From Actinomycetota bacterium (lineage in GTDB: Bacteria; Actinomycetota; Actinomycetes; JACCUZ01): a DNA stretch of 64,000 nucleotides. A program made the translations under genes and the position numbers. The stretch is from the NCBI GenBank assembly GCA_030841035.1, contig JAVEDI010000075.1, forward strand, positions 1 to 64,000, in the 5' to 3' direction. Positions 1 to 64,000 of this stretch are shown one piece after another (position 1 is the stretch's first letter; the number at the start of each line of letters is the position of its first letter). The notes under the pieces are model-generated. The model had not been told where the DNA came from and did not search any database. It saw only the letters and a program-made list of their open reading frames with translations.

Positions 1-768
1 GCCGAACAGAGCCTCACCCACCACGCCCGCACCCTCAACCCCCACCAACTCGCGGTGGCCGCCCTACACCTACGCACCCTGCTCGACCCCGAGCACGGCA
101 CCCGACTCGAGCGCGACGAACAACACCAGATCGCCCACCGCCAGTTCCGCATCCACCGCAACCCCGACGGCTCCGCCCACCTCGGCGGCTACCTGGACAA
201 AGAAGCCGCCGCGCTGCTGAGCACCGCCCTGGACCCCCTGACCAAACCCCACCCCCACACCACCACCACCACCGCAGCAGGACCCCGCCGCGACCACCGC
301 TGCCACGCCCGCCGCCAAGGCGACGCCCTGATCGAGCTGGCCCGCATCGCCCTGCGCACCGACCAGCTCCCCCAACAAGCCGGCCAACCCGTCCAACTCC
401 TGGTCGCCATCCACCTGCACGACCTCCAACAACACACCCACCCCACCACCGCGCCCACCCACCCAGCCACCCTGCACGACGGACTACCCCTCTCCGTCGC
501 CGCCGCCCGCCGCCTGGCCTGCGACGCCCAACTCATCCCCGCCGTACTCGGCACCAACAGCGAAGTCCTCGACCTAGGCCGCGCCACCCGCCTGATCACC
601 CCCCCACTACGGCGCGCCCTGGAACTACGCGACCACGGCTGCGCCTTCCCCGGCTGCACACGACCCGCCCGCTGGACCCAAGCCCACCACATCCACCACT
701 GGAGCAACGGCGGACCCACCAACCTGACCAACCTCACCAGTTGCAAGCACGACCTCTCCAAGCGCTAA
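1..768 (+). pseudogene. 5' part of a DUF222/13E12-repeat HNH endonuclease, interrupted by an insertion
   Basis: The frame is open from base 1, so the N-terminus lies outside the window, and it stops at 766-768. The protein carries the DUF222 region (FRIHRNPDG, LGGYLDKEAAALL) and the first half of the HNH domain (GCAFPGCTRPARW, AHHIHHWSNGGPTNLTNL). After about base 735 the family sequence stops and a short unrelated tail (SCKHDLSKR) leads to the stop. The rest of the HNH domain (LVLLCTTHHHTLHHHGW) is found at 3544-3768 in the same orientation, so the gene was split by the element between them. The codon choice is strikingly C-rich (CAC, CCC, ACC), unlike the neighbours. DUF222-HNH genes are multicopy in actinomycetes and their cellular role is not settled. 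Confidence 0.88.
729..734. other. Left junction of the insertion (putative att site / 6-bp direct repeat)
   Basis: CAACCT here is repeated at 3546-3551. Removing everything between the copies gives ACC AAC CTG ACC AAC CTG GTC, which restores the HNH family sequence in frame. The left copy ends where homology to HNH proteins ends. It may be the crossover core of a serine integrase or a target duplication, and short shared sequence at a breakpoint could also be chance. Confidence 0.6.
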
Positions 769-817
769 GTCAACTCTGCGGGGAGTCAGCTCCGAGTCGG
801 CTTACGCCACGATCCCC

Positions 818-2254
818 TTAGGTGCTGGGGAGAGCCTTCTGGGCGGCGTCTCGGGCGGCCCTTGCCACCTCGACAATGTATTGAACGCTCTTGAACTCGT
901 GAACTGTCTCCCAAATATGCGTCGAAAAGTTATGCATCTCCATCCAAAGCTTGTCGCCATTCGGTGCGCGAAGTTCACACGAGATGACGAATGACTCGTG
1001 TGGTGGGCGCCCACGCTCCTTCTTTTCGTTGATCCTGAAACCGTCGGCCTCGAGCGCCTCCATCACTCTTGCGGGGTTGACCATGACCACAATGACTAGG
1101 CGTCCGTGCAGGAGGTCCCACAAGGCTCCGCGCTGTATCGGGTAGAGGTAAATCGGCAGAAAAGTGACGTAGCCTCGTCCTCGCTCGTCGGGAATCTGGT
1201 TGATGATCACAGCGTTGCGTTCCGCGTTTGCGATCGACAAGATTCCGGACTCAACAAGATCGCGTGCCAGGTCGGGCCGCTTTATTTCTTCTTCGGTTAA
1301 CCCTGCCTTGTTGTAAAAGGCGGCGTATAGCATTGCGTCTTCCACAGATGTGGACGCATAGCCGTTCTTCCGGGCTTCCCGAATGATCCTTCGAAGCGAC
1401 TTCCAATGGCCATCGCCGATTGACTCCACCTGGGCCGAAAGCAACGGTGGCTCGCCAGGAATCTCGACAACTGCGTTGTCAACGGCGGCTTGGCGTGCGC
1501 GCGCACGCTCCATCCGGACCAATTGGCGGTCTAGTCGATTCTCAGAGGGAGGGGCTTGTTGCGGCCTTGCCGCAGCGCTCGTTTGAGCGAGGGTGCTAGC
1601 AGTCTTTGGCGCCACGATTGGAAGCGGTACTGGCTTGGCATCCAGGGGCGCGGGACCAGTGACCATGACCTCATAGGTGATCGTCGTCGCTCCGTCCTGT
1701 CCAGCTTCCTGAGACATCACGCGAGTCTTTACTTCGACGGTGCGGAGCTCCGAGACGGCCCGCGATTCCACTTTGACGAAAGTGACGTCACCAATGCGAA
1801 GACAGTCCGTTGCGTCGTGTAGGAGCGGAAAGCCCCATCCCTCACTGCCGAGATGATGGGCTACGGCCAAGACGCCTCTACTGCCGTGATCCTCGTGAGG
1901 GGAAACACCAATACGTTTGTTTGCCGCCAAGGAATGAATGACGTTCCTGTCTAGATCTAGAACAAGCCATGCCAAGGCATCCCCCAACTTACGGGCATAC
2001 CAAAGGGTCCGTTGCAAGCTTGCAACTTGTTCTCTCAGATGCTTACTTCTGCGTGCGGCCATCTTTGTTGCCGACAGCGTTCCTTGAATCTCGCGCTGCA
2101 GTCGCAGTAGGTCTGTCTGCAGCGTCCACACATCGTTAGCGGACTCGAACCGCCCACCCAGCAACTGAGTTGCGAGATGCTGCGTTCTGCCCAGTAGCTT
2201 TCGGTTTACCCGCGTCAGTGCCTCGGCGCTGTCCTCGTGGGCTAGGGAACTCAC
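818..2254 (-). CDS. Cargo protein of unknown function with a PD-(D/E)XK nuclease-like motif (478 aa)
   Basis: I do not recognise a named family. Residues about 40-90 look helical and possibly coiled coil. Residues 119-180 contain HEDHGSRGVLAVAHH, then HDATDCLRIGDVTF and TVEVKT, so D156 and E174-x-K176 fit the D...ExK pattern of restriction-endonuclease-fold enzymes. A Pro/Ala-rich linker (about 200-240) separates a C-terminal region (about 260-478) that is rich in aromatic and charged residues and has no motif I can name. The GTG start at 2254 is the most upstream in frame. Base composition is markedly lower in GC than the neighbours, which supports horizontal acquisition. It is the only intact gene of the element, so a selected cargo role, perhaps host defence, is plausible. 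That role is inference from a motif and a location. Confidence 0.6.
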   Translation of the reverse strand: MSSLAHEDSAEALTRVNRKLLGRTQHLATQLLGGRFESANDVWTLQTDLLRLQREIQGTLSATKMAARRSKHLREQVASLQRTLWYARKLGDALAWLVLDLDRNVIHSLAANKRIGVSPHEDHGSRGVLAVAHHLGSEGWGFPLLHDATDCLRIGDVTFVKVESRAVSELRTVEVKTRVMSQEAGQDGATTITYEVMVTGPAPLDAKPVPLPIVAPKTASTLAQTSAAARPQQAPPSENRLDRQLVRMERARARQAAVDNAVVEIPGEPPLLSAQVESIGDGHWKSLRRIIREARKNGYASTSVEDAMLYAAFYNKAGLTEEEIKRPDLARDLVESGILSIANAERNAVIINQIPDERGRGYVTFLPIYLYPIQRGALWDLLHGRLVIVVMVNPARVMEALEADGFRINEKKERGRPPHESFVISCELRAPNGDKLWMEMHNFSTHIWETVHEFKSVQYIVEVARAARDAAQKALPST

Positions 2255-2668
2255 GCGGCTTAGTCTCGCCTAGGGGATGGGCTGGATCGTGGATGCGCGG
2301 CGCACCCTTGACTTGAAGTAGCAACACAACTCGTCGTGGCTCATCGGGTCCCGAACAGTCTGGGCGTCCTTCCGATTGCGGCGGGTTGTAGGCGCGGGAG
2401 GAGCCGGTCAAGGGCGCGGAGCGGCGTAGCGGACCCCTGACGGGCGGGGGATGCGCCGGAGAGTCGCAGCGGGGAAGGGCGTCCGCATCAGCCATCGCTG
2501 GTTCTCACGGCGTGTCGCTGGTCGAGAGACTATCTGGTGGTGCATCCTGCAGGTGAGCACCCGATTTGGGCTCCCCTCTTTAAAGGCAGCGAGTTCCGGA
2601 CGATGACGCCGGACCGCACATGAGGCCGAGGGCATTCGCCCTGTCCGCCTCGTCTGCCGGAGCCCTCG
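2255..2668. other. Stretch without a supported gene inside the element
   Basis: These 414 bases separate the cargo gene from the Rep remnant. Open frames on both strands overlap one another and none has a convincing composition or a family motif. A TTGACTTGAAGTAGCAACAC segment near 2310 is AT-richer than its surroundings. It could be part of a promoter or an old origin region, but nothing decisive is visible. I see no inverted repeat strong enough to call. Confidence 0.4.
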
Positions 2669-3315
2669 GTGTCTCAGCCCTCTCCTGTTTCGCAACGCTT
2701 GTCGCGGGTCGCCCCGGCGCGCTGGCAGTTGTCGCTGTGCGCGGCTGCTGGTGAGGCGGGCGGCGGCTTCGTCGCTTCGCGGTCGTCGGACTTTCGGAGT
2801 GGTCGTGGCGCTGCCACGGATCCCGAGCGTGCTCGGGCGGAGTCGGCTCGTCGGGCGCGGACGCGGGTCCGTCGTTACTGTGCAGCCAATGGGCTGAGCC
2901 GGTTCGGCACCCTGACCTACGGTCGCCGTTCTGCACCGATCCGGAGCAGCTGCGCGGCGACATCGCCCGCTACTTCCGGCGGCTGCGGACGGTTCAGGGT
3001 GAGGGACCGCTGCCGTATGTGTGGGTGCCGGAATTCCACGCCGACGGCAAGCGATTTCACGCGCATTTCGCGGTGGACCGGTTCATCCCGCGTAGCCGGG
3101 TCGAGGCCGCCTGGGGGCACGGCTTTTCAAGATCAAGCGGCTGACGGACCAGCCGGTCGGCTCGACGTCGTGGGACGAGTCACGTCGCGCGGCGGGCTCC
3201 GTGTCGAAGTACGTGAGTAAGACGTTCACCGGGCCGCAGGTCTTCGGCCGTCAGCGGTACGGCGTGGCCGAGGGCTTCCAACCGTCGACTCAGCGGATCG
3301 CCGGAACTAGTGCGC
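2669..3315 (+). pseudogene. Frameshifted HUH-type replication initiator (Rep) remnant
   Basis: Three consecutive frames spell one protein. The first ends RFGTLTYG (about 2899-2923), resembling Rep motif 1. After a shift at about 2921-2926 the second frame reads FCTDPEQLRGDIARYFRRLR and then FHADGKRFHAHFAVDRF, which contains the H-x-H metal motif. After a second shift at 3124-3127 the third frame reads KIKRLTDQ and AGSVSKYVSKTF, with the Y-x-x-K catalytic tyrosine region. The second lesion looks like loss of one T from a T run, since TTTTT would give HGFFKIKRL. Rolling-circle Rep proteins of this kind occur on actinomycete plasmids and integrative elements. The N-terminal limit is uncertain. 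Confidence 0.68.
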
Positions 3316-3369
3316 GGCAGGCGTGCTCGCGGAAGCGGTCGCGCGGATGGGCGGGGGTCCGAGCCGACG

Positions 3370-3519
3370 GTCGTTGTCGATGTACTGCTCGGCCACGATC
3401 CAGCCCAGGCTCGCCGCCAGTCGTCGGCAGTCCTCGACCTGGCGCTTGACCCCCAACCCCGAGACCTCGATGTCGCTACTGATCCGTGCGTAGACCGCCG
3501 CCGCTCGTGGTGTCGCAAT
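3370..3519 (-). pseudogene. N-terminal stub of a large serine recombinase (integrase)
   Basis: Read on the minus strand, about 50 codons give VYARISSD, GLGVKRQVEDCRRLAASLGW and AEQYIDND. This is the start of the resolvase/integrase catalytic domain, including the Y-x-R-x-S active-site serine. After IDND the sequence changes to unrelated residues and a stop, so the rest of the domain and the whole DNA-binding region are lost. There is no good ATG/GTG start; the frame opens at 3537 and first looks native near 3519. It lies 27 bases inside the right junction, the usual position of an integrase beside its attachment site. Confidence 0.68.
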
Positions 3520-3543
3520 GAAGGGTGAGAATAACGATTAACC

Positions 3544-3768
3544 GGCAACCTGGTCCTGCTCTGCACCACACACCACCACACCCTCCACCACCACGGCTGG
3601 AGCGTGCACATCCACACCGACGGCCTACCCACCTTCCACCCACCCCCCTGGATCGACCCCCACCAACAACCCCGACGCAACCACCGACACAACCCCCTCA
3701 CCCACCCGCCCGGCGACCCACCCGACGGCGCCACCGTCCTACGTCTGCCAGTGCCCAGCCCGACGTGA
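3544..3768 (+). pseudogene. 3' part of the interrupted DUF222/HNH endonuclease gene
   Basis: The frame reads NLVLLCTTHHHTLHHHGW and continues through SVHIHTDGLPTFHPPPWIDP to a TGA at 3766-3768. This is the second half of the HNH fold (the C-x-x-HH-x(3)-H region) and the usual C-terminal tail of DUF222-HNH proteins. It has no start codon of its own. It shares the C-rich codon use of 1-734 and joins it in frame if 735-3551 is removed. Confidence 0.82.
3546..3551. other. Right junction of the insertion (putative att site / 6-bp direct repeat)
   Basis: This is the second copy of CAACCT. It marks where HNH coding sequence resumes. The serine recombinase stub ends just to its left on the opposite strand. 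Confidence 0.6.
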
Positions 3769-3776
3769 CCACCTCG

Positions 3777-3821
3777 ACCGGACCAGCACGAACCGGACCT
3801 GCACGAACCGGACCAGCACGA
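3777..3821 (+). repeat. Three tandem 15-bp repeats
   Basis: The unit ACCGGACCAGCACGA occurs at 3777-3791, 3792-3806 (one change, A to T) and 3807-3821. It lies between the end of the HNH gene and the diol dehydratase operon. A short inverted repeat (CGAGA/TCTCG, 3826-3840) follows. It could be a regulatory array, a terminator region or plain slippage. Confidence 0.75.
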
Positions 3822-3892
3822 ACGACGAGAAGCCGTCTCGCATTGACGTAAGACACCTGCGCCGCGGGACGGGTCGGTGCCAGAGTGTGCCC

Positions 3893-4327
3893 ATGCCGGA
3901 GATCGTTCTCGAGCTGGCGGCGCGGCTGGGTGCGGCCGCGCTGCAGCACGCGCGCAGCCTCGACATCCTCGTGTCGGTGGCCGTCGTCGACGCGGGTGGT
4001 CACCTCGTGCACTTCCAGCGCATGGACGGCGCCGAGATCGCCGGACCGACCCTGGCCGTCGACAAGGCGTTCACCTCGGTGGCACACCGTGCGAGCACCG
4101 CGGAGCTGGGCCCCCTGACTCGGCCAGGCGGCCCGCTCGAAGGGATGCAGGCCAACGGCGGCGGCCGCTACGTCGTGTTCGGCGGCGGGGTCCCGCTCTG
4201 GTCAGACGGCCGCGTCCGGGCCGGCATCGGCGTGAGCGGCGGGACCGCCGAGCAGGACGCCGCCTGCGCGGAGGCTGCTGTCGCGGTGTGGCACGAACCC
4301 ACGGATCGCATCGAGGAAGGCGGCTGA
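3893..4327 (+). CDS. GlcG/HbpS family protein (PduO C-terminal-domain type)
   Basis: The protein matches the small GlcG/HbpS/PduO-C fold: LAARLGAAALQHARSL at the N-terminus, VSVAVVDAGGHLVHFQRMDGA in the middle, then GGGVPLWSDGRVRAGIGVSG and EQDAACAEAAV. Family members bind haem or corrinoid-like ligands, or are of unknown role. In pdu loci the domain forms the C-terminal part of PduO. No N-terminal cobalamin adenosyltransferase domain is present. ATG 3893 is chosen; a GTG two codons upstream (3887) is also possible. It ends in a TGATG overlap with the dehydratase gene, so the two are translationally coupled. A cofactor-related role for the B12 enzyme is inference. Confidence 0.78.
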   Translation: MPEIVLELAARLGAAALQHARSLDILVSVAVVDAGGHLVHFQRMDGAEIAGPTLAVDKAFTSVAHRASTAELGPLTRPGGPLEGMQANGGGRYVVFGGGVPLWSDGRVRAGIGVSGGTAEQDAACAEAAVAVWHEPTDRIEEGG

Positions 4328-6588
4328 TGGACCCGCTGACGACCGGCACCGACGCGCCACGCCCTGTGGGGCGCATCCGGTTCATGAACGAGCAGCGGGT
4401 CAATCTCGACGGGTTCGCCCACGAGGACGTCGAGCTCGGCCTGGTCGCTCTCTCCAGCCCGGCAGACCCCGAGCCGTCACTGGTCGTGCGCGACGGAAAG
4501 GTCGTCGAGATGGACGGCCGCGCGGCGGAGGACTTCGACGTCCTCGACGCCTACATCGCCAACCACGGCATCGACCTGTCCGTCGCCGAGGAGGCGATGG
4601 CCCTCGACGACGTCACGCTTGCGCGGCTCTTCGTCGACTTCGCCGTGCCCCGCGACGAGGTGGTGCGGCTGGTCGCCGGTACGACGCCGGCCAAGCTCGC
4701 CCGGGTGGTGGCGATGCTGCGTCCGGCCGAGCTGACGATCGCGATGACCAAGCTGCGGGCTCGTCGCACGCCGAGCAACCAGGCCCACGTCACCAACCGG
4801 CTCGACGACCCGCTGCTGCTGGCCGCGGACGCGGCCACCGCGGCGGCGTACGGCTTCCGTGAGCTCGAGACCACTGTGCCGGTGCTCGCCGACGCACCCT
4901 CCAACGCCGTCGCCGTGACGGTGGGGGCTGCCGTCGGCTCCCCCGGCGTCCTCGTGCAGTGCTCGGTCGAGGAGGCGATGGAGCTGGAGATGGGCATGCG
5001 GGGACTGGTGTCCTACGCCGAGACGGTGAGCCTCTACGGCACCGAGTCGGTGTTCGTCGACGGCGACGACACCCCGTACTCCAAGGCGTTCCTCAGCTCC
5101 GCCTACGCCAGCCGTGGGGTGAAGATGCGGGTGTCGTCGGGCGCGGGGGCCGAGGTCCTCATGGGCGGTGCGGAACGCTGCTCGATGCTCTACCTCGAGT
5201 CGCGGTGCGTGTCGCTGGCCCGCGCGATGGGTGTGCAGGGTGTGCAGAACGGCGGCATCGACGGCGCGAGCGTCGCGGGCGCAGTGCCAGCCGGGGTGCG
5301 CGAGCTGATGGCCGAGAACGTCATGGTGATGGCCCGCAACCTCGAGTCGTGCTCGGGCAACGACGCGCTCATGTCCGAGTCACACGTACGCCGCACGTCG
5401 CGCACGCTGCCGATCATGCTCGCCGGCAGCGACTTCATCTGCAGCGGCTTCGGCTCGATCCAGCGCTACGACAACATGTTCGGCCCGTCGCAGTGGAATG
5501 CCGAGGACCTCGACGACTGGCTGGTCATGCAGCGCGACTGGGGCATCGACGGTGGCCTGCGCACCGCCGACCCGCAGGACATGGAACGACTGCGGCGTCG
5601 CGCCGCGGAGGCCGTGCGCGACGTCTACGCCTGGCTCGGTCTCGCGGACTTCACCGACGAGCATGTCGAACTGGCGGTCGACGCCGTCGGCAGCAAGGAC
5701 CTGGGCGACCCGGACCCGATGGTGGTGCTCGGCGCGGCGCAAGCGATCCGCACCTCGGGGCTCGGCTCGCTGGAGGTGGCGCGCGCCCTGCTCGAGTGCG
5801 GCTACCACGTCGAGGCCGAGCGCGTGCTCGAGATGCTCGTCGCGCGGGTGCACGGTGACCACTTGCAGACCGCGGCCATCTTCGACGAGTCGATGCAGGT
5901 GCTGAGCCTGGTCACCGACCCCAACGACTACGCGGGCCCCGGCACGGGTTACGAGCCGACGCCCGCACGGCAGCGTGAGATCCACGCCATCCGTCAGGCC
6001 CGGGGCGTCGAGGACCTGCGCAAGGACCAGGAGGGGTTCGCCTCCGACGCGCTGCGCGTCGTCGGTCCCGCGGCGCCCGGCAGCGACCCCCGCGAGGTCG
6101 TCGTCGGCGTGTCCCCCGGCGTCGGGCGCACCGTGTGGCGCACGCTGTCCGGCCTGCTGGTCGTCGACGTGCTGCGCGAGCTGCTCGCGGGCCTCGAGGA
6201 GGAGGGCTGCCGGCCCCGCGTGGTGCGCGTCAACCGCACCCTTGACCTCGGGATGGTGGGGCTGACCGCCGCACGGCTGGCCGGGTCGGGCATCGGCATC
6301 GGCCTTCAGGGCAAGGGCACGGCGCTCATCCACCGTCGCGACCTGCCGCCGCTGGCCAACCTCGAGCTGTACTCCGTCGCGCCGGTCGTGACCCCTGACC
6401 TCTACCGGCTGCTCGGCAGCAACGCCGGCCGGCACGCGAAGGGCGCCACACCGGTGCCCGCGCGCAACCCCTACACGGACGAGGCGATCGAGGCCCGCTA
6501 TCACACGAGCGTCATCGCGCTCATCGCCCTCGAGCGCAGCTGCGTCGACCCGCAGGCCGGCCCCGAAGAGCTGGAGGTTGCGCCATGA
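4327..6588 (+). CDS. pduCD: Diol/glycerol dehydratase, large and medium subunits fused
   Basis: Coenzyme B12-dependent dehydratase that converts 1,2-diols (1,2-propanediol or glycerol) to aldehydes. The 753-aa protein has a PduC-like part (about 1-545) with VSSGAGAEVLMGG (about 270), LYLESRC, QNGGIDG (about 307) and ICSGFGSI (about 372). The PduD-like medium part (about 585-753) has VVVGVSPGVGRTVW, LQGKGTALIHRRDLPPL and LYRLLGSNAGRHAKG. In enterobacteria these are separate chains. The joining segment (about 545-585) lacks the amphipathic N-terminal helix that targets PduD to the microcompartment. ATG 4327 overlaps the previous stop, and the gene ends in an ATGA overlap with the small subunit. 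Substrate choice between propanediol and glycerol cannot be read from the sequence. Confidence 0.93.
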   Translation: MDPLTTGTDAPRPVGRIRFMNEQRVNLDGFAHEDVELGLVALSSPADPEPSLVVRDGKVVEMDGRAAEDFDVLDAYIANHGIDLSVAEEAMALDDVTLARLFVDFAVPRDEVVRLVAGTTPAKLARVVAMLRPAELTIAMTKLRARRTPSNQAHVTNRLDDPLLLAADAATAAAYGFRELETTVPVLADAPSNAVAVTVGAAVGSPGVLVQCSVEEAMELEMGMRGLVSYAETVSLYGTESVFVDGDDTPYSKAFLSSAYASRGVKMRVSSGAGAEVLMGGAERCSMLYLESRCVSLARAMGVQGVQNGGIDGASVAGAVPAGVRELMAENVMVMARNLESCSGNDALMSESHVRRTSRTLPIMLAGSDFICSGFGSIQRYDNMFGPSQWNAEDLDDWLVMQRDWGIDGGLRTADPQDMERLRRRAAEAVRDVYAWLGLADFTDEHVELAVDAVGSKDLGDPDPMVVLGAAQAIRTSGLGSLEVARALLECGYHVEAERVLEMLVARVHGDHLQTAAIFDESMQVLSLVTDPNDYAGPGTGYEPTPARQREIHAIRQARGVEDLRKDQEGFASDALRVVGPAAPGSDPREVVVGVSPGVGRTVWRTLSGLLVVDVLRELLAGLEEEGCRPRVVRVNRTLDLGMVGLTAARLAGSGIGIGLQGKGTALIHRRDLPPLANLELYSVAPVVTPDLYRLLGSNAGRHAKGATPVPARNPYTDEAIEARYHTSVIALIALERSCVDPQAGPEELEVAP

Positions 6589-6941
6589 CCCGCGCCTACT
6601 CGGGCCGGGCCAGCGAGGAGCTCACCGTCGACCGGCTCGCCCGCGAGGAGCTGGCCACCGACGACGTACGCATCCACCCCGACACGCTCGAGCACCAGGC
6701 CCAGGTCGCGGAGGCGCACGCGAACCCGCAGCTGGCCGCCAACTTCCGCCGGGCCGCGGAGCTCGCGCGGGTGCCCGACGACCAGGTGATGGCGATGTAC
6801 GAGGCGTTGCGCCCGCACCGGTCCACCGGAGCCGAGCTGGAGGACCTCGCCCGGAGACTCGACGACCACGAAGCGCCCCGGTGCGCCGCTCTGGTGCGGG
6901 AGGCGGCCAGCGTGTACGCCCGCCGCGGCCTGCTCGCGTGA
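6585..6941 (+). CDS. pduE: Diol/glycerol dehydratase small subunit
   Basis: The 118-aa protein matches PduE/DhaE-type small subunits: ELTVDRLAREELATDDVRIHPDTLEHQAQVAE (residues about 10-42), ANPQLAANFRRAAELARVPDD and MYEALRPHRST, ending with an acidic/arginine-rich helix. It completes the alpha-beta-gamma dehydratase with the fused large/medium chain. The start overlaps the previous gene in ATGA and the stop overlaps the reactivase gene in GTGA, so stoichiometric translation is likely. It is shorter than PduE of enterobacteria, mainly at the N-terminus. Confidence 0.9.
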   Translation: MTRAYSGRASEELTVDRLAREELATDDVRIHPDTLEHQAQVAEAHANPQLAANFRRAAELARVPDDQVMAMYEALRPHRSTGAELEDLARRLDDHEAPRCAALVREAASVYARRGLLA

Positions 6942-8623
6942 CGGTCGCCGCGGGCGTCGACATCGGCAACAGCACCACGGAGGTGGTGATCGGCCGGGTC
7001 ACCGGTCGCGGCGTCGACATCCTGGCCGCCGGGCGGGCGCCGACCCGGCGGGAGAAGGGCAGTGACGCCAGCCTCGACGGGGCGACGGCGCTGCTGCGCC
7101 GCCTCGAGCGGGAGGTCGGCGGGACCGTTCAGGTAGCGGTCGCGGCACCGCTGCGCCCGGTGCACACCCGGACAGTGACGCTGCCCGAGCCGGAGGCGGA
7201 CACGGGACGGCTGCGCATCGTGCGCTCCGGCGTCCGTACTGCCGGGGGCACCGGCTTCGGTGTCGGGCGCCCGGTGGTGGTCGGTGAGATGCCGTCCGGC
7301 GCCGACCCGATCGTCGCGGTCGTGCCCGCCGCTGTGGGCTTCCGCGCGGCCCTCGAGCCGCTGCGCCGGCTGCGCGACGCGGGCCGGCTCGCCGCGGTGG
7401 TCCTCGAGAACGACGAGGCGGTGCTCGTCGCGAACCGGCTCGGCGACGGGCAGCTGCCCGGCGTCCCGGTCGTCGACGAGGTCCCGGCCGCCGAGGTGTG
7501 TGGCGCCCTGCTCGTCGCGGTCGAGGTCGCGTCGGCCGCCGGCGCCTTGCGGACCGTGGGCGACCCGCTGCGGCTGCTCGACGTCCTCGCCCTCGACGAC
7601 GCCGAGCGGCAACACGCGGCGCGACTCAGCGCCGGCCTGGCCGACAGCAGCAACGCCGTCGTGGCGCTGGACCTCGCTCGCGCCGGGCAGCCGCTCGGTC
7701 CGCTGGGCTGGATCGAGCTGGCCGCGGACGGCGGCCGGCGACGGGTGACGCTGGCCGCGGGTCACCAGGCCGTGTCCGCCGGGGCCGTGGGACTGGTCCG
7801 GTCCTACGCGCTGCCCCCCGACGAGGTGCCCCGCGAGGTCGACGACCTGCTGACCGTGGACCTCGCCGGGATCGCCGACTCGGTCCTTGCCCGGGTCGGG
7901 GCCGCGGCGTCGCGCGCCGTGGCGCTTGCCGCCCTGCACGCCGACGCGCCCTACGCGGACCCGGCGACGGCGCTGCGCGACCGGCTGGGCGTGCCGGTGC
8001 ACACCGCGTCGTCGGAGTGGGCCGCGGGCCGGCTCGGCGCGCTGACGACCCCCGGCGCGGAGCCGGGCGCCGTCGTGGTCGACCTGGGCGGCGGCACCGT
8101 GGACGTGGTGGGCGAGGAGTCCGCCGTCGTCGCGGCCGGCGCGGGCGAGCTGCTCACGGTCTCGGTCGGCGCGCTCGCCGGCGCGACCCGGGCAGCCGCC
8201 GAGTGGGTGAAGAGGGGACCGGCCTCGCGCGTCGAGTCGCCGCATCTTCTGCTCGGTGAGGACGGGGCACGCCAGTTCCTGGAGCGACCCGCCGCCCCCG
8301 AGACGTTGGGGGCGCTGGTGGTCCGCGGCCCGGCCGGTCTGCTGCCGTTCGGCCACCGGCTGTCCCCCGGCGAGTGGCGGGCGCTGCGCCTGCGGCTCAA
8401 GGCGGAGGTCCTGGGGGGCAACGTGGCACGGGCCTTGCGCACCCTCGGCGTACGGCCGCGCACGGTCGTCGTCGTCGGTGGCCCGGCCGCCGACGACGAG
8501 GTGCTCGTCTCGGTGGCCCGCGCCCTGCCCGACGGCGTGGTGGTCGGCCGCGGCGACGCCGGTGGGTCGCTGGGTCACCGCCACGTGGTGGCCTACGGCC
8601 TGCTGCTCACGCTCGCACGCTGA
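6938..8623 (+). CDS. ddrA: Diol dehydratase reactivase, large (ATPase) subunit
   Basis: The 561-aa protein is the DdrA/PduG-type chaperone that releases damaged cobalamin from inactivated diol dehydratase using ATP. It has the Hsp70/actin-like phosphate loops: GVDIGNSTTEV (about 6-16) and VVVDLGGGTVDVVGEE (about 378), plus a late VVVVGGPAADDEV. The GTG start (6938) overlaps the small-subunit stop. No gene for the small reactivase subunit (DdrB/PduH) is visible nearby; it may be elsewhere or dispensable. The 3' end runs 17 bases into the convergent amidotransferase gene and I see no terminator between the two operons. Confidence 0.9.
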   Translation: MTVAAGVDIGNSTTEVVIGRVTGRGVDILAAGRAPTRREKGSDASLDGATALLRRLEREVGGTVQVAVAAPLRPVHTRTVTLPEPEADTGRLRIVRSGVRTAGGTGFGVGRPVVVGEMPSGADPIVAVVPAAVGFRAALEPLRRLRDAGRLAAVVLENDEAVLVANRLGDGQLPGVPVVDEVPAAEVCGALLVAVEVASAAGALRTVGDPLRLLDVLALDDAERQHAARLSAGLADSSNAVVALDLARAGQPLGPLGWIELAADGGRRRVTLAAGHQAVSAGAVGLVRSYALPPDEVPREVDDLLTVDLAGIADSVLARVGAAASRAVALAALHADAPYADPATALRDRLGVPVHTASSEWAAGRLGALTTPGAEPGAVVVDLGGGTVDVVGEESAVVAAGAGELLTVSVGALAGATRAAAEWVKRGPASRVESPHLLLGEDGARQFLERPAAPETLGALVVRGPAGLLPFGHRLSPGEWRALRLRLKAEVLGGNVARALRTLGVRPRTVVVVGGPAADDEVLVSVARALPDGVVVGRGDAGGSLGHRHVVAYGLLLTLAR

Positions 8624-9314
8624 GTCCGACGTGGGTGAGGAAAACGTCGACCAGGGTGTACGCGCGTCGTCGGGACTCGTCCGAGCGGGCGTGGACCTCG
8701 GCGACCAGCGCCGCACCGTCCAGGCCGCACTCGAGGAGCAGACCGGGGAACCGAGCCACCCAGCCGGCCAGCACCTCGGGCCGGACCTCGGGGTGGAACT
8801 GCACCCCAAGCACACCGGGCAGAGCGAAGGCCTGCACTCCGAAGGAGTTTCGCGCGACGACCTCGGCCTGCGGCGGGGCCGCGATGACGTCGGTGTGGAA
8901 GGCCAGCCAGGGACCCTCGGGCACGAGCGCGGCATCCTCGCTGGACACCTCGATCCAACCGACCTCGGCGCGCGGCGCCCGGGCGACGGAGCCACCCAGT
9001 GTGTGGGCGAGCAGCTGAGCGCCGTAGCAGATGCCCAGCACCGGTATGCCCGCGCCGCCGAGCGACCGCACGAGAGCGCACTCCCGGGCGACGTGGTCGT
9101 CGTCGAGCGGATCGGCGACCGACCACGGGGAGCCGAGCAGGAGGGCCAGGGCGAGGTGGTCGGCGACGTCGAGGTCGGCCAGCTGCCGTGGCAGGTCCGG
9201 GGCGTCGCGCAGCACGACGTGCAGGTCGTAACCCGCCTGCTCGAGCCGCTCGCCGACGTGCCCCGGGTCGGCATCGCTGGAACTGGCCACCACCAGCGCC
9301 GTACGCCGGCTCAC
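8607..9314 (-). CDS. Class I glutamine amidotransferase-like hydrolase
   Basis: The 235-aa protein has the class I GATase triad: nucleophile Cys in GICYGAQLLAHTLGG, and His and Glu in GVQFHPEV. The fold is that of stand-alone GMP-synthase-like or gamma-glutamyl-hydrolase-like enzymes. It is the last gene of the microcompartment operon and overlaps the GntR gene (ATGA at 9311-9314). I do not know it as part of the core RMM set. A role removing gamma-glutamyl groups from an amine or amino alcohol, or glutamine hydrolysis for a missing partner, would fit but is only inference. Confidence 0.8.
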   Translation of the reverse strand: MSRRTALVVASSSDADPGHVGERLEQAGYDLHVVLRDAPDLPRQLADLDVADHLALALLLGSPWSVADPLDDDHVARECALVRSLGGAGIPVLGICYGAQLLAHTLGGSVARAPRAEVGWIEVSSEDAALVPEGPWLAFHTDVIAAPPQAEVVARNSFGVQAFALPGVLGVQFHPEVRPEVLAGWVARFPGLLLECGLDGAALVAEVHARSDESRRRAYTLVDVFLTHVGLSVRA

Positions 9315-10108
9315 CGCGCCGCCACCTCGGAGCGCAGCTTGAGGAGCCGGCCCCGGGCGCGCGAGCGATCGTCGGCGGACGGCGGGGTGTGCACCGTGAT
9401 CACCGTGCGGTCGGCGCGGAACAGGTCGTGGGAGAACTCGAAACGCCGACCGTGCTCGTCGCTCGTCGTGCGGGTGATGGACAGCAGCGGCGCACCGTGG
9501 TCGACGGAGAGGATCGACGCCTCGTCCTCGCTGGCGCTCACCACCTCGATGTGCTCGACGGCCTCGCCGGGGCGCGTCTGGTACTGCTGCGCGAGCAGCT
9601 CGTAGAGGGAGCCGCCGAGGGGCAGGTCGAGCAGCCCGGGGAACCGCTCGGCAGGCAGCCGCACGTGCTCGAGGGAGATCGGGATCCCGTCGGCGAGCCG
9701 GATGCGCACGACGTCGAACACGTAGGCGCCCGGCCCGAGCTCGAGCGCGGCCGCGGTCTGCTCGTCGGCTGCCACGAGCGCGGTGCTGACGATGCGTGAG
9801 CCGGCCGTCATGCCCTGCTGCCGCAGCAGCGCGGGCACGCCCACGACGTGCGAGAGGTCGCGTTCGACCTTCTGCTGACGCACGAACGTGCCACCGCCGC
9901 GTCCCGGCACCCGGCGGACCACGCCGGCCTGCTCGAGCGCGCCGAGCGCCTGGCGCACGGTCGACCGGCTGACCCCGAGCTCGAGGGCGAGGTCACGCTC
10001 GGCGCCGAGTCGTTCACCGGCCTGCAGCCGGCCCGCGGAGATCTGCTCCAGGAGGCGCCGGCGCGCCTCCTCGGCGGCGGGGCCGATCGTGAGCTGCTCG
10101 GCGGTCAC
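9311..10108 (-). CDS. GntR family transcriptional regulator, HutC/UTRA type
   Basis: The N-terminal winged helix (about residues 10-75) contains the GntR signature ERDLALELGVSRSTVRQALGALE followed by the wing RRVPGRGGGTFV. The C-terminal UTRA ligand domain (about 95-235) has VRIRLADGIPISLEHVRLP and the late LLSITRTTSD. Such regulators usually repress nearby catabolic genes until a pathway metabolite binds. The GTG at 10108 follows the SDR stop by two bases; an in-frame TTG at 10114 overlaps that stop. Being inside the operon, it probably autoregulates and controls the 17.1-17.5 kb divergent promoter region. The ligand is unknown; aminopropanol or aminoacetone are natural guesses. Confidence 0.88.
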   Translation of the reverse strand: MTAEQLTIGPAAEEARRRLLEQISAGRLQAGERLGAERDLALELGVSRSTVRQALGALEQAGVVRRVPGRGGGTFVRQQKVERDLSHVVGVPALLRQQGMTAGSRIVSTALVAADEQTAAALELGPGAYVFDVVRIRLADGIPISLEHVRLPAERFPGLLDLPLGGSLYELLAQQYQTRPGEAVEHIEVVSASEDEASILSVDHGAPLLSITRTTSDEHGRRFEFSHDLFRADRTVITVHTPPSADDRSRARGRLLKLRSEVAAR

Positions 10109-10110
10109 GG

Positions 10111-10896
10111 TCAACCCGCCGCCTGCAACGCCTCGAGCGACTCGGGCAGCACCTGCCCGCCGTCGACCACGATGGTCTGACCCGTGATGTAGCCCGCCTC
10201 GTCGCTCGCGAGGAACAGGCACGTGTGGCCGATGTCCTCCACGCTGCCGAGCCTACGCAGCGGGATCGACGCCTCCATGGTCGCGATGTAGTCGGCCCCG
10301 AGGTCGGCAAGGCCCTCGGTGGCGATGTTGCCCGGCAACACGGCGTTGACGGTGATGGACCGGGGCGCCAGCTCGATCGCGGCGGTGCGCAGGAAGCCCA
10401 GCTGCGCCGCCTTGCTCGCCCCGTAGTGGCTCCAGCCGGGGAAGCCGGTGACCGGCCCGGTGATCGAGGAGGTCACCACGATGCGGCCGTGGCCGCTCGC
10501 CGCGAGCGCGTCGGTGCAGGCCTGGACCGAGAAGAAGGTGCCCTTCACGTTGACGCCGAAGACCTCGTCGAGGTCGGCCTCGGTGATCTCGGCCAGGGCA
10601 CGGTCGGGGAAGATCCCGGCGTTGGCGCACAGGACGTCGATGCCGCCGTGCCGCTCGACGGCGACGGCGGCCATCCGACGACACTCCTCGGCGGAGGACA
10701 CGTCGACCGACACCGTGGTGATCCGGCCCTTGCCCTCCCCGTCGAGCTCCGCCGCAGCCGCGGCCAGGGCCTGCTCGTCACGTGCTGCGAGCAGTACGTC
10801 GGCGCCGGCGCGCGCGAAGACGCGGGCGATGCCCTTGCCGATCCCCTTGCTGGCCCCTGTGACGACCACCGAACGCCCATCGAACGACGTGAACAC
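10111..10896 (-). CDS. Short-chain dehydrogenase, probable 1-amino-2-propanol dehydrogenase
   Basis: Classical SDR of 261 aa. It has the Rossmann TGASKGIG (13-20), CANAG (90-94), catalytic Ser near 143, Tyr158 and Lys162 (YGASK), and the C-terminal [11 protein letters not shown]. The SDR at this place in RMM microcompartment loci interconverts aminoacetone and 1-amino-2-propanol with NAD(H). The same job here is inferred from context. A GTG start at 10896 is preceded by AGGAGGAG. It could recycle NAD+ for the aldehyde dehydrogenase, since no alcohol dehydrogenase gene is seen. I see no encapsulation-type extension. Confidence 0.85.
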
Positions 10897-10912
10897 CTGG
10901 CTCCTCCTCGCG

Positions 10913-11917
10913 TCAGCCGAACTGTGACAGGTAGGCCTCTGCCAGGTGGCAGCTGCCCTCGGTGTACTCCGCGCCCATCGAGCGGGCGAGCCCGGTGCCG
11001 GAGTGCGAGCCGATCCAGCAGACGAGCAGCAGCCGGCGCATCATCACGAACGTCGGGATCTCACCGACGTCCTCCGCGTCCAGCCGACGTACGCCGCGGT
11101 AGCCGCGCACCCACGAGTCGGTGAGCTGCGGGATGCGGGGGTCGTGCTCGAAGAAGCTCACGGCTGAGCCGAAGTCGTAGAGCAACCAGCTCCAGCCGCA
11201 GTCGTCGAAGTCGATGACGCAGGTGCGGCCGTCGTCGACGAGCAGGTTGGCCAACCGCAGGTCGGCATGGACGAGCCCGTAGCGGTCGTGCCCGGAGCCG
11301 AAGCGGGCCAGCCGCGTGCGCAGCGTGGCGGCGAGCCGCCCGAGCACCTCGCGCTCGGCCGGGCCGACGGCGATGCCGTCCTGCCAGCGACCCCATCGCG
11401 ACACGTCGCCGAACGCGCCGTCGTAGTCCCAGGCGAACCGGCGGAAACCCCGGGGCGGCGTCCAGGTCCGCACGTGCTCGTGCATCTGCGCCGTGATGGC
11501 GCCGAGCATCTCGAACTGCCGTGGCAGGTCGTCATCGGGCGGCTCGGTGCCTGGCAGCCACTCGAACCGCGCGACGTAGCGGGGGTCGGGTGAGCCCTCC
11601 TCGTGCAGCGCCAGCAGCCGGTCACCGGCCGACGTGGGCAGCACGCGTGGCGTGCGGACGCCCGCCTCCCGGCGGAGGGCGTCGAGCCAGGCGAGCTCCG
11701 ACTCGATCTCGGTGCCGTCGTGGTAACCGTGCCGGTGCACGCGCAGCACGGTGCGCTCGCCCGTGCTGGGGTCGTCGACGGCGTACGTCGCGTTCTCGCT
11801 GACGTTGAGCAAGGTCAGCTCCGCATCCGCCCCGACGCCGTAGTGCTCCAGCGCACGGCGTACCACGGGAGCGAGCCGCTGCGCGACGTCGGCGGCCGAC
11901 AGGTCGTGGCCGCTCAC
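10913..11917 (-). CDS. APH/ChoK-family kinase, probable aminopropanol kinase
   Basis: The 334-aa protein has the aminoglycoside phosphotransferase fold: ATP-site LRVHRHG (58-64), Brenner loop [14 protein letters not shown] with D219 and N224, and the metal-binding [17 protein letters not shown] with D236. The APH-like enzyme in RMM loci is proposed to phosphorylate 1-amino-2-propanol to its O-phosphate, the substrate of the phospho-lyase. Antibiotic resistance is unlikely given the operon. The GTG start (11917) lies 22 bases after the BMC-T stop. A frame runs upstream into the BMC-T gene, but that part is the opposite-frame shadow. Confidence 0.85.
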
Positions 11918-11939
11918 GGCGGGCCGACCGGACGGCGTC

Positions 11940-12614
11940 TCATGCCTGCTCCCGCCCCTCGACCTCGGCGAGGACCCGGCCGATCTCGGCACGGGCCCGC
12001 AGGACGTCGGCGGTGCTGCCACCGAGGTAGACGCGACCGGCGGCGCCGATCATCGACACGTCGACGAGGGTGATGCCGGGAGCCACCTTCTCGGCGGCGT
12101 TGGCCGCGACCGCGGCGAAGAGCGCGGGTGTCATCTCGTACACCAGCAGGGTCTGGCCCGGTAGCAGCATGGACGCCTGCCGGGTTCGGTTGATGATCAC
12201 CGCGTGCTGGTCGGTGACGTCCTCGATGACGTCGCTGTACAGCACCCGAGGACGCAGCTGGTCGCTCGGCACGGCACCGAGGCCGGCGAGGATGGCCTCG
12301 CCGGCGCGGTGTACGTCGGCGAGCTTCCCGGCGTGCACCTCGAGCACGCCGAACTGCCGCTCTACGAACAGGATGCCCGGCTCGACGTCGGGCACGGCGC
12401 GCAGCGCGAGGTCGATGACCCGCTCGATGGCCAGGCCGGGGGCGACCTCCACGATCAGCGCGTGCTGGCCCTCGAACGGCGGGTACCCGCGCGCCCGTGT
12501 CGGCGTCGCGAGGTAGGCCGCGAACTGCCGCTGCAGGTCCTCGACCATCAGGTAGACCCGCAGCTCGGGCCGCGGCGGGCCCGGCGGGGGGTCGGAACCG
12601 GGCCCCAGGGTCAC
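11940..12614 (-). CDS. Microcompartment shell protein, tandem-domain BMC-T (second copy)
   Basis: The 224-aa protein holds two BMC folds in one chain and would form pseudohexameric trimers in the shell facets. Its N-terminus carries a Pro-rich segment of about 17 residues. The body matches the other BMC-T of this operon (13629-14231) almost motif by motif: EVAPGLAIE, GILFVERQFGVLEVH, QHAVIINRTRQASM, YEMTPALFAAVAAN and SMIGAAGRVYLGG. The start overlaps the BMC-H stop (ATGA) and the stop precedes the kinase gene. The two paralogues probably form distinct pores, perhaps one for bulky cofactors. Pore properties cannot be read here. Confidence 0.92.
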   Translation of the reverse strand: MTLGPGSDPPPGPPRPELRVYLMVEDLQRQFAAYLATPTRARGYPPFEGQHALIVEVAPGLAIERVIDLALRAVPDVEPGILFVERQFGVLEVHAGKLADVHRAGEAILAGLGAVPSDQLRPRVLYSDVIEDVTDQHAVIINRTRQASMLLPGQTLLVYEMTPALFAAVAANAAEKVAPGITLVDVSMIGAAGRVYLGGSTADVLRARAEIGRVLAEVEGREQA

Positions 12615-12901
12615 GCCTGCGACCCGCCGCCGGTGTCGAAGTGGCGCCCCAGCTCGGCGTGCGGTCGCGGGATCACGTGCACGGACACGAGGTCGCCCAC
12701 CTGGCCGGCGGTCTCGGCACCGGCCTCGGTCGCGGCCTTCACCGCGCCGACGTCGCCGAGGATCGTGACGGCTACCAGCCCGTCACCGACCTCCACCCTG
12801 CCCACGATGGTCACGTTGGCCGCCTTGACCATGGCATCGGCGGCTGCCAGCGCGGCCACGTAGCCCTTCGTCTCGATCATGCCGATCGCGTTGTTGGTCA
12901 T
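12611..12901 (-). CDS. Microcompartment shell hexamer protein, BMC-H
   Basis: Canonical single-domain BMC protein of 96 aa, the PduA/CcmK type that tiles the shell facets. It has AIGMIETKGYVAALAAADAM at the start, then VTIVGRVEVGDGLVAVTILGDVGAVK (26 residues, about 30-55) and DLVSVHVIPRPHAEL near the end. Its ATG follows GAGGAG closely and lies three bases after the BMC-P stop. It is the only hexamer gene in the locus, so it probably makes most of the facet surface. Confidence 0.96.
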   Translation of the reverse strand: MTNNAIGMIETKGYVAALAAADAMVKAANVTIVGRVEVGDGLVAVTILGDVGAVKAATEAGAETAGQVGDLVSVHVIPRPHAELGRHFDTGGGSQA

Positions 12902-12904
12902 GTC

Positions 12905-13147
12905 TCACTCCTCGTCGATTGAACCGATCACCAGTGCGTCGACCGGCGGGTGGGGACTCGGGAAGTACGCCGCGGCCACCGAGCCGGTCGCCACGAGCAC
13001 CCGCTCCCCCACTCCGCTGCCGAGCACGTCGAAGGCGACCAGCCTGCTGCTGGCCCCTTCCACCTCCACCTCCAGGAACGCCCCGCTCGGCAGGCCCGCG
13101 ACCCGCTTGGTGGACCACACGTTCCCGACCACTGTCGCCTGCAGCAT
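12905..13147 (-). CDS. Microcompartment vertex pentamer protein, BMC-P
   Basis: Short (80 aa) EutN/CcmL-family protein that caps the vertices of the polyhedral shell. Typical features are the N-terminal QATVVGNVWSTKRVAGLPSG, the middle LVAFDVLGSGVGERVLVATG and AAYF, and the C-terminal ALVIGSID. Its ATG overlaps the stop of the 161-aa gene (ATGA at 13147-13150). One vertex gene is enough for a closed shell. Confidence 0.95.
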   Translation of the reverse strand: MLQATVVGNVWSTKRVAGLPSGAFLEVEVEGASSRLVAFDVLGSGVGERVLVATGSVAAAYFPSPHPPVDALVIGSIDEE

Positions 13148-13628
13148 CAGTCCTCCTTCTCCGCGTGCTCCTTCTCGACTGCGATCCCGAGAGACCGGGC
13201 TCGGTCACGGGCCAGCGGCGTGAGCACCGCGCGCGGCCCGACCACCAGCCGGTGCCCCGCGTCGGCCGCCCGGCGCACCATGCGCTCGGTCACCGCACCG
13301 CGCTCGACCCGCAGGACGCCCGAGGCGACCGCAGCGGCGCCGGCGGTGGCGGCGAGCCGGAACCCGTGCCGCCCGGCACGCAGCGCGGCTCGACGCTGCG
13401 GGTCCTCGGCCAGCTCGGCCACCTCGCGGACGAACGCGGTGAGGTCCGCGTCGCTGCGCAGCACGACGTCGCGCACCGGCGCCGGCGTGCCGCGGTCGGC
13501 CGACCCGGGCACCCCCTCGGGCAACCCCCCGGCCGATCCCTCGGGCAGTCGGTCGCGCAGCACCTCGCGCAGCACGCTGCGCACCGCCGCGCGCAGCTCG
13601 GCCGTGCTCAGGCTCGGCTCACGCTCGC

Positions 13629-13632
<4 letters not shown>
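13147..13632 (-). CDS. 161-aa microcompartment-operon protein of unknown function with an N-terminal encapsulation-like helix
   Basis: No enzyme motif is visible. Residues about 9-29 (STAELRAAVRSVLREVLRDRL) form an ideal amphipathic helix of the kind that targets cargo to BMC shells. A Pro/Gly-rich linker (about 30-50) follows, then a helical domain with LTAFVREVAELAEDPQRRAAL. The C-terminus carries VLTPLARDRARSLGIAVEKE, a pattern also seen at the ends of other microcompartment-associated proteins. The GTG start (13632) overlaps the BMC-T stop and the stop overlaps the BMC-P start. It is encoded among shell genes, so an internal scaffold, adaptor or minor enzyme are the main options. Confidence 0.72.
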
Positions 13633-14231
<599 letters not shown>

Positions 14232-14235
14232 GTGC

Positions 14236-15795
14236 TCAGCCCTTCACGATCGAGGTCAGCTCTTCGATGATCAGCCGGCGGATCTCGTCGCGGAGCGCGG
14301 GCGCGCCCTCGTCGTCGTACGCCGCTGCCGGTACCGGGGCAGCGCCGGCGGCGGTCACGAGGTTGCTCGCCACCGGGTAGGGCGGCATCGGGCCCGCCAC
14401 CGAGTCCCACGGCTGCAGTCCCTCGAAGCTGGGGAAGACCTCGGACGGGTCCTCGCTGTAGGCGACCCGCGTCCAGTCGACGAGGTGGCGTGGCTGGAGG
14501 TTCTCGCCCAGCGAGCTGCGTCCGACGAAGCCGGTGCCGATCGTCATCGTGGGCGCCAGCCCGGTCCCGAACCCGGCGCTGCCGGTGCTGCCACCCTCGT
14601 TCACGACGACGCGCAGCACGCGGACCGCGGCGGCGTAGGCCATGACCGTTGCCGGGTCGCTGCTGTGGATGACCGCCGAGTGGCCGGCGCCGCCGATGCG
14701 CAGCACCGCGGTCGCCGCCCGGATGCCGCGCGCCGCGCTGGCCACCCGCACGACGCCGAGCACGGGGCACAGCTTCTCCCGGGCGAGCGGCTCCTCGTCG
14801 ACGACGAGGTCGAAGGGTGCCAGCAAGACGCGCGTCCGCGGCGGCACCCGCACCCCGGCGCGCTCGGCGATCGCAACCGCGGACCGACCGACCAGCGCGG
14901 TGTCGAAGCGAGCGAGCGGGAAGAGCACCTCCCGGACGCGGTCGCGTTCCTCGGGCGTGAGCAGGTGGGCGCCGCACCTCTGCAGCTCGCGCAGGAAGCG
15001 GTCGGCCACCGCGTCCTCGACCACGAGCACGCTCTCGTTGGTGCACAGCACGGAGTTGTCGAACGCCTTGCTAGTGACCAGCTTCTCGGCCGCCCGGCGC
15101 AGGTCGGCGGTGGCGTCCACCAGCACGGGCACGTTGCCCGGCCCGACACCGATGGCCGGGTTCCCGGAGCTGTAGGCGGCACGCACGACGGGGACGCCAC
15201 CCGTGGCCAGGATGACGTCGGTGCGCTCGTCGCTCATCAGGGCGTCGATCAGCGGGATCGACGGCTCGTCGACGACCTGCACGACGCCGCAAGGGGCACC
15301 GGCGGCTTCCGCGGCCGAGGCCAGCGCCCGCGCAGCGTCGGTGCACACCTGCCTGGCCAACGGGTGCGGAGACACGACGACCGCGTTGCGGGTCATCAGG
15401 GCGAACAACACCTTGACGTAGACCGTGGACACCGGGTTGGTCGAGGGGGTCAGGGCCAGCACGACGCCTGCCGGCCGGGCCACCTCGACGAGCTTGCGGG
15501 AGGTGTCGATCCGCGGGCTGACGAGGTCCTCGTCCCGGTAGGCCTCCACGATGCCCCGCGAGCACAGCCGGTTCTTGACGGCCTTGTGCTCCACGACGCC
15601 GAATCCGGTCTCCCGCACGGCCCACTCGGCGTACTCCTGGGCCTTGGCCTCCGCGACGTCGGCGACTGCCTCCACCACGCGCCACACGCTGTCGTGGTCG
15701 TAGCGGCCGAAGGAGCGCGCGGCCCACCGCGCCCGCTCCAGCATCTGACGCGCCCGGGGGACGCCTGCCGCCTCCTCGGGTCCGGGCCCGGTCAC
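14236..15795 (-). CDS. pduP: CoA-acylating propionaldehyde dehydrogenase with C-terminal encapsulation peptide
   Basis: The 519-aa protein is of the PduP/EutE acylating aldehyde dehydrogenase type: aldehyde plus CoA plus NAD+ gives acyl-CoA. It has LTPSTNPVSTVYVKVL (115-130), ILATGG (195-200), GPGNVPVLVD and catalytic Cys251 in SVLCTNESV. The last 20 residues (500-519, LRDEIRRLIIEELTSIVKG) are an amphipathic helix typical of encapsulation peptides, placed at the C-terminus as in RMM enzymes rather than at the N-terminus as in PduP. The GTG start (15795) overlaps the aminotransferase stop. It is the shared sink for propanal from both candidate routes in this locus. Confidence 0.92.
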   Translation of the reverse strand: MTGPGPEEAAGVPRARQMLERARWAARSFGRYDHDSVWRVVEAVADVAEAKAQEYAEWAVRETGFGVVEHKAVKNRLCSRGIVEAYRDEDLVSPRIDTSRKLVEVARPAGVVLALTPSTNPVSTVYVKVLFALMTRNAVVVSPHPLARQVCTDAARALASAAEAAGAPCGVVQVVDEPSIPLIDALMSDERTDVILATGGVPVVRAAYSSGNPAIGVGPGNVPVLVDATADLRRAAEKLVTSKAFDNSVLCTNESVLVVEDAVADRFLRELQRCGAHLLTPEERDRVREVLFPLARFDTALVGRSAVAIAERAGVRVPPRTRVLLAPFDLVVDEEPLAREKLCPVLGVVRVASAARGIRAATAVLRIGGAGHSAVIHSSDPATVMAYAAAVRVLRVVVNEGGSTGSAGFGTGLAPTMTIGTGFVGRSSLGENLQPRHLVDWTRVAYSEDPSEVFPSFEGLQPWDSVAGPMPPYPVASNLVTAAGAAPVPAAAYDDEGAPALRDEIRRLIIEELTSIVKG

Positions 15796-17093
15796 GCGCT
15801 GACCCGCTCGCGTGCCCCGCGCGCCCCGCGGACCTCTGCCCACGCCCGGCCGATGGCCACGTCGGCGCGGTCCAGCAGGTCCTCGCACAGCTCGGGAGTC
15901 ATCAGGATGCCGGGCTTGAACTGCAGCACGCGGGGGTCGAGCGTCGAGAAGATCGCCCAGACGCCGTTGTCGTAGAGGTGGCGCATCACGTACTTCGCGC
16001 CCTCGGGGTGGGCGAACTCGAGACCCATCACGACGCCGTTCTGCCTGATGCCCACGAACCAGTCCGGGTAGGCGGCCTGGACCTCGCGCAGACCGCGTCC
16101 GACGAGGTCGCTGATGTAGTGCACCATCGAGCGCGTCTCGGGCCGGTTGCACACCTCGAGCGCCTTGAGACCGGCGATGCAGCCGAGCTCGGCTCCCCCG
16201 AACGTCGAGATGTGACCGAAGCCGTCCTCGGTGAGCCAGCCTGCCGCGCGCTCGCTCACGAGCACCGCCGAGATCGGGTACATGCCGCCCGAGAGGCCCT
16301 TGCCCGTCACGAGGATGTCGGGCGTGATCCCGTGCTTGGTCACCGCCCAAAGCTCTCCGGTGCGCATCAGCCCCGTCTGGACCTCGTCGGCGATGTAGAG
16401 CGCGTCGTAGCGCTCGCAGAGCCGCTTGACCCCCTCGAGGTAGCCGGGCTCGGGCAGCGGGAAGCCGTAGGTCGCCGGGATCGTCTCCATGATCACGGCG
16501 GCGACGTCACGCCCGAGCAGCGCCTGCTCCATCGCGTCGAGGTCGTTGAACGGGACGTGCGGGAACTCCTCCGGCCGGTCGGAGAGGAACAGCTTGCTGA
16601 AGCGGTCGTCGCCCGTCCCGACGGCGAGGCCGGTGTGACCGTGGTAGGCCTTCACGATCGAGACGACCTTGCGCTTCTGGGTGGCGTGGCGCGCCGTCTT
16701 GATGGCGATGTCGATCGCCTCACCGCCGCCGCTGCCGTAGACCACCTTCGTCAGCCCTTCGGGCGCCGTCGTGACGAGCGCCTCGGCCAGAGCGGTGCGG
16801 GCGAGCGACGGGAAGTGGTGGTTGCCGATGTCGAAGTGGTTCATCGCCGCGGTCACCGCGGCGGTCACCTCGGGGTTGCGGTGCCCGAGGTTGTAGGTGC
16901 CGCCGTTGAGGTGCACGTCGAGCAGCCGCCTGCCCGACATGTCGTAGACGTAGTAGCCCTCGCGCCGGTCGATGACCAGCGGCACACCGGCCTCGACCCA
17001 GAAGTCGGTCTTGCCCGGGTTCCAGAAGTCGCGGGACTTCTCGAGCATCTCCGCCTTGGACGAGAAGGAGAAGTCGCCGTAGTCGAAGGACAC
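15792..17093 (-). CDS. Class III PLP enzyme, probable aminopropanol-phosphate phospho-lyase
   Basis: The 433-aa protein has the fold of class III aminotransferases: YNLGHRNPEV (67-76), IADEVQTGLMRTG with D236, and VTGKGLSGGMYP with PLP Lys265. The RMM member is thought to act not as a transaminase but as a phospho-lyase, like ethanolamine-phosphate phospho-lyase, turning aminopropanol O-phosphate into propanal, ammonia and phosphate. GSGGGEAIDIA replaces the usual SGSEANDLA near 120-130, a deviation that may reflect this. First gene of the operon, with a candidate promoter about 100 bases upstream. No encapsulation helix is evident at either end. Confidence 0.87.
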   Translation of the reverse strand: MSFDYGDFSFSSKAEMLEKSRDFWNPGKTDFWVEAGVPLVIDRREGYYVYDMSGRRLLDVHLNGGTYNLGHRNPEVTAAVTAAMNHFDIGNHHFPSLARTALAEALVTTAPEGLTKVVYGSGGGEAIDIAIKTARHATQKRKVVSIVKAYHGHTGLAVGTGDDRFSKLFLSDRPEEFPHVPFNDLDAMEQALLGRDVAAVIMETIPATYGFPLPEPGYLEGVKRLCERYDALYIADEVQTGLMRTGELWAVTKHGITPDILVTGKGLSGGMYPISAVLVSERAAGWLTEDGFGHISTFGGAELGCIAGLKALEVCNRPETRSMVHYISDLVGRGLREVQAAYPDWFVGIRQNGVVMGLEFAHPEGAKYVMRHLYDNGVWAIFSTLDPRVLQFKPGILMTPELCEDLLDRADVAIGRAWAEVRGARGARERVSA

Positions 17094-17191
17094 CGCCCGC
17101 TCCCCTCACCCGCCACGCGGTCGACCGGACCGCCCGTCCGCCCCGCCAGACCGGAACGCCAGACCGAAGCCTCTTTTGGTATGGCTAACGG

Positions 17192-17221
17192 TTTGTAGCA
17201 GCCCCGGGACGGTCCGGTCAA
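17192..17221 (-). promoter_or_regulatory. Candidate promoter for the microcompartment operon
   Basis: On the minus strand TTGACC (17221-17216) and TACAAA (17197-17192) are spaced 18 bases apart. This is a fair housekeeping-type promoter, about 100 bases before the aminotransferase ATG. The palindromic GTATGGCTAAC sits just downstream, over the expected start of transcription, as a repressor site would. Confidence 0.45.
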
Positions 17222-17390
17222 TGGTTTCTTCCGCGCCGAGAGATTTAACACCGAAGTGCTTGTGCGACCGGCGGGGCGCTGCCACCATGCGCTCAGGCAG
17301 CCGACCCGTAGGTGTCGGCCACCTGCCGCACCAAGCTCGGCCACCGCGGGCGAGGGGGACGCTTTTGGTCCGTTGTGTCGCCCTCGGGCG

Positions 17391-17408
17391 TCACACCGGG
17401 TGGTGTGA
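17391..17408. promoter_or_regulatory. Perfect 7-bp inverted repeat upstream of the permease
   Basis: TCACACC and GGTGTGA are separated by GGGT. The repeat ends 48 bases before the GTG start of the permease. It could be an operator or a leader hairpin. Confidence 0.45.
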
Positions 17409-17456
17409 GCGTGACCGCATGCACTCGGCTCCCCGACAAGGAAGGGCGAACTCTCC

Positions 17457-19052
17457 GTGACCACCAGCGAGAACCTCGAACGGGAAGCGTTCGAGAACGC
17501 ACCGGGCCCCGGGGCGCAGCGGCCCCACACGCTGAAGGTCGGTGCCGTCGGCCTGCTCGGGGTGCTGTTCATGGCCGTCGCGAACGCCGCACCGATCACC
17601 GCGATGACCGGCAACGTGCCGATCGCGCTGGGCTACGGGAACGGCATCGGGGCGCCCGCGGGCTACCTCGTGGCGACCGTCGTGCTCACGCTCTTCACGG
17701 TCGGCTTCGTCTCGATGGCGCGCTACATCACGACCGCCGGCGCGTTCTACGGTTTCGTCACCCACGGGCTCGGCCAGGTGTGGGGCATGGCGACCGGTGC
17801 GCTCGCGACGATGGCGTACGTCGTCTTCGAGGGCTCGCTGATCGGCATCTTCGCCTACTTCGCCAACGACGCGCTCGACCGCTGGACCGGCGTCGACGTC
17901 AACTGGCTGCTGCTGGCACTGATCGGCATCGTGGTGATCGGCGTCTTCGGCTACTACGACATCAACATCGCCGCCGCCGTGCTGGGCGTGACCCTCGTCG
18001 CCGAGGTGGTGCTGCTCAGCGCCCTGAGCTTCTCGGTGCTCTTCAGCGGTGGCGGCCCCGACGGGCTGCTTCCCGAGGCGGTCAACCCGGCCAACGCGTT
18101 CAGCGGCCTACCGGCCGGTGGCGGCCTCGGTCTGGCCATCGACGGCAAGGCCATCGCCGCCGGCAGCGCGGCCATCGGGCTGTTCTTCGCCTTCTGGTCC
18201 TGGGTGGGCTACGAGACCACCGCGGTCTACGGCGAGGAGTCCCGCAACCCCAAGCGCATCGTTCCGCGGGCGACGTTGATCGCCGTCGTCGGCCTCGGGC
18301 TGTTCTACACGTTCGTGTCCTGGATGATGATCGCCGGCAACGGCAAGGCGCAGGCCATCGAGAAGGCCAACACCGACTCGATCGGCCTGTGGGTCAACCT
18401 CGCCGAGCAGAAGCTCGGTGGCTCCTTCGTGGGAGACATCTACCTGTTCCTCATCGTGGTCGGCTCCTTCGCCTGCGGGCTGGCCTTCCACAACGCCGCC
18501 AGCCGCTACCTCTACGCGATCGGCCGCGAGGTGCCGCTCACGAAGAACTCGCTCGGCCGCACGCACGGCACGCACCACACGCCCCACGTCGCCTCCATCG
18601 TGCAGAGCATCATCACCGTGGTGCTGACCCTCGCCTTCTACCTGCTGACGACCAACGGCAGCGACCCGCTGCGAGGCGCGTACTTCTACGAGTACGGCCT
18701 GCTCGCGATCCTCGGGACGATGGCCATCCTCATCGTCCAGGCCATCACCTCCCTCGCCGTCATCTGGTACTTCCACGTGAAGAAGGTGCAGCCGGGCAAC
18801 GTGCTGACCACCGGGATCATCCCGGGCATCGGCGGGCTCGGCATGGTCTACGTGGTGTGGCTGCTGCTGAGCAACATCGACTTCGCCGGCGGCGCCGCGG
18901 CGGGCTCGCCGTTCTTCAAGGCGATCCCGTGGCTGGTCATCGTGACCTTCCTCGGCGGGCTGGTCGGTGTGCTGGTCCTGAAGTCGCGCAACCGCCCCGT
19001 CTACGACGCCATCGGTCGCACGGTGTTCGAGGAGACGCACGAGCGCGTCTGA
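17457..19052 (+). CDS. APC superfamily amino acid/amine permease
   Basis: The 531-aa integral membrane protein has about 12 to 14 hydrophobic segments. TM1 has the broken-helix substrate site of APC transporters (LLGVLFMAVANAAPITAM). A later IGLFFAFWSWVGYETTAVYGEE segment carries the conserved FxxxxGYE-type motif followed by RNPKRIVPRA. It is divergent from the microcompartment operon and shares its regulatory region, so uptake of the amino alcohol or aminoketone substrate is the likely role. The GTG start has AAGGAAGGG about 10 bases upstream. The gene is followed by a strong terminator. Confidence 0.9.
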   Translation: MTTSENLEREAFENAPGPGAQRPHTLKVGAVGLLGVLFMAVANAAPITAMTGNVPIALGYGNGIGAPAGYLVATVVLTLFTVGFVSMARYITTAGAFYGFVTHGLGQVWGMATGALATMAYVVFEGSLIGIFAYFANDALDRWTGVDVNWLLLALIGIVVIGVFGYYDINIAAAVLGVTLVAEVVLLSALSFSVLFSGGGPDGLLPEAVNPANAFSGLPAGGGLGLAIDGKAIAAGSAAIGLFFAFWSWVGYETTAVYGEESRNPKRIVPRATLIAVVGLGLFYTFVSWMMIAGNGKAQAIEKANTDSIGLWVNLAEQKLGGSFVGDIYLFLIVVGSFACGLAFHNAASRYLYAIGREVPLTKNSLGRTHGTHHTPHVASIVQSIITVVLTLAFYLLTTNGSDPLRGAYFYEYGLLAILGTMAILIVQAITSLAVIWYFHVKKVQPGNVLTTGIIPGIGGLGMVYVVWLLLSNIDFAGGAAAGSPFFKAIPWLVIVTFLGGLVGVLVLKSRNRPVYDAIGRTVFEETHERV

Positions 19053-19071
19053 CCACCGGCCCGCGCTACGG

Positions 19072-19107
19072 CGAGCGGCCCCGGACCACACGGTCCGGGG
19101 CCGCTCG
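19072..19107 (+). terminator. Rho-independent-type terminator hairpin after the permease gene
   Basis: A perfect 16-bp stem (CGAGCGGCCCCGGACC, 19072-19087) pairs with 19092-19107 across an ACAC loop. It begins 19 bases after the permease stop. There is no T tract, as is common in high-GC actinomycetes. Confidence 0.85.
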
Positions 19108-19142
19108 GCGTGGCGAGCACCCGTCGGGGGAAGGCACCCCCC

Positions 19143-20801
19143 ATGTCTGAGCGGTGGTACAAGGAAGCGGTCATCTACTGCGTCGACGTCGACACGTTCC
19201 AGGACTCCGACGCAGACGGGTACGGCGACCTGCGCGGCCTGATCAGCCGGCTGGACTACCTCTCGCGGCTGGGCGTCACGTGCCTGTGGCTCAACCCGAT
19301 CCACCCCACCCCGAACCGGGACGACGGCTACGACGTCGCGGACTACTACGGCGTCGACCCGCGCCTCGGCACGCTGGGCGACTTCGCCGAGCTCGCGCTC
19401 GAGGCGCGCGAGCGGGGCATCCGCATCGTTCTCGACCTCGTGGTCAACCACACCTCCGACCAGCACCCGTGGTTCCGGTCCGCCGTCGAGAGCCGCGACT
19501 CGCCGTACCGCGACTGGTTCGTCTGGAGCGACGACGAGCCTCCCGACCGCCGGCAGGGCATCGTCTTTCCCGGCGAGCAGTCCGAGACCTGGACGTGGTC
19601 CGAGCAGGCCGGGGCCTGGTACTACCACCGGTTCTACGACTTCCAGCCCGACCTGAACTGGACGAACCGCGCGGTGCGCGAGGAGATCAAGAAGGTCATG
19701 GGGTTCTGGCTGCAGCTGGGGGCCAGCGGGTTCCGCATCGACGCCGCACCCTTCGTGCTCGAACAGGTCCAGCCGGGCGTCACCCGCCCGCCGCAGGACT
19801 TCTCGATCCTGGACGACTGGCGCCAGGACGTGCAGTGGCGCAAGGGCGACGCGGTGCTGCTGTGCGAGGCCAACGTCGAGCCCGACAAGGTCGTGGCCTA
19901 CACGTCCGGCCGGCCGGACGGACCCAACGACCGCGCCCACATGATGTTCAACTTCCTGCTCAACCCCCGGATGTGGCTGGCCCTGGCGCGAGCGGACGCC
20001 GAGCCGCTCCTCGAGTGCCTGCGGACCCTGCCGCCGCTGCCGGCGATGGCGCAGTGGGCCACCTTCCTGCGCAACCACGACGAGCTGGACCTCAGCCGGC
20101 TCACCGCGGAGCAGCAGCAGGATGTCTTCCGGGCGTTCGCCCCGCGCCAGGACATGCGGCTGTTCGACCGGGGTGTACGCCGGCGCCTGGCACCGATGCT
20201 GGGCGGTGATCGTCGCCACATCGAGCTGGCCTACTCGCTGCAGTTGAGCATGCCCGGCACGCCGGTGCTGCGCTACGGCGAGGAGATGGGGATGGGCGAG
20301 AACCTGCGGCTGCCCGGGCGGGACGCCATCAGGACCCCGATGCAGTGGGAGCCGGGCCCCACCGGCGGCTTCTCGGGCGCAGCACCGGCCGACCTCGTGC
20401 GCCCGGTGCAGAGCCGGGGACGCTACGGCAGCGGGTCGGTCAACGTCCTGCACCAGGAACGCGACCCCGCCTCGCTGCTGAGCTGGTTCGAACGCACCAT
20501 CCGCACGCTGCGTGAGTGCCCCGAGGTCGGCGTCGGCGCCTGCACCCCTGTGGACGTGGCGCTGCCGCGGCCGGTGCTCGCACACCGCAGCGACGCACCC
20601 GAGGGAGCCATGCTCTTCCTGCACAACCTCGCCGACCGGCCGGTCACCGTCGACGTCGGCCCCCTCGACGGTGTCGAGGGCGCGCCGATCGAGGTCTACT
20701 CCGACGCGGGCTACTCGCCGGTGCCGGCGTCGCTGAGCGGCCTGGAGCTGAACGGCTGGGGCTACCGGTGGATCAGGCTCCGTCGCGGCACCAGCAACTA
20801 G
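19143..20801 (+). CDS. GH13 alpha-amylase family enzyme (trehalose synthase-like)
   Basis: The 552-aa protein has a (beta/alpha)8 GH13 domain: DGYGDLRGL (25-33), DLVVNH (98-103), GFRIDAAPF with nucleophile D200, LLCEANV with acid/base E242 and FLRNHDELD with D313. A C-terminal beta domain follows from about 455. GDLRGLISRLDYLSRLGV and the WYKEAVIY start resemble trehalose synthase and related actinomycete GH13 enzymes. Substrate and reaction (isomerising or hydrolysing) cannot be decided. ATG 19143 is preceded by GGGGGAAGG. There is no signal peptide, so it is cytosolic. It stands behind the permease terminator and is probably unrelated to the microcompartment. Confidence 0.85.
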   Translation: MSERWYKEAVIYCVDVDTFQDSDADGYGDLRGLISRLDYLSRLGVTCLWLNPIHPTPNRDDGYDVADYYGVDPRLGTLGDFAELALEARERGIRIVLDLVVNHTSDQHPWFRSAVESRDSPYRDWFVWSDDEPPDRRQGIVFPGEQSETWTWSEQAGAWYYHRFYDFQPDLNWTNRAVREEIKKVMGFWLQLGASGFRIDAAPFVLEQVQPGVTRPPQDFSILDDWRQDVQWRKGDAVLLCEANVEPDKVVAYTSGRPDGPNDRAHMMFNFLLNPRMWLALARADAEPLLECLRTLPPLPAMAQWATFLRNHDELDLSRLTAEQQQDVFRAFAPRQDMRLFDRGVRRRLAPMLGGDRRHIELAYSLQLSMPGTPVLRYGEEMGMGENLRLPGRDAIRTPMQWEPGPTGGFSGAAPADLVRPVQSRGRYGSGSVNVLHQERDPASLLSWFERTIRTLRECPEVGVGACTPVDVALPRPVLAHRSDAPEGAMLFLHNLADRPVTVDVGPLDGVEGAPIEVYSDAGYSPVPASLSGLELNGWGYRWIRLRRGTSN

Positions 20802-20828
20802 CCCCGGCACCAGCAGCAGCACCCCGAG

Positions 20829-21179
20829 CTAGCTGCGGCGCGCAGCCAGCTCCGTCGCGGCCAGCCAGGCCGCGGAGGTGACCGCGCTCACCGCGGCTGC
20901 GCGACGGTAGCGCGGCGCGACCGGGACCACCGCCAGCATGCTCGCGCAGTGCAGCGCGTCGACGGCCTGGCCCACGCGGGTGCGGGCGGACCTGGGCGAG
21001 ACCACCAGCAGCGTGCCTTGGACCAGGTCACGCACGGCGAGGATGCGGGCGGCCCCGAGCACGCCGCGGGGCAGCTGTGCCCGGACCGCGAGATCGGGCC
21101 GGGCCCCCACCAGCAGCGACCCGGCCCCTACCGCGACGCGCACGAGCCCGACGGCGCGCAGCGCGCGTGCGCCGTTCAC
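20829..21179 (-). CDS. Small hydrophobic protein of unknown function (116 aa)
   Basis: The product is rich in Ala, Val and Arg with two or three weakly hydrophobic segments (LVRVAVGAGSLLVGA, LVQGTLLVVSP, AVSAVTSAAWLAAT). It resembles small membrane proteins often encoded with SDR genes in actinomycetes, but I cannot name a family. The GTG start (21179) overlaps the SDR stop in GTGA, so the two are co-translated. The frame extends upstream, but that part is inside the SDR coding sequence. Confidence 0.6.
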   Translation of the reverse strand: MNGARALRAVGLVRVAVGAGSLLVGARPDLAVRAQLPRGVLGAARILAVRDLVQGTLLVVSPRSARTRVGQAVDALHCASMLAVVPVAPRYRRAAAVSAVTSAAWLAATELAARRS

Positions 21180-22180
21180 CGCTTGCGCCACAGAGCCGAC
21201 AGGCCGAGCAGCACGGCCGAGGCCGCCACCGTGCCCACCGCACCGTGGTGCTGGCTGGCCCACAACTGCCCACTGCGGCCGTGCGACATCGCGTCGAAGA
21301 CGCCGTGTGCGCCGAAGTCCCGGCCGTCCCGGCCGTCCACGGGGTCCCAGAGGTTCACCGGCGAGTGCGGGTCGCGCGGCGCCTCGGTCTGCTGCGAGTC
21401 GAACCCCGTGCGGCCCAGGTAGCGGTCGAGCAGACCCGGCACGACGGCGTTGGCCGCGAGGGTCGCCGCCGTCGAAGCACCCACCCAGTACTCGCGGCGC
21501 CGGGGATGGTCGGCGGCGTGCAGCACGGCGCGGGCCGCGAGCTCGGGCTGGTAGATCGGCGGGACCGGCCGCGGATGGCGCGGCAGCCGGGAGAGCACCC
21601 AGGAGAACTGCGGCGTGTTGACCGCGGGCATCTGCACCATCGTCACGTGCACGTTGCTCTTCTCGTGCAGCAGCTCGCAGCGCAGCGCCTCGTGGAAGCC
21701 CTGGATGGCGTGCTTGGCGCCGCAGTACGCCGTCTGCAGCGGGATGCCGCGGTAGGCCAGCGCCGAGCCGACCTGCACGACGGCGCCGCGATCGCGCGGC
21801 TTCATCACCCGCAGGGCGGCCAACGTGCCGTGGACATAGCCCAGGTAGCTCACCTCGGTGACGCGGCGGTACTCCTCGGGGGCGATCTGCTCGAAGGGCG
21901 CGAACACCGAGGTGAACGCGTCGTTGACCCAGACGTCGATCTCGCCCAGCTCGTCCTCCACGCGCTGCGCCGCCGCGAAGACCTGCGCCGCGTCCGCCAC
22001 GTCGAGCGGCAGCACCAGCGGCGTACCACCGCTGCGGCGCACGTCCTCGGCCGCCGCCTCGAGCCCGCGCTCGCCGCGGGCGATCAGTCCCACGGCGTCG
22101 CCGCGGCGGCCATAGGCCTGCGCCACCGCCCGGCCGATGCCGGCGCTCGCTCCCGTGACCACGACGACCTGTCCGGACAT
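21176..22180 (-). CDS. SDR family oxidoreductase with C-terminal membrane anchor
   Basis: The 334-aa protein has TGASAGIG (9-16), catalytic Ser139, Tyr152 and Lys156 (AYCGAKHAIQGF). VNDAF stands where most SDRs have NNAG. The C-terminal extension (about 230-334) includes a late hydrophobic stretch (about 312-330, VGTVAASAVLLGLSAL) before WRKR, consistent with a single membrane anchor. This extended SDR type is common in actinomycetes. Its substrate is unknown. It is separated from the sigma factor gene by a strong hairpin. Confidence 0.85.
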   Translation of the reverse strand: MSGQVVVVTGASAGIGRAVAQAYGRRGDAVGLIARGERGLEAAAEDVRRSGGTPLVLPLDVADAAQVFAAAQRVEDELGEIDVWVNDAFTSVFAPFEQIAPEEYRRVTEVSYLGYVHGTLAALRVMKPRDRGAVVQVGSALAYRGIPLQTAYCGAKHAIQGFHEALRCELLHEKSNVHVTMVQMPAVNTPQFSWVLSRLPRHPRPVPPIYQPELAARAVLHAADHPRRREYWVGASTAATLAANAVVPGLLDRYLGRTGFDSQQTEAPRDPHSPVNLWDPVDGRDGRDFGAHGVFDAMSHGRSGQLWASQHHGAVGTVAASAVLLGLSALWRKR

Positions 22181-22184
22181 GGAA

Positions 22185-22249
22185 AGGGCTCCGTCCCTCG
22201 GGTGGTGACCACCGCTGCCTCCACGGTGGTACCCGAGGGACGGAGCCCT
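22185..22249 (-). terminator. Long terminator hairpin after the sigma factor gene
   Basis: A perfect 19-bp stem is formed by AGGGCTCCGTCCCTCGGGT (22185-22203) and 22231-22249. The loop itself can pair ACCACCG (22208-22214) with CGGTGGT (22224-22230). It begins 8 bases beyond the sigma factor stop on the minus strand and ends just before the SDR start, so it also lies in the SDR leader. Confidence 0.8.
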
Positions 22250-22256
22250 ACTCGCC

Positions 22257-23318
22257 TCAGCTGGCCCAGTCGAGCAGCTCGTCGCTCACGCTGGGGTGGC
22301 GCAACTTGGCCAGCGCGAGCTTCTCCAGCTGGCGGATCCGCTCACGGGTCAGGCCCAGGTGACGGCCGACCTCGTCGAGGGTGTGGGCGCGGCCGTCGTA
22401 CAGGCCGAAGCGCATCCGCACGATCGTCGCCTCGCGTTCGGGCAGCCGGTCGAGCAGCTGGTTGAGCTGGTCGATCATCGCGCCGTGCTCGACCGCCGAC
22501 TCCGTCGTCGACTCGGTGGTGTCCACGAGCAGGTCGCCGAACACCGTGTCGCCGTCGTCGCCGACCGGCGAGTCGAGGCTGACCGGGTCGCGACCGATCC
22601 GGCTGAGCTCGACGATGCGCTCCGCAGCGAGCCCGGTGTGCTGCGCGATCTCCTCCGGGTCCGGGCTGCGGCCAAGACGCTGGAGCAGGTCACGACGGGC
22701 CCGCGACACCTTGGCGACCTCCTCGTTGACGTGCACGGGGAGCCGGATGGTGCGCGACAGCTCGGGCAGTCCGCGCCCGATCGCCTGGCGGATCCACCAC
22801 ATCGCGTAGGTCGAGAACTTGAAGCCCTTGGCGTAGTCGAACTTCTCGACGGCACGCACCAGGCCGACGTTGCCCTCCTGGATGATGTCGCCGAGCGGCA
22901 CGCCGCGGTTGCCGAACTTCTTCGCGACCGAGACCACCAGACGCAGGTTGGCGCGCAGCATGTGGTCCTTGGCGGCCGCGCCGTCGGCAGCGACGGCGGT
23001 CAGCTCGCGACGCAGCGCGGCCGCGATCTTCTCCTCGCCGGCCTCGTGGCGGCGCAGCAGCTCGGCGGCGTAGACGCCGGCCTCGATGCGCTTGGCGAGC
23101 TCGACCTCCTGCGCGGCGCTGAGCAGCGCGGTCCGGCCGATCTCGTTGAGGTAGACCCGCATCAGGTCGGCGGCGGGGGCCGCCTCGTCGAGGTCGCGTG
23201 TCGCGTCGGGGTCGTACGTCGGGTCGGGGTAGCTGTCGGTCTCGACCAGCTCGGTCTCCACCGACTCCTCGGTCTCCACCGGCCCGACGGGGTTGAGCAC
23301 CTGTGGACGTGCAGGCAT
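22257..23318 (-). CDS. RNA polymerase sigma factor, group 2 (SigB/HrdB-like)
   Basis: The 353-aa sigma70 protein has the following regions. Region 1.2 is DLMRVYLNEIGRTALL (about 51). Region 2 has LRLVVSVAKKFGNRGVPLGD, IIQEGNVGLVRAVEKFDY and FSTYAMWWIRQAI. Region 3 is PVHVNEEVAKVSRARRDL. Region 4 has LPEREATIVRMRFGLYDG and the helix-turn-helix TLDEVGRHLGLTRERIRQLE. The short N-terminus (about 50 acidic residues) argues for a non-essential group 2 factor such as SigB of mycobacteria rather than the primary sigma. It is transcribed alone, with a strong terminator behind it. Confidence 0.93.
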   Translation of the reverse strand: MPARPQVLNPVGPVETEESVETELVETDSYPDPTYDPDATRDLDEAAPAADLMRVYLNEIGRTALLSAAQEVELAKRIEAGVYAAELLRRHEAGEEKIAAALRRELTAVAADGAAAKDHMLRANLRLVVSVAKKFGNRGVPLGDIIQEGNVGLVRAVEKFDYAKGFKFSTYAMWWIRQAIGRGLPELSRTIRLPVHVNEEVAKVSRARRDLLQRLGRSPDPEEIAQHTGLAAERIVELSRIGRDPVSLDSPVGDDGDTVFGDLLVDTTESTTESAVEHGAMIDQLNQLLDRLPEREATIVRMRFGLYDGRAHTLDEVGRHLGLTRERIRQLEKLALAKLRHPSVSDELLDWAS

Positions 23319-23384
23319 GAAGCGGTCCCCCTCTCGGGGCTATCCAGGTTCGGGATTTCGTCGATACAAGTGACTTTTACAGCG

Positions 23385-24512
23385 TCACTGACAGCCGGTT
23401 TGTTCCCCTACGCGAGCTGCGGACCGCCGCACCGCCTCGAGAGCGACCTCCACGAAACTTGCGGTGGCCGAAAGCGTTGCCCGCTGCAGGTCTGCCCCGG
23501 TGCCGCGCCCGAGCAGGCGCTGCAGGGATGCCTCGACCGTCGCCAGGTCGCCGCTGCGCTCCAGGGCGGGACGGACGTGGTCCAGGAGGGCGCCGACCAC
23601 CGTGCGCGCCGGGCGGGCGCTCGCCGTACGGACGTCGACGAGCTCGTCGGACAGGCCCGAGCGCGCGGCCCGCCAGGCCGCCCCGCGCAGCAGGTCGGGG
23701 CGTACGTCGAGGGCGGGGACGCCGGCGCGCCACTCGGCCGCCGCGGTGTCCACGAGCCCCCGGGAGAGAGCTGCGATCAGGACGGCGTCATCCACCTCGG
23801 GGCAGACGTCGGCGACCCGGAACTCCACGGTCGGGTACCGCGAGGAGAGCCGGGCGTCGAAGTAGACCATCCCGCTGTCGAGCACCGCCCCGGTCCGCAT
23901 CAGGTCCTCGACGGCGCGGTCGTAGCCCTCGACGTCGTGGAACAGTGCGCTCGGCCCGGAGCTCGGCCAGCGGCTCCACACCTGGGTGCGATAGCTCGCG
24001 TAGCCCGTGTCCTCCTCCTGCCAGAACGGCGAGTTCGCCGACAGCGCGGTGAGGACCGCGAGCCAGGGCCGCACCCGGTCCAGGACGGCGACGCCCTCCT
24101 CGCGCGAGTGCACGGCGACGTGCACGTGGCAGCCGCAGCTGAGTGCCTCGCGGGCGGTCAGACCGAAGCGCTCGCCCATGGCGGCATAGCGCTGGTCGTC
24201 GGTCGGCGTGGGTCGTACGTCGACGGGGCTGGTGCCGACCGGGGCGACGCCCAGGCCGTAGCGGGCCGCGGCCCGCGAGAGGTCCTCGCGCAGGGCGCGC
24301 AGGTCGTCGCGCAGGTCGACGAGGCGCTCGTGGGGTCGGGAGTCGAGCTCGGCCTGCTCGCGCTTCAGCTCGTGCTCGATGCCGCTGCCGTCCTGACCGC
24401 TCTCGTCGGCGTCGGTGTCGGTGGCGACGTCGTCACCACGCGGGCGTGGCCGACCGTCGGCGAGCCCGACGAGCAGCACCTCTTCCTCGACCCCTACGGT
24501 TCGCTGCGACAC
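23385..24512 (-). CDS. YbdK-type carboxylate-amine ligase (GCS2 family)
   Basis: The 375-aa protein of the glutamate-cysteine ligase 2 family starts with RTVGVEEEVLLVG. It has SCGCHVHVAVHSREEG (about 125-140), LTALSANSPFWQ, YASYRTQVWSRWP and TVEFRVADVCPEVDDAV, the ATP-grasp-like active site of YbdK. Members form a peptide-like bond between glutamate and an amine; the physiological product is often unknown in actinomycetes, which make mycothiol. GTG 24512 is chosen over GTG 24548 because the family starts just before RTVGVEEE. Confidence 0.88.
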   Translation of the reverse strand: MSQRTVGVEEEVLLVGLADGRPRPRGDDVATDTDADESGQDGSGIEHELKREQAELDSRPHERLVDLRDDLRALREDLSRAAARYGLGVAPVGTSPVDVRPTPTDDQRYAAMGERFGLTAREALSCGCHVHVAVHSREEGVAVLDRVRPWLAVLTALSANSPFWQEEDTGYASYRTQVWSRWPSSGPSALFHDVEGYDRAVEDLMRTGAVLDSGMVYFDARLSSRYPTVEFRVADVCPEVDDAVLIAALSRGLVDTAAAEWRAGVPALDVRPDLLRGAAWRAARSGLSDELVDVRTASARPARTVVGALLDHVRPALERSGDLATVEASLQRLLGRGTGADLQRATLSATASFVEVALEAVRRSAARVGEQTGCQ

Positions 24513-24579
24513 GGGCCGATTGTCCCCACCCTGCACGGCTTGACTCACGCGTCTCGTCGCCGGCCTGGTACCGCCGTCC

Positions 24580-25404
24580 TCAGTCCCCGGCGTGAGTCGT
24601 GCGGTAGGGCACCTCGATGAAGCTGTACAGCGCGAAGCAGAAGAAGCCGCTCGCGACCAGCCACACCACGAGGCGGCCGGTGCTCGACTGGTCGAGCGCC
24701 ACCAGCAGCTGGTCCAGGTCCTTGGCGCGCCCGGCCTGATCGGTCAGTGCCGCGACGACGAGCAGCACCCCGACCGGGGCGAGCGCGAGGGCCCGGGCGA
24801 CGACACCGACCGGCCCGATGATGCGAGCGGCTCGGCGGGTGCGCCGCCCCATCTCCTGGGTGCGCAGGCTGTCGGCGTACCCGCCGCGCAGCGCCAGCCG
24901 CACCTGCCACGCGCAGATGCCGACCACCACCAGGCCCACGGCGAGCAGGACGAGGCGGCCCACCGGGTTGAGCAGGAGGGCCGCCGTCGTGCTGCGCTGC
25001 TGCTGCGTGGAGCCGGTGCCACCACGGCCGAGGACGAAACGAAGCGTCGTCGCGGCCATGGCGAGGTAGAACAGCCCCTGTCCTGCGGTGGTGAGCCGCC
25101 GCAACCGGCCTACGGAGTGGTCGCCCGCCGCACCGGCGAGCCGGGCCAGCCCGAACGCCAGGAACCCCAGGACCGCGCCCACCAGCGCCGCGAGCCCGAA
25201 GGGTGTCTCTGCCACGGTCGTGAGCGCGCCGTTCGCGTTGGCCTGCCGGTCCGTGCCCCAGCCGGCCGCGACCGCGGCGGCGAGGTAGGCCAGCAGCAGG
25301 TAGAAGCAGCCGCGGGCCACCAGACCCAGCCGGGCACCGTGACGCAGCACCCCGCTGCCGCGCGCGCCCTGCACGGCGCGCTCGAGCCGGGTGTCCGGTG
25401 CCAC
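24580..25404 (-). CDS. DUF1206 family membrane protein
   Basis: The 274-aa protein is made of three repeated two-helix units, each starting with an Arg/Gly-containing helix (LGLVARGCFYLLLAYLAA; LTTAGQGLFYLAMAATTL; GPVGVVARALALAPVGVLLV). This is the DUF1206 pattern, and its function is unknown. The GTG start at 25404 is preceded by GGGAGGAA. It is divergent from the RecQ gene. Confidence 0.85.
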   Translation of the reverse strand: MAPDTRLERAVQGARGSGVLRHGARLGLVARGCFYLLLAYLAAAVAAGWGTDRQANANGALTTVAETPFGLAALVGAVLGFLAFGLARLAGAAGDHSVGRLRRLTTAGQGLFYLAMAATTLRFVLGRGGTGSTQQQRSTTAALLLNPVGRLVLLAVGLVVVGICAWQVRLALRGGYADSLRTQEMGRRTRRAARIIGPVGVVARALALAPVGVLLVVAALTDQAGRAKDLDQLLVALDQSSTGRLVVWLVASGFFCFALYSFIEVPYRTTHAGD

Positions 25405-25499
25405 GGGTGGTTCCTCCCTACAGCTGGCGCAGACCGTTCCTGCCCTGTTCGAGCGCCGCGAAGCGGATGTGTCGTTGCCGGCGGCTAGCGTCGCACCCG

Positions 25500-27638
25500 A
25501 TGACCACGCAGCAGCCCGACCCCGTCCTGAGCGCCCCTGCCGACGACGAAGCCCAGGCGCTGCTGCGGCGACTGGTCGGCGACCCGGCAGCGTGCTTGCG
25601 CGACGGACAGCTCGAGGCGATCGACGCGCTCGTGCGCCGCGGCGCGCGGGCGCTGGTGGTGCAGCGCACGGGCTGGGGGAAGTCCGCGGTCTATTTCGTG
25701 GCGACGGCGATGCTGCGCGCACGCGGCAGCGGCCCGACGCTCATCGTCTCCCCGTTGCTGGCCCTGATGCGCGACCAGGTCGCGGCGGCCGAGCGGGCGG
25801 GCCTGCGTGCGGTCACGATGAACTCCGCCAACGCTGACGAGTGGGGTGCCGTGGCCGGGGCGCTCGCGGCCGACCAGGTCGACCTGCTGCTGGTCAGCCC
25901 CGAGCGGCTGAACAACCCCCGGTTCCGCGACGAGCAGCTGCCGGGGCTCGCCGACGTCGCGGGGCTGCTGGTGGTCGACGAGGCCCACTGCATCAGCGAC
26001 TGGGGGCACGACTTCCGCCCCGACTACCGGCGGATCCGCGACCTGCTCGAGTGCCTGCCGGCGGGCCGGCCGGTGCTTGCGACCACCGCCACCGCCAACG
26101 CCCGGGTCGTCGCCGACGTGGTCGAGCAGCTCGGCGCCGGTGGTGGCGAGGTGATGACCGTGCGCGGCACGCTGGCCCGCGAGAGCCTGCGGCTGGGGGT
26201 GCTCTCGCTGCCGACGGCGCAGGCCCGGCTGGGTTGGCTGAGCGCGCACCTGGGCGACCTGCCGGGCAGCGGCATCGTCTACGCGCTGACCGTCTCGGCG
26301 GCCGAGGACGCGGCGACCCTGCTGCGGCGCGCCGGCCACGAGGTGCGCGCCTACACCGGGCGCACGGACCCGGCCGACCGGCTGGCGCTGGAGCGGGCGT
26401 TGCGTGACGACGAGGTCAAGGCGCTGGTGGCCACGAGCGCCCTCGGGATGGGCTTCGACAAGCCCGACCTCGGCTTCGTCGTCCACCTCGGGGCCCCGTC
26501 GTCCCCGGTCGCCTACTACCAGCAGGTCGGCCGCGCCGGCCGGGCGACCGAGCGGGCCGACGTGCTGCTGCTGCCGGCAGCCGAGGACCAGGAGATCTGG
26601 CGCTACTTCGCCACGGCGTCGATGCCGCGGCAGGCCGATGCGTCGGCGGTGCTGAGCGCGCTGGCCGCCTCGGACACGCCGTTGTCGACCGCGGCGCTCG
26701 AGACGGTCGCCGACGTGCGCCGTACCCGCCTCGAGCTGCTGCTCAAGGTGCTTGACGTCGAGGGCGCCGTACGCCGGGTCGCCGGCGGGTGGCGGGCGAC
26801 CGGCGAGCCCTGGGTCTACGACGAGGCTCGCTACGCCCGCGTCGCGGCCGCCCGCGACGCCGAGGCGGCCTCGATGCTGGACTACGAGTCGTCCGAGAGC
26901 TGCCGCATGCGGCTGCTGCAGACCGCGCTCGACGACTCCTCGGCGGCCGACTGCGGGCGCTGTGACCGGTGCGCCGGCCCGTGGTACCCCACGGCGGTCC
27001 CCGAGGGAGCGCTCCAGGCGGCACAGCGCGCGCTGCGGCAGGTGGGCGTCCAGATCGAGGCACGGTCGCAGTGGCCGAGCGGGATGTCCCGCCTGGGGGT
27101 GTCGCTCTCGGGGCGGATCGGTGCGCAGGAGCGGGTCGAGCCCGGGCGGGCGGTCGCGCGGCTCACCGACCTGGGCTGGGGCCGGCGGCTGCGCGGCGTG
27201 CTCTCCGTCGGCGCGCCCGACGGCCCGGCCGAGGACTCCTTGCTCGCGGCCTGCGTGTCCGTGCTGACCGACTGGGAGTGGTCGCAGCGACCAGCCGCCG
27301 TGGTCACCGTCCCCTCGCTGCGCCGCCCCGAGCTCGTCGGGTCGGTTGCTCAGCGGCTGGCCGACGTCGGTCGGCTGCCCTACCTCGGCCCGCTCGGACT
27401 CACGACCGAGGCGCCCAGCGGCGAGCCGGGCGGCAACAGCGCGTTCCGGCTGGCGGCTGTGCACGGCCGCTTCGTCGTCCCGCCGGCCCTCGCGAGCGCA
27501 CTGGCCGCCCTGACCGGCCCGGTGCTGCTGGTCGACGACCTGGTCGACTCCCGCTGGACCATGGCCGTCGCGGGCCGGGCACTGCGTCGGGCCGGCGCGC
27601 CCGGCGTGCTGCCGTTCGCACTCGCCGTGGCCGCGTAG
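25500..27638 (+). CDS. recQ: RecQ-like ATP-dependent DNA helicase with C-terminal phosphoribosyltransferase motif
   Basis: The 712-aa protein has the RecQ superfamily 2 core: Q-motif region, Walker A TGWGKS (57-62), SPLLALMRDQ (84-93), DEAH (160-163) in VVDEAHCISDWGHDFRPDY, ATTATAN, and motif VI QVGRAGR. A zinc-type Cys cluster follows (ESCRMRLLQ then CGRCDRC). The C-terminal third (about 540-712) is not the usual RQC/HRDC. It ends with VLLVDDLVDSRWTM (about 675-688), the PRPP-loop signature of type I phosphoribosyltransferases as in ComF. Helicase unwinding in DNA repair is expected. The added domain may bind nucleotides or remain catalytic. Confidence 0.88.
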   Translation: MTTQQPDPVLSAPADDEAQALLRRLVGDPAACLRDGQLEAIDALVRRGARALVVQRTGWGKSAVYFVATAMLRARGSGPTLIVSPLLALMRDQVAAAERAGLRAVTMNSANADEWGAVAGALAADQVDLLLVSPERLNNPRFRDEQLPGLADVAGLLVVDEAHCISDWGHDFRPDYRRIRDLLECLPAGRPVLATTATANARVVADVVEQLGAGGGEVMTVRGTLARESLRLGVLSLPTAQARLGWLSAHLGDLPGSGIVYALTVSAAEDAATLLRRAGHEVRAYTGRTDPADRLALERALRDDEVKALVATSALGMGFDKPDLGFVVHLGAPSSPVAYYQQVGRAGRATERADVLLLPAAEDQEIWRYFATASMPRQADASAVLSALAASDTPLSTAALETVADVRRTRLELLLKVLDVEGAVRRVAGGWRATGEPWVYDEARYARVAAARDAEAASMLDYESSESCRMRLLQTALDDSSAADCGRCDRCAGPWYPTAVPEGALQAAQRALRQVGVQIEARSQWPSGMSRLGVSLSGRIGAQERVEPGRAVARLTDLGWGRRLRGVLSVGAPDGPAEDSLLAACVSVLTDWEWSQRPAAVVTVPSLRRPELVGSVAQRLADVGRLPYLGPLGLTTEAPSGEPGGNSAFRLAAVHGRFVVPPALASALAALTGPVLLVDDLVDSRWTMAVAGRALRRAGAPGVLPFALAVAA

Positions 27639-27665
27639 CCGCAGGGCGCAGGCAGCGACCCGACG

Positions 27666-28595
27666 TCACGCCGGGGGCGACTCCCCCCGCCAGCGCCGGG
27701 CTGCGAGCAACCGCGCCAGCTCCTGCTTGATCGGCGGCCGGCTGCCGAAGACCAGCAGGAACATCGCCTCACGCGCGAACCGCTGGGGGTGCTGGTCGCG
27801 CAGCACCGAGCGGGACCCGTGCGCGACCAGCAGGAGCGCCGAAACGCGCCACGCCAGCTCCGCCGCGGCCGCGCGGGCCGCGGGCATCCCCGTCGTCGCG
27901 GCCGCGTCCAGCCGCGAACGGACCTGCGAGACCTCGTCGAGCAGCTGCGCCGACCCGAGCAGCCGCGCGCACCGGGAGGCGAGGCCCAGCGCGAGCGAGC
28001 CGTTGCCGCGCAACGAGGCGGCGTCACCCGCCTGCCAGTCGGCGTACGTCGTCCGCGCCGTCCACCGGTCCCCCGGCACCGCGTGGCCCTCGAACACCGC
28101 TGTGACGGTGCCGCTGGCCTGCACCGCCACCAGCTCCTGGCGCTCGGTCCGCAGCGTGTCCGCAGCGGCGGCGTCCACGAGCAGCCAGACCACCCCTCCC
28201 TCCTCGTCCAGGGCGGCGACGTGGACGACGTCGATGCGTCCCCAGCCGGTGACCCAGGGCGCGGCGCCGACCAGCCGCCATCCCTCGCCGTCGCGGTGCA
28301 CCCGCAGCGGCTCGGTGCCGGGCCGGATGCCGGCGATCGCGGCGCCCGCCCGCACCTCACCTCGGCAGAGCCTGCCCACCCAGCGGTCACGCACCTCGGG
28401 CCTCGCCTCGGCCAGCCGCCGCGCGACGCCCTGGTGCTGCAGCCAGACGAACGCCGTGGTGAGACAGCCCCCGGCGAGCTCCTCGACGACCCGGCCGACG
28501 GTCGCCGCGTCGGCGCCGAGACCGCCGAACCGTCGCGCGACCGGCAGTCCGTAGAGCCCCGCCGCGGCCAGCGCATCGAGGTGCGCCGCCGGCAC
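27666..28595 (-). CDS. Acyl-CoA dehydrogenase-like protein
   Basis: The 309-aa flavoprotein-like sequence has the acyl-CoA dehydrogenase pattern: LAAAGLYGLPVARRFGGLG near the N-terminus, a middle beta domain (AAIAGIRPGTEP, GWRLVGAAPWVTGWG), and a helical C-terminal domain (GNGSLALGLASRCARLLG). It is shorter than typical (about 380 aa) and I cannot assign a catalytic Glu. GTG 28595 follows GGAG closely. The same frame continues upstream with family-like sequence (LVALARHLADDLLYPAALDVDR) to a CTG at 28682 that overlaps the deacetylase stop, so the true start may be there. Confidence 0.72.
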   Translation of the reverse strand: MPAAHLDALAAAGLYGLPVARRFGGLGADAATVGRVVEELAGGCLTTAFVWLQHQGVARRLAEARPEVRDRWVGRLCRGEVRAGAAIAGIRPGTEPLRVHRDGEGWRLVGAAPWVTGWGRIDVVHVAALDEEGGVVWLLVDAAAADTLRTERQELVAVQASGTVTAVFEGHAVPGDRWTARTTYADWQAGDAASLRGNGSLALGLASRCARLLGSAQLLDEVSQVRSRLDAAATTGMPAARAAAAELAWRVSALLLVAHGSRSVLRDQHPQRFAREAMFLLVFGSRPPIKQELARLLAARRWRGESPPA

Positions 28596-28678
28596 GAGGT
28601 CGCTCCGGTCGACGTCGAGCGCCGCCGGGTACAGCAGGTCGTCGGCAAGGTGACGGGCCAGCGCGACGAGGTCGTCGC

Positions 28679-29443
28679 TCAGGGCAGCCCGTGCAGGGTC
28701 AGGCCGCGGGCTCGTACCGCCGCGATGACACCGGGCAGCGCCGCCCCGGTGTGGTCACCGTTCATGTGCATGATCACCACTCCCCCGGCCCTCACCGGCG
28801 GGGTGATGGCGTCGCCGTAGCGGACCCGCCGCACGATCGTCGCTGCCGGCGACCCGGTCCAGTCGCGGGTGTCCACGGTCCAGGTGCACAGCCGGTGCCC
28901 CGTCCGCTCGGCCAGGCTGCGCAGCCGCGCGGAGTAGGCGCCGTCGCCGAACGGCGGCCGGAGCAGGTTGACGCTGCCCCGCGCGTGCGTGTCGCCGTGG
29001 CGGATCTGCCACAGCGCGCGGCGCTCGGTGACCTTGGTGAGGTCGACATGGTCGTGCGTGTGGTTGCCGATGGCGTGGCCTGCGGCACCGATCTGACTGA
29101 TCAGCCCCGGGTTGGCCGCGGCCCACGCACCGATCGGGAAGAAGATCGCGCGGACGTGCTCGGCGGCGAGCACCCGCAGGATGCGCCGGACCTGGGCGGG
29201 CGATCCACCATCGTCGAACGTCAGCCAGACCATCGGTCCCCCGTCCCAGCAGTGCTGGATGCGGGCATGTGTCGCGGCCGGCTCCCGGTGGGTCGTCGCG
29301 GCCGGAACCACCGGCAGGGGCGGGGACACGGCGGCCACGGCCATGCTGAGCAGGCCGGAGAGCACGCCCAGGAGGGCCGCACGCAGCGGGCCGGCCGCGC
29401 CGGCGCCGCGGGAGCGGCCCGTCAGCGTCGGCAGCACCGCCAC
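28679..29443 (-). CDS. Polysaccharide deacetylase (NodB/CE4 family), secreted or anchored
   Basis: The 254-aa protein has an N-terminal hydrophobic segment (about 20-40) after basic residues, a signal peptide or anchor. The NodB domain has LTFDDG (D77, D78), metal-binding HTHDH (H128, H132), RPPFGDGAYSARLR and a C-terminal VVIMHMNGDHTG. It probably removes acetyl groups from peptidoglycan or another cell-surface glycan. It is transcribed toward, and overlaps, the acyl-CoA dehydrogenase-like gene. Confidence 0.88.
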   Translation of the reverse strand: MAVLPTLTGRSRGAGAAGPLRAALLGVLSGLLSMAVAAVSPPLPVVPAATTHREPAATHARIQHCWDGGPMVWLTFDDGGSPAQVRRILRVLAAEHVRAIFFPIGAWAAANPGLISQIGAAGHAIGNHTHDHVDLTKVTERRALWQIRHGDTHARGSVNLLRPPFGDGAYSARLRSLAERTGHRLCTWTVDTRDWTGSPAATIVRRVRYGDAITPPVRAGGVVIMHMNGDHTGAALPGVIAAVRARGLTLHGLP

Positions 29444-29577
29444 CCCGCCCGTCCCGTCGGTCGTCGCACGTCGACCAGCCTTCCTGACCGGTCACCGAAG
29501 CCGCTACCCCGACACGCCCATCTCGGCGACGCTGCGCGGGTATGCACGCCCGATCCCGACACTGGGAGCATCGGCAG

Positions 29578-30432
29578 GTGCGCATCGCGACCTGGAACGT
29601 CAACTCGGTCACCGCCCGGCTGCCGCGGCTGCTCGACTGGCTCGGCGAGACGCAGCCCGAGGCGGTGTGCCTGCAGGAGACCAAGGTCGCCGGCGACAGC
29701 TTCCCCTACGACGCGGTGCGGGACATGGGCTACGACGTCGCGGCGCGCGGCGACGGGCGGTGGAACGGCGTGGCGATCCTCTCGCGAGCCGGGCTGGAGG
29801 AGGTGACGCAGGCCCTCGTCGGCGAGCCGGGGTTCCCGGCGTCGGAGGCACGGGCGATCGCGGCCACCGTCGCCGGCGTACGGCTGTGGTCGGTCTACGT
29901 GCCCAACGGCCGTGAGCCGGGGCACGACCACTACGCCTACAAGCTGGCCTGGCTGGCCGCGCTGCGCCGCACCGTGGAGGCGGAGCTCGCCGTGGACCGG
30001 CCGTTCGCCGCGTTGGGCGACTACAACGTCGCGCCGACCGACGCCGACGTGTGGGACCCGGCCGCGTTCATCGGCTCGACGCACGTGACCGAGCCGGAGC
30101 GCGCGGCGCTGGGCGGGCTGCGTGAGGCCGGGCTCACCGACATCGTGCCGCGGGCGCTCAAGCACGGCACCCCCTTCACCTACTGGGATTACCGCGCCGG
30201 CAGCTTCCACAAGAACCTGGGCATGCGCATCGACCTGGTCCTTGCCAACGGGCGGTTCACGGCCGCCGTGAGCGACGCCTATGTCGACCGCGAGGCCCGC
30301 AAGGGCAAAGGCCCCTCCGACCATGCCCCCGTCGTGGTCGACCTCGACCTGCCGGTGCCGGCCGGCGTGCCGGCGTCGGAGCGCCAGGTCCCGGTCACAC
30401 CTGCGCTGCTGCACAATGCGGTCGACGGGTAG
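29578..30432 (+). CDS. xth: Exodeoxyribonuclease III (AP endonuclease family)
   Basis: The 284-aa protein has the endonuclease/exonuclease/phosphatase fold: RIATWNVNSVTARL at the start, CLQETK with E34, GDYNVAP with D148 and N150, MRIDLVLA, and terminal GPSDHAPVVVDL with the catalytic Asp/His pair. It cleaves abasic sites and trims 3' ends in base excision repair. The GTG start at 29578 matches the family N-terminus. It is followed after 24 bases by the PafB/PafC pair, which may be its regulators. Confidence 0.93.
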   Translation: MRIATWNVNSVTARLPRLLDWLGETQPEAVCLQETKVAGDSFPYDAVRDMGYDVAARGDGRWNGVAILSRAGLEEVTQALVGEPGFPASEARAIAATVAGVRLWSVYVPNGREPGHDHYAYKLAWLAALRRTVEAELAVDRPFAALGDYNVAPTDADVWDPAAFIGSTHVTEPERAALGGLREAGLTDIVPRALKHGTPFTYWDYRAGSFHKNLGMRIDLVLANGRFTAAVSDAYVDREARKGKGPSDHAPVVVDLDLPVPAGVPASERQVPVTPALLHNAVDG

Positions 30433-30456
30433 ATCTCGAGGCCGACAGGGGAAGGC

Positions 30457-31368
30457 GTGCCACAGCATCCCGGGCGTGACCAGACGGCTGGCATGGAGCG
30501 GCTCGTGCGCCTGATCAGCATCCTCAACGGCTCGCAGCTCGCGACGTCCGCCGAGCGTCTGATGGGAGCACTCGGCAGCGAGGACGCCTCGGACGAGGCC
30601 CGGCGCAGGATGCTCGACCGCGACCTCGGGCACCTCAACCAGCTCGGCTACGACATCCGCAACGTCGCCGGGCCGGGCAGGGAGGGCGCGTACCGCATGT
30701 TCGCCCGTGACAACCGGCTGCGGGTCCTGCTGACCCCGGCGCAGCGCAGCGAGCTGCTGCGGGCCGTGCTGGCCACCGGTCGTGAGGAGCTCGCCGGGGA
30801 CCTGGACAGCGAGGGTGGCCGCGCGGCTCGGCGCCGCCCCGGCACCGGGGTCCCGTCGCAGCTGGACCGCGCCCTGCGCGCCGCTGCACGGCACTGCCTG
30901 ATCCGGTTCGGCTACAAGGGGCGTACGCGGGTGGTGCATCCCCGCGGCGTGCACAGCGGGCCGTCGGGGTGGTACCTGACCGGTCGGGAGGTCGACGGGG
31001 ACGTGGTCAAGCAGTTCGTCGTCTCCCGCATGACGGATGTGACGCTGGACCAGCCCGGCTCCGCCGAGGTGGTCGAGCAGTCGCCCCGGCCCTCGCTGGA
31101 CCCGCTGAGCTGGCAGCTGGACTCCCCCGTCGACGTCGTGCTGGAGCTGTCGCCCGAACACCTGCCGGTCGTGGTCGCCGTCCTGGGTCGACCGGTCTCC
31201 GTGACGGAGGCCGAGAGCGTGCTGCAGGCGACGTACCGCGTCACGCACCGCGCGGTCTTCCGGTGGCGGGTCTACGAGCTGGGCACCCGGGTCCGTGTCC
31301 TGTCGCCCGCGGACGTCCGGGCGCAGATGCTGCAGGAGCTGCGATCGATGGCGGACGGCCTCTCGTGA
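30457..31368 (+). CDS. pafB: WYL-domain helix-turn-helix regulator, PafB-like
   Basis: The 303-aa protein has an N-terminal winged helix (about 13-75: MERLVRLISILNGSQLATSA, RRMLDRDLGHLNQLGYDI), a middle WYL domain with FGYKGRTRVVHPRGVHSGPSGWYLTG, and a C-terminal WCX-like region. PafB pairs with PafC to activate the RecA-independent DNA damage response in mycobacteria. Here it is not beside proteasome/Pup or tat genes but directly after xth. GTG 30457 has AGGGGAAGG upstream; ATG 30493 is the alternative. It overlaps pafC in GTGA. It may be a second PafBC-like pair of the genome. Confidence 0.85.
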   Translation: MPQHPGRDQTAGMERLVRLISILNGSQLATSAERLMGALGSEDASDEARRRMLDRDLGHLNQLGYDIRNVAGPGREGAYRMFARDNRLRVLLTPAQRSELLRAVLATGREELAGDLDSEGGRAARRRPGTGVPSQLDRALRAAARHCLIRFGYKGRTRVVHPRGVHSGPSGWYLTGREVDGDVVKQFVVSRMTDVTLDQPGSAEVVEQSPRPSLDPLSWQLDSPVDVVLELSPEHLPVVVAVLGRPVSVTEAESVLQATYRVTHRAVFRWRVYELGTRVRVLSPADVRAQMLQELRSMADGLS

Positions 31369-32372
31369 CTGCCCCCGTGGCGCGGTACGCGCAGCGGATG
31401 GCCCGCCTGCCCGACGCGCTGGCCATCCTGGAGCTGCACCCCGACGGCCTGCCGCTCGCGCAGCTCGCGAACGAGCTGGGCGAGACGACCGAGGGGCTGC
31501 GTGAGGCGTTTCTCGCCTACTACCGGGCCGACGTCGTGGACCTCGCCGACTTCCGGCTGCCGGTGATCGAGTTCGTCGGGCCCGACACGGACGGGACAGG
31601 CGGCGAGGACGGCGACCCGGGCCAGGCCGAGATCGTGCGCGTGGTGCAGTCCGACCCCGAGCACGAGCTCGGTGTCCAGTACCTGTCCGCAGAGCAGCTC
31701 GGCGAGCTCTATGCGGCCGGTGTCGAGCTGCTGGCGCTCGAGCCCGACAACGGGTCACTGGCCGCCGCCGTGGACGCGTTCCGCGCCGGGCTGTGGACCG
31801 GCGCGAGCCCGGACGACGCGGGCCACGGCGCCGAGCTCGCTCAGCGAATCAACGAGGCGGCCCGCACCGGTCATCGCGTGCGCATCGTCTACTCACGGGC
31901 CTGGGTGCCGGGGACCGCTGCACGCGTCATCGAGCCCTACCGGGTGCTGCGCACCCGCCGTGGGTGGGAGGTGGACGCCGGTCCGGTGGCCGAGAACGGC
32001 CGCATCCGCACCTTCCTGGTGTCGGGGATCTCGGCGCTGCAGGAGCTCGAGGAGCGATTCGAGCGGCCCCCCGACGTCGATGCCCTGATCGCCGCCAACC
32101 GGGCACCGGTCGAGGTGGAGCTGCTCGTGCCGCAGAGCGGACGGTGGGCGGTCGAGCGCTTCGCGGAGTCGGTCCTCGTCGTGCAGGACGACGAGGACTC
32201 GGTGGTGCTGCGGGCCTCGTTCCTCCCGCCGGTGCAGCAGCGGATCGGCCTGATACTCCTCAGCTGCGGGCCGGACGCCTTCGTGATGTCACCCGCGCAG
32301 CTGCGCGACGCCGGTGCCGAGGTCGCCCGTCAGCTCATCGAGCACCACTCGACCCCCGGAAGTCGTCGGTGA
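31365..32372 (+). CDS. pafC: WYL-domain helix-turn-helix regulator, PafC-like
   Basis: The 335-aa partner of the preceding gene has an N-terminal HTH (ARLPDALAILELHPDGLPLA, QLANELGETTEGLREAFLAY), an acidic linker (FVGPDTDGTGGEDGDPGQAE), a WYL domain (RVRIVYSRAWVPGTAARVIEPY) and a C-terminal WCX domain. Together the two proteins would act as a DNA-binding unit. The start GTG overlaps the pafB stop. The last 38 bases overlap the convergent LytR_C gene. Confidence 0.85.
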   Translation: MTAPVARYAQRMARLPDALAILELHPDGLPLAQLANELGETTEGLREAFLAYYRADVVDLADFRLPVIEFVGPDTDGTGGEDGDPGQAEIVRVVQSDPEHELGVQYLSAEQLGELYAAGVELLALEPDNGSLAAAVDAFRAGLWTGASPDDAGHGAELAQRINEAARTGHRVRIVYSRAWVPGTAARVIEPYRVLRTRRGWEVDAGPVAENGRIRTFLVSGISALQELEERFERPPDVDALIAANRAPVEVELLVPQSGRWAVERFAESVLVVQDDEDSVVLRASFLPPVQQRIGLILLSCGPDAFVMSPAQLRDAGAEVARQLIEHHSTPGSRR

Positions 32373-32931
32373 GGATGACCGTCAGCCGCGTCGTGGAGAG
32401 GTTGCTGAACGTGGGTCGGACACGGACCGGGCCCGGCAGGTCCTCGGCGGCCCGCCGGGCCGCGCCCTTGAGGCCGGGCGGGTAGTAGACGGTCGTCCGG
32501 CTCACGTTGCCGCGGAAGTTGTCGACCTTGAAGACGGTCCAGCCCTTGTCGCGCAGCAGTGCGGCCACCTCCTGGCCCGTCCCACCGGGCGCCGACTGGT
32601 TGAAGACCACCACCTCGGGACGGTGCCGCGGCGGGCCGCTCGTCGGGGCGGCGCTCGCCGTCGACGGCGACGGGGGTGTCGTCGCGGGCGACGCGCTGCG
32701 GGACGCCGGCGTACTCGGCGACGGCGACGTCGGTGTGGACGAGGAAGAGGAGGTGGAGGCCGACGTCGAGATGCCGGCGCCAGAGTCGCCCCGCTTGACC
32801 ACGGCGAAGATGCCGGTCAGGACCACCGTGATGGCGAGCACGGCCAGCAGCTGCGTGGCGAAGAGCCGGGCCAGGGGGCCCGCCGCTGGCTCCGTGCCGT
32901 CTCTCGACGGCGGGTCGCCTGGGTCCGACAT
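32335..32931 (-). CDS. Membrane protein with extracytoplasmic LytR C-terminal (LytR_C) domain
   Basis: The 198-aa protein has a short cytosolic N-terminus, one membrane helix (about 25-47, LFATQLLAVLAITVVLTGIF), a Ser/Thr/Pro-rich stretch (about 52-105) of cell-wall-spanning type, and a LytR_C domain (about 107-190: VVVFNQSAPGGTGQEVAALL, KGWTVFKVDNF, TTVYYPPGLKGAA). Function is unknown; such stand-alone LytR_C proteins are common in actinomycetes. It is the second gene after the MDMPI-like gene, 13 bases downstream. Confidence 0.85.
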   Translation of the reverse strand: MSDPGDPPSRDGTEPAAGPLARLFATQLLAVLAITVVLTGIFAVVKRGDSGAGISTSASTSSSSSTPTSPSPSTPASRSASPATTPPSPSTASAAPTSGPPRHRPEVVVFNQSAPGGTGQEVAALLRDKGWTVFKVDNFRGNVSRTTVYYPPGLKGAARRAAEDLPGPVRVRPTFSNLSTTRLTVILTDDFRGSSGAR

Positions 32932-32944
32932 GGTGGTCTCCTGC

Positions 32945-33754
32945 CTAGCTGATGCCCGGGGCGAGGATCTCGTCGAGCGCAGCGAGCACGCCCACGTCCC
33001 CGGAACGCTCGATGTCGCCGACGGGCGGCCGGCGCCACAGCCAGCAGTCCAGGTCGGCTGCCGTCCCGCGGACGCTGGCGGCGGTCTCGCCGCCGAGGTC
33101 GCGCGGGGCGACCCGCAGGTCCGCATCGTCGATCGGCGTGTCGTCGTCGGGATCGATGCCGACGAACCGGCCGAGGGTCAGCACCCAGGAGCCACCGGTG
33201 TCGGTGGCCGTCACCCGCACGGTCCGGGCGGGTGACGCAGTGAACACCCCCCACGGCGGCGCACCGCCGTACATGATCCGCAGCACCTCGTCGACACCGT
33301 CGGCGCTGAGCGTCGGGTCCATCGACGTGCGGTTGCCGGCCGTCAGCTCCGCGTCGAGGCGGTGGATGAGCGCCTCGTGGGCCTGGCGACGGCGGATGAA
33401 ACCGACCGACTGCTCGCTGGACCAGGTCCAGGCCGCCGTCTCGGGCGGCGTCGTGGTCAGGGCGTCGACCAGCCCGCGGCTGGCCTCGTCGTAGAAGGCC
33501 TCCACCTGGGCTCGGCCGGCGGGACGGACGACCTCGAGCGCCCGGGTCCCGGAGTGCTCCGTGACGCCCTCGCGGACGATCTCGCCCCAGAACCACTGCA
33601 CCTCGCCGAGGTGCCACAGCAGGTCGACCGCGTCCCAGTCGGGGCACGAGGGCACCCGGGCGCTCGAGGGCGCCTCCGTCAACGCCGCACGGAACCGGGC
33701 CGACTCCTGGGCGAGATGGCGGAGATAGTCCGGCTGTCCGGAGGTGTCCGTCAT
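32945..33754 (-). CDS. DinB/maleylpyruvate isomerase family mycothiol-dependent-type protein
   Basis: The 269-aa protein has an N-terminal MDMPI helical bundle (about 15-165) with VPSCPDWDAVDLLWHLGEVQ and RRRQAHEALIHRLDAELTAG, which carry the metal-ligand histidines. A C-terminal domain follows (about 175-265) with RGTAADLDCWLWRRPPVGD. Family members use mycothiol or bacillithiol as cofactor or substrate; most have no known reaction. It indicates a mycothiol-producing host but not a specific pathway. Confidence 0.85.
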   Translation of the reverse strand: MTDTSGQPDYLRHLAQESARFRAALTEAPSSARVPSCPDWDAVDLLWHLGEVQWFWGEIVREGVTEHSGTRALEVVRPAGRAQVEAFYDEASRGLVDALTTTPPETAAWTWSSEQSVGFIRRRQAHEALIHRLDAELTAGNRTSMDPTLSADGVDEVLRIMYGGAPPWGVFTASPARTVRVTATDTGGSWVLTLGRFVGIDPDDDTPIDDADLRVAPRDLGGETAASVRGTAADLDCWLWRRPPVGDIERSGDVGVLAALDEILAPGIS

Positions 33755-33794
33755 GCCCGCAATCTAGCCACGCCCGCCACAGCGCCCGCAAGGG

Positions 33795-34577
33795 TCACAG
33801 TCCCTGCCATGCCGGCTTGGCGGAGTAGGTCTCGCGGTAGTAGGCCGACAGTGCCAGCTCGCCGGCCGCCGCCTCGTCGACCAGCACGCTGACGTGCGGG
33901 TGCAGCTGCAGCACCGACGCGGGGCAGGACGCCGACACCGGTCCTTCCGCCATCGCGCGCACCGCGGGGGCCTTCGCCGCACCGGTCGCGACCAGCACGA
34001 GATGGCGCGCGGCCGAGATCGTGCCGAGCCCCTGGGTGAGGACGTGGCGCGGGACGTCCTCGGGCGAGTCGAAGAACCGCGCGTTGTCCGCGCGCGTCTG
34101 CGCCGTCAGGGTCTTGATGCGGGTACGCGAGGTCAGCGACGAGCCGGGCTCGTTGAACGCGACGTGCCCGTCGGTGCCGATGCCGAGCAGCTGCAGGTCG
34201 ACCCCACCGGCCGCGGCGATGGCCGCTTCGTACGCCGCGCACGCGCCCGGCAGGTCGTGGGCGCGACCGTCGGGGGCCTGCACAGCGCCCGGGGCGAAGT
34301 CGACCTGCTCCTCCAGGTCCCGGCGGATCACCGAGCGGTAGCGCTGCGGGTGATCGGCAGGCAGCCCGACGTACTCGTCGAGCAGGAAGCCCCGGGCGCG
34401 GGCGAAGCTGACGTCCCCAGCTGCGTGGCGGCGGCTTAGCTCGGCGTAGACACCCAGCGGGCTCGAGCCGGTGGCCAGGCCGAGCACCGCCTCGGGTGTG
34501 CGCGCCAGCAGCGCCACGACGGCGTCCGCGGCCACAGCGGCGATGTCTCGGGCAGCGGGCAGGATCACGACCTCCAT
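33795..34577 (-). CDS. nagB: Glucosamine-6-phosphate deaminase
   Basis: The 260-aa NagB catalyses glucosamine-6-phosphate to fructose-6-phosphate plus ammonia. The substrate loop LGLATGSSPLGVY (32-44) and catalytic residues D67 (LLDEYVGL), D136, H138 (GIGTDGHVAFNEPGSS) and E143 are in register with the E. coli enzyme shifted by five. A Thr-Arg segment TSRTRIKTLT follows. ATG 34577 is preferred over GTG 34586. It stands alone, with no nagA or transporter beside it. Confidence 0.94.
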   Translation of the reverse strand: MEVVILPAARDIAAVAADAVVALLARTPEAVLGLATGSSPLGVYAELSRRHAAGDVSFARARGFLLDEYVGLPADHPQRYRSVIRRDLEEQVDFAPGAVQAPDGRAHDLPGACAAYEAAIAAAGGVDLQLLGIGTDGHVAFNEPGSSLTSRTRIKTLTAQTRADNARFFDSPEDVPRHVLTQGLGTISAARHLVLVATGAAKAPAVRAMAEGPVSASCPASVLQLHPHVSVLVDEAAAGELALSAYYRETYSAKPAWQGL

Positions 34578-34668
34578 GACCGCCACCGTGTCATTGCCGC
34601 CGGCGTGACGCGAGCGCCGGTGGCCGGTCGGGGTCTGCCGGCCGAGCGTGGCCCGTTAGGTTCCCGCC

Positions 34669-35652
34669 ATGCAGACACGCACTCTCGGACGTACCGGCCG
34701 GCCCGTCTCGGTCATCGGCCTGGGCTGCTGGCAGCTCGGTGCCGACTGGGGAGCCGTCACCGAGGACGACGCCCTCGCCGTGCTGCACGCCGCCGTCGAC
34801 GCGGGTGTGACGTTCTTCGACACGGCCGACGTCTACGGCGACGGGCGCAGCGAGCGGCTCCTCGGACGGCTGCTCGCCGAGCGCGGCGACGGCCTCACCG
34901 TGGCCACCAAGGCGGGCCGTCGGGCCGATCCCCACGTGCCGGAGGCCTTCACCCCGGCGGCGCTGCGTGGCTGGCTGGACCGCAGCCGACGCAACCTCGG
35001 CGTCGACACGATCGACCTGGTGCAGCTGCACTGCCCGCCGACCCCGGTCTACTCCGAGGACCGCGTCTTCGACGCGCTGGACACCCTCGTCGAGGACGAG
35101 GTGATCGCGGCGTACGGCGTCTCGGTCGAGACCGTCGAGGAGGCCCTGACCGCCATCGCGAGACCCGGCGTCGCGACCGTGCAGATCATCCTCAACGCCT
35201 TCCGGCACAAGCCGCTCGAGCGAGTCCTGCCCGCGGCCCGGGAGGCAGGCGTGGGCATCGTGGCGCGGGTGCCGCTGGCCAGCGGGCTGCTCGGCGGCAG
35301 GTACGACGCCGCGACGACGTTCGCCCAGGACGACCATCGCAGCTACAACCGCCACGGGGAGGCCTTCGACGTGGGCGAGACGTTCAGCGGCGTCCCCTAC
35401 GACGTCGGCGTCGCCGCGGCCCGCAGCATCGCCGCCCTGACGCCCGACGGCGCCACGACGGCCCAGCTGGCACTGCGGTGGATCCTCGACCAGCCGGGGG
35501 TCAGCACGGTCATCCCCGGTGCGCGCAACCCCGAGCAGGCCCGCGCGAACGCCGCCGCGGCCGACCTGCCCGCCCTCGACGGCCACACGCTCGATGCCGT
35601 GCGGGAGGTCTACGACCGCGACATCCGCGAGCACGTGCACGACCGCTGGTGA
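34669..35652 (+). CDS. Aldo/keto reductase
   Basis: The 327-aa AKR has RTLGRTGRPVSVIGLGCWQLG at the N-terminus (residues 4-24), FFDTADVYGDGRSERLLG with the catalytic Asp and Tyr, VATKAG with Lys and VQLHCP with His. NADP-binding STVIPGARNPEQARAN follows near the C-terminus. It reduces a carbonyl substrate of unknown identity. Its 3' end overlaps trmB (convergent) by 43 bases. Confidence 0.9.
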   Translation: MQTRTLGRTGRPVSVIGLGCWQLGADWGAVTEDDALAVLHAAVDAGVTFFDTADVYGDGRSERLLGRLLAERGDGLTVATKAGRRADPHVPEAFTPAALRGWLDRSRRNLGVDTIDLVQLHCPPTPVYSEDRVFDALDTLVEDEVIAAYGVSVETVEEALTAIARPGVATVQIILNAFRHKPLERVLPAAREAGVGIVARVPLASGLLGGRYDAATTFAQDDHRSYNRHGEAFDVGETFSGVPYDVGVAAARSIAALTPDGATTAQLALRWILDQPGVSTVIPGARNPEQARANAAAADLPALDGHTLDAVREVYDRDIREHVHDRW

Positions 35653-36323
35653 CGCGTGGCCGCGATGTCGCTCGACGGCCGGCCGGCCGCGTGGCCCAGC
35701 CGCTCGAAGCGGGTGGCAGGCCGCCACGGCACCTGCGTCACGACGTCGTACGCCTCGTGTCCCTCGAGCAGCGCGCGCACCTGGCCGGCGTAGTCGGGCC
35801 AGTCCGTGGCCACGTGCAGCTGCCCACCCGAGGCGAGGCGGTCCGCGACCACGTCAAGGAACCCGGTGGTGACGAGGCGGCGCTTCCAGTGCCGGCGCTT
35901 GGGCCAGGGATCGGGGAAGAACACGCGCACCCCCTCGAGGGAGCCGGGCGCGAGCATGTCGCGCAGCACGACGGTGGCATCGCCGTCGAGGACCCGCACG
36001 TTGGGCAGACCGCGCTGGCCGAGGCGGCGCAGCAGGGCGCCCTGGCCGGGGATGTGTACGTCGACGGCGAGCACGTCGCGCTGCGGCTCGGCGGCGGCCA
36101 GCTCGACGGTCGCCTCCCCCATGCCGAACCCGATCTCGAGCACCACCGGCGCACGCCGGCCGAAGACCGCCGGCAGGTCGAGGGCCTGCCCGTCGACGGG
36201 CAGGCCGTAGGTCGACCACAGCCGCTCGAGCGCCTCCGCCTGCCCGAGCGTGACCCGGCTGCTGCGGCGCTTGAAGGACCGCACCGGCACCCGGTCCGCG
36301 GGAGAGACAGTCACGGTGTCCAT
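35610..36323 (-). CDS. trmB: tRNA (guanine-N7-)-methyltransferase
   Basis: The 237-aa TrmB makes m7G46 in the tRNA variable loop. It has SFKRRSSRVTLGQAEAL, the SAM motif VLEIGFGMGEATVELA, VFFPDPWPKRRHWKRRLV, and the C-terminal HVATDWPDYAGQV and TRFERLGHAAGR. The last residues lie inside the end of the convergent reductase gene and look non-conserved, so the overlap may be a recent stop-codon shift. Confidence 0.93.
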   Translation of the reverse strand: MDTVTVSPADRVPVRSFKRRSSRVTLGQAEALERLWSTYGLPVDGQALDLPAVFGRRAPVVLEIGFGMGEATVELAAAEPQRDVLAVDVHIPGQGALLRRLGQRGLPNVRVLDGDATVVLRDMLAPGSLEGVRVFFPDPWPKRRHWKRRLVTTGFLDVVADRLASGGQLHVATDWPDYAGQVRALLEGHEAYDVVTQVPWRPATRFERLGHAAGRPSSDIAATRHQRSCTCSRMSRS

Positions 36324-36383
36324 CGTGTCAGCGGAGGTCCGGACCGCGGAGGCGGTGCCCGGTCGGCCGGACGGGCGCCCGGG

Positions 36384-36590
36384 TCAGACCAGCCTGAGCT
36401 GCTCGCCGGCGGCGTCCACCACGTCGCCGGGCCTGAGCCGGGCGCCCCGCCGCGACTCCGCCACCCCGTTGACGGTGACCCGACCGGCGCCCAGCAGCGC
36501 CCGGGCGGCACCGCCGGTGTCCACGACGTCGGCGAGCTTGAGCAGCTGTCCCAGCCGGATCCCCTCCTCTCCGACGGCCACCTCACGCAC
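36384..36590 (-). CDS. Small S4-domain RNA-binding protein
   Basis: The 68-aa protein is one S4 fold: GIRLGQLLKLADVVDTGGAA, RALLGAGRVTVNGVAESRRG and ARLRPGDVVDAAG, as in YbcJ/RlbA-type proteins that bind structured RNA. It overlaps the end of the TetR gene by eight bases, so it is co-transcribed with it. A translation-linked role is likely but unproven. Confidence 0.88.
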   Translation of the reverse strand: MREVAVGEEGIRLGQLLKLADVVDTGGAARALLGAGRVTVNGVAESRRGARLRPGDVVDAAGEQLRLV

Positions 36591-37305
36591 GCAGCGGCTC
36601 CGGCAGCCCGGCGACCCGCGCGATGAGCGTCACCTGGCTGCCGAACAGCGCGTCACGCGCCGCGGGCTCCATCCAGTCCAGGTGGCCGTAGGCCTCGAGC
36701 GAGGTGAAGCCGTGCAGCGCGGCCCACGCGTGCAGCATGGCCTGGAAGCTCTCGGCGGGCAGCGTGACCTCCAGGTCCTCGCTCTTGCCGTGGGCACAGA
36801 CCTCCACCGTCGGGTCGACCTCGCGCAGGTAGGGCGCGCCGAGCGTGTCCGCGTGCAGCGCCTCGACGAACAGCGAGGACAGCTGCGAGAGCGCCCGTGA
36901 GGCCGCCTCGCTGGTCGGCCCCTCCTCGGGCGCGACGTAGCCGGGCACCGGCAGGCCGAGGATCAGCGCGAAGCGCTCCGGCTCCCGGTGCGCCCACTCG
37001 CGGTAGGCCTGCGCGGCCGCCTCCCAGCGCGCGCCGAGGTCGTCGGGCGCGGCGGCACCGCTGGCGGCGACGTGCCGGGCGAGGTCGTCGTAGGCGTCGG
37101 TGATGAGCGCGGTGAGCAGCTCGTCGCGGTCGGCGAAATAGCGGTAGAGCGCGGGCGGCGTCACGCCCATGACGCGGGCGATGTCGGTGAACCGGACATC
37201 CACGGTGCCCGCCCCGCGCATCAGGTCCAGGGCCGTGGCCTTGATCTCGTCGATGGTCGCTGCACGGGTGCGCTCCCGGCGGGTGGCGCTCGGGGCGGCG
37301 GTCAT
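36583..37305 (-). CDS. TetR family regulator, probably of the divergent MMPL transporter
   Basis: The 240-aa protein has a TetR helix-turn-helix (about 15-62: VRFTDIARVMGVTPPALYRYF) and a C-terminal WHG-type ligand domain with LHAWAALHGFTSLEAYGHL. It is divergent from the MMPL gene. The 131-base gap has a promoter overlapped by the palindrome GTTAAGCAGCGTAAC, the expected arrangement for repression of an exporter by its regulator. The inducer is unknown. Confidence 0.9.
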   Translation of the reverse strand: MTAAPSATRRERTRAATIDEIKATALDLMRGAGTVDVRFTDIARVMGVTPPALYRYFADRDELLTALITDAYDDLARHVAASGAAAPDDLGARWEAAAQAYREWAHREPERFALILGLPVPGYVAPEEGPTSEAASRALSQLSSLFVEALHADTLGAPYLREVDPTVEVCAHGKSEDLEVTLPAESFQAMLHAWAALHGFTSLEAYGHLDWMEPAARDALFGSQVTLIARVAGLPEPLRA

Positions 37306-37359
37306 CGGGAGGGCCTCCTGGCACGGGGTAGTTACGTATCATCACTGACGTGAAGCCGC

Positions 37360-37389
37360 TTGACAAGGGCCGCGGCTTCGTGTTTGTTA
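37360..37389 (+). promoter_or_regulatory. Candidate promoter of the MMPL gene
   Basis: TTGACA (37360-37365) and TTGTTA (37384-37389) are spaced 18 bases apart. The start of transcription would fall near 37396, inside the adjoining palindrome and about 40 bases before the ATG. Confidence 0.55.
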
Positions 37390-37400
37390 AGCAGCGTAAC
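37386..37400. promoter_or_regulatory. Candidate TetR operator
   Basis: GTTAAGCAGCGTAAC is a 15-bp palindrome with one mismatched pair around a central A. It overlaps the -10 region of the MMPL promoter. A partial copy of the half site, GTTACGTAT (37331-37339), lies toward the TetR gene. Confidence 0.5.
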
Positions 37401-37436
37401 CGATCTGAGCCCGGATCACGATCACCGAAGGATGCC

Positions 37437-39716
37437 ATGCCCCGCGCCGCTGCTGCTCTCCCGACACCGACGACCGGCCCGCAGCCCGCGGCGCGCCCCG
37501 GCCCCCTGGGGCGGCTGGCCCGGCTGACCTTCCGCCACCGCCGCCGTACCGTGCTCGCCTGGCTGCTCGTGCTGGTGCTGGCCGGGGTCCTCTCGAGCAC
37601 GCTCGGGGGCGGCTTCCGGGCCGACTACTCCGCGCCGGGATCGGACTCGCGCGCGGCCCAGCAGCTGCTCGAGGCGCGCTTCCCGGCGCGGTCGGGCACC
37701 ACGGTCGACCTCGTGGTGGCGGGCAAGGGGCCGGTCACCGCACCCGCCGTACGCGGCGAGGTCCGCGCCCTGCTCGCGCAGCTGGGCGACCAGCCGCACG
37801 TGGTCTCGGTCGACGACCCGTACACGACCCCGGGGTCGCTGTCACCGGACGCGCGAACGCTGCTGGCGACGCTGCACCTCGACCTCGCCAACCCCGTGGA
37901 CGTGCCCGTGCAGGAGAGCCGACGCATGCTCGACCTCGCTCGCAGCTCTCCCCTCGCCGACCGGCCCGGGGTGACGGTCGCGCTGGGCGGTGACTCGGTG
38001 GCCCAGGCCGAGCAGGGCGCCATCGGCTCGGAGGGCATCGGCATCACCGCGGCCGCGCTGATCCTGCTGCTGACGTTCGGCTCGGTCGTGGCCGCCGGGC
38101 TGCCGATCCTGGTCGCGATCGCCGGCCTGGCGGTCAGCGCCCTGCTGACCGGCCTGCTCGTCGCGGTGGTCGACGCCCCCGACTGGTCGACGTCGCTGGC
38201 CACGATGATGGGCATCGGCATCGGTATCGACTACGCGCTGCTGATGGTCACCCGGTTCCGCGAGTGGCGCGCCGTCGGCCTCGACCCCGAGCAGGCGACC
38301 GTCGCCACGCTGGACACCGCGGGGCGCTCGGTGCTGGTCGCGGGGTCCACGGTGCTGGTGAGCATGTTCGGGCTGTTCGCGATGGGCCTGTCCTTCATGC
38401 GCGGCGCGGCCCTGGTCACGATCCTCGCGGTCTTCGTCGTGCTGGCGGCGAGCGTGACGCTCTTCCCCGCCCTGCTGGGCTTCCTCGGTGCTCACGTCGA
38501 CCGGCTGCGGCTGCCCGTCGGCCGCCGGCGAGAGGCCCACGTCGCCGTCGGAGGCCACATCGAGGCGGGCCGCAGCTGGCTGGCGTGGAGCCGGCTCGTG
38601 CAGCGGCACCGCATCGTCGCGACACTCGGGGGCGTGGCGCTGCTGCTGGCGCTGGCCTCGCCGTTCCTCGGCGTGCGCTTCGGCTTCCCCGACGCCGGCA
38701 ACAACCGGGTGGACACCTCCACCCGGCAGGCCTACGACCTGCTCTCCGACGGGTTCGGCCCCGGTTCCAACGGTCCCCTGCTGCTCGTGGCCCAGCTGCC
38801 GCCCGGCGGCAGCACGTCGACCCTGACCACCCTGCGCGCGCGCATCGCCGACGTACCGGGGGTCGCCGCGGTCTCTGAGCCGCAGGTCAACCCGGCGGGC
38901 GACACCGCCGTTCTCACCGTGGTGCCGACCACCGGTCCGCAGGACGGCCGTACCGAGACGCTCGTGCACCGGCTGCGCGACACGACGATCCCGGCCGGCA
39001 CCAGGGGTACCGGCACCACCGTGCACGTCGGCGGCGTGCCCGCCACGGCCATCGACACGACCGTGAACATCGCGCGACGCATCCCGTTGCTCATCGGTGG
39101 CGTGGTGCTGCTGTCGATGCTGCTGCTGCTGGTCGCGTTCCGCAGCCTGGCCGTGGCGCTCAAGGCAGCGGCGATGAACCTGCTGTCGGTGGCGGCGGCC
39201 TACGGCGTCGTGGCGCTCGTGCTGGACGGTGGCTGGGCCGGCCGGCTGGTCGGCATCGACACGGCGTCGCCGCTGCCCGCCTTCGTGCCGGTGCTGATGT
39301 TCGCCGTGCTGTTCGGGCTGTCGATGGACTACGAGGTGTTCCTCGTCAGCCGGATGCGCGAGGTGTGGACACGTACCGGTGACAACGGGCGGGCCATCGT
39401 CGACGGGCTCGCGGGCACCGGCCGGGTCATCACGGCGGCCGCAGCCATCATGGTGGCGGTGTTCGCGGCCTTCGTGCCGAGCCCCGACATCGTGCTCAAG
39501 GTGATCGGCATCGGCATGGCCTCGGCGATCCTGATCGACGCGACGGTGGTGCGGATGCTGCTCGTGCCGGCCGTGATGCACCTGCTCGGCCGCGCGAACT
39601 GGTGGATGCCCGCCTGGCTCGGTCGCCGGCTCCCGCAGCTGCACGTCGAGGGACGGCCCGAGGTGCACCTCCCCGCGCAGCGCTCCCCCGAGCCGGCGCA
39701 GGCCAGAACCGGCTGA
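37437..39716 (+). CDS. MMPL/RND family transporter
   Basis: The 759-aa membrane protein of the MMPL family has TM1 at about 38-58, a first periplasmic domain (about 59-195), a TM cluster 2-6 (about 196-345), a cytosolic loop, TM7 (about 390-410), a second periplasmic domain and a final TM cluster. Motifs are GIGIDYALLMVTRFREW and, in the second half, FGLSMDYEVFLVSRMREVW, carrying the proton-relay Asp-Tyr pairs. It probably exports lipids or drugs. ATG 37437 has GAAGGA upstream. Controlled by the divergent TetR gene (inferred). Confidence 0.92.
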   Translation: MPRAAAALPTPTTGPQPAARPGPLGRLARLTFRHRRRTVLAWLLVLVLAGVLSSTLGGGFRADYSAPGSDSRAAQQLLEARFPARSGTTVDLVVAGKGPVTAPAVRGEVRALLAQLGDQPHVVSVDDPYTTPGSLSPDARTLLATLHLDLANPVDVPVQESRRMLDLARSSPLADRPGVTVALGGDSVAQAEQGAIGSEGIGITAAALILLLTFGSVVAAGLPILVAIAGLAVSALLTGLLVAVVDAPDWSTSLATMMGIGIGIDYALLMVTRFREWRAVGLDPEQATVATLDTAGRSVLVAGSTVLVSMFGLFAMGLSFMRGAALVTILAVFVVLAASVTLFPALLGFLGAHVDRLRLPVGRRREAHVAVGGHIEAGRSWLAWSRLVQRHRIVATLGGVALLLALASPFLGVRFGFPDAGNNRVDTSTRQAYDLLSDGFGPGSNGPLLLVAQLPPGGSTSTLTTLRARIADVPGVAAVSEPQVNPAGDTAVLTVVPTTGPQDGRTETLVHRLRDTTIPAGTRGTGTTVHVGGVPATAIDTTVNIARRIPLLIGGVVLLSMLLLLVAFRSLAVALKAAAMNLLSVAAAYGVVALVLDGGWAGRLVGIDTASPLPAFVPVLMFAVLFGLSMDYEVFLVSRMREVWTRTGDNGRAIVDGLAGTGRVITAAAAIMVAVFAAFVPSPDIVLKVIGIGMASAILIDATVVRMLLVPAVMHLLGRANWWMPAWLGRRLPQLHVEGRPEVHLPAQRSPEPAQARTG

Positions 39717-39761
39717 GGGCGGGACCGGCTGAGGGGCGGGGCCGCCGCGCGGTCCGGTCGC

Positions 39762-40748
39762 TCAGCGGCGGCGGCGCGGTCGCAGCCGGGTGGTGGGCAG
39801 CTCGGGGGCGGGCAGCGGTGGACCGTCGTAGCCCGTGACCGGGTCGAAGCGGGTCGCTGCTCCGGCGCGCGACGCCTCCCACTCGGTGCGGAACGCGACG
39901 ATCTCCTCGTGGTCGCGCCCGATGAAGTTCCACCACATGAGCAGCTCCTCCTCGAACGGCGCGCCGCCCAGCAGCAGCAGCCGCGCACCGGAGCTGCCCG
40001 CGGCGAGCGCGATCTCCCGCCGGCCGCAACCGAGGTAGACCAGGGAGGCTGCGGGCACCGGCGCACCGTCGACCGTGACGTCGCCCCCGAGCGCGAGCAC
40101 TGCGTGCTCGAAGTCCGCCTCGACCGGCAGCCGCGCCGTGGCGTCGCGGTCGAGCACCAGGTCGGCGCCGACCAACGGCGTGTAGCTCTCGGCGGGTGAC
40201 CGCTCACCCGCGACGGACCCGACCATGACGGTGGCGCGCAGCCCGCCGTCGACCACCACCGGCAGCGTGGCGTGGTGGGCGAAGTGCGGCCTCACGTGGC
40301 GGTCGCCGTCGGGCAGCGCGACCCACAGCTGTACGCCGCGCAGCAGCGGCGGGTGGTCGGGCGGCGACGTCTCGGCGTGCGCGATGCCGCGTCCGGCGGT
40401 CATGATGCTCAGCTCGCCCGGTCGCACCCGCTGCTGGCTGCCGACGCTGTCCTGGTGGTGCACCTCTCCGGCCAGCAGCCAGGTCACCGTCTGCAACCCG
40501 GTGTGCGGGTGGGGCGGCACGTGCATGCCCGAGGACCGGCTGACGTCGGCGGGACCGTAGTCGTCGACGAAGCACCAGGCACCGACGGTGGGCAGGTCAC
40601 GATGCGGCAGGGTGCGGCGGACCACCATGGCGCGGGTCCCCCCGAGAGGCACCTCGCGGGGCTCGAGCAGCCGACGGGTCGGCTCGGGGCTGACGGTGGC
40701 CAGGCCCCCGGCCACCGTCTCGTGCGGGTCGCGCTCGAGATTGCTCAC
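39762..40748 (-). CDS. Pirin family protein
   Basis: The 328-aa bicupin has the N-terminal pirin pattern: FVDDYGPADV, MHVPPHPHTGLQTVTWLLAGEVHHQDS and LSIMTAGRGIAHAE, which include the metal-binding His/His/His/Glu set. The C-terminal cupin contains LALGGDVTVDGAPV and GGAPFEEELLMWWNFIGRDHEE. Pirins act as quercetinase-like dioxygenases or redox-sensing regulators; which applies here is unknown. The GTG start at 40748 fits the family. Confidence 0.92.
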   Translation of the reverse strand: MSNLERDPHETVAGGLATVSPEPTRRLLEPREVPLGGTRAMVVRRTLPHRDLPTVGAWCFVDDYGPADVSRSSGMHVPPHPHTGLQTVTWLLAGEVHHQDSVGSQQRVRPGELSIMTAGRGIAHAETSPPDHPPLLRGVQLWVALPDGDRHVRPHFAHHATLPVVVDGGLRATVMVGSVAGERSPAESYTPLVGADLVLDRDATARLPVEADFEHAVLALGGDVTVDGAPVPAASLVYLGCGRREIALAAGSSGARLLLLGGAPFEEELLMWWNFIGRDHEEIVAFRTEWEASRAGAATRFDPVTGYDGPPLPAPELPTTRLRPRRRR

Positions 40749-40828
40749 GCAACAACGGTACGCGGCCGGCGACCGGTCGCAGGGCGCTGCGAGGGTTCCG
40801 GGCCGGTGACCGGGGAAGGACGCCCCGC

Positions 40829-40978
40829 ATGGTGTTCCGCTGGCTGTTCCGTTTCGTGGCGCTGTTCCTCGGCCGCAAGGCGTGGGAGGCGTATCAGCGC
40901 CGGCGGCAGCCGCCCGCGCAGCGCGGGGACGCGAGCGGGCGGCCGTCGGGCGACCGGCGGGTCCGCCGCAACCGCTGA
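40829..40978 (+). CDS. Small basic membrane-associated protein (49 aa)
   Basis: ATG at 40829 is preceded by GGGGAAGGA at the right distance. The product begins with an aromatic hydrophobic segment (FRWLFRFVALFLGRKAWEAY) and ends in a strongly basic, disordered tail (RRRQPPAQRG, RRVRRNR). Similar short actinomycete proteins exist, but I cannot name a family. It sits between the pirin and AlkB genes, on the AlkB strand, 40 bases before that start. Confidence 0.6.
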   Translation: MVFRWLFRFVALFLGRKAWEAYQRRRQPPAQRGDASGRPSGDRRVRRNR

Positions 40979-41018
40979 GCGGGCCGGACGGCCGGCAGCG
41001 TCGGCGTACGGTGACGAG

Positions 41019-41648
41019 GTGCCCCTCGCCTGGCAGGACTCGCTCTTCGGCGACGAGCCGGGCGCTGCCACGCCCGGCGCGCTGGACCTGAGCGGCGTAC
41101 GTCGCCTGGCGCTGGACGGTCGCTCGTGGCTGGACCTCGCGCCCGGCTGGCTGCCCGGGCACGGCGAGCTGTTCGACCAGCTGCGGGCCGAGGCGCCATG
41201 GCAGCAGCGCGAGCGCCGCATGTACGACCGCGACGTGCTCGAGCCGCGACTGGTCGCGGCCTGGACGGACGCGGCGATCAGGCAGCTGCCGGCCCGGCTG
41301 CAGGAGATCCGCGCCGCGGTCAGCGAGCACTACCGGGTCGACTTCGACTCGGTGCTGGTCAACCTCTACCGCGACGGGCGCGACGGCGTGGCCTGGCACG
41401 GCGACACCGTGCGCAAGCGGCTCCCCCGGACCGTCGTCGTGACGGTCGGACTGGGCGAGCGGCGCCGGTTCCTGCTGCGACCCGGTGACCGCGGCCCCGC
41501 GACCCTCGAGCTCGAGACCGGCCAGGGCGACCTGGTGGTGATGGGCGGCAGAGCCCAGCACGAATGGCAGCACACGGTGCCGAAGGCCGCGCGGGCCGGC
41601 GCGCGGATGAGCATCACGATGCGCCACCGCGCCGCGCTCACCCAGTGA
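41019..41648 (+). CDS. alkB: AlkB-like 2-oxoglutarate/Fe(II) dioxygenase
   Basis: The 209-aa protein repairs alkylated bases by oxidative demethylation. Fe ligands are H127 and D129 (AWHGDT) and H185 (HEWQHTVP); 2-oxoglutarate-binding arginines are in ARMSITMRHR near 196-202. NLYRDGRDGVAWHGD is the family hallmark. A GTG start at 41019 is chosen; the frame runs on upstream without family sequence. No ada or ogt gene is adjacent. Confidence 0.9.
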   Translation: MPLAWQDSLFGDEPGAATPGALDLSGVRRLALDGRSWLDLAPGWLPGHGELFDQLRAEAPWQQRERRMYDRDVLEPRLVAAWTDAAIRQLPARLQEIRAAVSEHYRVDFDSVLVNLYRDGRDGVAWHGDTVRKRLPRTVVVTVGLGERRRFLLRPGDRGPATLELETGQGDLVVMGGRAQHEWQHTVPKAARAGARMSITMRHRAALTQ

Positions 41649-41651
41649 CCG

Positions 41652-42194
41652 TCAGCCGCCGGTGTTCTGGTAGGTCGGCACGACCAGGCCGCGGGCCAGG
41701 GTGTGGAACACCAGGTTGAACGCCACGAACGTCGGCGTCACCGACTCGTCGACACCGTCGAAGCTCTCGACGTCGATCGCGTGCACCGCGAAGAAGTAGC
41801 GGTGCGGCACGTCTCCCTCGGGGGGCGCGGCGCCGACGTACCCCTTCTCGCCCATGTCGTTGCGCAGCTGGAACGCACCGGAGGGCAGGCCGGCCCCGTC
41901 CGGCGCGCCCGCGCCGCGCTCCAGCGACGTGGTGTCGGCGCCGAGGCCGACGACCGTCCAGTGCCAGAAACCGCTCGGCGTCGGCGCGTCGGGGTCGAAG
42001 CAGTTGACCACGAAGCCACGCGTCTCCGCCGGGAACCCCGACCACGCGAGCTGGGGCGAGGAGTTGCCGCCGGACATGATGAACTCCTCGGCCATCGGCG
42101 CCCCGTCGGCGACGTCGTCGCTGGTCACCGTGAAGGAGCCCACTCTGGGCAGCAGGTCGTAGGGGTTCGGAGCCTGTGGGCGTTCGAGCGACAT
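41652..42194 (-). CDS. YbhB/YbcL-type phosphatidylethanolamine-binding protein (PEBP)
   Basis: The 180-aa protein has the bacterial PEBP pattern: [40 protein letters not shown] with the ligand-site DPDAP and HW, and a late [12 protein letters not shown]. Bacterial members are often cytosolic proteins of unknown function, or kinase/protease inhibitors. The ATG start at 42194 is supported by the family start. It is convergent with alkB, with only three bases between the stops. Confidence 0.92.
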
Positions 42195-42291
42195 GGCTTC
42201 CTCCAGTGCTGGGTGAGTCGTGCTCGGCCGGATCGGTGCCCACCTAACCACCGAGGCGGGGGCGCCGGCGCCGGAAGGGGACACGGCGGCA

Positions 42292-42335
42292 CCGGGAAGG
42301 TGCCGGGCCCGCGCCGGGAAGGTGCCGGGGCCGCG
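42292..42335. repeat. Two tandem 22-bp repeats
   Basis: CCGGGAAGGTGCCGGGCCCGCG (22 bases) at 42292-42313 is followed by a copy at 42314-42335 with one change. The first copy, with its left flank, can form the hairpin GGCACC/GGTGCC. The repeats lie in the leader of the luciferase-like gene. Confidence 0.75.
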
Positions 42336-42351
42336 TCGGGTTGGCCATGGG

Positions 42352-43398
42352 GTGAGCGCCCTTCCCGCCGTGCCCCTGTCCGTCCTTGACCTGGCGCCCG
42401 TGGTCGCCGGCTGCACGCCCGCCGACGCCCTGCGGGCCACCCGTCGGCTGGCCCAGCACGTGGAGCGGCTGGGTTTCACCCGGTTCTGGCTCGCGGAGCA
42501 CCACGGCATGCCGGGCGTGGCGTCGAGCGCGCCGACGGTGATCATCGCCGACGTCGCCGCGGCCACCGAGCGGATCCGGGTCGGCTCCGGCGGGGTGATG
42601 CTGCCCAACCACCCGCCGCTGGTGGTGGCCGAGCAGTTCGGGACGCTCGCCGCCCTGCATCCCGGCCGGATCGACCTCGGTCTCGGTCGTGCGCCGGGCA
42701 CCGACCAGATGACCGCGCGGGCGTTGCGGCGCAGCGCCGAGGCGCTCTCCGACGACGACTTCCCCCAGCAGCTGGGCGAGCTGGTCGGCTTCTTCCGCGG
42801 CGGCTTCCCCGAGGACCACCCCTACCGCGCGATCAAGGCGGTGCCCGGGTACGGCGAGGCGCCGCCGATCTGGCTGCTCGGCTCCAGCGGCTACAGCGCG
42901 CAGCTGGCCGGGCTGCTGGGGCTGCCGTTCGCCTTCGCCCACCACTTCATGGCGCAGAACACCTTGCCGGCGCTGGAGCTCTACCGGCGCAGCTTCCGGC
43001 CCTCCGACGTGCTGCCCGCGCCCTACGCGATGGTCGCAGCCCAGGTCATCGTCGCCGACTCCGACGAGGAGGCGCAGCGGCTGGCCGCGCCGACGGCGCT
43101 GTCGTTCCTGCAGCTGCGCCGCAACAACCCCATCCCGCTGCCCACCGTCGAGCAGGCGGCGGCCTACGAGTGGACCGAGCAGGACCGCGCGTTCGTCGCG
43201 CAGCGGCAGGCCGGCCAGGCGATCGGTGGCGTCGACACGGTGCGGTCCGCGCTGGCCACGCTGCTCGAGCAGACCGCGGCCGACGAGCTGATGGTCACGA
43301 CGATGGTCCCCGAGGCGGACGCCCGGCTGCACTCGATGACCCTGCTGCGTGGCCTGTTCGGCGAGGCCGACCTGCCGCAGGGGTGCGTCGCGGCGTAG
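42352..43398 (+). CDS. Luciferase-like (LLM class) flavin-dependent oxidoreductase
   Basis: The 348-aa protein of the MsnO8/LLM type starts [20 protein letters not shown]. It has [20 protein letters not shown] (the conserved AEHH segment), [33 protein letters not shown], and [20 protein letters not shown] for flavin binding. It is a probable FMN- or F420-dependent monooxygenase/reductase, substrate unknown. The GTG at 42352 is chosen because upstream residues come from a repeat. Confidence 0.9.
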
Positions 43399-43614
43399 GG
43401 CTGTCAGCCACGGCCTGGACAGCAGCGGTCGCACGACGTCCTGGCCTGGGCCACGTGACGGGCGAGCAGCCGTGGTCATGGATCGAGCGACATGAGGACT
43501 CGTTGCGTCGCGCGCTGCTCGAGGATGCCCGGTAGACGCCGTCTCGAAAACCCTTGTGGACAAAGGGCTTCTCGCGGATGAGTTTCGTCGGAGGTCGGGT
43601 CTAGCGTTCAGGAC
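43399..43614. other. Intergenic stretch without a supported gene
   Basis: These 216 bases hold a 26-codon frame (43455-43535, MTGEQPWSWIERHEDSL at its start) that I cannot support as a gene. Near 43550 is the imperfect palindrome CCCTTGTGGACAAAGGG, about 65 bases before the HNH gene start, which could be regulatory. Confidence 0.4.
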
Positions 43615-45063
43615 ATGGACGAGACCGCGGGCCAGCTGTGCGAGACGCTGTGGGCTGCGTCGCGCGCGGTGGCGTCGGCCCAGGCGCAGCAGCTGCGGGG
43701 CGTGGCGGCGCTGGCCGACTGGTGTGCGACGCAAGCCCGTCGCGAGCTCGCCCGCGGACCGCGGGTCAGCGGTCAGCCCGACGACGAGACCGTCATCGAC
43801 ACTTCCGTGGTCGCCGAGGTGGCCGCCACCCTCGGTGTGTCCGAGCCGCAGGCCGGCGCGATGGTCGACCTGGCCGAGCGGTTGACCCGAGTGCTGCCCG
43901 ACACGCTGTCCGCGCTCGAGGCCGGGCGGCTCGACCTGGACAGAGCACGCGCGCTGGTCGAGGCCACTGCGGTGCTCGACGACAGCACCGCGCGCGAGGT
44001 CGAGGCAGCGCTGCTGCCTCGGACCGGCGCGAGCCCGTGGGACGTCGACAGCCCGTCGCAGCGGGCGTGGCGTTCGCGGGTGTCCCGCGCGGTGCTCCGA
44101 GCCGATCTCGACGCAGCGCGTCGTCGACGTGACGCGGCGCTCACGATGCGACGGGTCCGTGCCTGGTCCACCGACGACGGGCTCGGCGTCCTGCAGGTCG
44201 TCGGGCCCCAGCACGACATCGCGATGGCCGACCGGGTCGTCGACGACCTCGCCCACGCGTGGCCGAGCGTCGACGCCGAAGGCCAGCCGGTGTCGATCGA
44301 CCAGCGTCGTGCCGACGCGCTGCTCGACCTGTTCCGGCGGGTCCGCGACCAACAGCCGTTGCCGGCCGTGCCCGTGCGCCGCGAGCGCGAGATCGGGCTG
44401 GTGCTGCACGCCGACACCTTGTTCGGCGACGGGCCGGCCGCTCGGGCTCCGGGCGAGCTGCGTGGCCTGGGCGCGCCGGCGTACGTGGATCCGAGAACTG
44501 CACGCGACACGGCGCGCCGTGACCTCGGCGCCGGGCTGCGCACCACCGTGCTGCTCACCGGGCCCGCGCAGCCAGCCGGGCCGGGCACAGGGATGGTCCA
44601 GCGGGTCCTGCGTCTGCCCCACGCACGTGAGGGCCGATGGACCAGGGAGACCCTCGTCGCCGCGGTTCGCCAAGCGCTGCGCGGCGCACCGCCGCTCGAC
44701 GTGTCGGGCTACGCACCGAGCCAGGCGATCGTCGCGCACGTCCGCGCCGCCTATCCGACCTGCACGCACCCCGACTGCCCTCGGGCCGCGCACCGCTGCG
44801 ACCTCGACCACAACGATCCGTGGCCGCGCGGCCCCACCGCCACCGACAACCTGCGACCACGCTGCCGACGCCACCACGAGCTCAAGACCCGCGGACTGCT
44901 GCGCACCCGACTCGAGCCCGACGGCAGCGTCACCACGACCTCGCTCACCGGGCGACGGCGCGCGGGCGGACCGGAGCCGCTGCCCGGTCATGGTCCAGGA
45001 GAGGGGTACGCCGACGGAGTTCGGCTTGCAGTCGGGACCGACGCGGTGGCGCGCTCGGCCTGA
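43615..45063 (+). CDS. DUF222/13E12-repeat HNH endonuclease, intact
   Basis: The 482-aa protein has a long helical DUF222 region (about 1-330) with VAATLGVSEPQAGAMVDLAE, VLPDTLSALEAGRLDLDRAR and ALLPRTGASPWDVD. A C-terminal HNH domain follows (about 385-430): CTHPDCPRAAHRCDLDHNDP and NLRPRCRRHHELK, with zinc-type cysteines and the H-N-H residues. These genes are repeated in actinomycete genomes and their substrate is unknown. Unlike the interrupted copy at 1-3768, its codon use matches the local genome, so the two are divergent members rather than a recent duplication. Confidence 0.9.
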   Translation: MDETAGQLCETLWAASRAVASAQAQQLRGVAALADWCATQARRELARGPRVSGQPDDETVIDTSVVAEVAATLGVSEPQAGAMVDLAERLTRVLPDTLSALEAGRLDLDRARALVEATAVLDDSTAREVEAALLPRTGASPWDVDSPSQRAWRSRVSRAVLRADLDAARRRRDAALTMRRVRAWSTDDGLGVLQVVGPQHDIAMADRVVDDLAHAWPSVDAEGQPVSIDQRRADALLDLFRRVRDQQPLPAVPVRREREIGLVLHADTLFGDGPAARAPGELRGLGAPAYVDPRTARDTARRDLGAGLRTTVLLTGPAQPAGPGTGMVQRVLRLPHAREGRWTRETLVAAVRQALRGAPPLDVSGYAPSQAIVAHVRAAYPTCTHPDCPRAAHRCDLDHNDPWPRGPTATDNLRPRCRRHHELKTRGLLRTRLEPDGSVTTTSLTGRRRAGGPEPLPGHGPGEGYADGVRLAVGTDAVARSA

Positions 45064-45112
45064 GATGCACGCGATGTGGTGCGGCCTTGCCCGTGCGAGC
45101 AACGTCCGCCAC

Positions 45113-46261
45113 TCACCCCAGCGCGACCGCCATCCGCCGGACCGCCTCGCGCAGCACCTCGGGGGAGGTCGCGATGTTCAGCCTGACGTGGCCCGCTCCC
45201 CCGGTGCCGAACTCCGGCCCGGGGCTGAGCGCAACGCGGCCGCGGTCGAGGAACACCGCTGCGGGATCGTCGCCCAGCCCGAGGTCGGTGCAGTCGAGCC
45301 AGGTGAGGTAGGTCGCCGGCGACGGCTGGTAGCGGACACCGGGCAGCTGCTCGCCGAGCAGCTGCGCGAGCAGCCGGCGGTTGCGCTCCAACCCGGTGAG
45401 CACCGCGGCCAGCCACTCGCCGCCATGTCGCAGCGCCGCGACGTGGGCGACCACTCCGAGATGGCTAGCGCCGTGGCTGACCTCTTCGGGCAGCTGCGCG
45501 AGATCCTTCGCCGCGCGCGACCCGGCAACCGCCATCGCGGCCTTGATGCCGGCCAGGTTCCATCCCTTCGACGCCGACAGCAGCGCGAACGCGTCCTCGG
45601 TGCCAGGCAGCGACAGGTAGGGCAGGAACTCGGTGCCGGGATCGACGACCGGCGCGTGGATCTCGTCGACCACGACGCGCACGCCGTGTCGTTCGGCCAA
45701 CGCCGCGACGGCGGTCAGGTCGTCGCGAGTGTGCACCGTGCCGGTGGGGTTGTGCGGGCTGCACAGCAGGTACGCCGCCGGGCGACCACCCTGGCGCGCG
45801 TCGACGAACGCCGACGCCAGCGCGTCCAGGTCGAGGCGCAGGTCCGGCCCCAGCGGCGCCTCGACGATCCGGCGGTCCATGTGCCCGACGAAGGCGAAGA
45901 ACGGCGGATAGACCGGCGGGTTCATCACGACCGCATCCCCGGGACCGGTGACCAGCTTGAGGACCTCGACGATCCCGAGCATGACGTCGGGCACGATCGC
46001 GGTCGCCTCGTGGTCGATCACCCACCCCCACCGGTCGGCCGCGAAGTCGACGAGCGCGTCGGCGTAGGCCTCGCCCACCGCGTAGCCGGTGTCGCCCATC
46101 GCCATCGCCTCGTTCACCGCGGCCACGATCGGCTCGGCCAGCGGCACGTCCATCTCGGCGACCCACAGCGGCAGCACGTCGGCGTCGTAGCGGCGCCACT
46201 TCATGCTGCCGCGCCGGCGAAGCTCCTCCAGGCTCAGCGCGCTCAGCGGGTCCACCGACAC
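45113..46261 (-). CDS. MalY/PatB family PLP-dependent C-S lyase or aminotransferase
   Basis: The 382-aa class I/II aminotransferase fold protein has [21 protein letters not shown] (the MalY/PatB start, residues 20-40), [37 protein letters not shown] and PLP Lys232 in [12 protein letters not shown]. Relatives split cystathionine to homocysteine or act on related thio-amino acids. It is the last gene of the pobA operon, one base after the small membrane protein gene. A link with aromatic degradation is not evident. Confidence 0.88.
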
Positions 46262-46606
46262 CTACCGCGCGGCCGGGTCGGCAGACGACCCGCGCGGCTC
46301 CTGCACCCGCCGCGCGTCCGCCAGCCGCCACGCCAGCGCCCCCATCGTCACCGCCACGACGACGACCGACGGCCACGCGCCGATCGCCAGCGCGAGCAGG
46401 TGGGACACCACGAACAGCACGAGGTACGCCGCCGCGAGCCCGGCCGCTGTCGACGTACCGGCCGAGGACCGCCACAGCACCACGCACCACGCGAGGCCGA
46501 GCAGCAGCACGAGGCCACCGAGGGCCCGGACGCCGGTGCCGGCCGCGACGGCGTAGCCGACGACGAGCGAGAGCGCCGCGACGGGTGCGGACGGGACCGA
46601 GGTCAC
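46262..46606 (-). CDS. Small membrane protein (114 aa)
   Basis: Three or four hydrophobic segments (ALSLVVGYAVAAGTGVRAL, LVLLLGLAWCVVLW, AAYLVLFVVSHLLALAIGAW, VVVVAVTMGALAW) are followed by a charged tail. No family is recognised. The GTG start overlaps the transporter stop and the stop touches the MalY start, so it is translated with both. It could assist the transporter. Confidence 0.7.
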   Translation of the reverse strand: MTSVPSAPVAALSLVVGYAVAAGTGVRALGGLVLLLGLAWCVVLWRSSAGTSTAAGLAAAYLVLFVVSHLLALAIGAWPSVVVVAVTMGALAWRLADARRVQEPRGSSADPAAR

Positions 46607-48105
46607 GACGTGACGTGCGGCGCGAGCAGGGTGACGAGCACGAGCACCACCGGGAAGCAGACGAGGAACATGGCGAAGGTGTAGCCCATGATGTCGCGCG
46701 CCTTGAGGCCCAGCACCGCCAGGGTCGGCAGCATCCAGAAGGGCTGCAGCAGGTTGGCGCTCGCCTCGCCCAGGTCATAGACGACGACCATCCAGCCGGA
46801 GTGCACGTCGAGCTGGTTGGCGGCGTCGAGCACGTAGGGCGCCTCGATCACCCACTTGGAGCCGCCGCTGGGCACGAACACGCCGAGGATGCAGGAGTAG
46901 ATCGCGATCAGCGGCGGGAAGAAGAACTGGTCGCTGGCCTGCACCAGCCAGCCGGCGATCCGTTGCGACAGCCCCGTGTAGACGATCATCCCGAAGATGC
47001 CGCCGTAGAAGGGGAACTGCAGCAGGACGCCGCTGGCGGCCGGGGCGCCCTCGCGCACCGCGGCCACGAGCCGACGGGGCCGCCAGTGCAGCAGCAGAGC
47101 GGTGATGATCAGCACCATGTTGACCGTGTCGAGGTCGAGCGCCGCGATGGGGTTGCTGCCCGCCCGGAAGTGCCGCACCAGGTAGAGCACCGCGATCGCG
47201 GCGATGATCAGCGTGAAGACCGGCGAGTTCTCCAGCCAGTCGCCCGGGCGCTTCGGGGCGTCGTCGTCGCCGGCCTCGTCGATCGTCGAGCCGCGGCCGA
47301 GCAGCGGGCGCAGCGTGATGCCCATGTCCTCGGCGGTGCGCGAGCGCTCGGGCGAGGGCGCGAGCATCCAAGCGAGCCCGACCGCGACGACGAACACGAC
47401 GACGGTGGCGGCGATCGCCTGCCAGGTGAAGATCGTGTCGGACAGCGGGATGACCCCTGAGGGGAACCCGCCCGCCTTGACCACGTCCTGCACCGGCGGC
47501 GGGCTGCTGGCCGCGCTCGCCACCTGCAGCGCGGCCGAGCCCGACAGCCCCTGCGCCCACACCGTGCCGAGCCCGATGAAGGCCATTGCGCCGAGCGCGC
47601 GGTAGTCCACGCGCGGTAGCACCCGGGCGATCTCGCGGGCCAGGATCGCCGTGAACACCAGCGAGAACGCCCAGTTCAGGTAGGACGTCAGCATCGCCAC
47701 GGCGGCGACGAACGCGATCGCCTTGCGCGGCGTCGAGGGCACCGTCGCCAGCCACACGATGAGCCGAGCCACCGGGCGCGAGGTGGCCACCGCGTAGCCG
47801 CCGATGATGATCATCGCCATCTCGAGGGTGAAGACGATCAGGCTCCAGAAGCCCTTGCCCCACGCGTCGATCAGGCCGAAGCCCTGTGTCGCGGTGACCG
47901 GGTCCTTGGGCGCCGCGAACAGCTTCTCGCCGGTGACCAGCCCGAGCACCAGCACCACGAGGGTGCCGACCAGCACGAAGCCGAACGCGTCGGGCAGCCA
48001 GCGCTCGGTGAACGCCGTGAAGCGCAGGGCCACCCTGGCCAGCGGCGACTCGCCCTCGGTGCTCTCGGGTGGCGGTGCGGTGGACGTCCCAGATGCCCGA
48101 CTCAT
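46603..48105 (-). CDS. AtoE-type short-chain fatty acid/carboxylate transporter
   Basis: The 500-aa membrane protein of the AtoE (short-chain fatty acid transporter) family has about 12 helices, with RFTAFTERWLPDAFGFVLVG at the start, GFWSLIVFTLEMAMIIIGGY, WAFSLVFTAILAREIARVLP and the hallmark FVPSGGSKWVIEAPYV late in the chain. In this operon, 19 bases after pobA, an aromatic or organic acid substrate is possible, but the family suggests a short-chain carboxylate. Confidence 0.88.
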   Translation of the reverse strand: MSRASGTSTAPPPESTEGESPLARVALRFTAFTERWLPDAFGFVLVGTLVVLVLGLVTGEKLFAAPKDPVTATQGFGLIDAWGKGFWSLIVFTLEMAMIIIGGYAVATSRPVARLIVWLATVPSTPRKAIAFVAAVAMLTSYLNWAFSLVFTAILAREIARVLPRVDYRALGAMAFIGLGTVWAQGLSGSAALQVASAASSPPPVQDVVKAGGFPSGVIPLSDTIFTWQAIAATVVVFVVAVGLAWMLAPSPERSRTAEDMGITLRPLLGRGSTIDEAGDDDAPKRPGDWLENSPVFTLIIAAIAVLYLVRHFRAGSNPIAALDLDTVNMVLIITALLLHWRPRRLVAAVREGAPAASGVLLQFPFYGGIFGMIVYTGLSQRIAGWLVQASDQFFFPPLIAIYSCILGVFVPSGGSKWVIEAPYVLDAANQLDVHSGWMVVVYDLGEASANLLQPFWMLPTLAVLGLKARDIMGYTFAMFLVCFPVVLVLVTLLAPHVTS

Positions 48106-48124
48106 GCCGGGAATGTACGCCTGG

Positions 48125-49300
48125 TCAGACCTCGACGGGCCCCACGTAGTTCTCCGCCAGGGCTCTCGCGTAGGCGGTCGAGGTCGTGACGTTGCGCAGC
48201 TGCGCGAGCTGCAGCCGCGCCTGGTAGGGGTCGGAGTCGCCGAACCGGTGCAGCATCGAGGTCATCCACCACGAGAAGTGCTGGGCGCGCCAGACCCGGC
48301 GCAGCGCCGTCGACGAGTAGGCCTCGAGCAGGCCGCCACCACCGCCGGCGTACCACTGGGCGAAGGCGTCGCCGAGGAGCCGTACGTCGGCCAGCGCGAG
48401 GTTCATGCCCTTGGCGCCGGTCGGCGGCACGATGTGCACCGCGTCACCGGCGAGGTAGAGCCGCTCCCACTGCATCGGCTCGACCACGAAGCTGCGCATC
48501 GGCGTGATGCCCTTCTCGATGACCGGTCCTTCGTTCAGCGACCAGCCCTCGACCGTCTCCAGCCGGGCGCGCAGCTCGGCCCAGATGCGATCGTCGGACC
48601 AGTCGTCGATGTCCTCGTCCGGCGCGACCTGCAGGTAGAGCCGCGACACCTGCGCGGACCGCATGCTGTAGAGCGCGAAGCCGCGCTCGTGGTTGGCATA
48701 GATCAGCTCGTCGACCGCGGGCGGTGCCGTGGCCAGCACGCCGAGCCAGGCGAAGGGATAGACCCGGTCGTACGTCGACAGGACTCCGGCCGGCACGGCC
48801 CCGCGGGTCACCCCGTGGAAGCCGTCGCACCCGGCGACGAAGTCACACGTCAGCGTCTCGTCGCGCCCCTCGTGGGTGAACGTGATCGACGGCTGCTCGG
48901 TGTCGAGGCCGTGCACCGCGACATCGTCGACCTCGAAGACGATCGGCTGCCCGGCGGCCAGCCGAGCCGCGATCAGGTCCTTGACGACCTCCTGCTGGCC
49001 GTAGACCGTGATCGCCCGACCGGTGAGCTCGGTCATCGCGACGCGGTGCGACTCGCCGGCGAAGCGCAGCTCGATGCCCTCGTGGCGCAAGCCCTCGCGC
49101 TGCAGCCGGTCACCGACCCCCGACTCGACGAGCAGGTCGACCGAGCCCTGCTCGAGCACCCCGGCGCGCACCCGCTGCTCGACGTAGTCGCGGCTGCGCG
49201 CCTCGAGGACGACCGAGGAGATGCCGCGCAGGTGCAGCAGGTGAGCGAGCATCAGGCCGGCCGGCCCCGCACCGACGATGCCGACCTGCGTGCGACCCAC
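48125..49300 (-). CDS. pobA: 4-hydroxybenzoate 3-monooxygenase
   Basis: The 391-aa FAD enzyme hydroxylates 4-hydroxybenzoate to protocatechuate with NAD(P)H and O2. It has GIVGAGPAGLMLAHLL (7-22), GDG-type CDGFHGVTRG and GDAVHIVPPTGAKGMNLALAD. Counting from GTG 49300, Y201, S212, R214, Y222, P293 and Y385 fall exactly at the positions of the active-site residues of Pseudomonas PobA, which also confirms the start. It lies two bases after the aldehyde dehydrogenase and divergent from the pca operon that consumes its product. Confidence 0.96.
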   Translation of the reverse strand: MGRTQVGIVGAGPAGLMLAHLLHLRGISSVVLEARSRDYVEQRVRAGVLEQGSVDLLVESGVGDRLQREGLRHEGIELRFAGESHRVAMTELTGRAITVYGQQEVVKDLIAARLAAGQPIVFEVDDVAVHGLDTEQPSITFTHEGRDETLTCDFVAGCDGFHGVTRGAVPAGVLSTYDRVYPFAWLGVLATAPPAVDELIYANHERGFALYSMRSAQVSRLYLQVAPDEDIDDWSDDRIWAELRARLETVEGWSLNEGPVIEKGITPMRSFVVEPMQWERLYLAGDAVHIVPPTGAKGMNLALADVRLLGDAFAQWYAGGGGGLLEAYSSTALRRVWRAQHFSWWMTSMLHRFGDSDPYQARLQLAQLRNVTTSTAYARALAENYVGPVEV

Positions 49301-49302
49301 GC

Positions 49303-50763
49303 TCAGAACGGGTAGGGCGCGATCCCGCCCCGGACGGTCAGCCACTGGGTCTCGGTGAACGCGTCGATGTTCGCGGCCGCCCCGCCGACCCGGGAGCCGG
49401 TGCCGGAGATGCCGACCCCGCCGAACGGGACCACGGCCTCGTCGTTCACGGTCTGGTCGTTGATGTGCACGATGCCGCTGGGGATCCGCTCGGCGAGCGC
49501 GATCGCCTTCATGACGTCACGGCTGAGGATGCCCAGCGACAGGCCGTAGTCGGTGTCGCACGCCAGCGCGACCGCCTCGTCGAGGTCGCCGAAGCGCACG
49601 ACCGGGGCGACGGGGCCGAAGACCTCCTGGGCGTACGCCGGTGTCTGCGCCGTCACGTCGGTCAGCACCGTCGGCCGGTAGAACAGCCCCTCGTAGGTGC
49701 CGCCGGCGGCAAGCGTGGCACCACCCTCCACACTCGCCGTCACCAGCGCGTGGATCTTGTCGCGCTGGCTCTCGTCGATGATCGGGCCCAGGGCGACCTC
49801 GTCGGTGGCGGGGTTGCCCACCGGCAGGTGGCTCGCCTTCCCGGCGAGCTCCTCGACGTAGCGCTCGGCGACGCTCTCGTGCACGAGGTGCCGTCCGGTG
49901 GTCATGCAGATCTGCCCCTGGTGCAGGAACGACCCCCAGGCTCCCGCCGACGCCGCCAGGTCCATGTCGGCGTCGTCGAGAACGATCAGCGCGGAGTTGC
50001 CGCCCAGCTCGAGGTGAGCGCGCTTGAGGTGGCGGCCCGCGGCCGCCGCGACCTTGCGGCCTGCGGCGGTCGAGCCGGTGAAGGAGATGACCGGGACGTT
50101 GCGGTCCGCGACGAGCGCCTCGCCCACGTCCGGGCCACCCGGCAGCACGTGCAGCAGCCCGTCGGGCAGCCCTGCCTCCTCGAACACCGCCGCGACGGAG
50201 AACCCGCCGGAGACCGCGGTCCGCGGGTCCGGCTTGAGCAGCACGGCGTTGCCCAGCGCGAGCGCCGGTGCGACGGAGCGGATGCTGAGGATCAGCGGGA
50301 CGTTGAACGGCGCGATCACACCGACGACCCCGACCGGGCGGCGCCGCGCGAGGCTCAGCCGCGGTTGCGCCGAGGGGATGATCTCGCCCAGGGAGCTGGA
50401 CGGCAGGGTGGCGGCCTCGTAGCACTCCTGGGCCGCGGTGTGCGTCTCGAGGCCGGCCTTGGGCGGGATCGAGCCGGTCTCGCGCACGATCCACCACTCG
50501 ATGTCGGCGGCGTGCTCCTCGAACAGGGCACCGGCGCGGCGCAGCACCGCGGCGCGCACCTCGTACGGCGTCGCGGCCCACGAACGCTGTGCCTCGCGGG
50601 CCCGGGCCGCTGCCCGGGTGACGTCCTCGGCGTCGGCGATGCCGATGCGGCCCAGCTCCTGGCCCGTGGCCGGCTCGATGACGGCGGCGTCACCGCCCCC
50701 CGCCTTGCTCCAGCCGTCGGAGTAGACCGCGGCGTGCCAGGTGGACCGGTCGAGAAAGCTCAC
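49303..50763 (-). CDS. Benzaldehyde/vanillin-type aromatic aldehyde dehydrogenase
   Basis: The 486-aa NAD(P)-dependent ALDH has IAPFNVPLILSIRSVAPALA (150-169), FTGSTAAGRKVA (228-239), catalytic E252 (LELGGNSALI) and nucleophile C286 (GQICMTTGR), and a C-terminal PFGGVGISGTGSR. The INDQTVNDEAVVPFGG stretch is typical of benzaldehyde and vanillin dehydrogenases. As first gene of the pobA operon it probably oxidises 4-hydroxybenzaldehyde or a related aldehyde to the acid taken by PobA. Confidence 0.9.
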   Translation of the reverse strand: MSFLDRSTWHAAVYSDGWSKAGGGDAAVIEPATGQELGRIGIADAEDVTRAAARAREAQRSWAATPYEVRAAVLRRAGALFEEHAADIEWWIVRETGSIPPKAGLETHTAAQECYEAATLPSSSLGEIIPSAQPRLSLARRRPVGVVGVIAPFNVPLILSIRSVAPALALGNAVLLKPDPRTAVSGGFSVAAVFEEAGLPDGLLHVLPGGPDVGEALVADRNVPVISFTGSTAAGRKVAAAAGRHLKRAHLELGGNSALIVLDDADMDLAASAGAWGSFLHQGQICMTTGRHLVHESVAERYVEELAGKASHLPVGNPATDEVALGPIIDESQRDKIHALVTASVEGGATLAAGGTYEGLFYRPTVLTDVTAQTPAYAQEVFGPVAPVVRFGDLDEAVALACDTDYGLSLGILSRDVMKAIALAERIPSGIVHINDQTVNDEAVVPFGGVGISGTGSRVGGAAANIDAFTETQWLTVRGGIAPYPF

Positions 50764-50847
50764 GGTTGTCTCCCAGGGCGGTGTCGTCGGCTGACCGGGA
50801 AAGTCTGCGTCGGGGACGGAGGCTACGCCGAGACCCCCACCCGGCGT

Positions 50848-50877
50848 TTGACCGCGCCGCGAGCCGCTGGATAGCGT
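50848..50877 (+). promoter_or_regulatory. Candidate promoter of the pca operon
   Basis: TTGACC (50848-50853) and TAGCGT (50872-50877) are spaced 18 bases apart in the 170-base gap between the divergent operons. Transcription would begin near 50884, about 50 bases before the chosen pcaI start. No clear PcaR palindrome is visible. Confidence 0.5.
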
Positions 50878-50933
50878 GCGACATGAGGACGTGCGTGCGC
50901 TGCGCGCACTCTCACGGAAGGGTGGGCAACCGG

Positions 50934-51752
50934 GTGGCCGAGATCGTCCCGCTCAGCGAGGCCGTCGCGAGCCTGGTGCACGACGGTGACACCGTCGCGC
51001 TGGAGGGCTTCACGCATCTCATCCCGTTCGCCGCCGGTCACGAGATCATCCGCCAGGAGCGGCGCGGCCTCACCCTCGTGCGGATGACGCCGGACATGAT
51101 CTACGACCAGCTCATCGGCATGGGCTGCGCCGACCGCCTGGTGTTCTCCTGGGGCGGCAACCCCGGGGTCGGCTCGCTGCACCGCTTCCGCGACGCCGTC
51201 GAGAACTCGTGGCCCAGGCCGCTGGAGCTGGAGGAGCACAGCCACGCCGGCATGGCCAACCGCTACGTCGCGGGGGCGTCGGGGCTCCCGTTCGCGGTGC
51301 TGCGCGGCTACACGGGCACCGACCTGGTCGCAAGGACAGAGACCATCCGGGCGATCACCTGCCCCTTCACCGGCGAGACGCTCACGGCTGTGCCGGCCAT
51401 GCGCCCCGACGTCACCGTCGTGCACGCCCAGCGCGCCGACCGCTCCGGGAACGTGCAGATGTGGGGCATCACCGGGGTGCAGAAGGAGGCCGTGCTCGCG
51501 GCACGCCGTTCGCTCGTCACGGTCGAGGAGGTCGTCGACGAGCTCGAGCCGGTCGCGGGCCAGGTGGTCCTGCCGTCGTGGGCGGTGACCGCGGTGGCGG
51601 TGGTCCCGGGCGGGGCACACCCGTCGTACGCGCAGGGATACTCGTTGCGGGACAACGAGTTCTACGTCGCCTGGGACGCGGTCAGCCGCGACCGCGCGAC
51701 GTTCCTGGCCTGGATGGACGAGCACGTCGTCGGAGTCGGGAGCGTGCGGTGA
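50934..51752 (+). CDS. pcaI: 3-oxoadipate CoA-transferase, alpha subunit
   Basis: With PcaJ, transfers CoA from succinyl-CoA to 3-oxoadipate. The protein has the class I CoA-transferase alpha start (IVPLSEAVASLVHDGDTVAL, then EGFTHLIPFAAGHEIIRQ), FSWGGNPGVGSLHRFRDA, VHAQRADRSGNVQMWG and a C-terminal HPSYAQGYSLRDNEFY. GTG 50934 is chosen, with GGAAGG at 50915-50920; GTG 50922 and ATG 50883 are alternatives, and the residues between them do not look conserved. It overlaps pcaJ in GTGA. Confidence 0.93.
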   Translation: MAEIVPLSEAVASLVHDGDTVALEGFTHLIPFAAGHEIIRQERRGLTLVRMTPDMIYDQLIGMGCADRLVFSWGGNPGVGSLHRFRDAVENSWPRPLELEEHSHAGMANRYVAGASGLPFAVLRGYTGTDLVARTETIRAITCPFTGETLTAVPAMRPDVTVVHAQRADRSGNVQMWGITGVQKEAVLAARRSLVTVEEVVDELEPVAGQVVLPSWAVTAVAVVPGGAHPSYAQGYSLRDNEFYVAWDAVSRDRATFLAWMDEHVVGVGSVR

Positions 51753-52540
51753 GCGCCGCCGCGGGGTGGACGTCGGACGAGATGATGACCGTCGCTGCCT
51801 CGCGCGCGCTCGACGACGGCACCGCGTGCTTCGTCGGCATCGGGTTGCCCAGCACAGCGGCGAACCTGGCGAGGGCGACCCACGCGCCGCACCTCGTGCT
51901 CGTCTACGAGTCGGGCTGTCTCGGGTCCAAGCCGGGTGCGCTGCCCCTCTCGATCGGTGACGGCATCCTGGCCGACACGGCCGACGCGGTCGTCTCGGTG
52001 CCCGAGGTCTTCAACTACTGGCTGCAGCCGGGCCGGATCGGCGTCGGCTTCCTCAGCGCCGCACAGCTCGATCGCTTCGCCAACATCAACACCACTGTGG
52101 TCGGCGACGACTACCTGCACCCCAAGGTGCGGCTGCCCGGCGCCGGAGGGGCGCCCGAGATCGCGGCGTCGTGCCAGGAGGTGGTCGTCGTCGTGCGGCA
52201 GAACCCGCGCACCTTCGTCGAGCGAGTCGACTTCGTGACGTCCGTCGGCTTCGGCTCCGGCCCGGGCGACCGCGAACGACTGGGCCTGACGGGCCGAGGT
52301 CCGCGCACCGTCATCACCGACCTGGGCGTGCTCGAGCCCCACCCTGAGTCGTGCGAGCTGAGGCTGACGCGGTTGCACCCGGGCGCCACCGTCGAGGACG
52401 TACGGCAGGCCACGGGCTGGCAGCTCGAGGTCGCCGACGACGTCGCGGTCAACGAGCCGCCCACCCGGCACGAGCTCGAGGTGCTGCGGGCACTCGAGGC
52501 CACGAAGGGCACCCCCCGGCACAGGAAGCAGACGCCGTGA
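51749..52540 (+). CDS. pcaJ: 3-oxoadipate CoA-transferase, beta subunit
   Basis: The 263-aa beta chain has TACFVGIGLPSTAANLARAT, catalytic E54 in VYESGCLGSKPG, LDRFANINTTVVGDDYLHPK and KVRLPGAGGAPEIAASC. The GTG start at 51749 overlaps the pcaI stop, and the 3' end overlaps pcaF in GTGA. The product with PcaI is 3-oxoadipyl-CoA. Confidence 0.94.
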   Translation: MSAAAGWTSDEMMTVAASRALDDGTACFVGIGLPSTAANLARATHAPHLVLVYESGCLGSKPGALPLSIGDGILADTADAVVSVPEVFNYWLQPGRIGVGFLSAAQLDRFANINTTVVGDDYLHPKVRLPGAGGAPEIAASCQEVVVVVRQNPRTFVERVDFVTSVGFGSGPGDRERLGLTGRGPRTVITDLGVLEPHPESCELRLTRLHPGATVEDVRQATGWQLEVADDVAVNEPPTRHELEVLRALEATKGTPRHRKQTP

Positions 52541-53718
52541 CCAACGACGTCTTCGTGCTCGACGCGGTCCGTACGCCCGTCGGCCGCTACGCCGGCGCTC
52601 TGGCCGGGGTGCGTCCCGACGACCTGGCCGCCCACGTCGTGCGGTCGATCGTCGAGCGCAGCGCCGGGCTCGACCCGAGCCGGATCGACGACGTGTACGT
52701 CGGCGACGCCAACGCTGCGGGTGAGGACAACCGCGACGTCGCGCGGATGGCCGTGCTGCTGGCCGGGCTGCCGCCGACGGTGCCCGGCGCGACGGTGAAC
52801 CGGCTGTGCGGCTCGGGCCTCGAGGCTGCCATCAGCGCGACACGCGCGATCGCACTGGGCGACGCATCGGTCTGCCTCGCCGGCGGCGTCGAATCGATGA
52901 GCCGGGCGCCGTGGGTGCTCACCAAGCCCGAGCAGCCCTACCCACGTGGTCACGAGACGCTGCACTCCACGACCCTCGGCTGGCGGATGGTCAACCCGCG
53001 GATGCCCCAGCAGTGGACGGTGTCGCTGGGTGAGGCCACCGAGATCCTCGCCGCGCGCTACGGCATCGGCCGGCAAGCGCAGGACGAGTTCGCCCTCGGC
53101 AGCCACCGTCGGGCCGCACAGGCGTGGGCCGACAAGGCGTTCGGCGACGAGGTCGTGCCGGTGCCGGGCACCGACCTCGAGACCGACGAGAGCATCCGCG
53201 AGACCACCACGCTCGAGGCGCTGGGCCGCCTCAAGCCGGTGTTCCGGCCCGACGGCACGGTCACCGCCGGCAACTCCTCGCCCCTCAACGACGGCGCGGC
53301 GGCACTGCTGCTCGCCGACAAGGAGGGTGCCAGGGCCGCCGGGCGCGCTCCCCTCGCGCGGATCGTCTCCCGCGGCGTCGCCGGGGTCGAGCCGCAGCTG
53401 TTCGGCATCGGTCCGGTGCGCGCCGCCGAGCAGGCGCTGCAGCGCGCCGGGCTGGACTGGGACGACATCGACGTCGTCGAGCTCAACGAGGCGTTCGCCG
53501 CCCAGTCGCTCGCCTGCCTGGCCGAGTGGCGCGGGCTGGACCCCGCGAAGGTCAACCCGCAGGGCGGCGCGATCGCCATCGGCCACCCGCTGGGCGCTTC
53601 GGGGGCCCGTATCCTCGGTTCGCTCGCGTGGCAGCTGCACCGTCGTGGCGGCGGCCGCGGACTGGCCGCGATCTGCATCGGGGTGGGACAGGGACTGGCG
53701 GTCGTGCTGGAAGCCTGA
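52537..53718 (+). CDS. pcaF: 3-oxoadipyl-CoA thiolase
   Basis: The 393-aa thiolase cleaves 3-oxoadipyl-CoA to succinyl-CoA and acetyl-CoA. It has nucleophile C91 (VNRLCGSGLEAA), ELNEAFAAQSLACL, the His motif AIAIGHPLGASGARI and the final Cys motif CIGVGQG. RTPVGRYAGAL and the family length agree. Last of the three genes for the lower pathway, coupled to pcaJ. Confidence 0.95.
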   Translation: MTNDVFVLDAVRTPVGRYAGALAGVRPDDLAAHVVRSIVERSAGLDPSRIDDVYVGDANAAGEDNRDVARMAVLLAGLPPTVPGATVNRLCGSGLEAAISATRAIALGDASVCLAGGVESMSRAPWVLTKPEQPYPRGHETLHSTTLGWRMVNPRMPQQWTVSLGEATEILAARYGIGRQAQDEFALGSHRRAAQAWADKAFGDEVVPVPGTDLETDESIRETTTLEALGRLKPVFRPDGTVTAGNSSPLNDGAAALLLADKEGARAAGRAPLARIVSRGVAGVEPQLFGIGPVRAAEQALQRAGLDWDDIDVVELNEAFAAQSLACLAEWRGLDPAKVNPQGGAIAIGHPLGASGARILGSLAWQLHRRGGGRGLAAICIGVGQGLAVVLEA

Positions 53719-53759
53719 GGCCGCATCACCGACCACGAGTCGCCGAGGAGGAGGTACCG

Positions 53760-54500
53760 ATGGACACCGAGCGCGCGCCACGTCTTGCCGTGCCGCACTA
53801 CCGCCACGACCGCGACACCGACCACCCGCCGCTGGCCAGCCCCGGCTACGGCAGCACGGCACTGCGCGCGCCGGCTCGACCGCTCGTCGTGCTCCCCCAG
53901 CGGCTCACCGAGATCACCGGCCCGGTCCTGGGTGAGACGCGGGTCGGCGAGCTCGACCACGACCTGACCCGCCAGCACGCCGCGGAGCCCCTGGGTCAGC
54001 GCATCGTCGTGACCGGTCGGGTACTCGACGGCGACGGGCGCGCGGTTCGTCACACGCTGGTGGAGGTGTGGCAGGCCAACGCTGCAGGCCGCTACGCCCA
54101 TGCCGTCGACAACTGGCCGGCCCCGCTGGACCCGAACTTCGCCGGTGTCGGCCGCACCATGACCGACGACGAGGGCCGCTACCGCTTCGTGACGGTCAAG
54201 CCCGGTGCCTACCCGTGGCGCAACCACGACAACGCGTGGCGGCCGGCGCACATCCACTTCTCGTTGTTCGGTCGAGCGTTCACGCAGCGGCTGGTCACCC
54301 AGATGTACTTCCCCGACGACCCGCTCTTCTTCCAGGACCCGATCTTCAACGCGGTGCCCGACCCGGCCGCCCGCGCGCGCATGGTGTCGGCGTACGACCA
54401 CACCGTCACCGAGTCGCAGTGGGCACTCGGGTTCACCTTCGACATCGTGCTGCGCGGGCGGGACCGCACGCCCTTCGAGGACGAGCACGACGATGACTGA
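53760..54500 (+). CDS. pcaH: Protocatechuate 3,4-dioxygenase, beta subunit
   Basis: The 246-aa Fe(III) intradiol dioxygenase subunit opens protocatechuate to 3-carboxy-cis,cis-muconate. The four iron ligands are visible: Y112 (GRYAH), Y151 (GAYPWRNHDNAWRPAH) and H164, H166 (AHIHF). An N-terminal arm with DHPPLASPGYGSTALRAP is typical of PcaH. ATG 53760 has a strong GAGGAGGAGG site. It overlaps pcaG by eight bases. Confidence 0.96.
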   Translation: MDTERAPRLAVPHYRHDRDTDHPPLASPGYGSTALRAPARPLVVLPQRLTEITGPVLGETRVGELDHDLTRQHAAEPLGQRIVVTGRVLDGDGRAVRHTLVEVWQANAAGRYAHAVDNWPAPLDPNFAGVGRTMTDDEGRYRFVTVKPGAYPWRNHDNAWRPAHIHFSLFGRAFTQRLVTQMYFPDDPLFFQDPIFNAVPDPAARARMVSAYDHTVTESQWALGFTFDIVLRGRDRTPFEDEHDDD

Positions 54501-55065
54501 CCGGCTCCAGGTCACCCCCTCGCAGACGGTGGGGCCCTTCCTGCACATCGCGCTGCAGTGGGAGGACGGGCCCTACGTCGTGCCGCCCGGCACCGCAGGC
54601 GGCCGGTGGCTGCGTGGCCGGGTGCTCGACGGGGCGGGCGACCCCGTGCCGGACGGGCTCGTCGAGACGTGGCAGGCCGACCCGGACGGCCGCTTCGACC
54701 ACCCCGACGACCCGCGCGGCGCGACGGCCAGCGCCATCGAGGGCTTCCGCGGCTTCGGGCGCAGCACGACCGACCGGGAGGGCCGCTTCGAGATCTTCAC
54801 GGTCAAGCCGGGGCCGCTGCCCGCCCCCGACGGCGGCACGGAGGCGCCGCACCTCGACGTGTCGGTGCTCGCCCGCGGCCTGCTGCACCGTGTCGTGACG
54901 CGCATCTACTTCCCCGACGAGCCGCAGGCCAACGAGCGGGACCCCGTGCTGGCCTCCGTCGACCCCTCCCGCCGCCCTACTCTCGTGGCGACGGCCGGTC
55001 CCGACGGCCTGCTCCATGACATCCGGCTGCAGGGGGAGCATGAGACCGTCTTCTTCGACCTCTGA
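54493..55065 (+). CDS. pcaG: Protocatechuate 3,4-dioxygenase, alpha subunit
   Basis: The 190-aa partner of PcaH has TPSQTVGPFLHIAL at the start, GAGDPVPDGLVETWQADPDG, FRGFGRSTTDREGRFEIFTV and VVTRIYFPDEPQANERDPVL. It lacks the iron-binding histidine pair, as expected for the alpha chain. Its end overlaps the pcaB start by 26 bases in another frame. Confidence 0.95.
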   Translation: MTDRLQVTPSQTVGPFLHIALQWEDGPYVVPPGTAGGRWLRGRVLDGAGDPVPDGLVETWQADPDGRFDHPDDPRGATASAIEGFRGFGRSTTDREGRFEIFTVKPGPLPAPDGGTEAPHLDVSVLARGLLHRVVTRIYFPDEPQANERDPVLASVDPSRRPTLVATAGPDGLLHDIRLQGEHETVFFDL

Positions 55066-56398
55066 GCGGGAGGGCCTGCTCAGCCCGCTCTTCGGCGCCG
55101 CCGAGGTCGACGCCGAGCTGTCCGACCGCGCCCTGCTGGCCGCGATGCTCGACGTCGAGGCCGCTCTCGCGCGCGCGTGCGCCGCGGCGGGCGCCGTGCC
55201 CGTGTCCGCCGCCGAGGCCATCACCGCCGCGTGCGACCCCGACGACTTCGACATCGCTGCCCTGGGCCGCGCCGCCATCGACGCGGGCAACCCGGTCGTG
55301 CCCCTGGTGCGAGCCCTCGGTGAGCGCATCGGTGGCGAGGCGGAGTCGTGGGTGCACCACGGGGCGACCAGCCAGGACGTGCTCGACACCGCGCTGATGC
55401 TGGTGGCCCGGCGCGCGACCGGGCCGCTGCTGCGTGACCTGGGGTCGGCGGCCGACCGCTGCGCCGGGCTCGCCGAGACGCACCGCGTGACCGTGCAGGT
55501 CGGCCGCACCCTCGGCCAGCAGGCGGCGCCGACCACCTTCGGGCTCACGGCGGCCGGCTGGCTCGGCGGGCTCTCGACGGCGGCCCGGCGGCTGGCCGAC
55601 GTACGTGCGGACCTGCCGGTGCAGCTCGGCGGCCCGGTCGGGACCCTCGCCGCGCTGGGCGAGCACGCCCTCGCCGTGCCGGCCGGCCTGGCCGCCGAGC
55701 TGGGGCTGCGCGAGCCGCCGCTGCCGTGGCACACCGACCGCTCCCCCGTGCTGGACGTGTCGGCCGCGCTGGCGGGCGTCCTGTCCTGCACGGGCAAGGT
55801 CGCCCTCGATGTCGGCCTGCTCGCCCAGACGGAGGTGGACGAGCTGCGCGAGGGCGCCGCCCCTGGCCGTGGCGGGTCCTCCGCCCTGCCGCACAAGCGC
55901 AACCCCGTGACCTCGGTGCTGGTCGTCGCGGCCGCCCGCCGGGCGCCGGGTCTGCTCGGGACCCTCGTCGGCGCCGGTCTGCACGAGCACCAGCGGGCCA
56001 GCGGCTCCTGGCACGCCGAGTGGGAGCCGCTGCTGCAGCTGCTGAGGCTGGCCGGCGGCGCCGCCCACCGCACCGCCCGGCTGGTCGAGGAGCTCGAGGT
56101 GCGGCCCGACCGGATGCGGGCCAACCTGGACGCGACGGGTGGGCTCGTGCTGGCCGAGTCGGTGGCTGCGCGGCTGGCGCCGTACGTCGGCCGCTCCCGG
56201 GCGCACGACCTCGTGGGTGACGCGGTGCGCGCGGGAGGCTCGTTCCACGACGCGCTGCTGGCCACGCCCGAGGTCGCCCGGCACCTGGGCGAGGCGGGGC
56301 TGCGCGCCGCGCTCGACCCGGCCGGCTGGGTGGGTGCCGCGCCGCAGCTGGTCGACCGCGCCGTCGCGGCGCACCGGACCGAGAGGACGTGCTCATGA
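55040..56398 (+). CDS. pcaB: 3-carboxy-cis,cis-muconate cycloisomerase
   Basis: The 452-aa fumarase/aspartase superfamily lyase forms 4-carboxymuconolactone. It has ESWVHHGATSQDVLDTALML (about 100-120), TVQVGRTLGQQAAPTTFG and the signature GGSSALPHKRNPVTS. ATG 55040, after AGGGGGAGC, is chosen over an upstream in-frame start because the extra residues lie inside pcaG. It ends in an ATGA overlap with pcaD. Confidence 0.94.
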   Translation: MRPSSSTSEREGLLSPLFGAAEVDAELSDRALLAAMLDVEAALARACAAAGAVPVSAAEAITAACDPDDFDIAALGRAAIDAGNPVVPLVRALGERIGGEAESWVHHGATSQDVLDTALMLVARRATGPLLRDLGSAADRCAGLAETHRVTVQVGRTLGQQAAPTTFGLTAAGWLGGLSTAARRLADVRADLPVQLGGPVGTLAALGEHALAVPAGLAAELGLREPPLPWHTDRSPVLDVSAALAGVLSCTGKVALDVGLLAQTEVDELREGAAPGRGGSSALPHKRNPVTSVLVVAAARRAPGLLGTLVGAGLHEHQRASGSWHAEWEPLLQLLRLAGGAAHRTARLVEELEVRPDRMRANLDATGGLVLAESVAARLAPYVGRSRAHDLVGDAVRAGGSFHDALLATPEVARHLGEAGLRAALDPAGWVGAAPQLVDRAVAAHRTERTCS

Positions 56399-57177
56399 CC
56401 CCCGCCCCGCTGCACGTGGCCGTCGACGGGGCGCCGGACGCTCCCGTGCTCGTGCTCGGCAGCTCCCTGGGCAGCACCGCCGCGATGTGGGACGCGCAGG
56501 TGCCGGCGCTCGCCGAGCGCTTCCGCGTGCTCCGCTACGACCACCGTGGACACGGCGGCTCGCCCGCGCCGCCGGGTGACTACACGATCGCCGACCTCGG
56601 TGGCGACCTGCTCATGACGCTCGACGAGCTCGGCGTCGAGCGGGCCCACCACGGTGGCCTGTCGCTCGGCGGGATGGTCGCCATGTGGGTGGCGTCGCAC
56701 GAGCCGCAGCGCGTGGACCGGCTCGCGCTGGTGTCCACGTCGGCGCTGCTCGGGCCCGCGGACATGTGGCGGGCGCGCGCCACCGCCGTGCGCGCCGGCG
56801 GCATGGCGGCCATCGCGGACACCGTGGTCGAGCGGTGGTTCACTCCCGAGTTCGCGGCGGAGCACCCGCAGGTGGTCGAGCGCAGCCGCGAGATGCTGCT
56901 GTCCTCGGACGTCGCGGGCTACGCCGCCTGCTGCGCGGCCATCGCCGCCATGGACCAGCGAGGCGACCTCCCCCGGGTCACGGCGCCGACCCTCGTCGTG
57001 GCCGCGGCGCAGGACCCCTCGACGCCGCCGGAGCACGCGCAGGAGATCGCGCGGCACATCGCCGGCGCCCGCCTCGAGGTCCTGAACGACGGGGCGCACC
57101 TGGTCAACATCGAACGACCCGAGCAGGTCAGCGCGCTGCTGCTCGACCACTTCAGCGCGACCGGCGGCGGCACGTGA
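56395..57177 (+). CDS. pcaD: 3-oxoadipate enol-lactonase
   Basis: The 260-aa alpha/beta hydrolase opens the enol-lactone to 3-oxoadipate. It has LVLGSSLGSTAAMWDAQVPA near the N-terminus, RYDHRGHGGSPAPPG, the nucleophile elbow GLSLGGM with S90, and a C-terminal NDGAHLVNIERPEQ with the catalytic His. In many actinomycetes this protein is fused to PcaC (PcaL). Here the two are separate, joined by a TGATG overlap. Confidence 0.93.
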   Translation: MTPAPLHVAVDGAPDAPVLVLGSSLGSTAAMWDAQVPALAERFRVLRYDHRGHGGSPAPPGDYTIADLGGDLLMTLDELGVERAHHGGLSLGGMVAMWVASHEPQRVDRLALVSTSALLGPADMWRARATAVRAGGMAAIADTVVERWFTPEFAAEHPQVVERSREMLLSSDVAGYAACCAAIAAMDQRGDLPRVTAPTLVVAAAQDPSTPPEHAQEIARHIAGARLEVLNDGAHLVNIERPEQVSALLLDHFSATGGGT

Positions 57178-57554
57178 TGGACGACCGGGAGCGCCACGAC
57201 GCCGGCATGGCCGTACGCCGCGCCGTGCTGGGCGACGCGCACGTCGACTGGGCCGTCGCCTCGACCGACGAGCTGACGGCGGACTTCCAGGACTTCATCA
57301 CCCGCTACGCCTGGGGCGACGTGTGGTCTCGCCCCGGCCTCGACCGGCGTACCCGCTCGGCCATCACCCTGGCGATGCTCGCCACGCTGCAGCACGAGGA
57401 CGAGCTGGCCATGCACCTGGGCGCGGCCCTGCGCAACGGCCTCACTCGTGAGGAGATCGTCGAGGTCCTGCTGCAGGTCGGGCTCTACGCGGGCGTGCCC
57501 GCGGCCAACCGGGCGTTCCGGGTGGCCCAGCAGGTGCTGCAGGACAAGGCGTGA
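57177..57554 (+). CDS. pcaC: 4-carboxymuconolactone decarboxylase
   Basis: The 125-aa carboxymuconolactone decarboxylase has RRAVLGDAHVDWAVA, FQDFITRYAWGDVWSRPGLD, RRTRSAITLAMLATLQHEDE and REEIVEVLLQVGLYAGVPAA. The ATG shares one base with the pcaD stop, and the stop overlaps the IclR gene in GTGA. It decarboxylates 4-carboxymuconolactone before PcaD acts. Confidence 0.95.
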   Translation: MDDRERHDAGMAVRRAVLGDAHVDWAVASTDELTADFQDFITRYAWGDVWSRPGLDRRTRSAITLAMLATLQHEDELAMHLGAALRNGLTREEIVEVLLQVGLYAGVPAANRAFRVAQQVLQDKA

Positions 57555-58381
57555 GCGAGCCCGCCGGGCGGTCACCGGACTTCGTGCAGTCGCTCGAACG
57601 CGGCCTCGCGGTCGTCCGGGCGTTCGACGCCGAGCACCCCGCGCTCACGCTCTCGCAGGTCGCCCGGGCCACGGGCCTGACCAGGGCGGCGGCGCGGCGG
57701 TTCCTGCTCACCCTGGTCGCGCTCGGCTACATGCGCACCGACGGTCGGCAGTTCTCGTTGCGGCCCCGGATCCTGGAGGTCGGCTACGCCTACCTGTCCA
57801 GCCTCAGCCTGCCGGAGGTGGCCCAGCCGCACATGGAGGCACTGGCCGCCGAGGTGCACGAGTCGTCGTCGATGTCGGTGCTCGACGGCGACGAGGTCGT
57901 GTACGTCGCCCGGGTGCCCACCAAGCGCATCATGACCGTGGCCATCAGCGTGGGCACCCGCTTCCCGGCCTACGCGACCTCGATGGGGCGCGTGCTGCTC
58001 GCCGCTGAGCCGGACGACTGGCTGCACGACTACCTGGAGCACGCCGAGCTGCGCCCGATCACCCGGCGGACCGTCACCGACAAGGCAAGGCTGCGCGCCA
58101 TCCTGGGGCGGGTCAGGTCAGCGGGCTACGCACTGGTCGACCAGGAGCTCGAGGAGGGTCTGCGCTCGCTGGCCGTGCCGGTCCGCGACGCGGACGGTAC
58201 GGTCGTCGCCGCGCTGAACGTCTCCGCCCACGCCAGTCGCGGCAGCTCCGAGGCGATCCGCAAGGAGCTGCTCCCGCCGCTGCTGGAGACCGCGCAGCGG
58301 GTGGCCGAGGACCTGCGCGGCGGGCTGCGCCCGGCTCGCCCTCAGCGAGGATCCCCGGTCACGGCCGCGGGCCGGTCCTGA
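57551..58381 (+). CDS. pcaR: IclR family regulator of the pca genes (PcaR/PcaU/PobR type)
   Basis: The 276-aa protein has an N-terminal winged helix (about 12-70: FVQSLERGLAVVRAFDAEHP, LTLSQVARATGLTRAAARRF) and a C-terminal IclR effector domain with SVLDGDEVVYVARVPTKRIM, GTRFPAYATSMGRVLLA and YALVDQELEEGLRSLAVPV. Members of this subgroup sense protocatechuate, 3-oxoadipate or 4-hydroxybenzoate. Co-transcribed at the end of the operon, it probably controls the divergent pobA/pca promoters. Confidence 0.9.
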   Translation: MSEPAGRSPDFVQSLERGLAVVRAFDAEHPALTLSQVARATGLTRAAARRFLLTLVALGYMRTDGRQFSLRPRILEVGYAYLSSLSLPEVAQPHMEALAAEVHESSSMSVLDGDEVVYVARVPTKRIMTVAISVGTRFPAYATSMGRVLLAAEPDDWLHDYLEHAELRPITRRTVTDKARLRAILGRVRSAGYALVDQELEEGLRSLAVPVRDADGTVVAALNVSAHASRGSSEAIRKELLPPLLETAQRVAEDLRGGLRPARPQRGSPVTAAGRS

Positions 58382-58384
58382 GGC

Positions 58385-58720
58385 TCATGACTGCTCCTCC
58401 AGGTCGTTCTTCAGCTCGATCAGCGCCGTCACCCGGCGCTCGGTGTACTTGTCGATCCACCGGTCGTGCACCTGCCGGATGGGCACAGGGTTGAGGAAGT
58501 GCAGCTTCTCCCGTCCCGACCGGCGCGCGAGGACGAGACCGGCCTCCTCCAGCACCTTCAGGTGCTTCATGACCCCGAACCGCGTCATCTCCAGCTGGGA
58601 CTCGAGCTCGCTCAGCGTGCGCCCGTCCCGCGTGAACAGCAGGTCCAGGAGGAACCGGCGGGTCGGGTCGGCGAGCGCCTTGAACACCCGGTCGTCCGCC
58701 ACGCGCTCCACGCCCTCCAC
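58385..58720 (-). CDS. ArsR/SmtB family regulator
   Basis: The protein of about 111 aa has a winged helix: VFKALADPTRRFLLDLLFTR, LSELESQLEMTRFGVMKHLK and VLEEAGLVLARRSGREKLHF, then PVPIRQVHDRWIDKYTERRV. There are no metal-binding Cys motifs; this subtype is often paired with SRPBCC-fold proteins. GTG 58720 is chosen over a start at 58741 because a perfect palindrome, the likely operator, occupies 58726-58741. Autoregulation is expected. Confidence 0.85.
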   Translation of the reverse strand: MEGVERVADDRVFKALADPTRRFLLDLLFTRDGRTLSELESQLEMTRFGVMKHLKVLEEAGLVLARRSGREKLHFLNPVPIRQVHDRWIDKYTERRVTALIELKNDLEEQS

Positions 58721-58725
58721 GTTAG

Positions 58726-58741
58726 GTGACCAAATGGTCAC
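58726..58741. promoter_or_regulatory. Candidate ArsR operator palindrome
   Basis: GTGACC and GGTCAC flank AAAT, a perfect 16-bp inverted repeat. It lies 5 bases before the chosen ArsR start and 27 bases before the divergent ligase gene. Confidence 0.6.
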
Positions 58742-58768
58742 GGGTCAACCGCACCGGATGTCGTTGCC

Positions 58769-60310
58769 GTGACGCAGAATGCGCACGTGCTGCTCGAGCG
58801 CGTCGCCCTCACCTCGGCCGAGGTCGCCGCCACCCGCGCCCGCTCCGCCAAGGTCGCGCTCATCGCCGCCTGCCTGGCCGAGGCCGAGCCCGCCGAGGTC
58901 CCCACTGTCGTGGCCTACCTCTCGGGCGAGCTGCCCCAGCGCCGCACCGGTGTCGGGTGGGCCGCGCTGCGGGTCGTCCCGCCCCCTGCGCCGACGCCCA
59001 CCCTCACCGTCGCCGGGCTGGACGCCACGCTCGCCCGGGTGGCGGCGGTGGCGGGCCCGGGCTCGCAGGCCGAGCGGTCCCGGCTGGTCGAGGACCTGTT
59101 CAGCAGGGCCACCGGTCGCGAGCAGGCGCTGCTGCGCGGGCTGCTCACCGGCGAGCTGCGCCAGGGCGCGCTGGAGGGCGTGATGACCGACGCCGTGGCG
59201 AAGGCCTCGGGCATCGCCCTCGCCGACGTACGACGCGCGGCCATGCTGCGCGGGGCCGTCGGGCCCGTGGCGCAGGCCGCGCTGGCCGGTGGCGCCGCGG
59301 CGCTGGGCCAGTTCCGGCTGCAGGTCGGCCGCCCCGTCCAGCCGATGCTGGCCTCGCCCGCCGCCGACGTCGCCGCGGCCTTCGCGAAGGTCCCCCGCGC
59401 GGCCGTGGAGTGGAAGCTGGACGGCATCCGGATCCAGGCGCACCGCCACGGCGGCGACGTCGGCATCTTCACGCGCAGCCTCGACGACATCACCGACCGG
59501 CTGCCCGAGGTGGTCGAGGTGGTGCGCTCCCTACAAGCGCACTCGGTCGTGCTCGACGGCGAGGCCATCGCGCTGCGCGAGGACGGTCGACCCCGCCCGT
59601 TCCAGGAGACCGGCAGCCGCACCAGCTCGCGCGCAGACGTCGAGCAGGGCCGTCGACGCGCGCCGGTCTCGCCGTACTTCTTCGACGTGCTGCACCTCGA
59701 CGGCACGGACCTGCTCGACGCGCCCGCGCACGAGCGGTTCGACGCCCTCGCGGCGGTGGCGCCGGAGACGGTGCGGGTGCCGCGGCTGGTCACCGCCGAC
59801 CCGGCGGAGGCCTCCGGTTTCCTCGACGCAGCGATCGACCGGGGGCACGAGGGCGTCGTGGTCAAGGCCCTCGACGCGCGTTACGAAGCCGGGCGGCGCG
59901 GCTCCGGCTGGTTGAAGGTCAAGCCGCGCCACACCCTCGACCTCGTCGTGCTGGCCGCCGAGTGGGGCCACGGGCGGCGGCGCGGCCGGCTGTCCAACCT
60001 GCACCTGGGGGCCCGCGACCCGGCCACCGGCGGCTTCGTCATGCTGGGCAAGACGTTCAAGGGCCTCACCGACGCCATGCTGGCCTGGCAGACCGAGCGG
60101 CTGCTCGAGCTCGCCGCCGACCGCGGCGACTGGGTGGTGCACGTGCGCCCCGAGCTGGTGGTCGAGGTGGCCTTCGACGGCGTGCAGACCTCGACGCGCT
60201 ACCCGGGCGGCGTGGTGCTGCGCTTCGCGCGGGTGCTGCGCCACCGCCCCGACAAGCGGCCCGAGCAGGCCGACGACATCGAGTCGGTCCGGGCGGTGCA
60301 GGCCCGGTAG
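58769..60310 (+). CDS. ligB: ATP-dependent DNA ligase
   Basis: The 513-aa ligase has an N-terminal DNA-binding domain (about 1-185), an adenylation domain with [10 protein letters not shown] (adenylated K216), [49 protein letters not shown] and [20 protein letters not shown], and an OB-fold C-terminus. This arrangement is that of archaeal-type/LigB ligases of actinomycetes, a repair enzyme additional to NAD-dependent LigA. GTG 58769 is used; GTG 58787 is possible. No Ku or LigD is nearby. Confidence 0.92.
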
Positions 60311-60321
60311 CCGACAGCCGG

Positions 60322-61155
60322 TCACTGCGGCGGGCCGGAGCCGGACAGCCCGAGCCTACGCATCAGGGCCATGGCGTCGTAGGGCGCCCTGACCTTGACG
60401 TCGTTGTCGAAGTAGACGACGACGTCGCGGCCCTGCCCCCAGCGGCGCACCTTCTCGGCCCACTCGTCCAGCGCGTGCTCGGAGTAGCCGCTGACGTAGA
60501 GCTCGTCGGCACCGTGCAGCCGCACATAGGCCAGGTCGGTGGTCGGCTCCTCGAACACCGGCCACTTGCCGGCCGTGTCCGCCGTCACGACCGCGACGTC
60601 GTGCGCGCGCAGCAGGTCGAGGAACTCGGGCGTCTCGAACGAGGGGTGCCGCACCTCCACCGCGTGGCGCAACGGGCGGTCGGTGTCGCTCGTGAGCCAG
60701 GCCCGGTCGGTCATCCGGTCGTCGTGCCCCGCTGCGAGCCGGGCGGCCGCCGCGGTGGTACGCGGAAGAAGCGACAGGAAGTGCTCCATGCGGTCGGCGT
60801 GGAAGCCGAGACCTGGCGGCAGCTGCCAGAGCAGCGGTCCCAGCTTGGGCCCGAGCGCCAGCACTCCCGACGCGAAGAAGTTGGCGAGGGGGACCTCGAC
60901 GTCGCGCAGCTTCTTCATGTGCGTGATGAACCGGCCGCCCTTGACGGCGAACAGGAAGTCCTCTGGTGTCTCGGCACACCACTTGCGGTAGCTCTCGGGG
61001 CGTTGCAGCGAGTAGAACGAGCCGTTGATCTCGATCGAGCCCAGCCGGGCGGCGGCGTACGCGAGCTCACAGCGCTGCGGCAGCCCGCGTGGATAGAAGT
61101 CCCCTCGCCACGGCGGGTACGTCCAGCCGGAGATGCCCACCCTCGTCTGTGGCAC
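60322..61155 (-). CDS. DUF72 family protein
   Basis: The 277-aa TIM-barrel-like protein has RVGISGWTYPPWRGDFYP, IEINGSFYSLQRPESYRKW, FLFAVKGGRFITHMKKL, LWQLPPGLGF, HAVEVRHPSFETPEFLDLLR and YVRLHGADELYVSGYS. This is the DUF72 (YecE) pattern; the biochemical function is unknown. The start ATG fits the family. It ends 11 bases from the convergent ligase stop. Confidence 0.9.
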   Translation of the reverse strand: MPQTRVGISGWTYPPWRGDFYPRGLPQRCELAYAAARLGSIEINGSFYSLQRPESYRKWCAETPEDFLFAVKGGRFITHMKKLRDVEVPLANFFASGVLALGPKLGPLLWQLPPGLGFHADRMEHFLSLLPRTTAAAARLAAGHDDRMTDRAWLTSDTDRPLRHAVEVRHPSFETPEFLDLLRAHDVAVVTADTAGKWPVFEEPTTDLAYVRLHGADELYVSGYSEHALDEWAEKVRRWGQGRDVVVYFDNDVKVRAPYDAMALMRRLGLSGSGPPQ

Positions 61156-61211
61156 AGGTCGAGAGTAGGTACACCACCGCCGCCGGGCTCCGGCCGGGGC
61201 AGGATGGGCGG

Positions 61212-61646
61212 GTGATCTCGCTCGAGCTGGCGCGCCGGCTGCGCGACGGCGGGCTGCCCTGGACGCCGGCGCGCGGCGACCGGTTCGTCGTCGCCGACCG
61301 CGACATGGACCACGAGGTCTTCGTGCTGTCCGACATGACGATCGAGCTGCACGAGTACCCCGGCGGTCCGGTGTTCGCGTTCAACGGCACCACCGAGTGG
61401 GCGCTGGACTCGCTCGAGCAACGCGAGGTGCTGTGGCTGCCGGCCGAGCACCAGCTGCGCGACCTGCTGGGTACGGCGTTCGTGCGGTTGGAGCGACGGG
61501 CCGGGCGATACCGGGTCTGCACCCGCGGGCCCGACGCCGGGAACGGCGAGGCGCCGGAGGCGACGTACGACGCCGTGGAGGCATCCGACGCCTACGCCCT
61601 CGCACTTCTGAGTGATCTCGGGCGTTTCTCGCCGCACCAGCAGTGA
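61212..61646 (+). CDS. Conserved actinomycete protein of unknown function (144 aa)
   Basis: The soluble protein starts MISLELARRLRDGGLPWTPA, then GDRFVVADRDMDHEVFVLSD, TTEWALDSLEQREVLWLPAE and LRDLLGTAFVRLERR. Similar short proteins are sometimes labelled pilus assembly proteins, but no motif supports that. A GTG start at 61212 is preceded by GGATGGGCGG. It is divergent from the DUF72 gene. Confidence 0.72.
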   Translation: MISLELARRLRDGGLPWTPARGDRFVVADRDMDHEVFVLSDMTIELHEYPGGPVFAFNGTTEWALDSLEQREVLWLPAEHQLRDLLGTAFVRLERRAGRYRVCTRGPDAGNGEAPEATYDAVEASDAYALALLSDLGRFSPHQQ

Positions 61647-61667
61647 CCGCCCGGGCAGAATGACCGC

Positions 61668-62546
61668 GTGCACGAGGTCACCACCCGCGAACCGGCGCGC
61701 CAGCACCCTCCGGGTCGCGACACCGCGGGCGATGTCGGGCAGTCGCCCGGCGAGGGGGCCGCGGCGCGGTGGCGCTCCCTGCCCGTCGAGCTCCTGCTGC
61801 TGTTCGCCATGTTCGTGGCGTACCGAGCAGGGCGCCTGGTCACCAGCGACCAGACCTCCACCGCGTTCGCCAACGCGCATCGGCTCTGGCACGTCGAACG
61901 GTGGATGCGCCTCCCGCGGGAGACCCACGTCCAGGCTTGGTTGCTCAACGACGTCCACCTCGCCGAGCTGGCCAACACCTACTACGCGGTCGCGCACTTC
62001 CCCGCGACCTTGGCCTTCCTCGTGTTCATGTTCCTGCGCCGGCCCCGGCACTACCCGTGGGTGCGGCGCACCATCGTGCTGCTCAGCGGCGCCGCACTGG
62101 TCGTGCACGTGCTGTACCCGCTCGCGCCGCCGCGGATGCGGCCCGATCTCGGGTTCGTCGACACCGGCGCCGTCTTCGGGCCCGACGTCTACGGACCGCC
62201 CGAGGGCGGGAACATCGTCAACCAGTTCGCCGCCATGCCCTCACTGCACATCGGCTGGGCGCTGCTCGTCGCGACGGGCCTGATCGTGGCGATGCGCAGC
62301 CGGTGGCGCTGGCTGTGGCTGCTGCACCCGCTGGTCACCGGGCTGGTGGTGGTCGGTACCGCGAACCACTGGTGGCTCGATGGCGTGGTCGCCGTGGTGC
62401 TGTTGGCGGCGGCGCTGGGCCTCGCCCTGCTGCCCGACCGGCTACGGCCACCGCCGGACGCCCCGGCTGCTAGCGCTTGGCCGGCGGGACAGGCTCCTCC
62501 TCGCCGACCTGCTCGCCGTCGACCATCTGGCTCGACCCCGTCGTGA
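61668..62546 (+). CDS. PAP2 superfamily membrane phosphatase/transferase (Aur1/Ipt1-like)
   Basis: The 292-aa protein has about six membrane helices after a 35-residue polar N-terminus. It has VAHFPATLAFLVFMFLRRP and LYPLAPPRMRPDLGF, and the catalytic motifs FAAMPSLHIGWALLVATGL and VGTANHWWLDGVVAV, which carry the PAP2 histidines and Asp. Relatives act as phosphatases or as inositolphosphorylceramide-type transferases on lipids. The C-terminal 25 residues overlap the convergent MFS gene by 77 bases and look like non-conserved Pro/Arg tail. Confidence 0.86.
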   Translation: MHEVTTREPARQHPPGRDTAGDVGQSPGEGAAARWRSLPVELLLLFAMFVAYRAGRLVTSDQTSTAFANAHRLWHVERWMRLPRETHVQAWLLNDVHLAELANTYYAVAHFPATLAFLVFMFLRRPRHYPWVRRTIVLLSGAALVVHVLYPLAPPRMRPDLGFVDTGAVFGPDVYGPPEGGNIVNQFAAMPSLHIGWALLVATGLIVAMRSRWRWLWLLHPLVTGLVVVGTANHWWLDGVVAVVLLAAALGLALLPDRLRPPPDAPAASAWPAGQAPPRRPARRRPSGSTPS

Positions 62547-64000
62547 CCGCCGCGGCCTCCTGCCGGCGGGCCTCGATGCCGGACACCTGCCGCAGCGGCT
62601 CCTCCGGCAGGAAGAACACGATGACGAACGCGACGGCGAGAACCGCCATGCCGCACAGGAACACCAAGTCGATGGACTGGGCGAACCCGATCAGGAACGG
62701 GCGCGCGAGGCGCGGGTCGAGGTGCGACAGGAACGACGTGTCGTCCAGCGCGCCGGCGGGCAGGCCGCTGCCCTGCTTGATCGCACGCACCACCGCCGCG
62801 TTGGCCGGGTCGCGCAGCACCGACGGGTCCCTGAGCGCCGCCTGGAACGCGGAGCTCGACGCGCCGGCCCGGAAGGCCTGCGCGATCTTGTCGCCGACGG
62901 TCGAGAACAGCACCGACAGGAACACCGCCGTACCGAGGGTGCCGCCCATCTGGCGGAAGAACGTCGCCGAGGAGGTGGCCACGCCCATGTCCTGCGGCGG
63001 CACCGCATTCTGCAGCGCGAGCACCAGCGGCTGCATGTTCCCGCCCAGCCCGAGTCCGAAGACGGGCGCCATCAGCATGACCTGCCAGAGGGGCGTGTCG
63101 ACGCCGAGCCGGCTGAACAGCAGCATGCCGATGACCAGCAACCCCGCCCCCACGATGGGGAAGATCTTGTATCGGCCGGTCCGGGAGATCACCTGCCCGG
63201 AGATGACCGAGCCGACCATGATGCCCGCCACGAGCGGGACGAGCAGCAGGCCCGCGCGGGTCGGCGACACACCCTTGACGATCTGCAGGTGGAGCGGCAG
63301 CGCGGCGAGGCCGCCGAACATGCCCATGCCGATGATGAAGTTCAGCAACGAGCCGATGGTGAACGTCCTGCCGCGGAAGAGCCTGAGCGGCAGCAGGGCG
63401 TCGTCGCCGTAGTGCCGCTCGGCGAGCAGGAACAGCGCGAGGCCCAGGGCGCCCAGCGCGTAGCAGGCCACCGCGCGGCCGGAGGCCCAGCCCCAGTCGC
63501 GGCCCTGCTCGGCGATCGTGAGCAGCGGCACGAGGCCGATCACCAGTGCGACGGCGCCCGGCCAGTCGATCTGGTGCTCACGACGCCGGTGCGGCAGGTG
63601 CAGATTACGTGCGACGACGGCGAGCGCCGCGACGCCGATCGGCACGTTCACGAGGAAGACCCAGCGCCAACCGGTCAGCCCGAGCAGGTTGTCCTGCCCG
63701 GCGAGGAAACCACCGATCACCGGGCCCAGCACGCTCGACGTACCGAACACCGCGAGGAAGTAGCCCTGGTACTTCGCGCGCTCCCGCGGCGGCACGATGT
63801 CACCGATGATGGTGAGCGCGAGCGAGAAGAGCCCGCCGGCGCCGAGCCCCTGGAACGCCCGGAAGGCCGCGAGCTGGTACATCGAGTTGGCCAGCCCGCA
63901 CAGGGCCGAGCCCAGCACGAACACCGTGATCGCGGTGAGGAAGAACGGCCGACGGCCGTAGAGGTCCGACAGCTTGCCGTAGAGCGGCGTGCTGATGGTC
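62470..64000 (-). CDS. DHA2-family MFS multidrug exporter (5' end beyond the window)
   Basis: At least 510 codons are visible, and the frame is open to base 64000, so the N-terminus (first helices) is missing. Motif A is partly seen (LYGKLSDLYGRRPFF). Then come AFRAFQGLGAGGLFSLALTI, GYFLAVFGTSSVLGPVIGGF (motif C of drug antiporters) and GWRWVFLVNVPIGVAALAV, the DHA2 signature of 14-helix exporters such as EmrB/QacA. A periplasmic Ala/Ser-rich loop and a charged C-terminal tail follow. Drug or metabolite efflux is likely. Confidence 0.9.
   Translation of the reverse strand, partial: TISTPLYGKLSDLYGRRPFFLTAITVFVLGSALCGLANSMYQLAAFRAFQGLGAGGLFSLALTIIGDIVPPRERAKYQGYFLAVFGTSSVLGPVIGGFLAGQDNLLGLTGWRWVFLVNVPIGVAALAVVARNLHLPHRRREHQIDWPGAVALVIGLVPLLTIAEQGRDWGWASGRAVACYALGALGLALFLLAERHYGDDALLPLRLFRGRTFTIGSLLNFIIGMGMFGGLAALPLHLQIVKGVSPTRAGLLLVPLVAGIMVGSVISGQVISRTGRYKIFPIVGAGLLVIGMLLFSRLGVDTPLWQVMLMAPVFGLGLGGNMQPLVLALQNAVPPQDMGVATSSATFFRQMGGTLGTAVFLSVLFSTVGDKIAQAFRAGASSSAFQAALRDPSVLRDPANAAVVRAIKQGSGLPAGALDDTSFLSHLDPRLARPFLIGFAQSIDLVFLCGMAVLAVAFVIVFFLPEEPLRQVSGIEARRQEAAAVTTGSSQMVDGEQVGEEEPVPPAKR

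Follow-up and report, generated by a model that had tools for sequence, protein, structure and literature searches.

A decayed small mobile element with a serine integrase splits a DUF222-HNH nuclease gene in two

A DUF222-HNH nuclease gene in the analyzed window (the 64,000 nucleotides of actinobacterial contig JAVEDI010000075.1, positions 1 to 64,000) is split in two by a decayed small mobile element with a serine integrase. Window bases 735–3545 are best explained as the decayed remains of a small integrative element: recombination by a serine integrase at the Asn codon before LVLLC would have put the element into the gene, and this copy would then have lost most of its integrase and Rep and become fixed, leaving the HNH gene broken. 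We assign this explanation as a whole a probability of about 0.88. The features of the interrupted locus are the following.

1–735, plus strand: DUF222-HNH gene, 5′ part (Pfam DUF222, E 1.1e-27; HNH, E 1.8e-4)
729–734, plus strand: att core, left copy, CAACCT (Asn codon AAC at 730–732)
735–749, plus strand: attL half-site, element side, CACCAGTTGCAAGC..., from comparison of 27 junctions
818–2254, minus strand: cargo ORF of 478 aa, no family match
2307–2333, plus strand: conserved 27-nt motif CTTGACTTGAAGTAGCAACACAACTCG at the cargo/backbone border, present in 21/27 elements
2669–3340 (ends approximate), plus strand: decayed Rep gene, PF23343 REP_ORF2-G2P
3370–3527, minus strand: serine integrase N-terminal stub of ~50 residues, start codon lost and the rest deleted
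3528–3545, plus strand: attR half-site, element side, AGAATAACGATTAACCGG (consensus TAGCGAC in relatives)
3546–3551, plus strand: att core, right copy, CAACCT
3546–3767, plus strand: HNH gene, 3′ part, NLVLLCTTHHH..., matching intact relatives

The contig begins at window base 1, inside the DUF222-HNH gene, and the 5′ part of the gene is therefore missing. Bases 1–735 code for DUF222 followed by the first half of the Pfam HNH domain. After 735 the left frame departs from the family, reading TSCKHDLSKR followed by a stop ending at 768, and the HNH family sequence picks up again at 3546 with N-L-V-L-L-C-T-T-H-H-H. CAACCT was found at 729–734 and at 3546–3551 in identical codon phase; the initial annotation, which put the break between NLTNL and VLLC with this hexamer at both ends, was correct to the base. 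A third CAACCT occurs at 720, so that the window sequence alone leaves the left end uncertain by one NLT repeat; the family register T-x-x-x-N places it at 729. When joined, the flanks read GGPTNLTN/LVLLCTTHHH. That joining would restore both the frame and the family sequence had been proposed from the window, and the same read-through was observed in uninterrupted relatives (GGATSRDNCVLLCGAHH in a sister genome; GGETSCANCVLLCGAHH on a different contig of the source genome), which run T-x-x-x-N-x-V-LLC unbroken across the junction as predicted. The empty site across 690–735/3546–3600 is predicted to read ...ACCAACCT(C/G)GTCCTGCTC... An intact gene at exactly the same locus was not found, the closest intact gene in the genus being only 61% identical. 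By themselves, six shared bases could be chance.

The Rep fragment and the integrase stub were searched over ~395 genomes of the class, and intact Rep-Int pairs were found among them. Scanning the named genomes once with the integrase alignment yielded 80 loci. In 31 of these, plus G202 and G219, the C-terminal half of an HNH gene begins from the same Asn codon just outside the integrase start. An N-terminal half ending at the same Asn/Asp codon was present at the far end of the element in 25 foreign loci, while 8 further foreign loci had the right half of a DUF222-HNH gene only. This search of other genomes had been suggested as a check on the claim that a serine integrase uses the DUF222-HNH gene as its attB, and the claim is borne out by 25 other genes that are split at the same codon and adjoin related integrases. 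The loci are mostly actinobacterial, and their hosts belong to about ten families, including Microbacteriaceae, Nocardioidaceae, Geodermatophilaceae, Intrasporangiaceae, Iamiaceae and Ilumatobacteraceae. Element length ranges from 3.3 to 5.9 kb with a median of ~4.2 kb, and one truncated case measures 1.2 kb. Three loci were left out: L128 and L079, where an HNH N-terminal half lies beside an integrase in the opposite orientation and the other half was not found, and G257, where the element adjoins an HNH gene that is not split at the Asn/Asp codon.

The 25 foreign loci, the window and a second copy in the source genome (contig C27) make up a set of 27 loci, in all of which (27/27) the first two bases of the Asn/Asp codon are identical from left to right; these are the only positions so conserved, and the left-right matching run at the core spans 3–12 bases. 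In 20/26 loci the dinucleotide that follows the Asn/Asp codon is identical on the left and the right, compared with 6.0 expected (p <= 5e-5) when left and right ends were re-paired at random between the 26 split loci, and family conservation alone therefore does not explain the core match. Across elements the right half-sites are TTAGCGAC-like and the left half-sites CAAGTTG-like. The window retains recognisable versions of both, its attL side being similar to the CAAGTTG of the others. Comparison of the loci directly shows the split at this codon, the duplication of the core, the conservation of the half-sites and the plan of intact relatives. In the integrase phylogeny, 27/28 HNH-flanked integrases fall in one clade of 35 (support 100/100). 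Sister serine integrases (L105, L106, L109, L110, L114, L142 and G001:C418) adjoin a sequence GKTTLLNCL... with a Pfam T2SSE match (E 4e-4) below the cut-off; this flank looks like the Walker A region of a TadA/CpaF-type ATPase and would be a second conserved protein-coding target. A distant serine integrase in Mycobacterium sp. E787 (L146) adjoins an HNH gene, with the junction at another codon, immediately ahead of KDRGCTHPGC. Within the window itself, another DUF222 gene, matching less well and diverged in its HNH region, was seen at 42226–45843 (L004), and the region directly downstream of the split gene (3887–6588) holds an HbpS-like gene followed by a fused large-plus-medium diol/glycerol dehydratase gene.

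Intact members of the family are ~4 kb long and share the order attL, one to three variable cargo genes, the 27-nt motif, Rep, a convergent integrase and attR. The full-length relatives have a Rep of ~259 aa and an integrase of ~467 aa; as judged from the G336/L088 protein and an alignment of four, the full-length integrase contains Resolvase, Recombinase and Zn-ribbon domains, and the integrase profile matches solved large serine integrases. By sequence, Rep is of the HUH type known from rolling-circle replicons: it matches PF23343, and its HxH motif and catalytic Tyr motif YxxKYVxK are invariant in 19 proteins. Its structure model (pLDDT 73) had no PDB match at E <= 0.001, and a search of plasmids with the Rep protein gave no match.

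The motif has the consensus CTTnACTTGAAnnnGCAACrnAACTCG and lies between cargo and Rep, frequently preceded by a GC-rich hairpin. In every pair of elements that carries it within alignable backbone, similarity begins at the motif or at most ~25 bases before it, with the exception of one weak match (G202/L103) starting at approximately −110; pairwise comparison of the elements revealed no pair with similar cargo. The motif was found in 10/390 genomes, 8 of the 10 also with a Rep match, compared with 0 for the reversed control, and it had no match in 2.9 million viral contigs. In G114 and G228 it occurs without a Rep match, and these occurrences are possibly remnants or other backbones. Its position suggests a candidate origin for Rep. 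Alternatives to this natural guess are a promoter, a terminator plus operator, or a transfer origin.

By raw count of matches, nine relatives have cargo that falls into anti-phage families (PADLOC, E 2.3e-7 or better). By Pfam and PADLOC these encode SIR2 proteins (L078, L123), an RT plus DUF3800 pair (L073), an AbiL-type pair (L091), AbiU/AIPR (L097), RelA/SpoT (L093), a STAND-like ATPase (L095), a TIR-like effector (L104) and a PDC-S32/AbiJ-like protein (L077); PIN_8 (L088) and DUF4062 (L074) are suggestive only. These matches point to a putative antiviral function of the cargo. In about half of the loci the cargo is without any match, including the 478-aa ORF of the window, for which Pfam, PADLOC, NCBIfam and PDB gave none. 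Relatives of this ORF, 30–38% identical over part of its length, were found on Streptomyces plasmids and in one genome of the class. The GD-x-T...E-x-K pattern noted by eye in its N-terminal half could be nuclease-like; a single-sequence structure model (pLDDT 45) was too poor for use.

Decay of the window copy is evident in both backbone genes. The Rep gene keeps the HUH motif as HAH, but has frameshifts, a change of the first Tyr of motif 3 to Ser and a lost C-terminus. The integrase stub has a Pfam Resolvase match (E 4e-4) below the cut-off and is 73% identical to the G202 integrase. A serine recombinase N-terminus close inside the right end had been noticed initially, and it indeed lies ~20–26 bases in on the minus strand. 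Because the window integrase is only a stub, its specificity is taken from its relatives. A full-length integrase of the HNH-flanking clade was not detected in the source genome, where both copies carry stubs only, and the window copy is therefore predicted to be dead, in that it should be unable to excise on its own.

The second copy, on contig C27, is informative about the history of the locus. Its left HNH flank corresponds to window 629–735 with 3/107 bases different, its right flank is the same as that of the window with 3/155 substitutions, and its backbone matches the window from 2303 onward at ~96.5% identity (37/1080 substitutions). The deletion that joins Rep to the integrase stub is common to both copies, whereas the cargo is different, the change starting at the att core and ending within four bases of the 27-nt motif. 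In C27 (L008, reverse-strand 1526–2974) an IS256-type (Mutator family) transposase is inserted after the motif, just past the window-equivalent of 2459, and an 8-base overlap (2452–2459) resembles a target duplication. Since flanks and backbone are about equally diverged, the two copies are most simply derived from one interrupted locus. Duplication or gene conversion of that locus, as opposed to two integrations, is the history we somewhat favor; it would place the site-specific event once, in a common ancestor, with cargo replaced later, and it is compatible with the integrase-mediated origin proposed above. The shared deletion agrees with it, as does the frequent conversion of REP13E12 genes in M. 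tuberculosis (PMC13061034). Duplication alone, however, does not account for a replaced cargo whose borders fall at the att core and within four bases of the motif.

The remaining alternatives concern what the element is and how it arrived. The REP13E12 repeats, or 13E12 family, are what we take to be DUF222-HNH genes, and the phiRv1 insertion site is presumably at a different codon from the Asn/Asp codon of the present elements. In M. tuberculosis, phiRv1 lies within a REP13E12 repeat and has a serine integrase (Bibb and Hatfull, 2002, as cited in PMC9317374), so that, like the present elements, it inserts into a 13E12 family member by serine integrase. The initial annotation had called the target not often discussed; this precedent in the literature (PMC9317374) corrects that remark, and the target gene family is not new. 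The window element could accordingly be read as a phiRv1-like prophage or phage remnant, with a phage-borne serine integrase using an HNH repeat gene as attB, and the E787 integrase next to an HNH gene could be added in favor. We regard this as very improbable: the elements are ~4 kb with no structural genes recognised, integrases in phage records and viral contigs are at best ~34–39% identical, the 27-nt motif is absent from the viral contigs, and the E787 junction is at a different codon. A regulated switch, in which the HNH gene is rebuilt by programmed excision, as happens when XisF excises the fdxN element, has a similarly slight chance. Excision would be predicted to restore the frame, and XisF is the best NCBIfam model for one relative, although far below its cut-off; on the other hand, only integrase stubs remain in both copies of the source genome, the cargo varies, and relatives hold many paralogues of the target gene, fitting a dispensable site. 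The comparative data already contradict the least probable reading of all, an unrelated transposon or rearrangement with CAACCT at both ends as coincidence or ordinary target-site duplication, for although six bases are short and CAACCT occurs also at 720, the same codon is used in 25 other genes beside related integrases, with conserved half-sites and a permutation p <= 5e-5.

For the preferred reading, integration by a serine integrase of the element's own family, a life cycle can be outlined. Int would recombine a circular attP with the attB in the HNH gene, with strand exchange probably spanning bases 1 and 2 of the Asn/Asp codon. Neither an excised circle nor an attP was seen. Rep may nick at or near the 27-nt motif and replicate the excised circle. 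As no transfer machinery of the element's own was seen, spread would be via the transfer machinery of some helper. The cargo may pay the element's way, often as a small anti-phage system.

Several known systems share parts of this plan. Large serine integrases (Bxb1, TP901-1, A118, phiC31) have the same order of Resolvase, Recombinase and Zn ribbon and a short core crossover, whereas the present ones reach at best the ~34–39% identity given above to integrases of phage records and viral contigs, and are not phage-borne in the examined loci. In SCC elements a Ccr serine recombinase acts on a conserved target gene and the cargo is variable, as in the present elements; however, SCC Ccr models match the present integrases weakly, far below family cut-offs, and host phylum, target gene and gene content are different. 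phiRv1 is prophage-like or PICI-like (PMC10654092), in contrast to the ~4-kb Rep-Int organization found here. AICEs are actinobacterial elements combining an integrase, a replication protein (often rolling-circle) and an FtsK-like Tra, some with serine recombinases and protein-coding targets (PMC3218068). They are defined by the FtsK/SpoIIIE Tra, and none was seen in cargo domain scans and gene lists of the present elements, whose Rep matches PF23343. Hitcher or mobilizable elements and phage satellites (PMC11389934) are likewise small, lack recognised transfer genes and are presumably helper-dependent, but no relaxase or packaging feature was identified in the present elements, where Rep could double as a relaxase. 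Among integrase targets, Durrant et al. (2022; PMC10083194) stressed competence genes and a prolyl isomerase, with no HNH gene in the main text. Searches of the open-licence literature found no paper on DUF222 together with a serine integrase, and none on the 13E12 repeat, prophage and integrase together; the element family and its cargo pattern appear undescribed in that literature.

The family of compact Rep-Int elements that use one codon and carry variable, often defence-like cargo is a more interesting result than the split gene. The border between cargo and backbone is sharp in element after element, which raises the question of how cargo is exchanged. Tentatively, and at clearly less than even odds, we propose an undescribed ~4 kb non-phage family that shuttles small anti-phage systems among actinobacteria via one DUF222-HNH codon, with cargo swapped as a cassette from core to motif. 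If this holds, the window and C27 pair, which agree in flanks and backbone and differ in cargo, would document one such swap. For a widespread, apparently undescribed class of actinobacterial mobile elements, the integration site can be read from sequence alone, and each intact member offers a natural set of attB, attP and integrase together with a fair antiviral candidate in its cargo gene; many of these genes are without a known domain.
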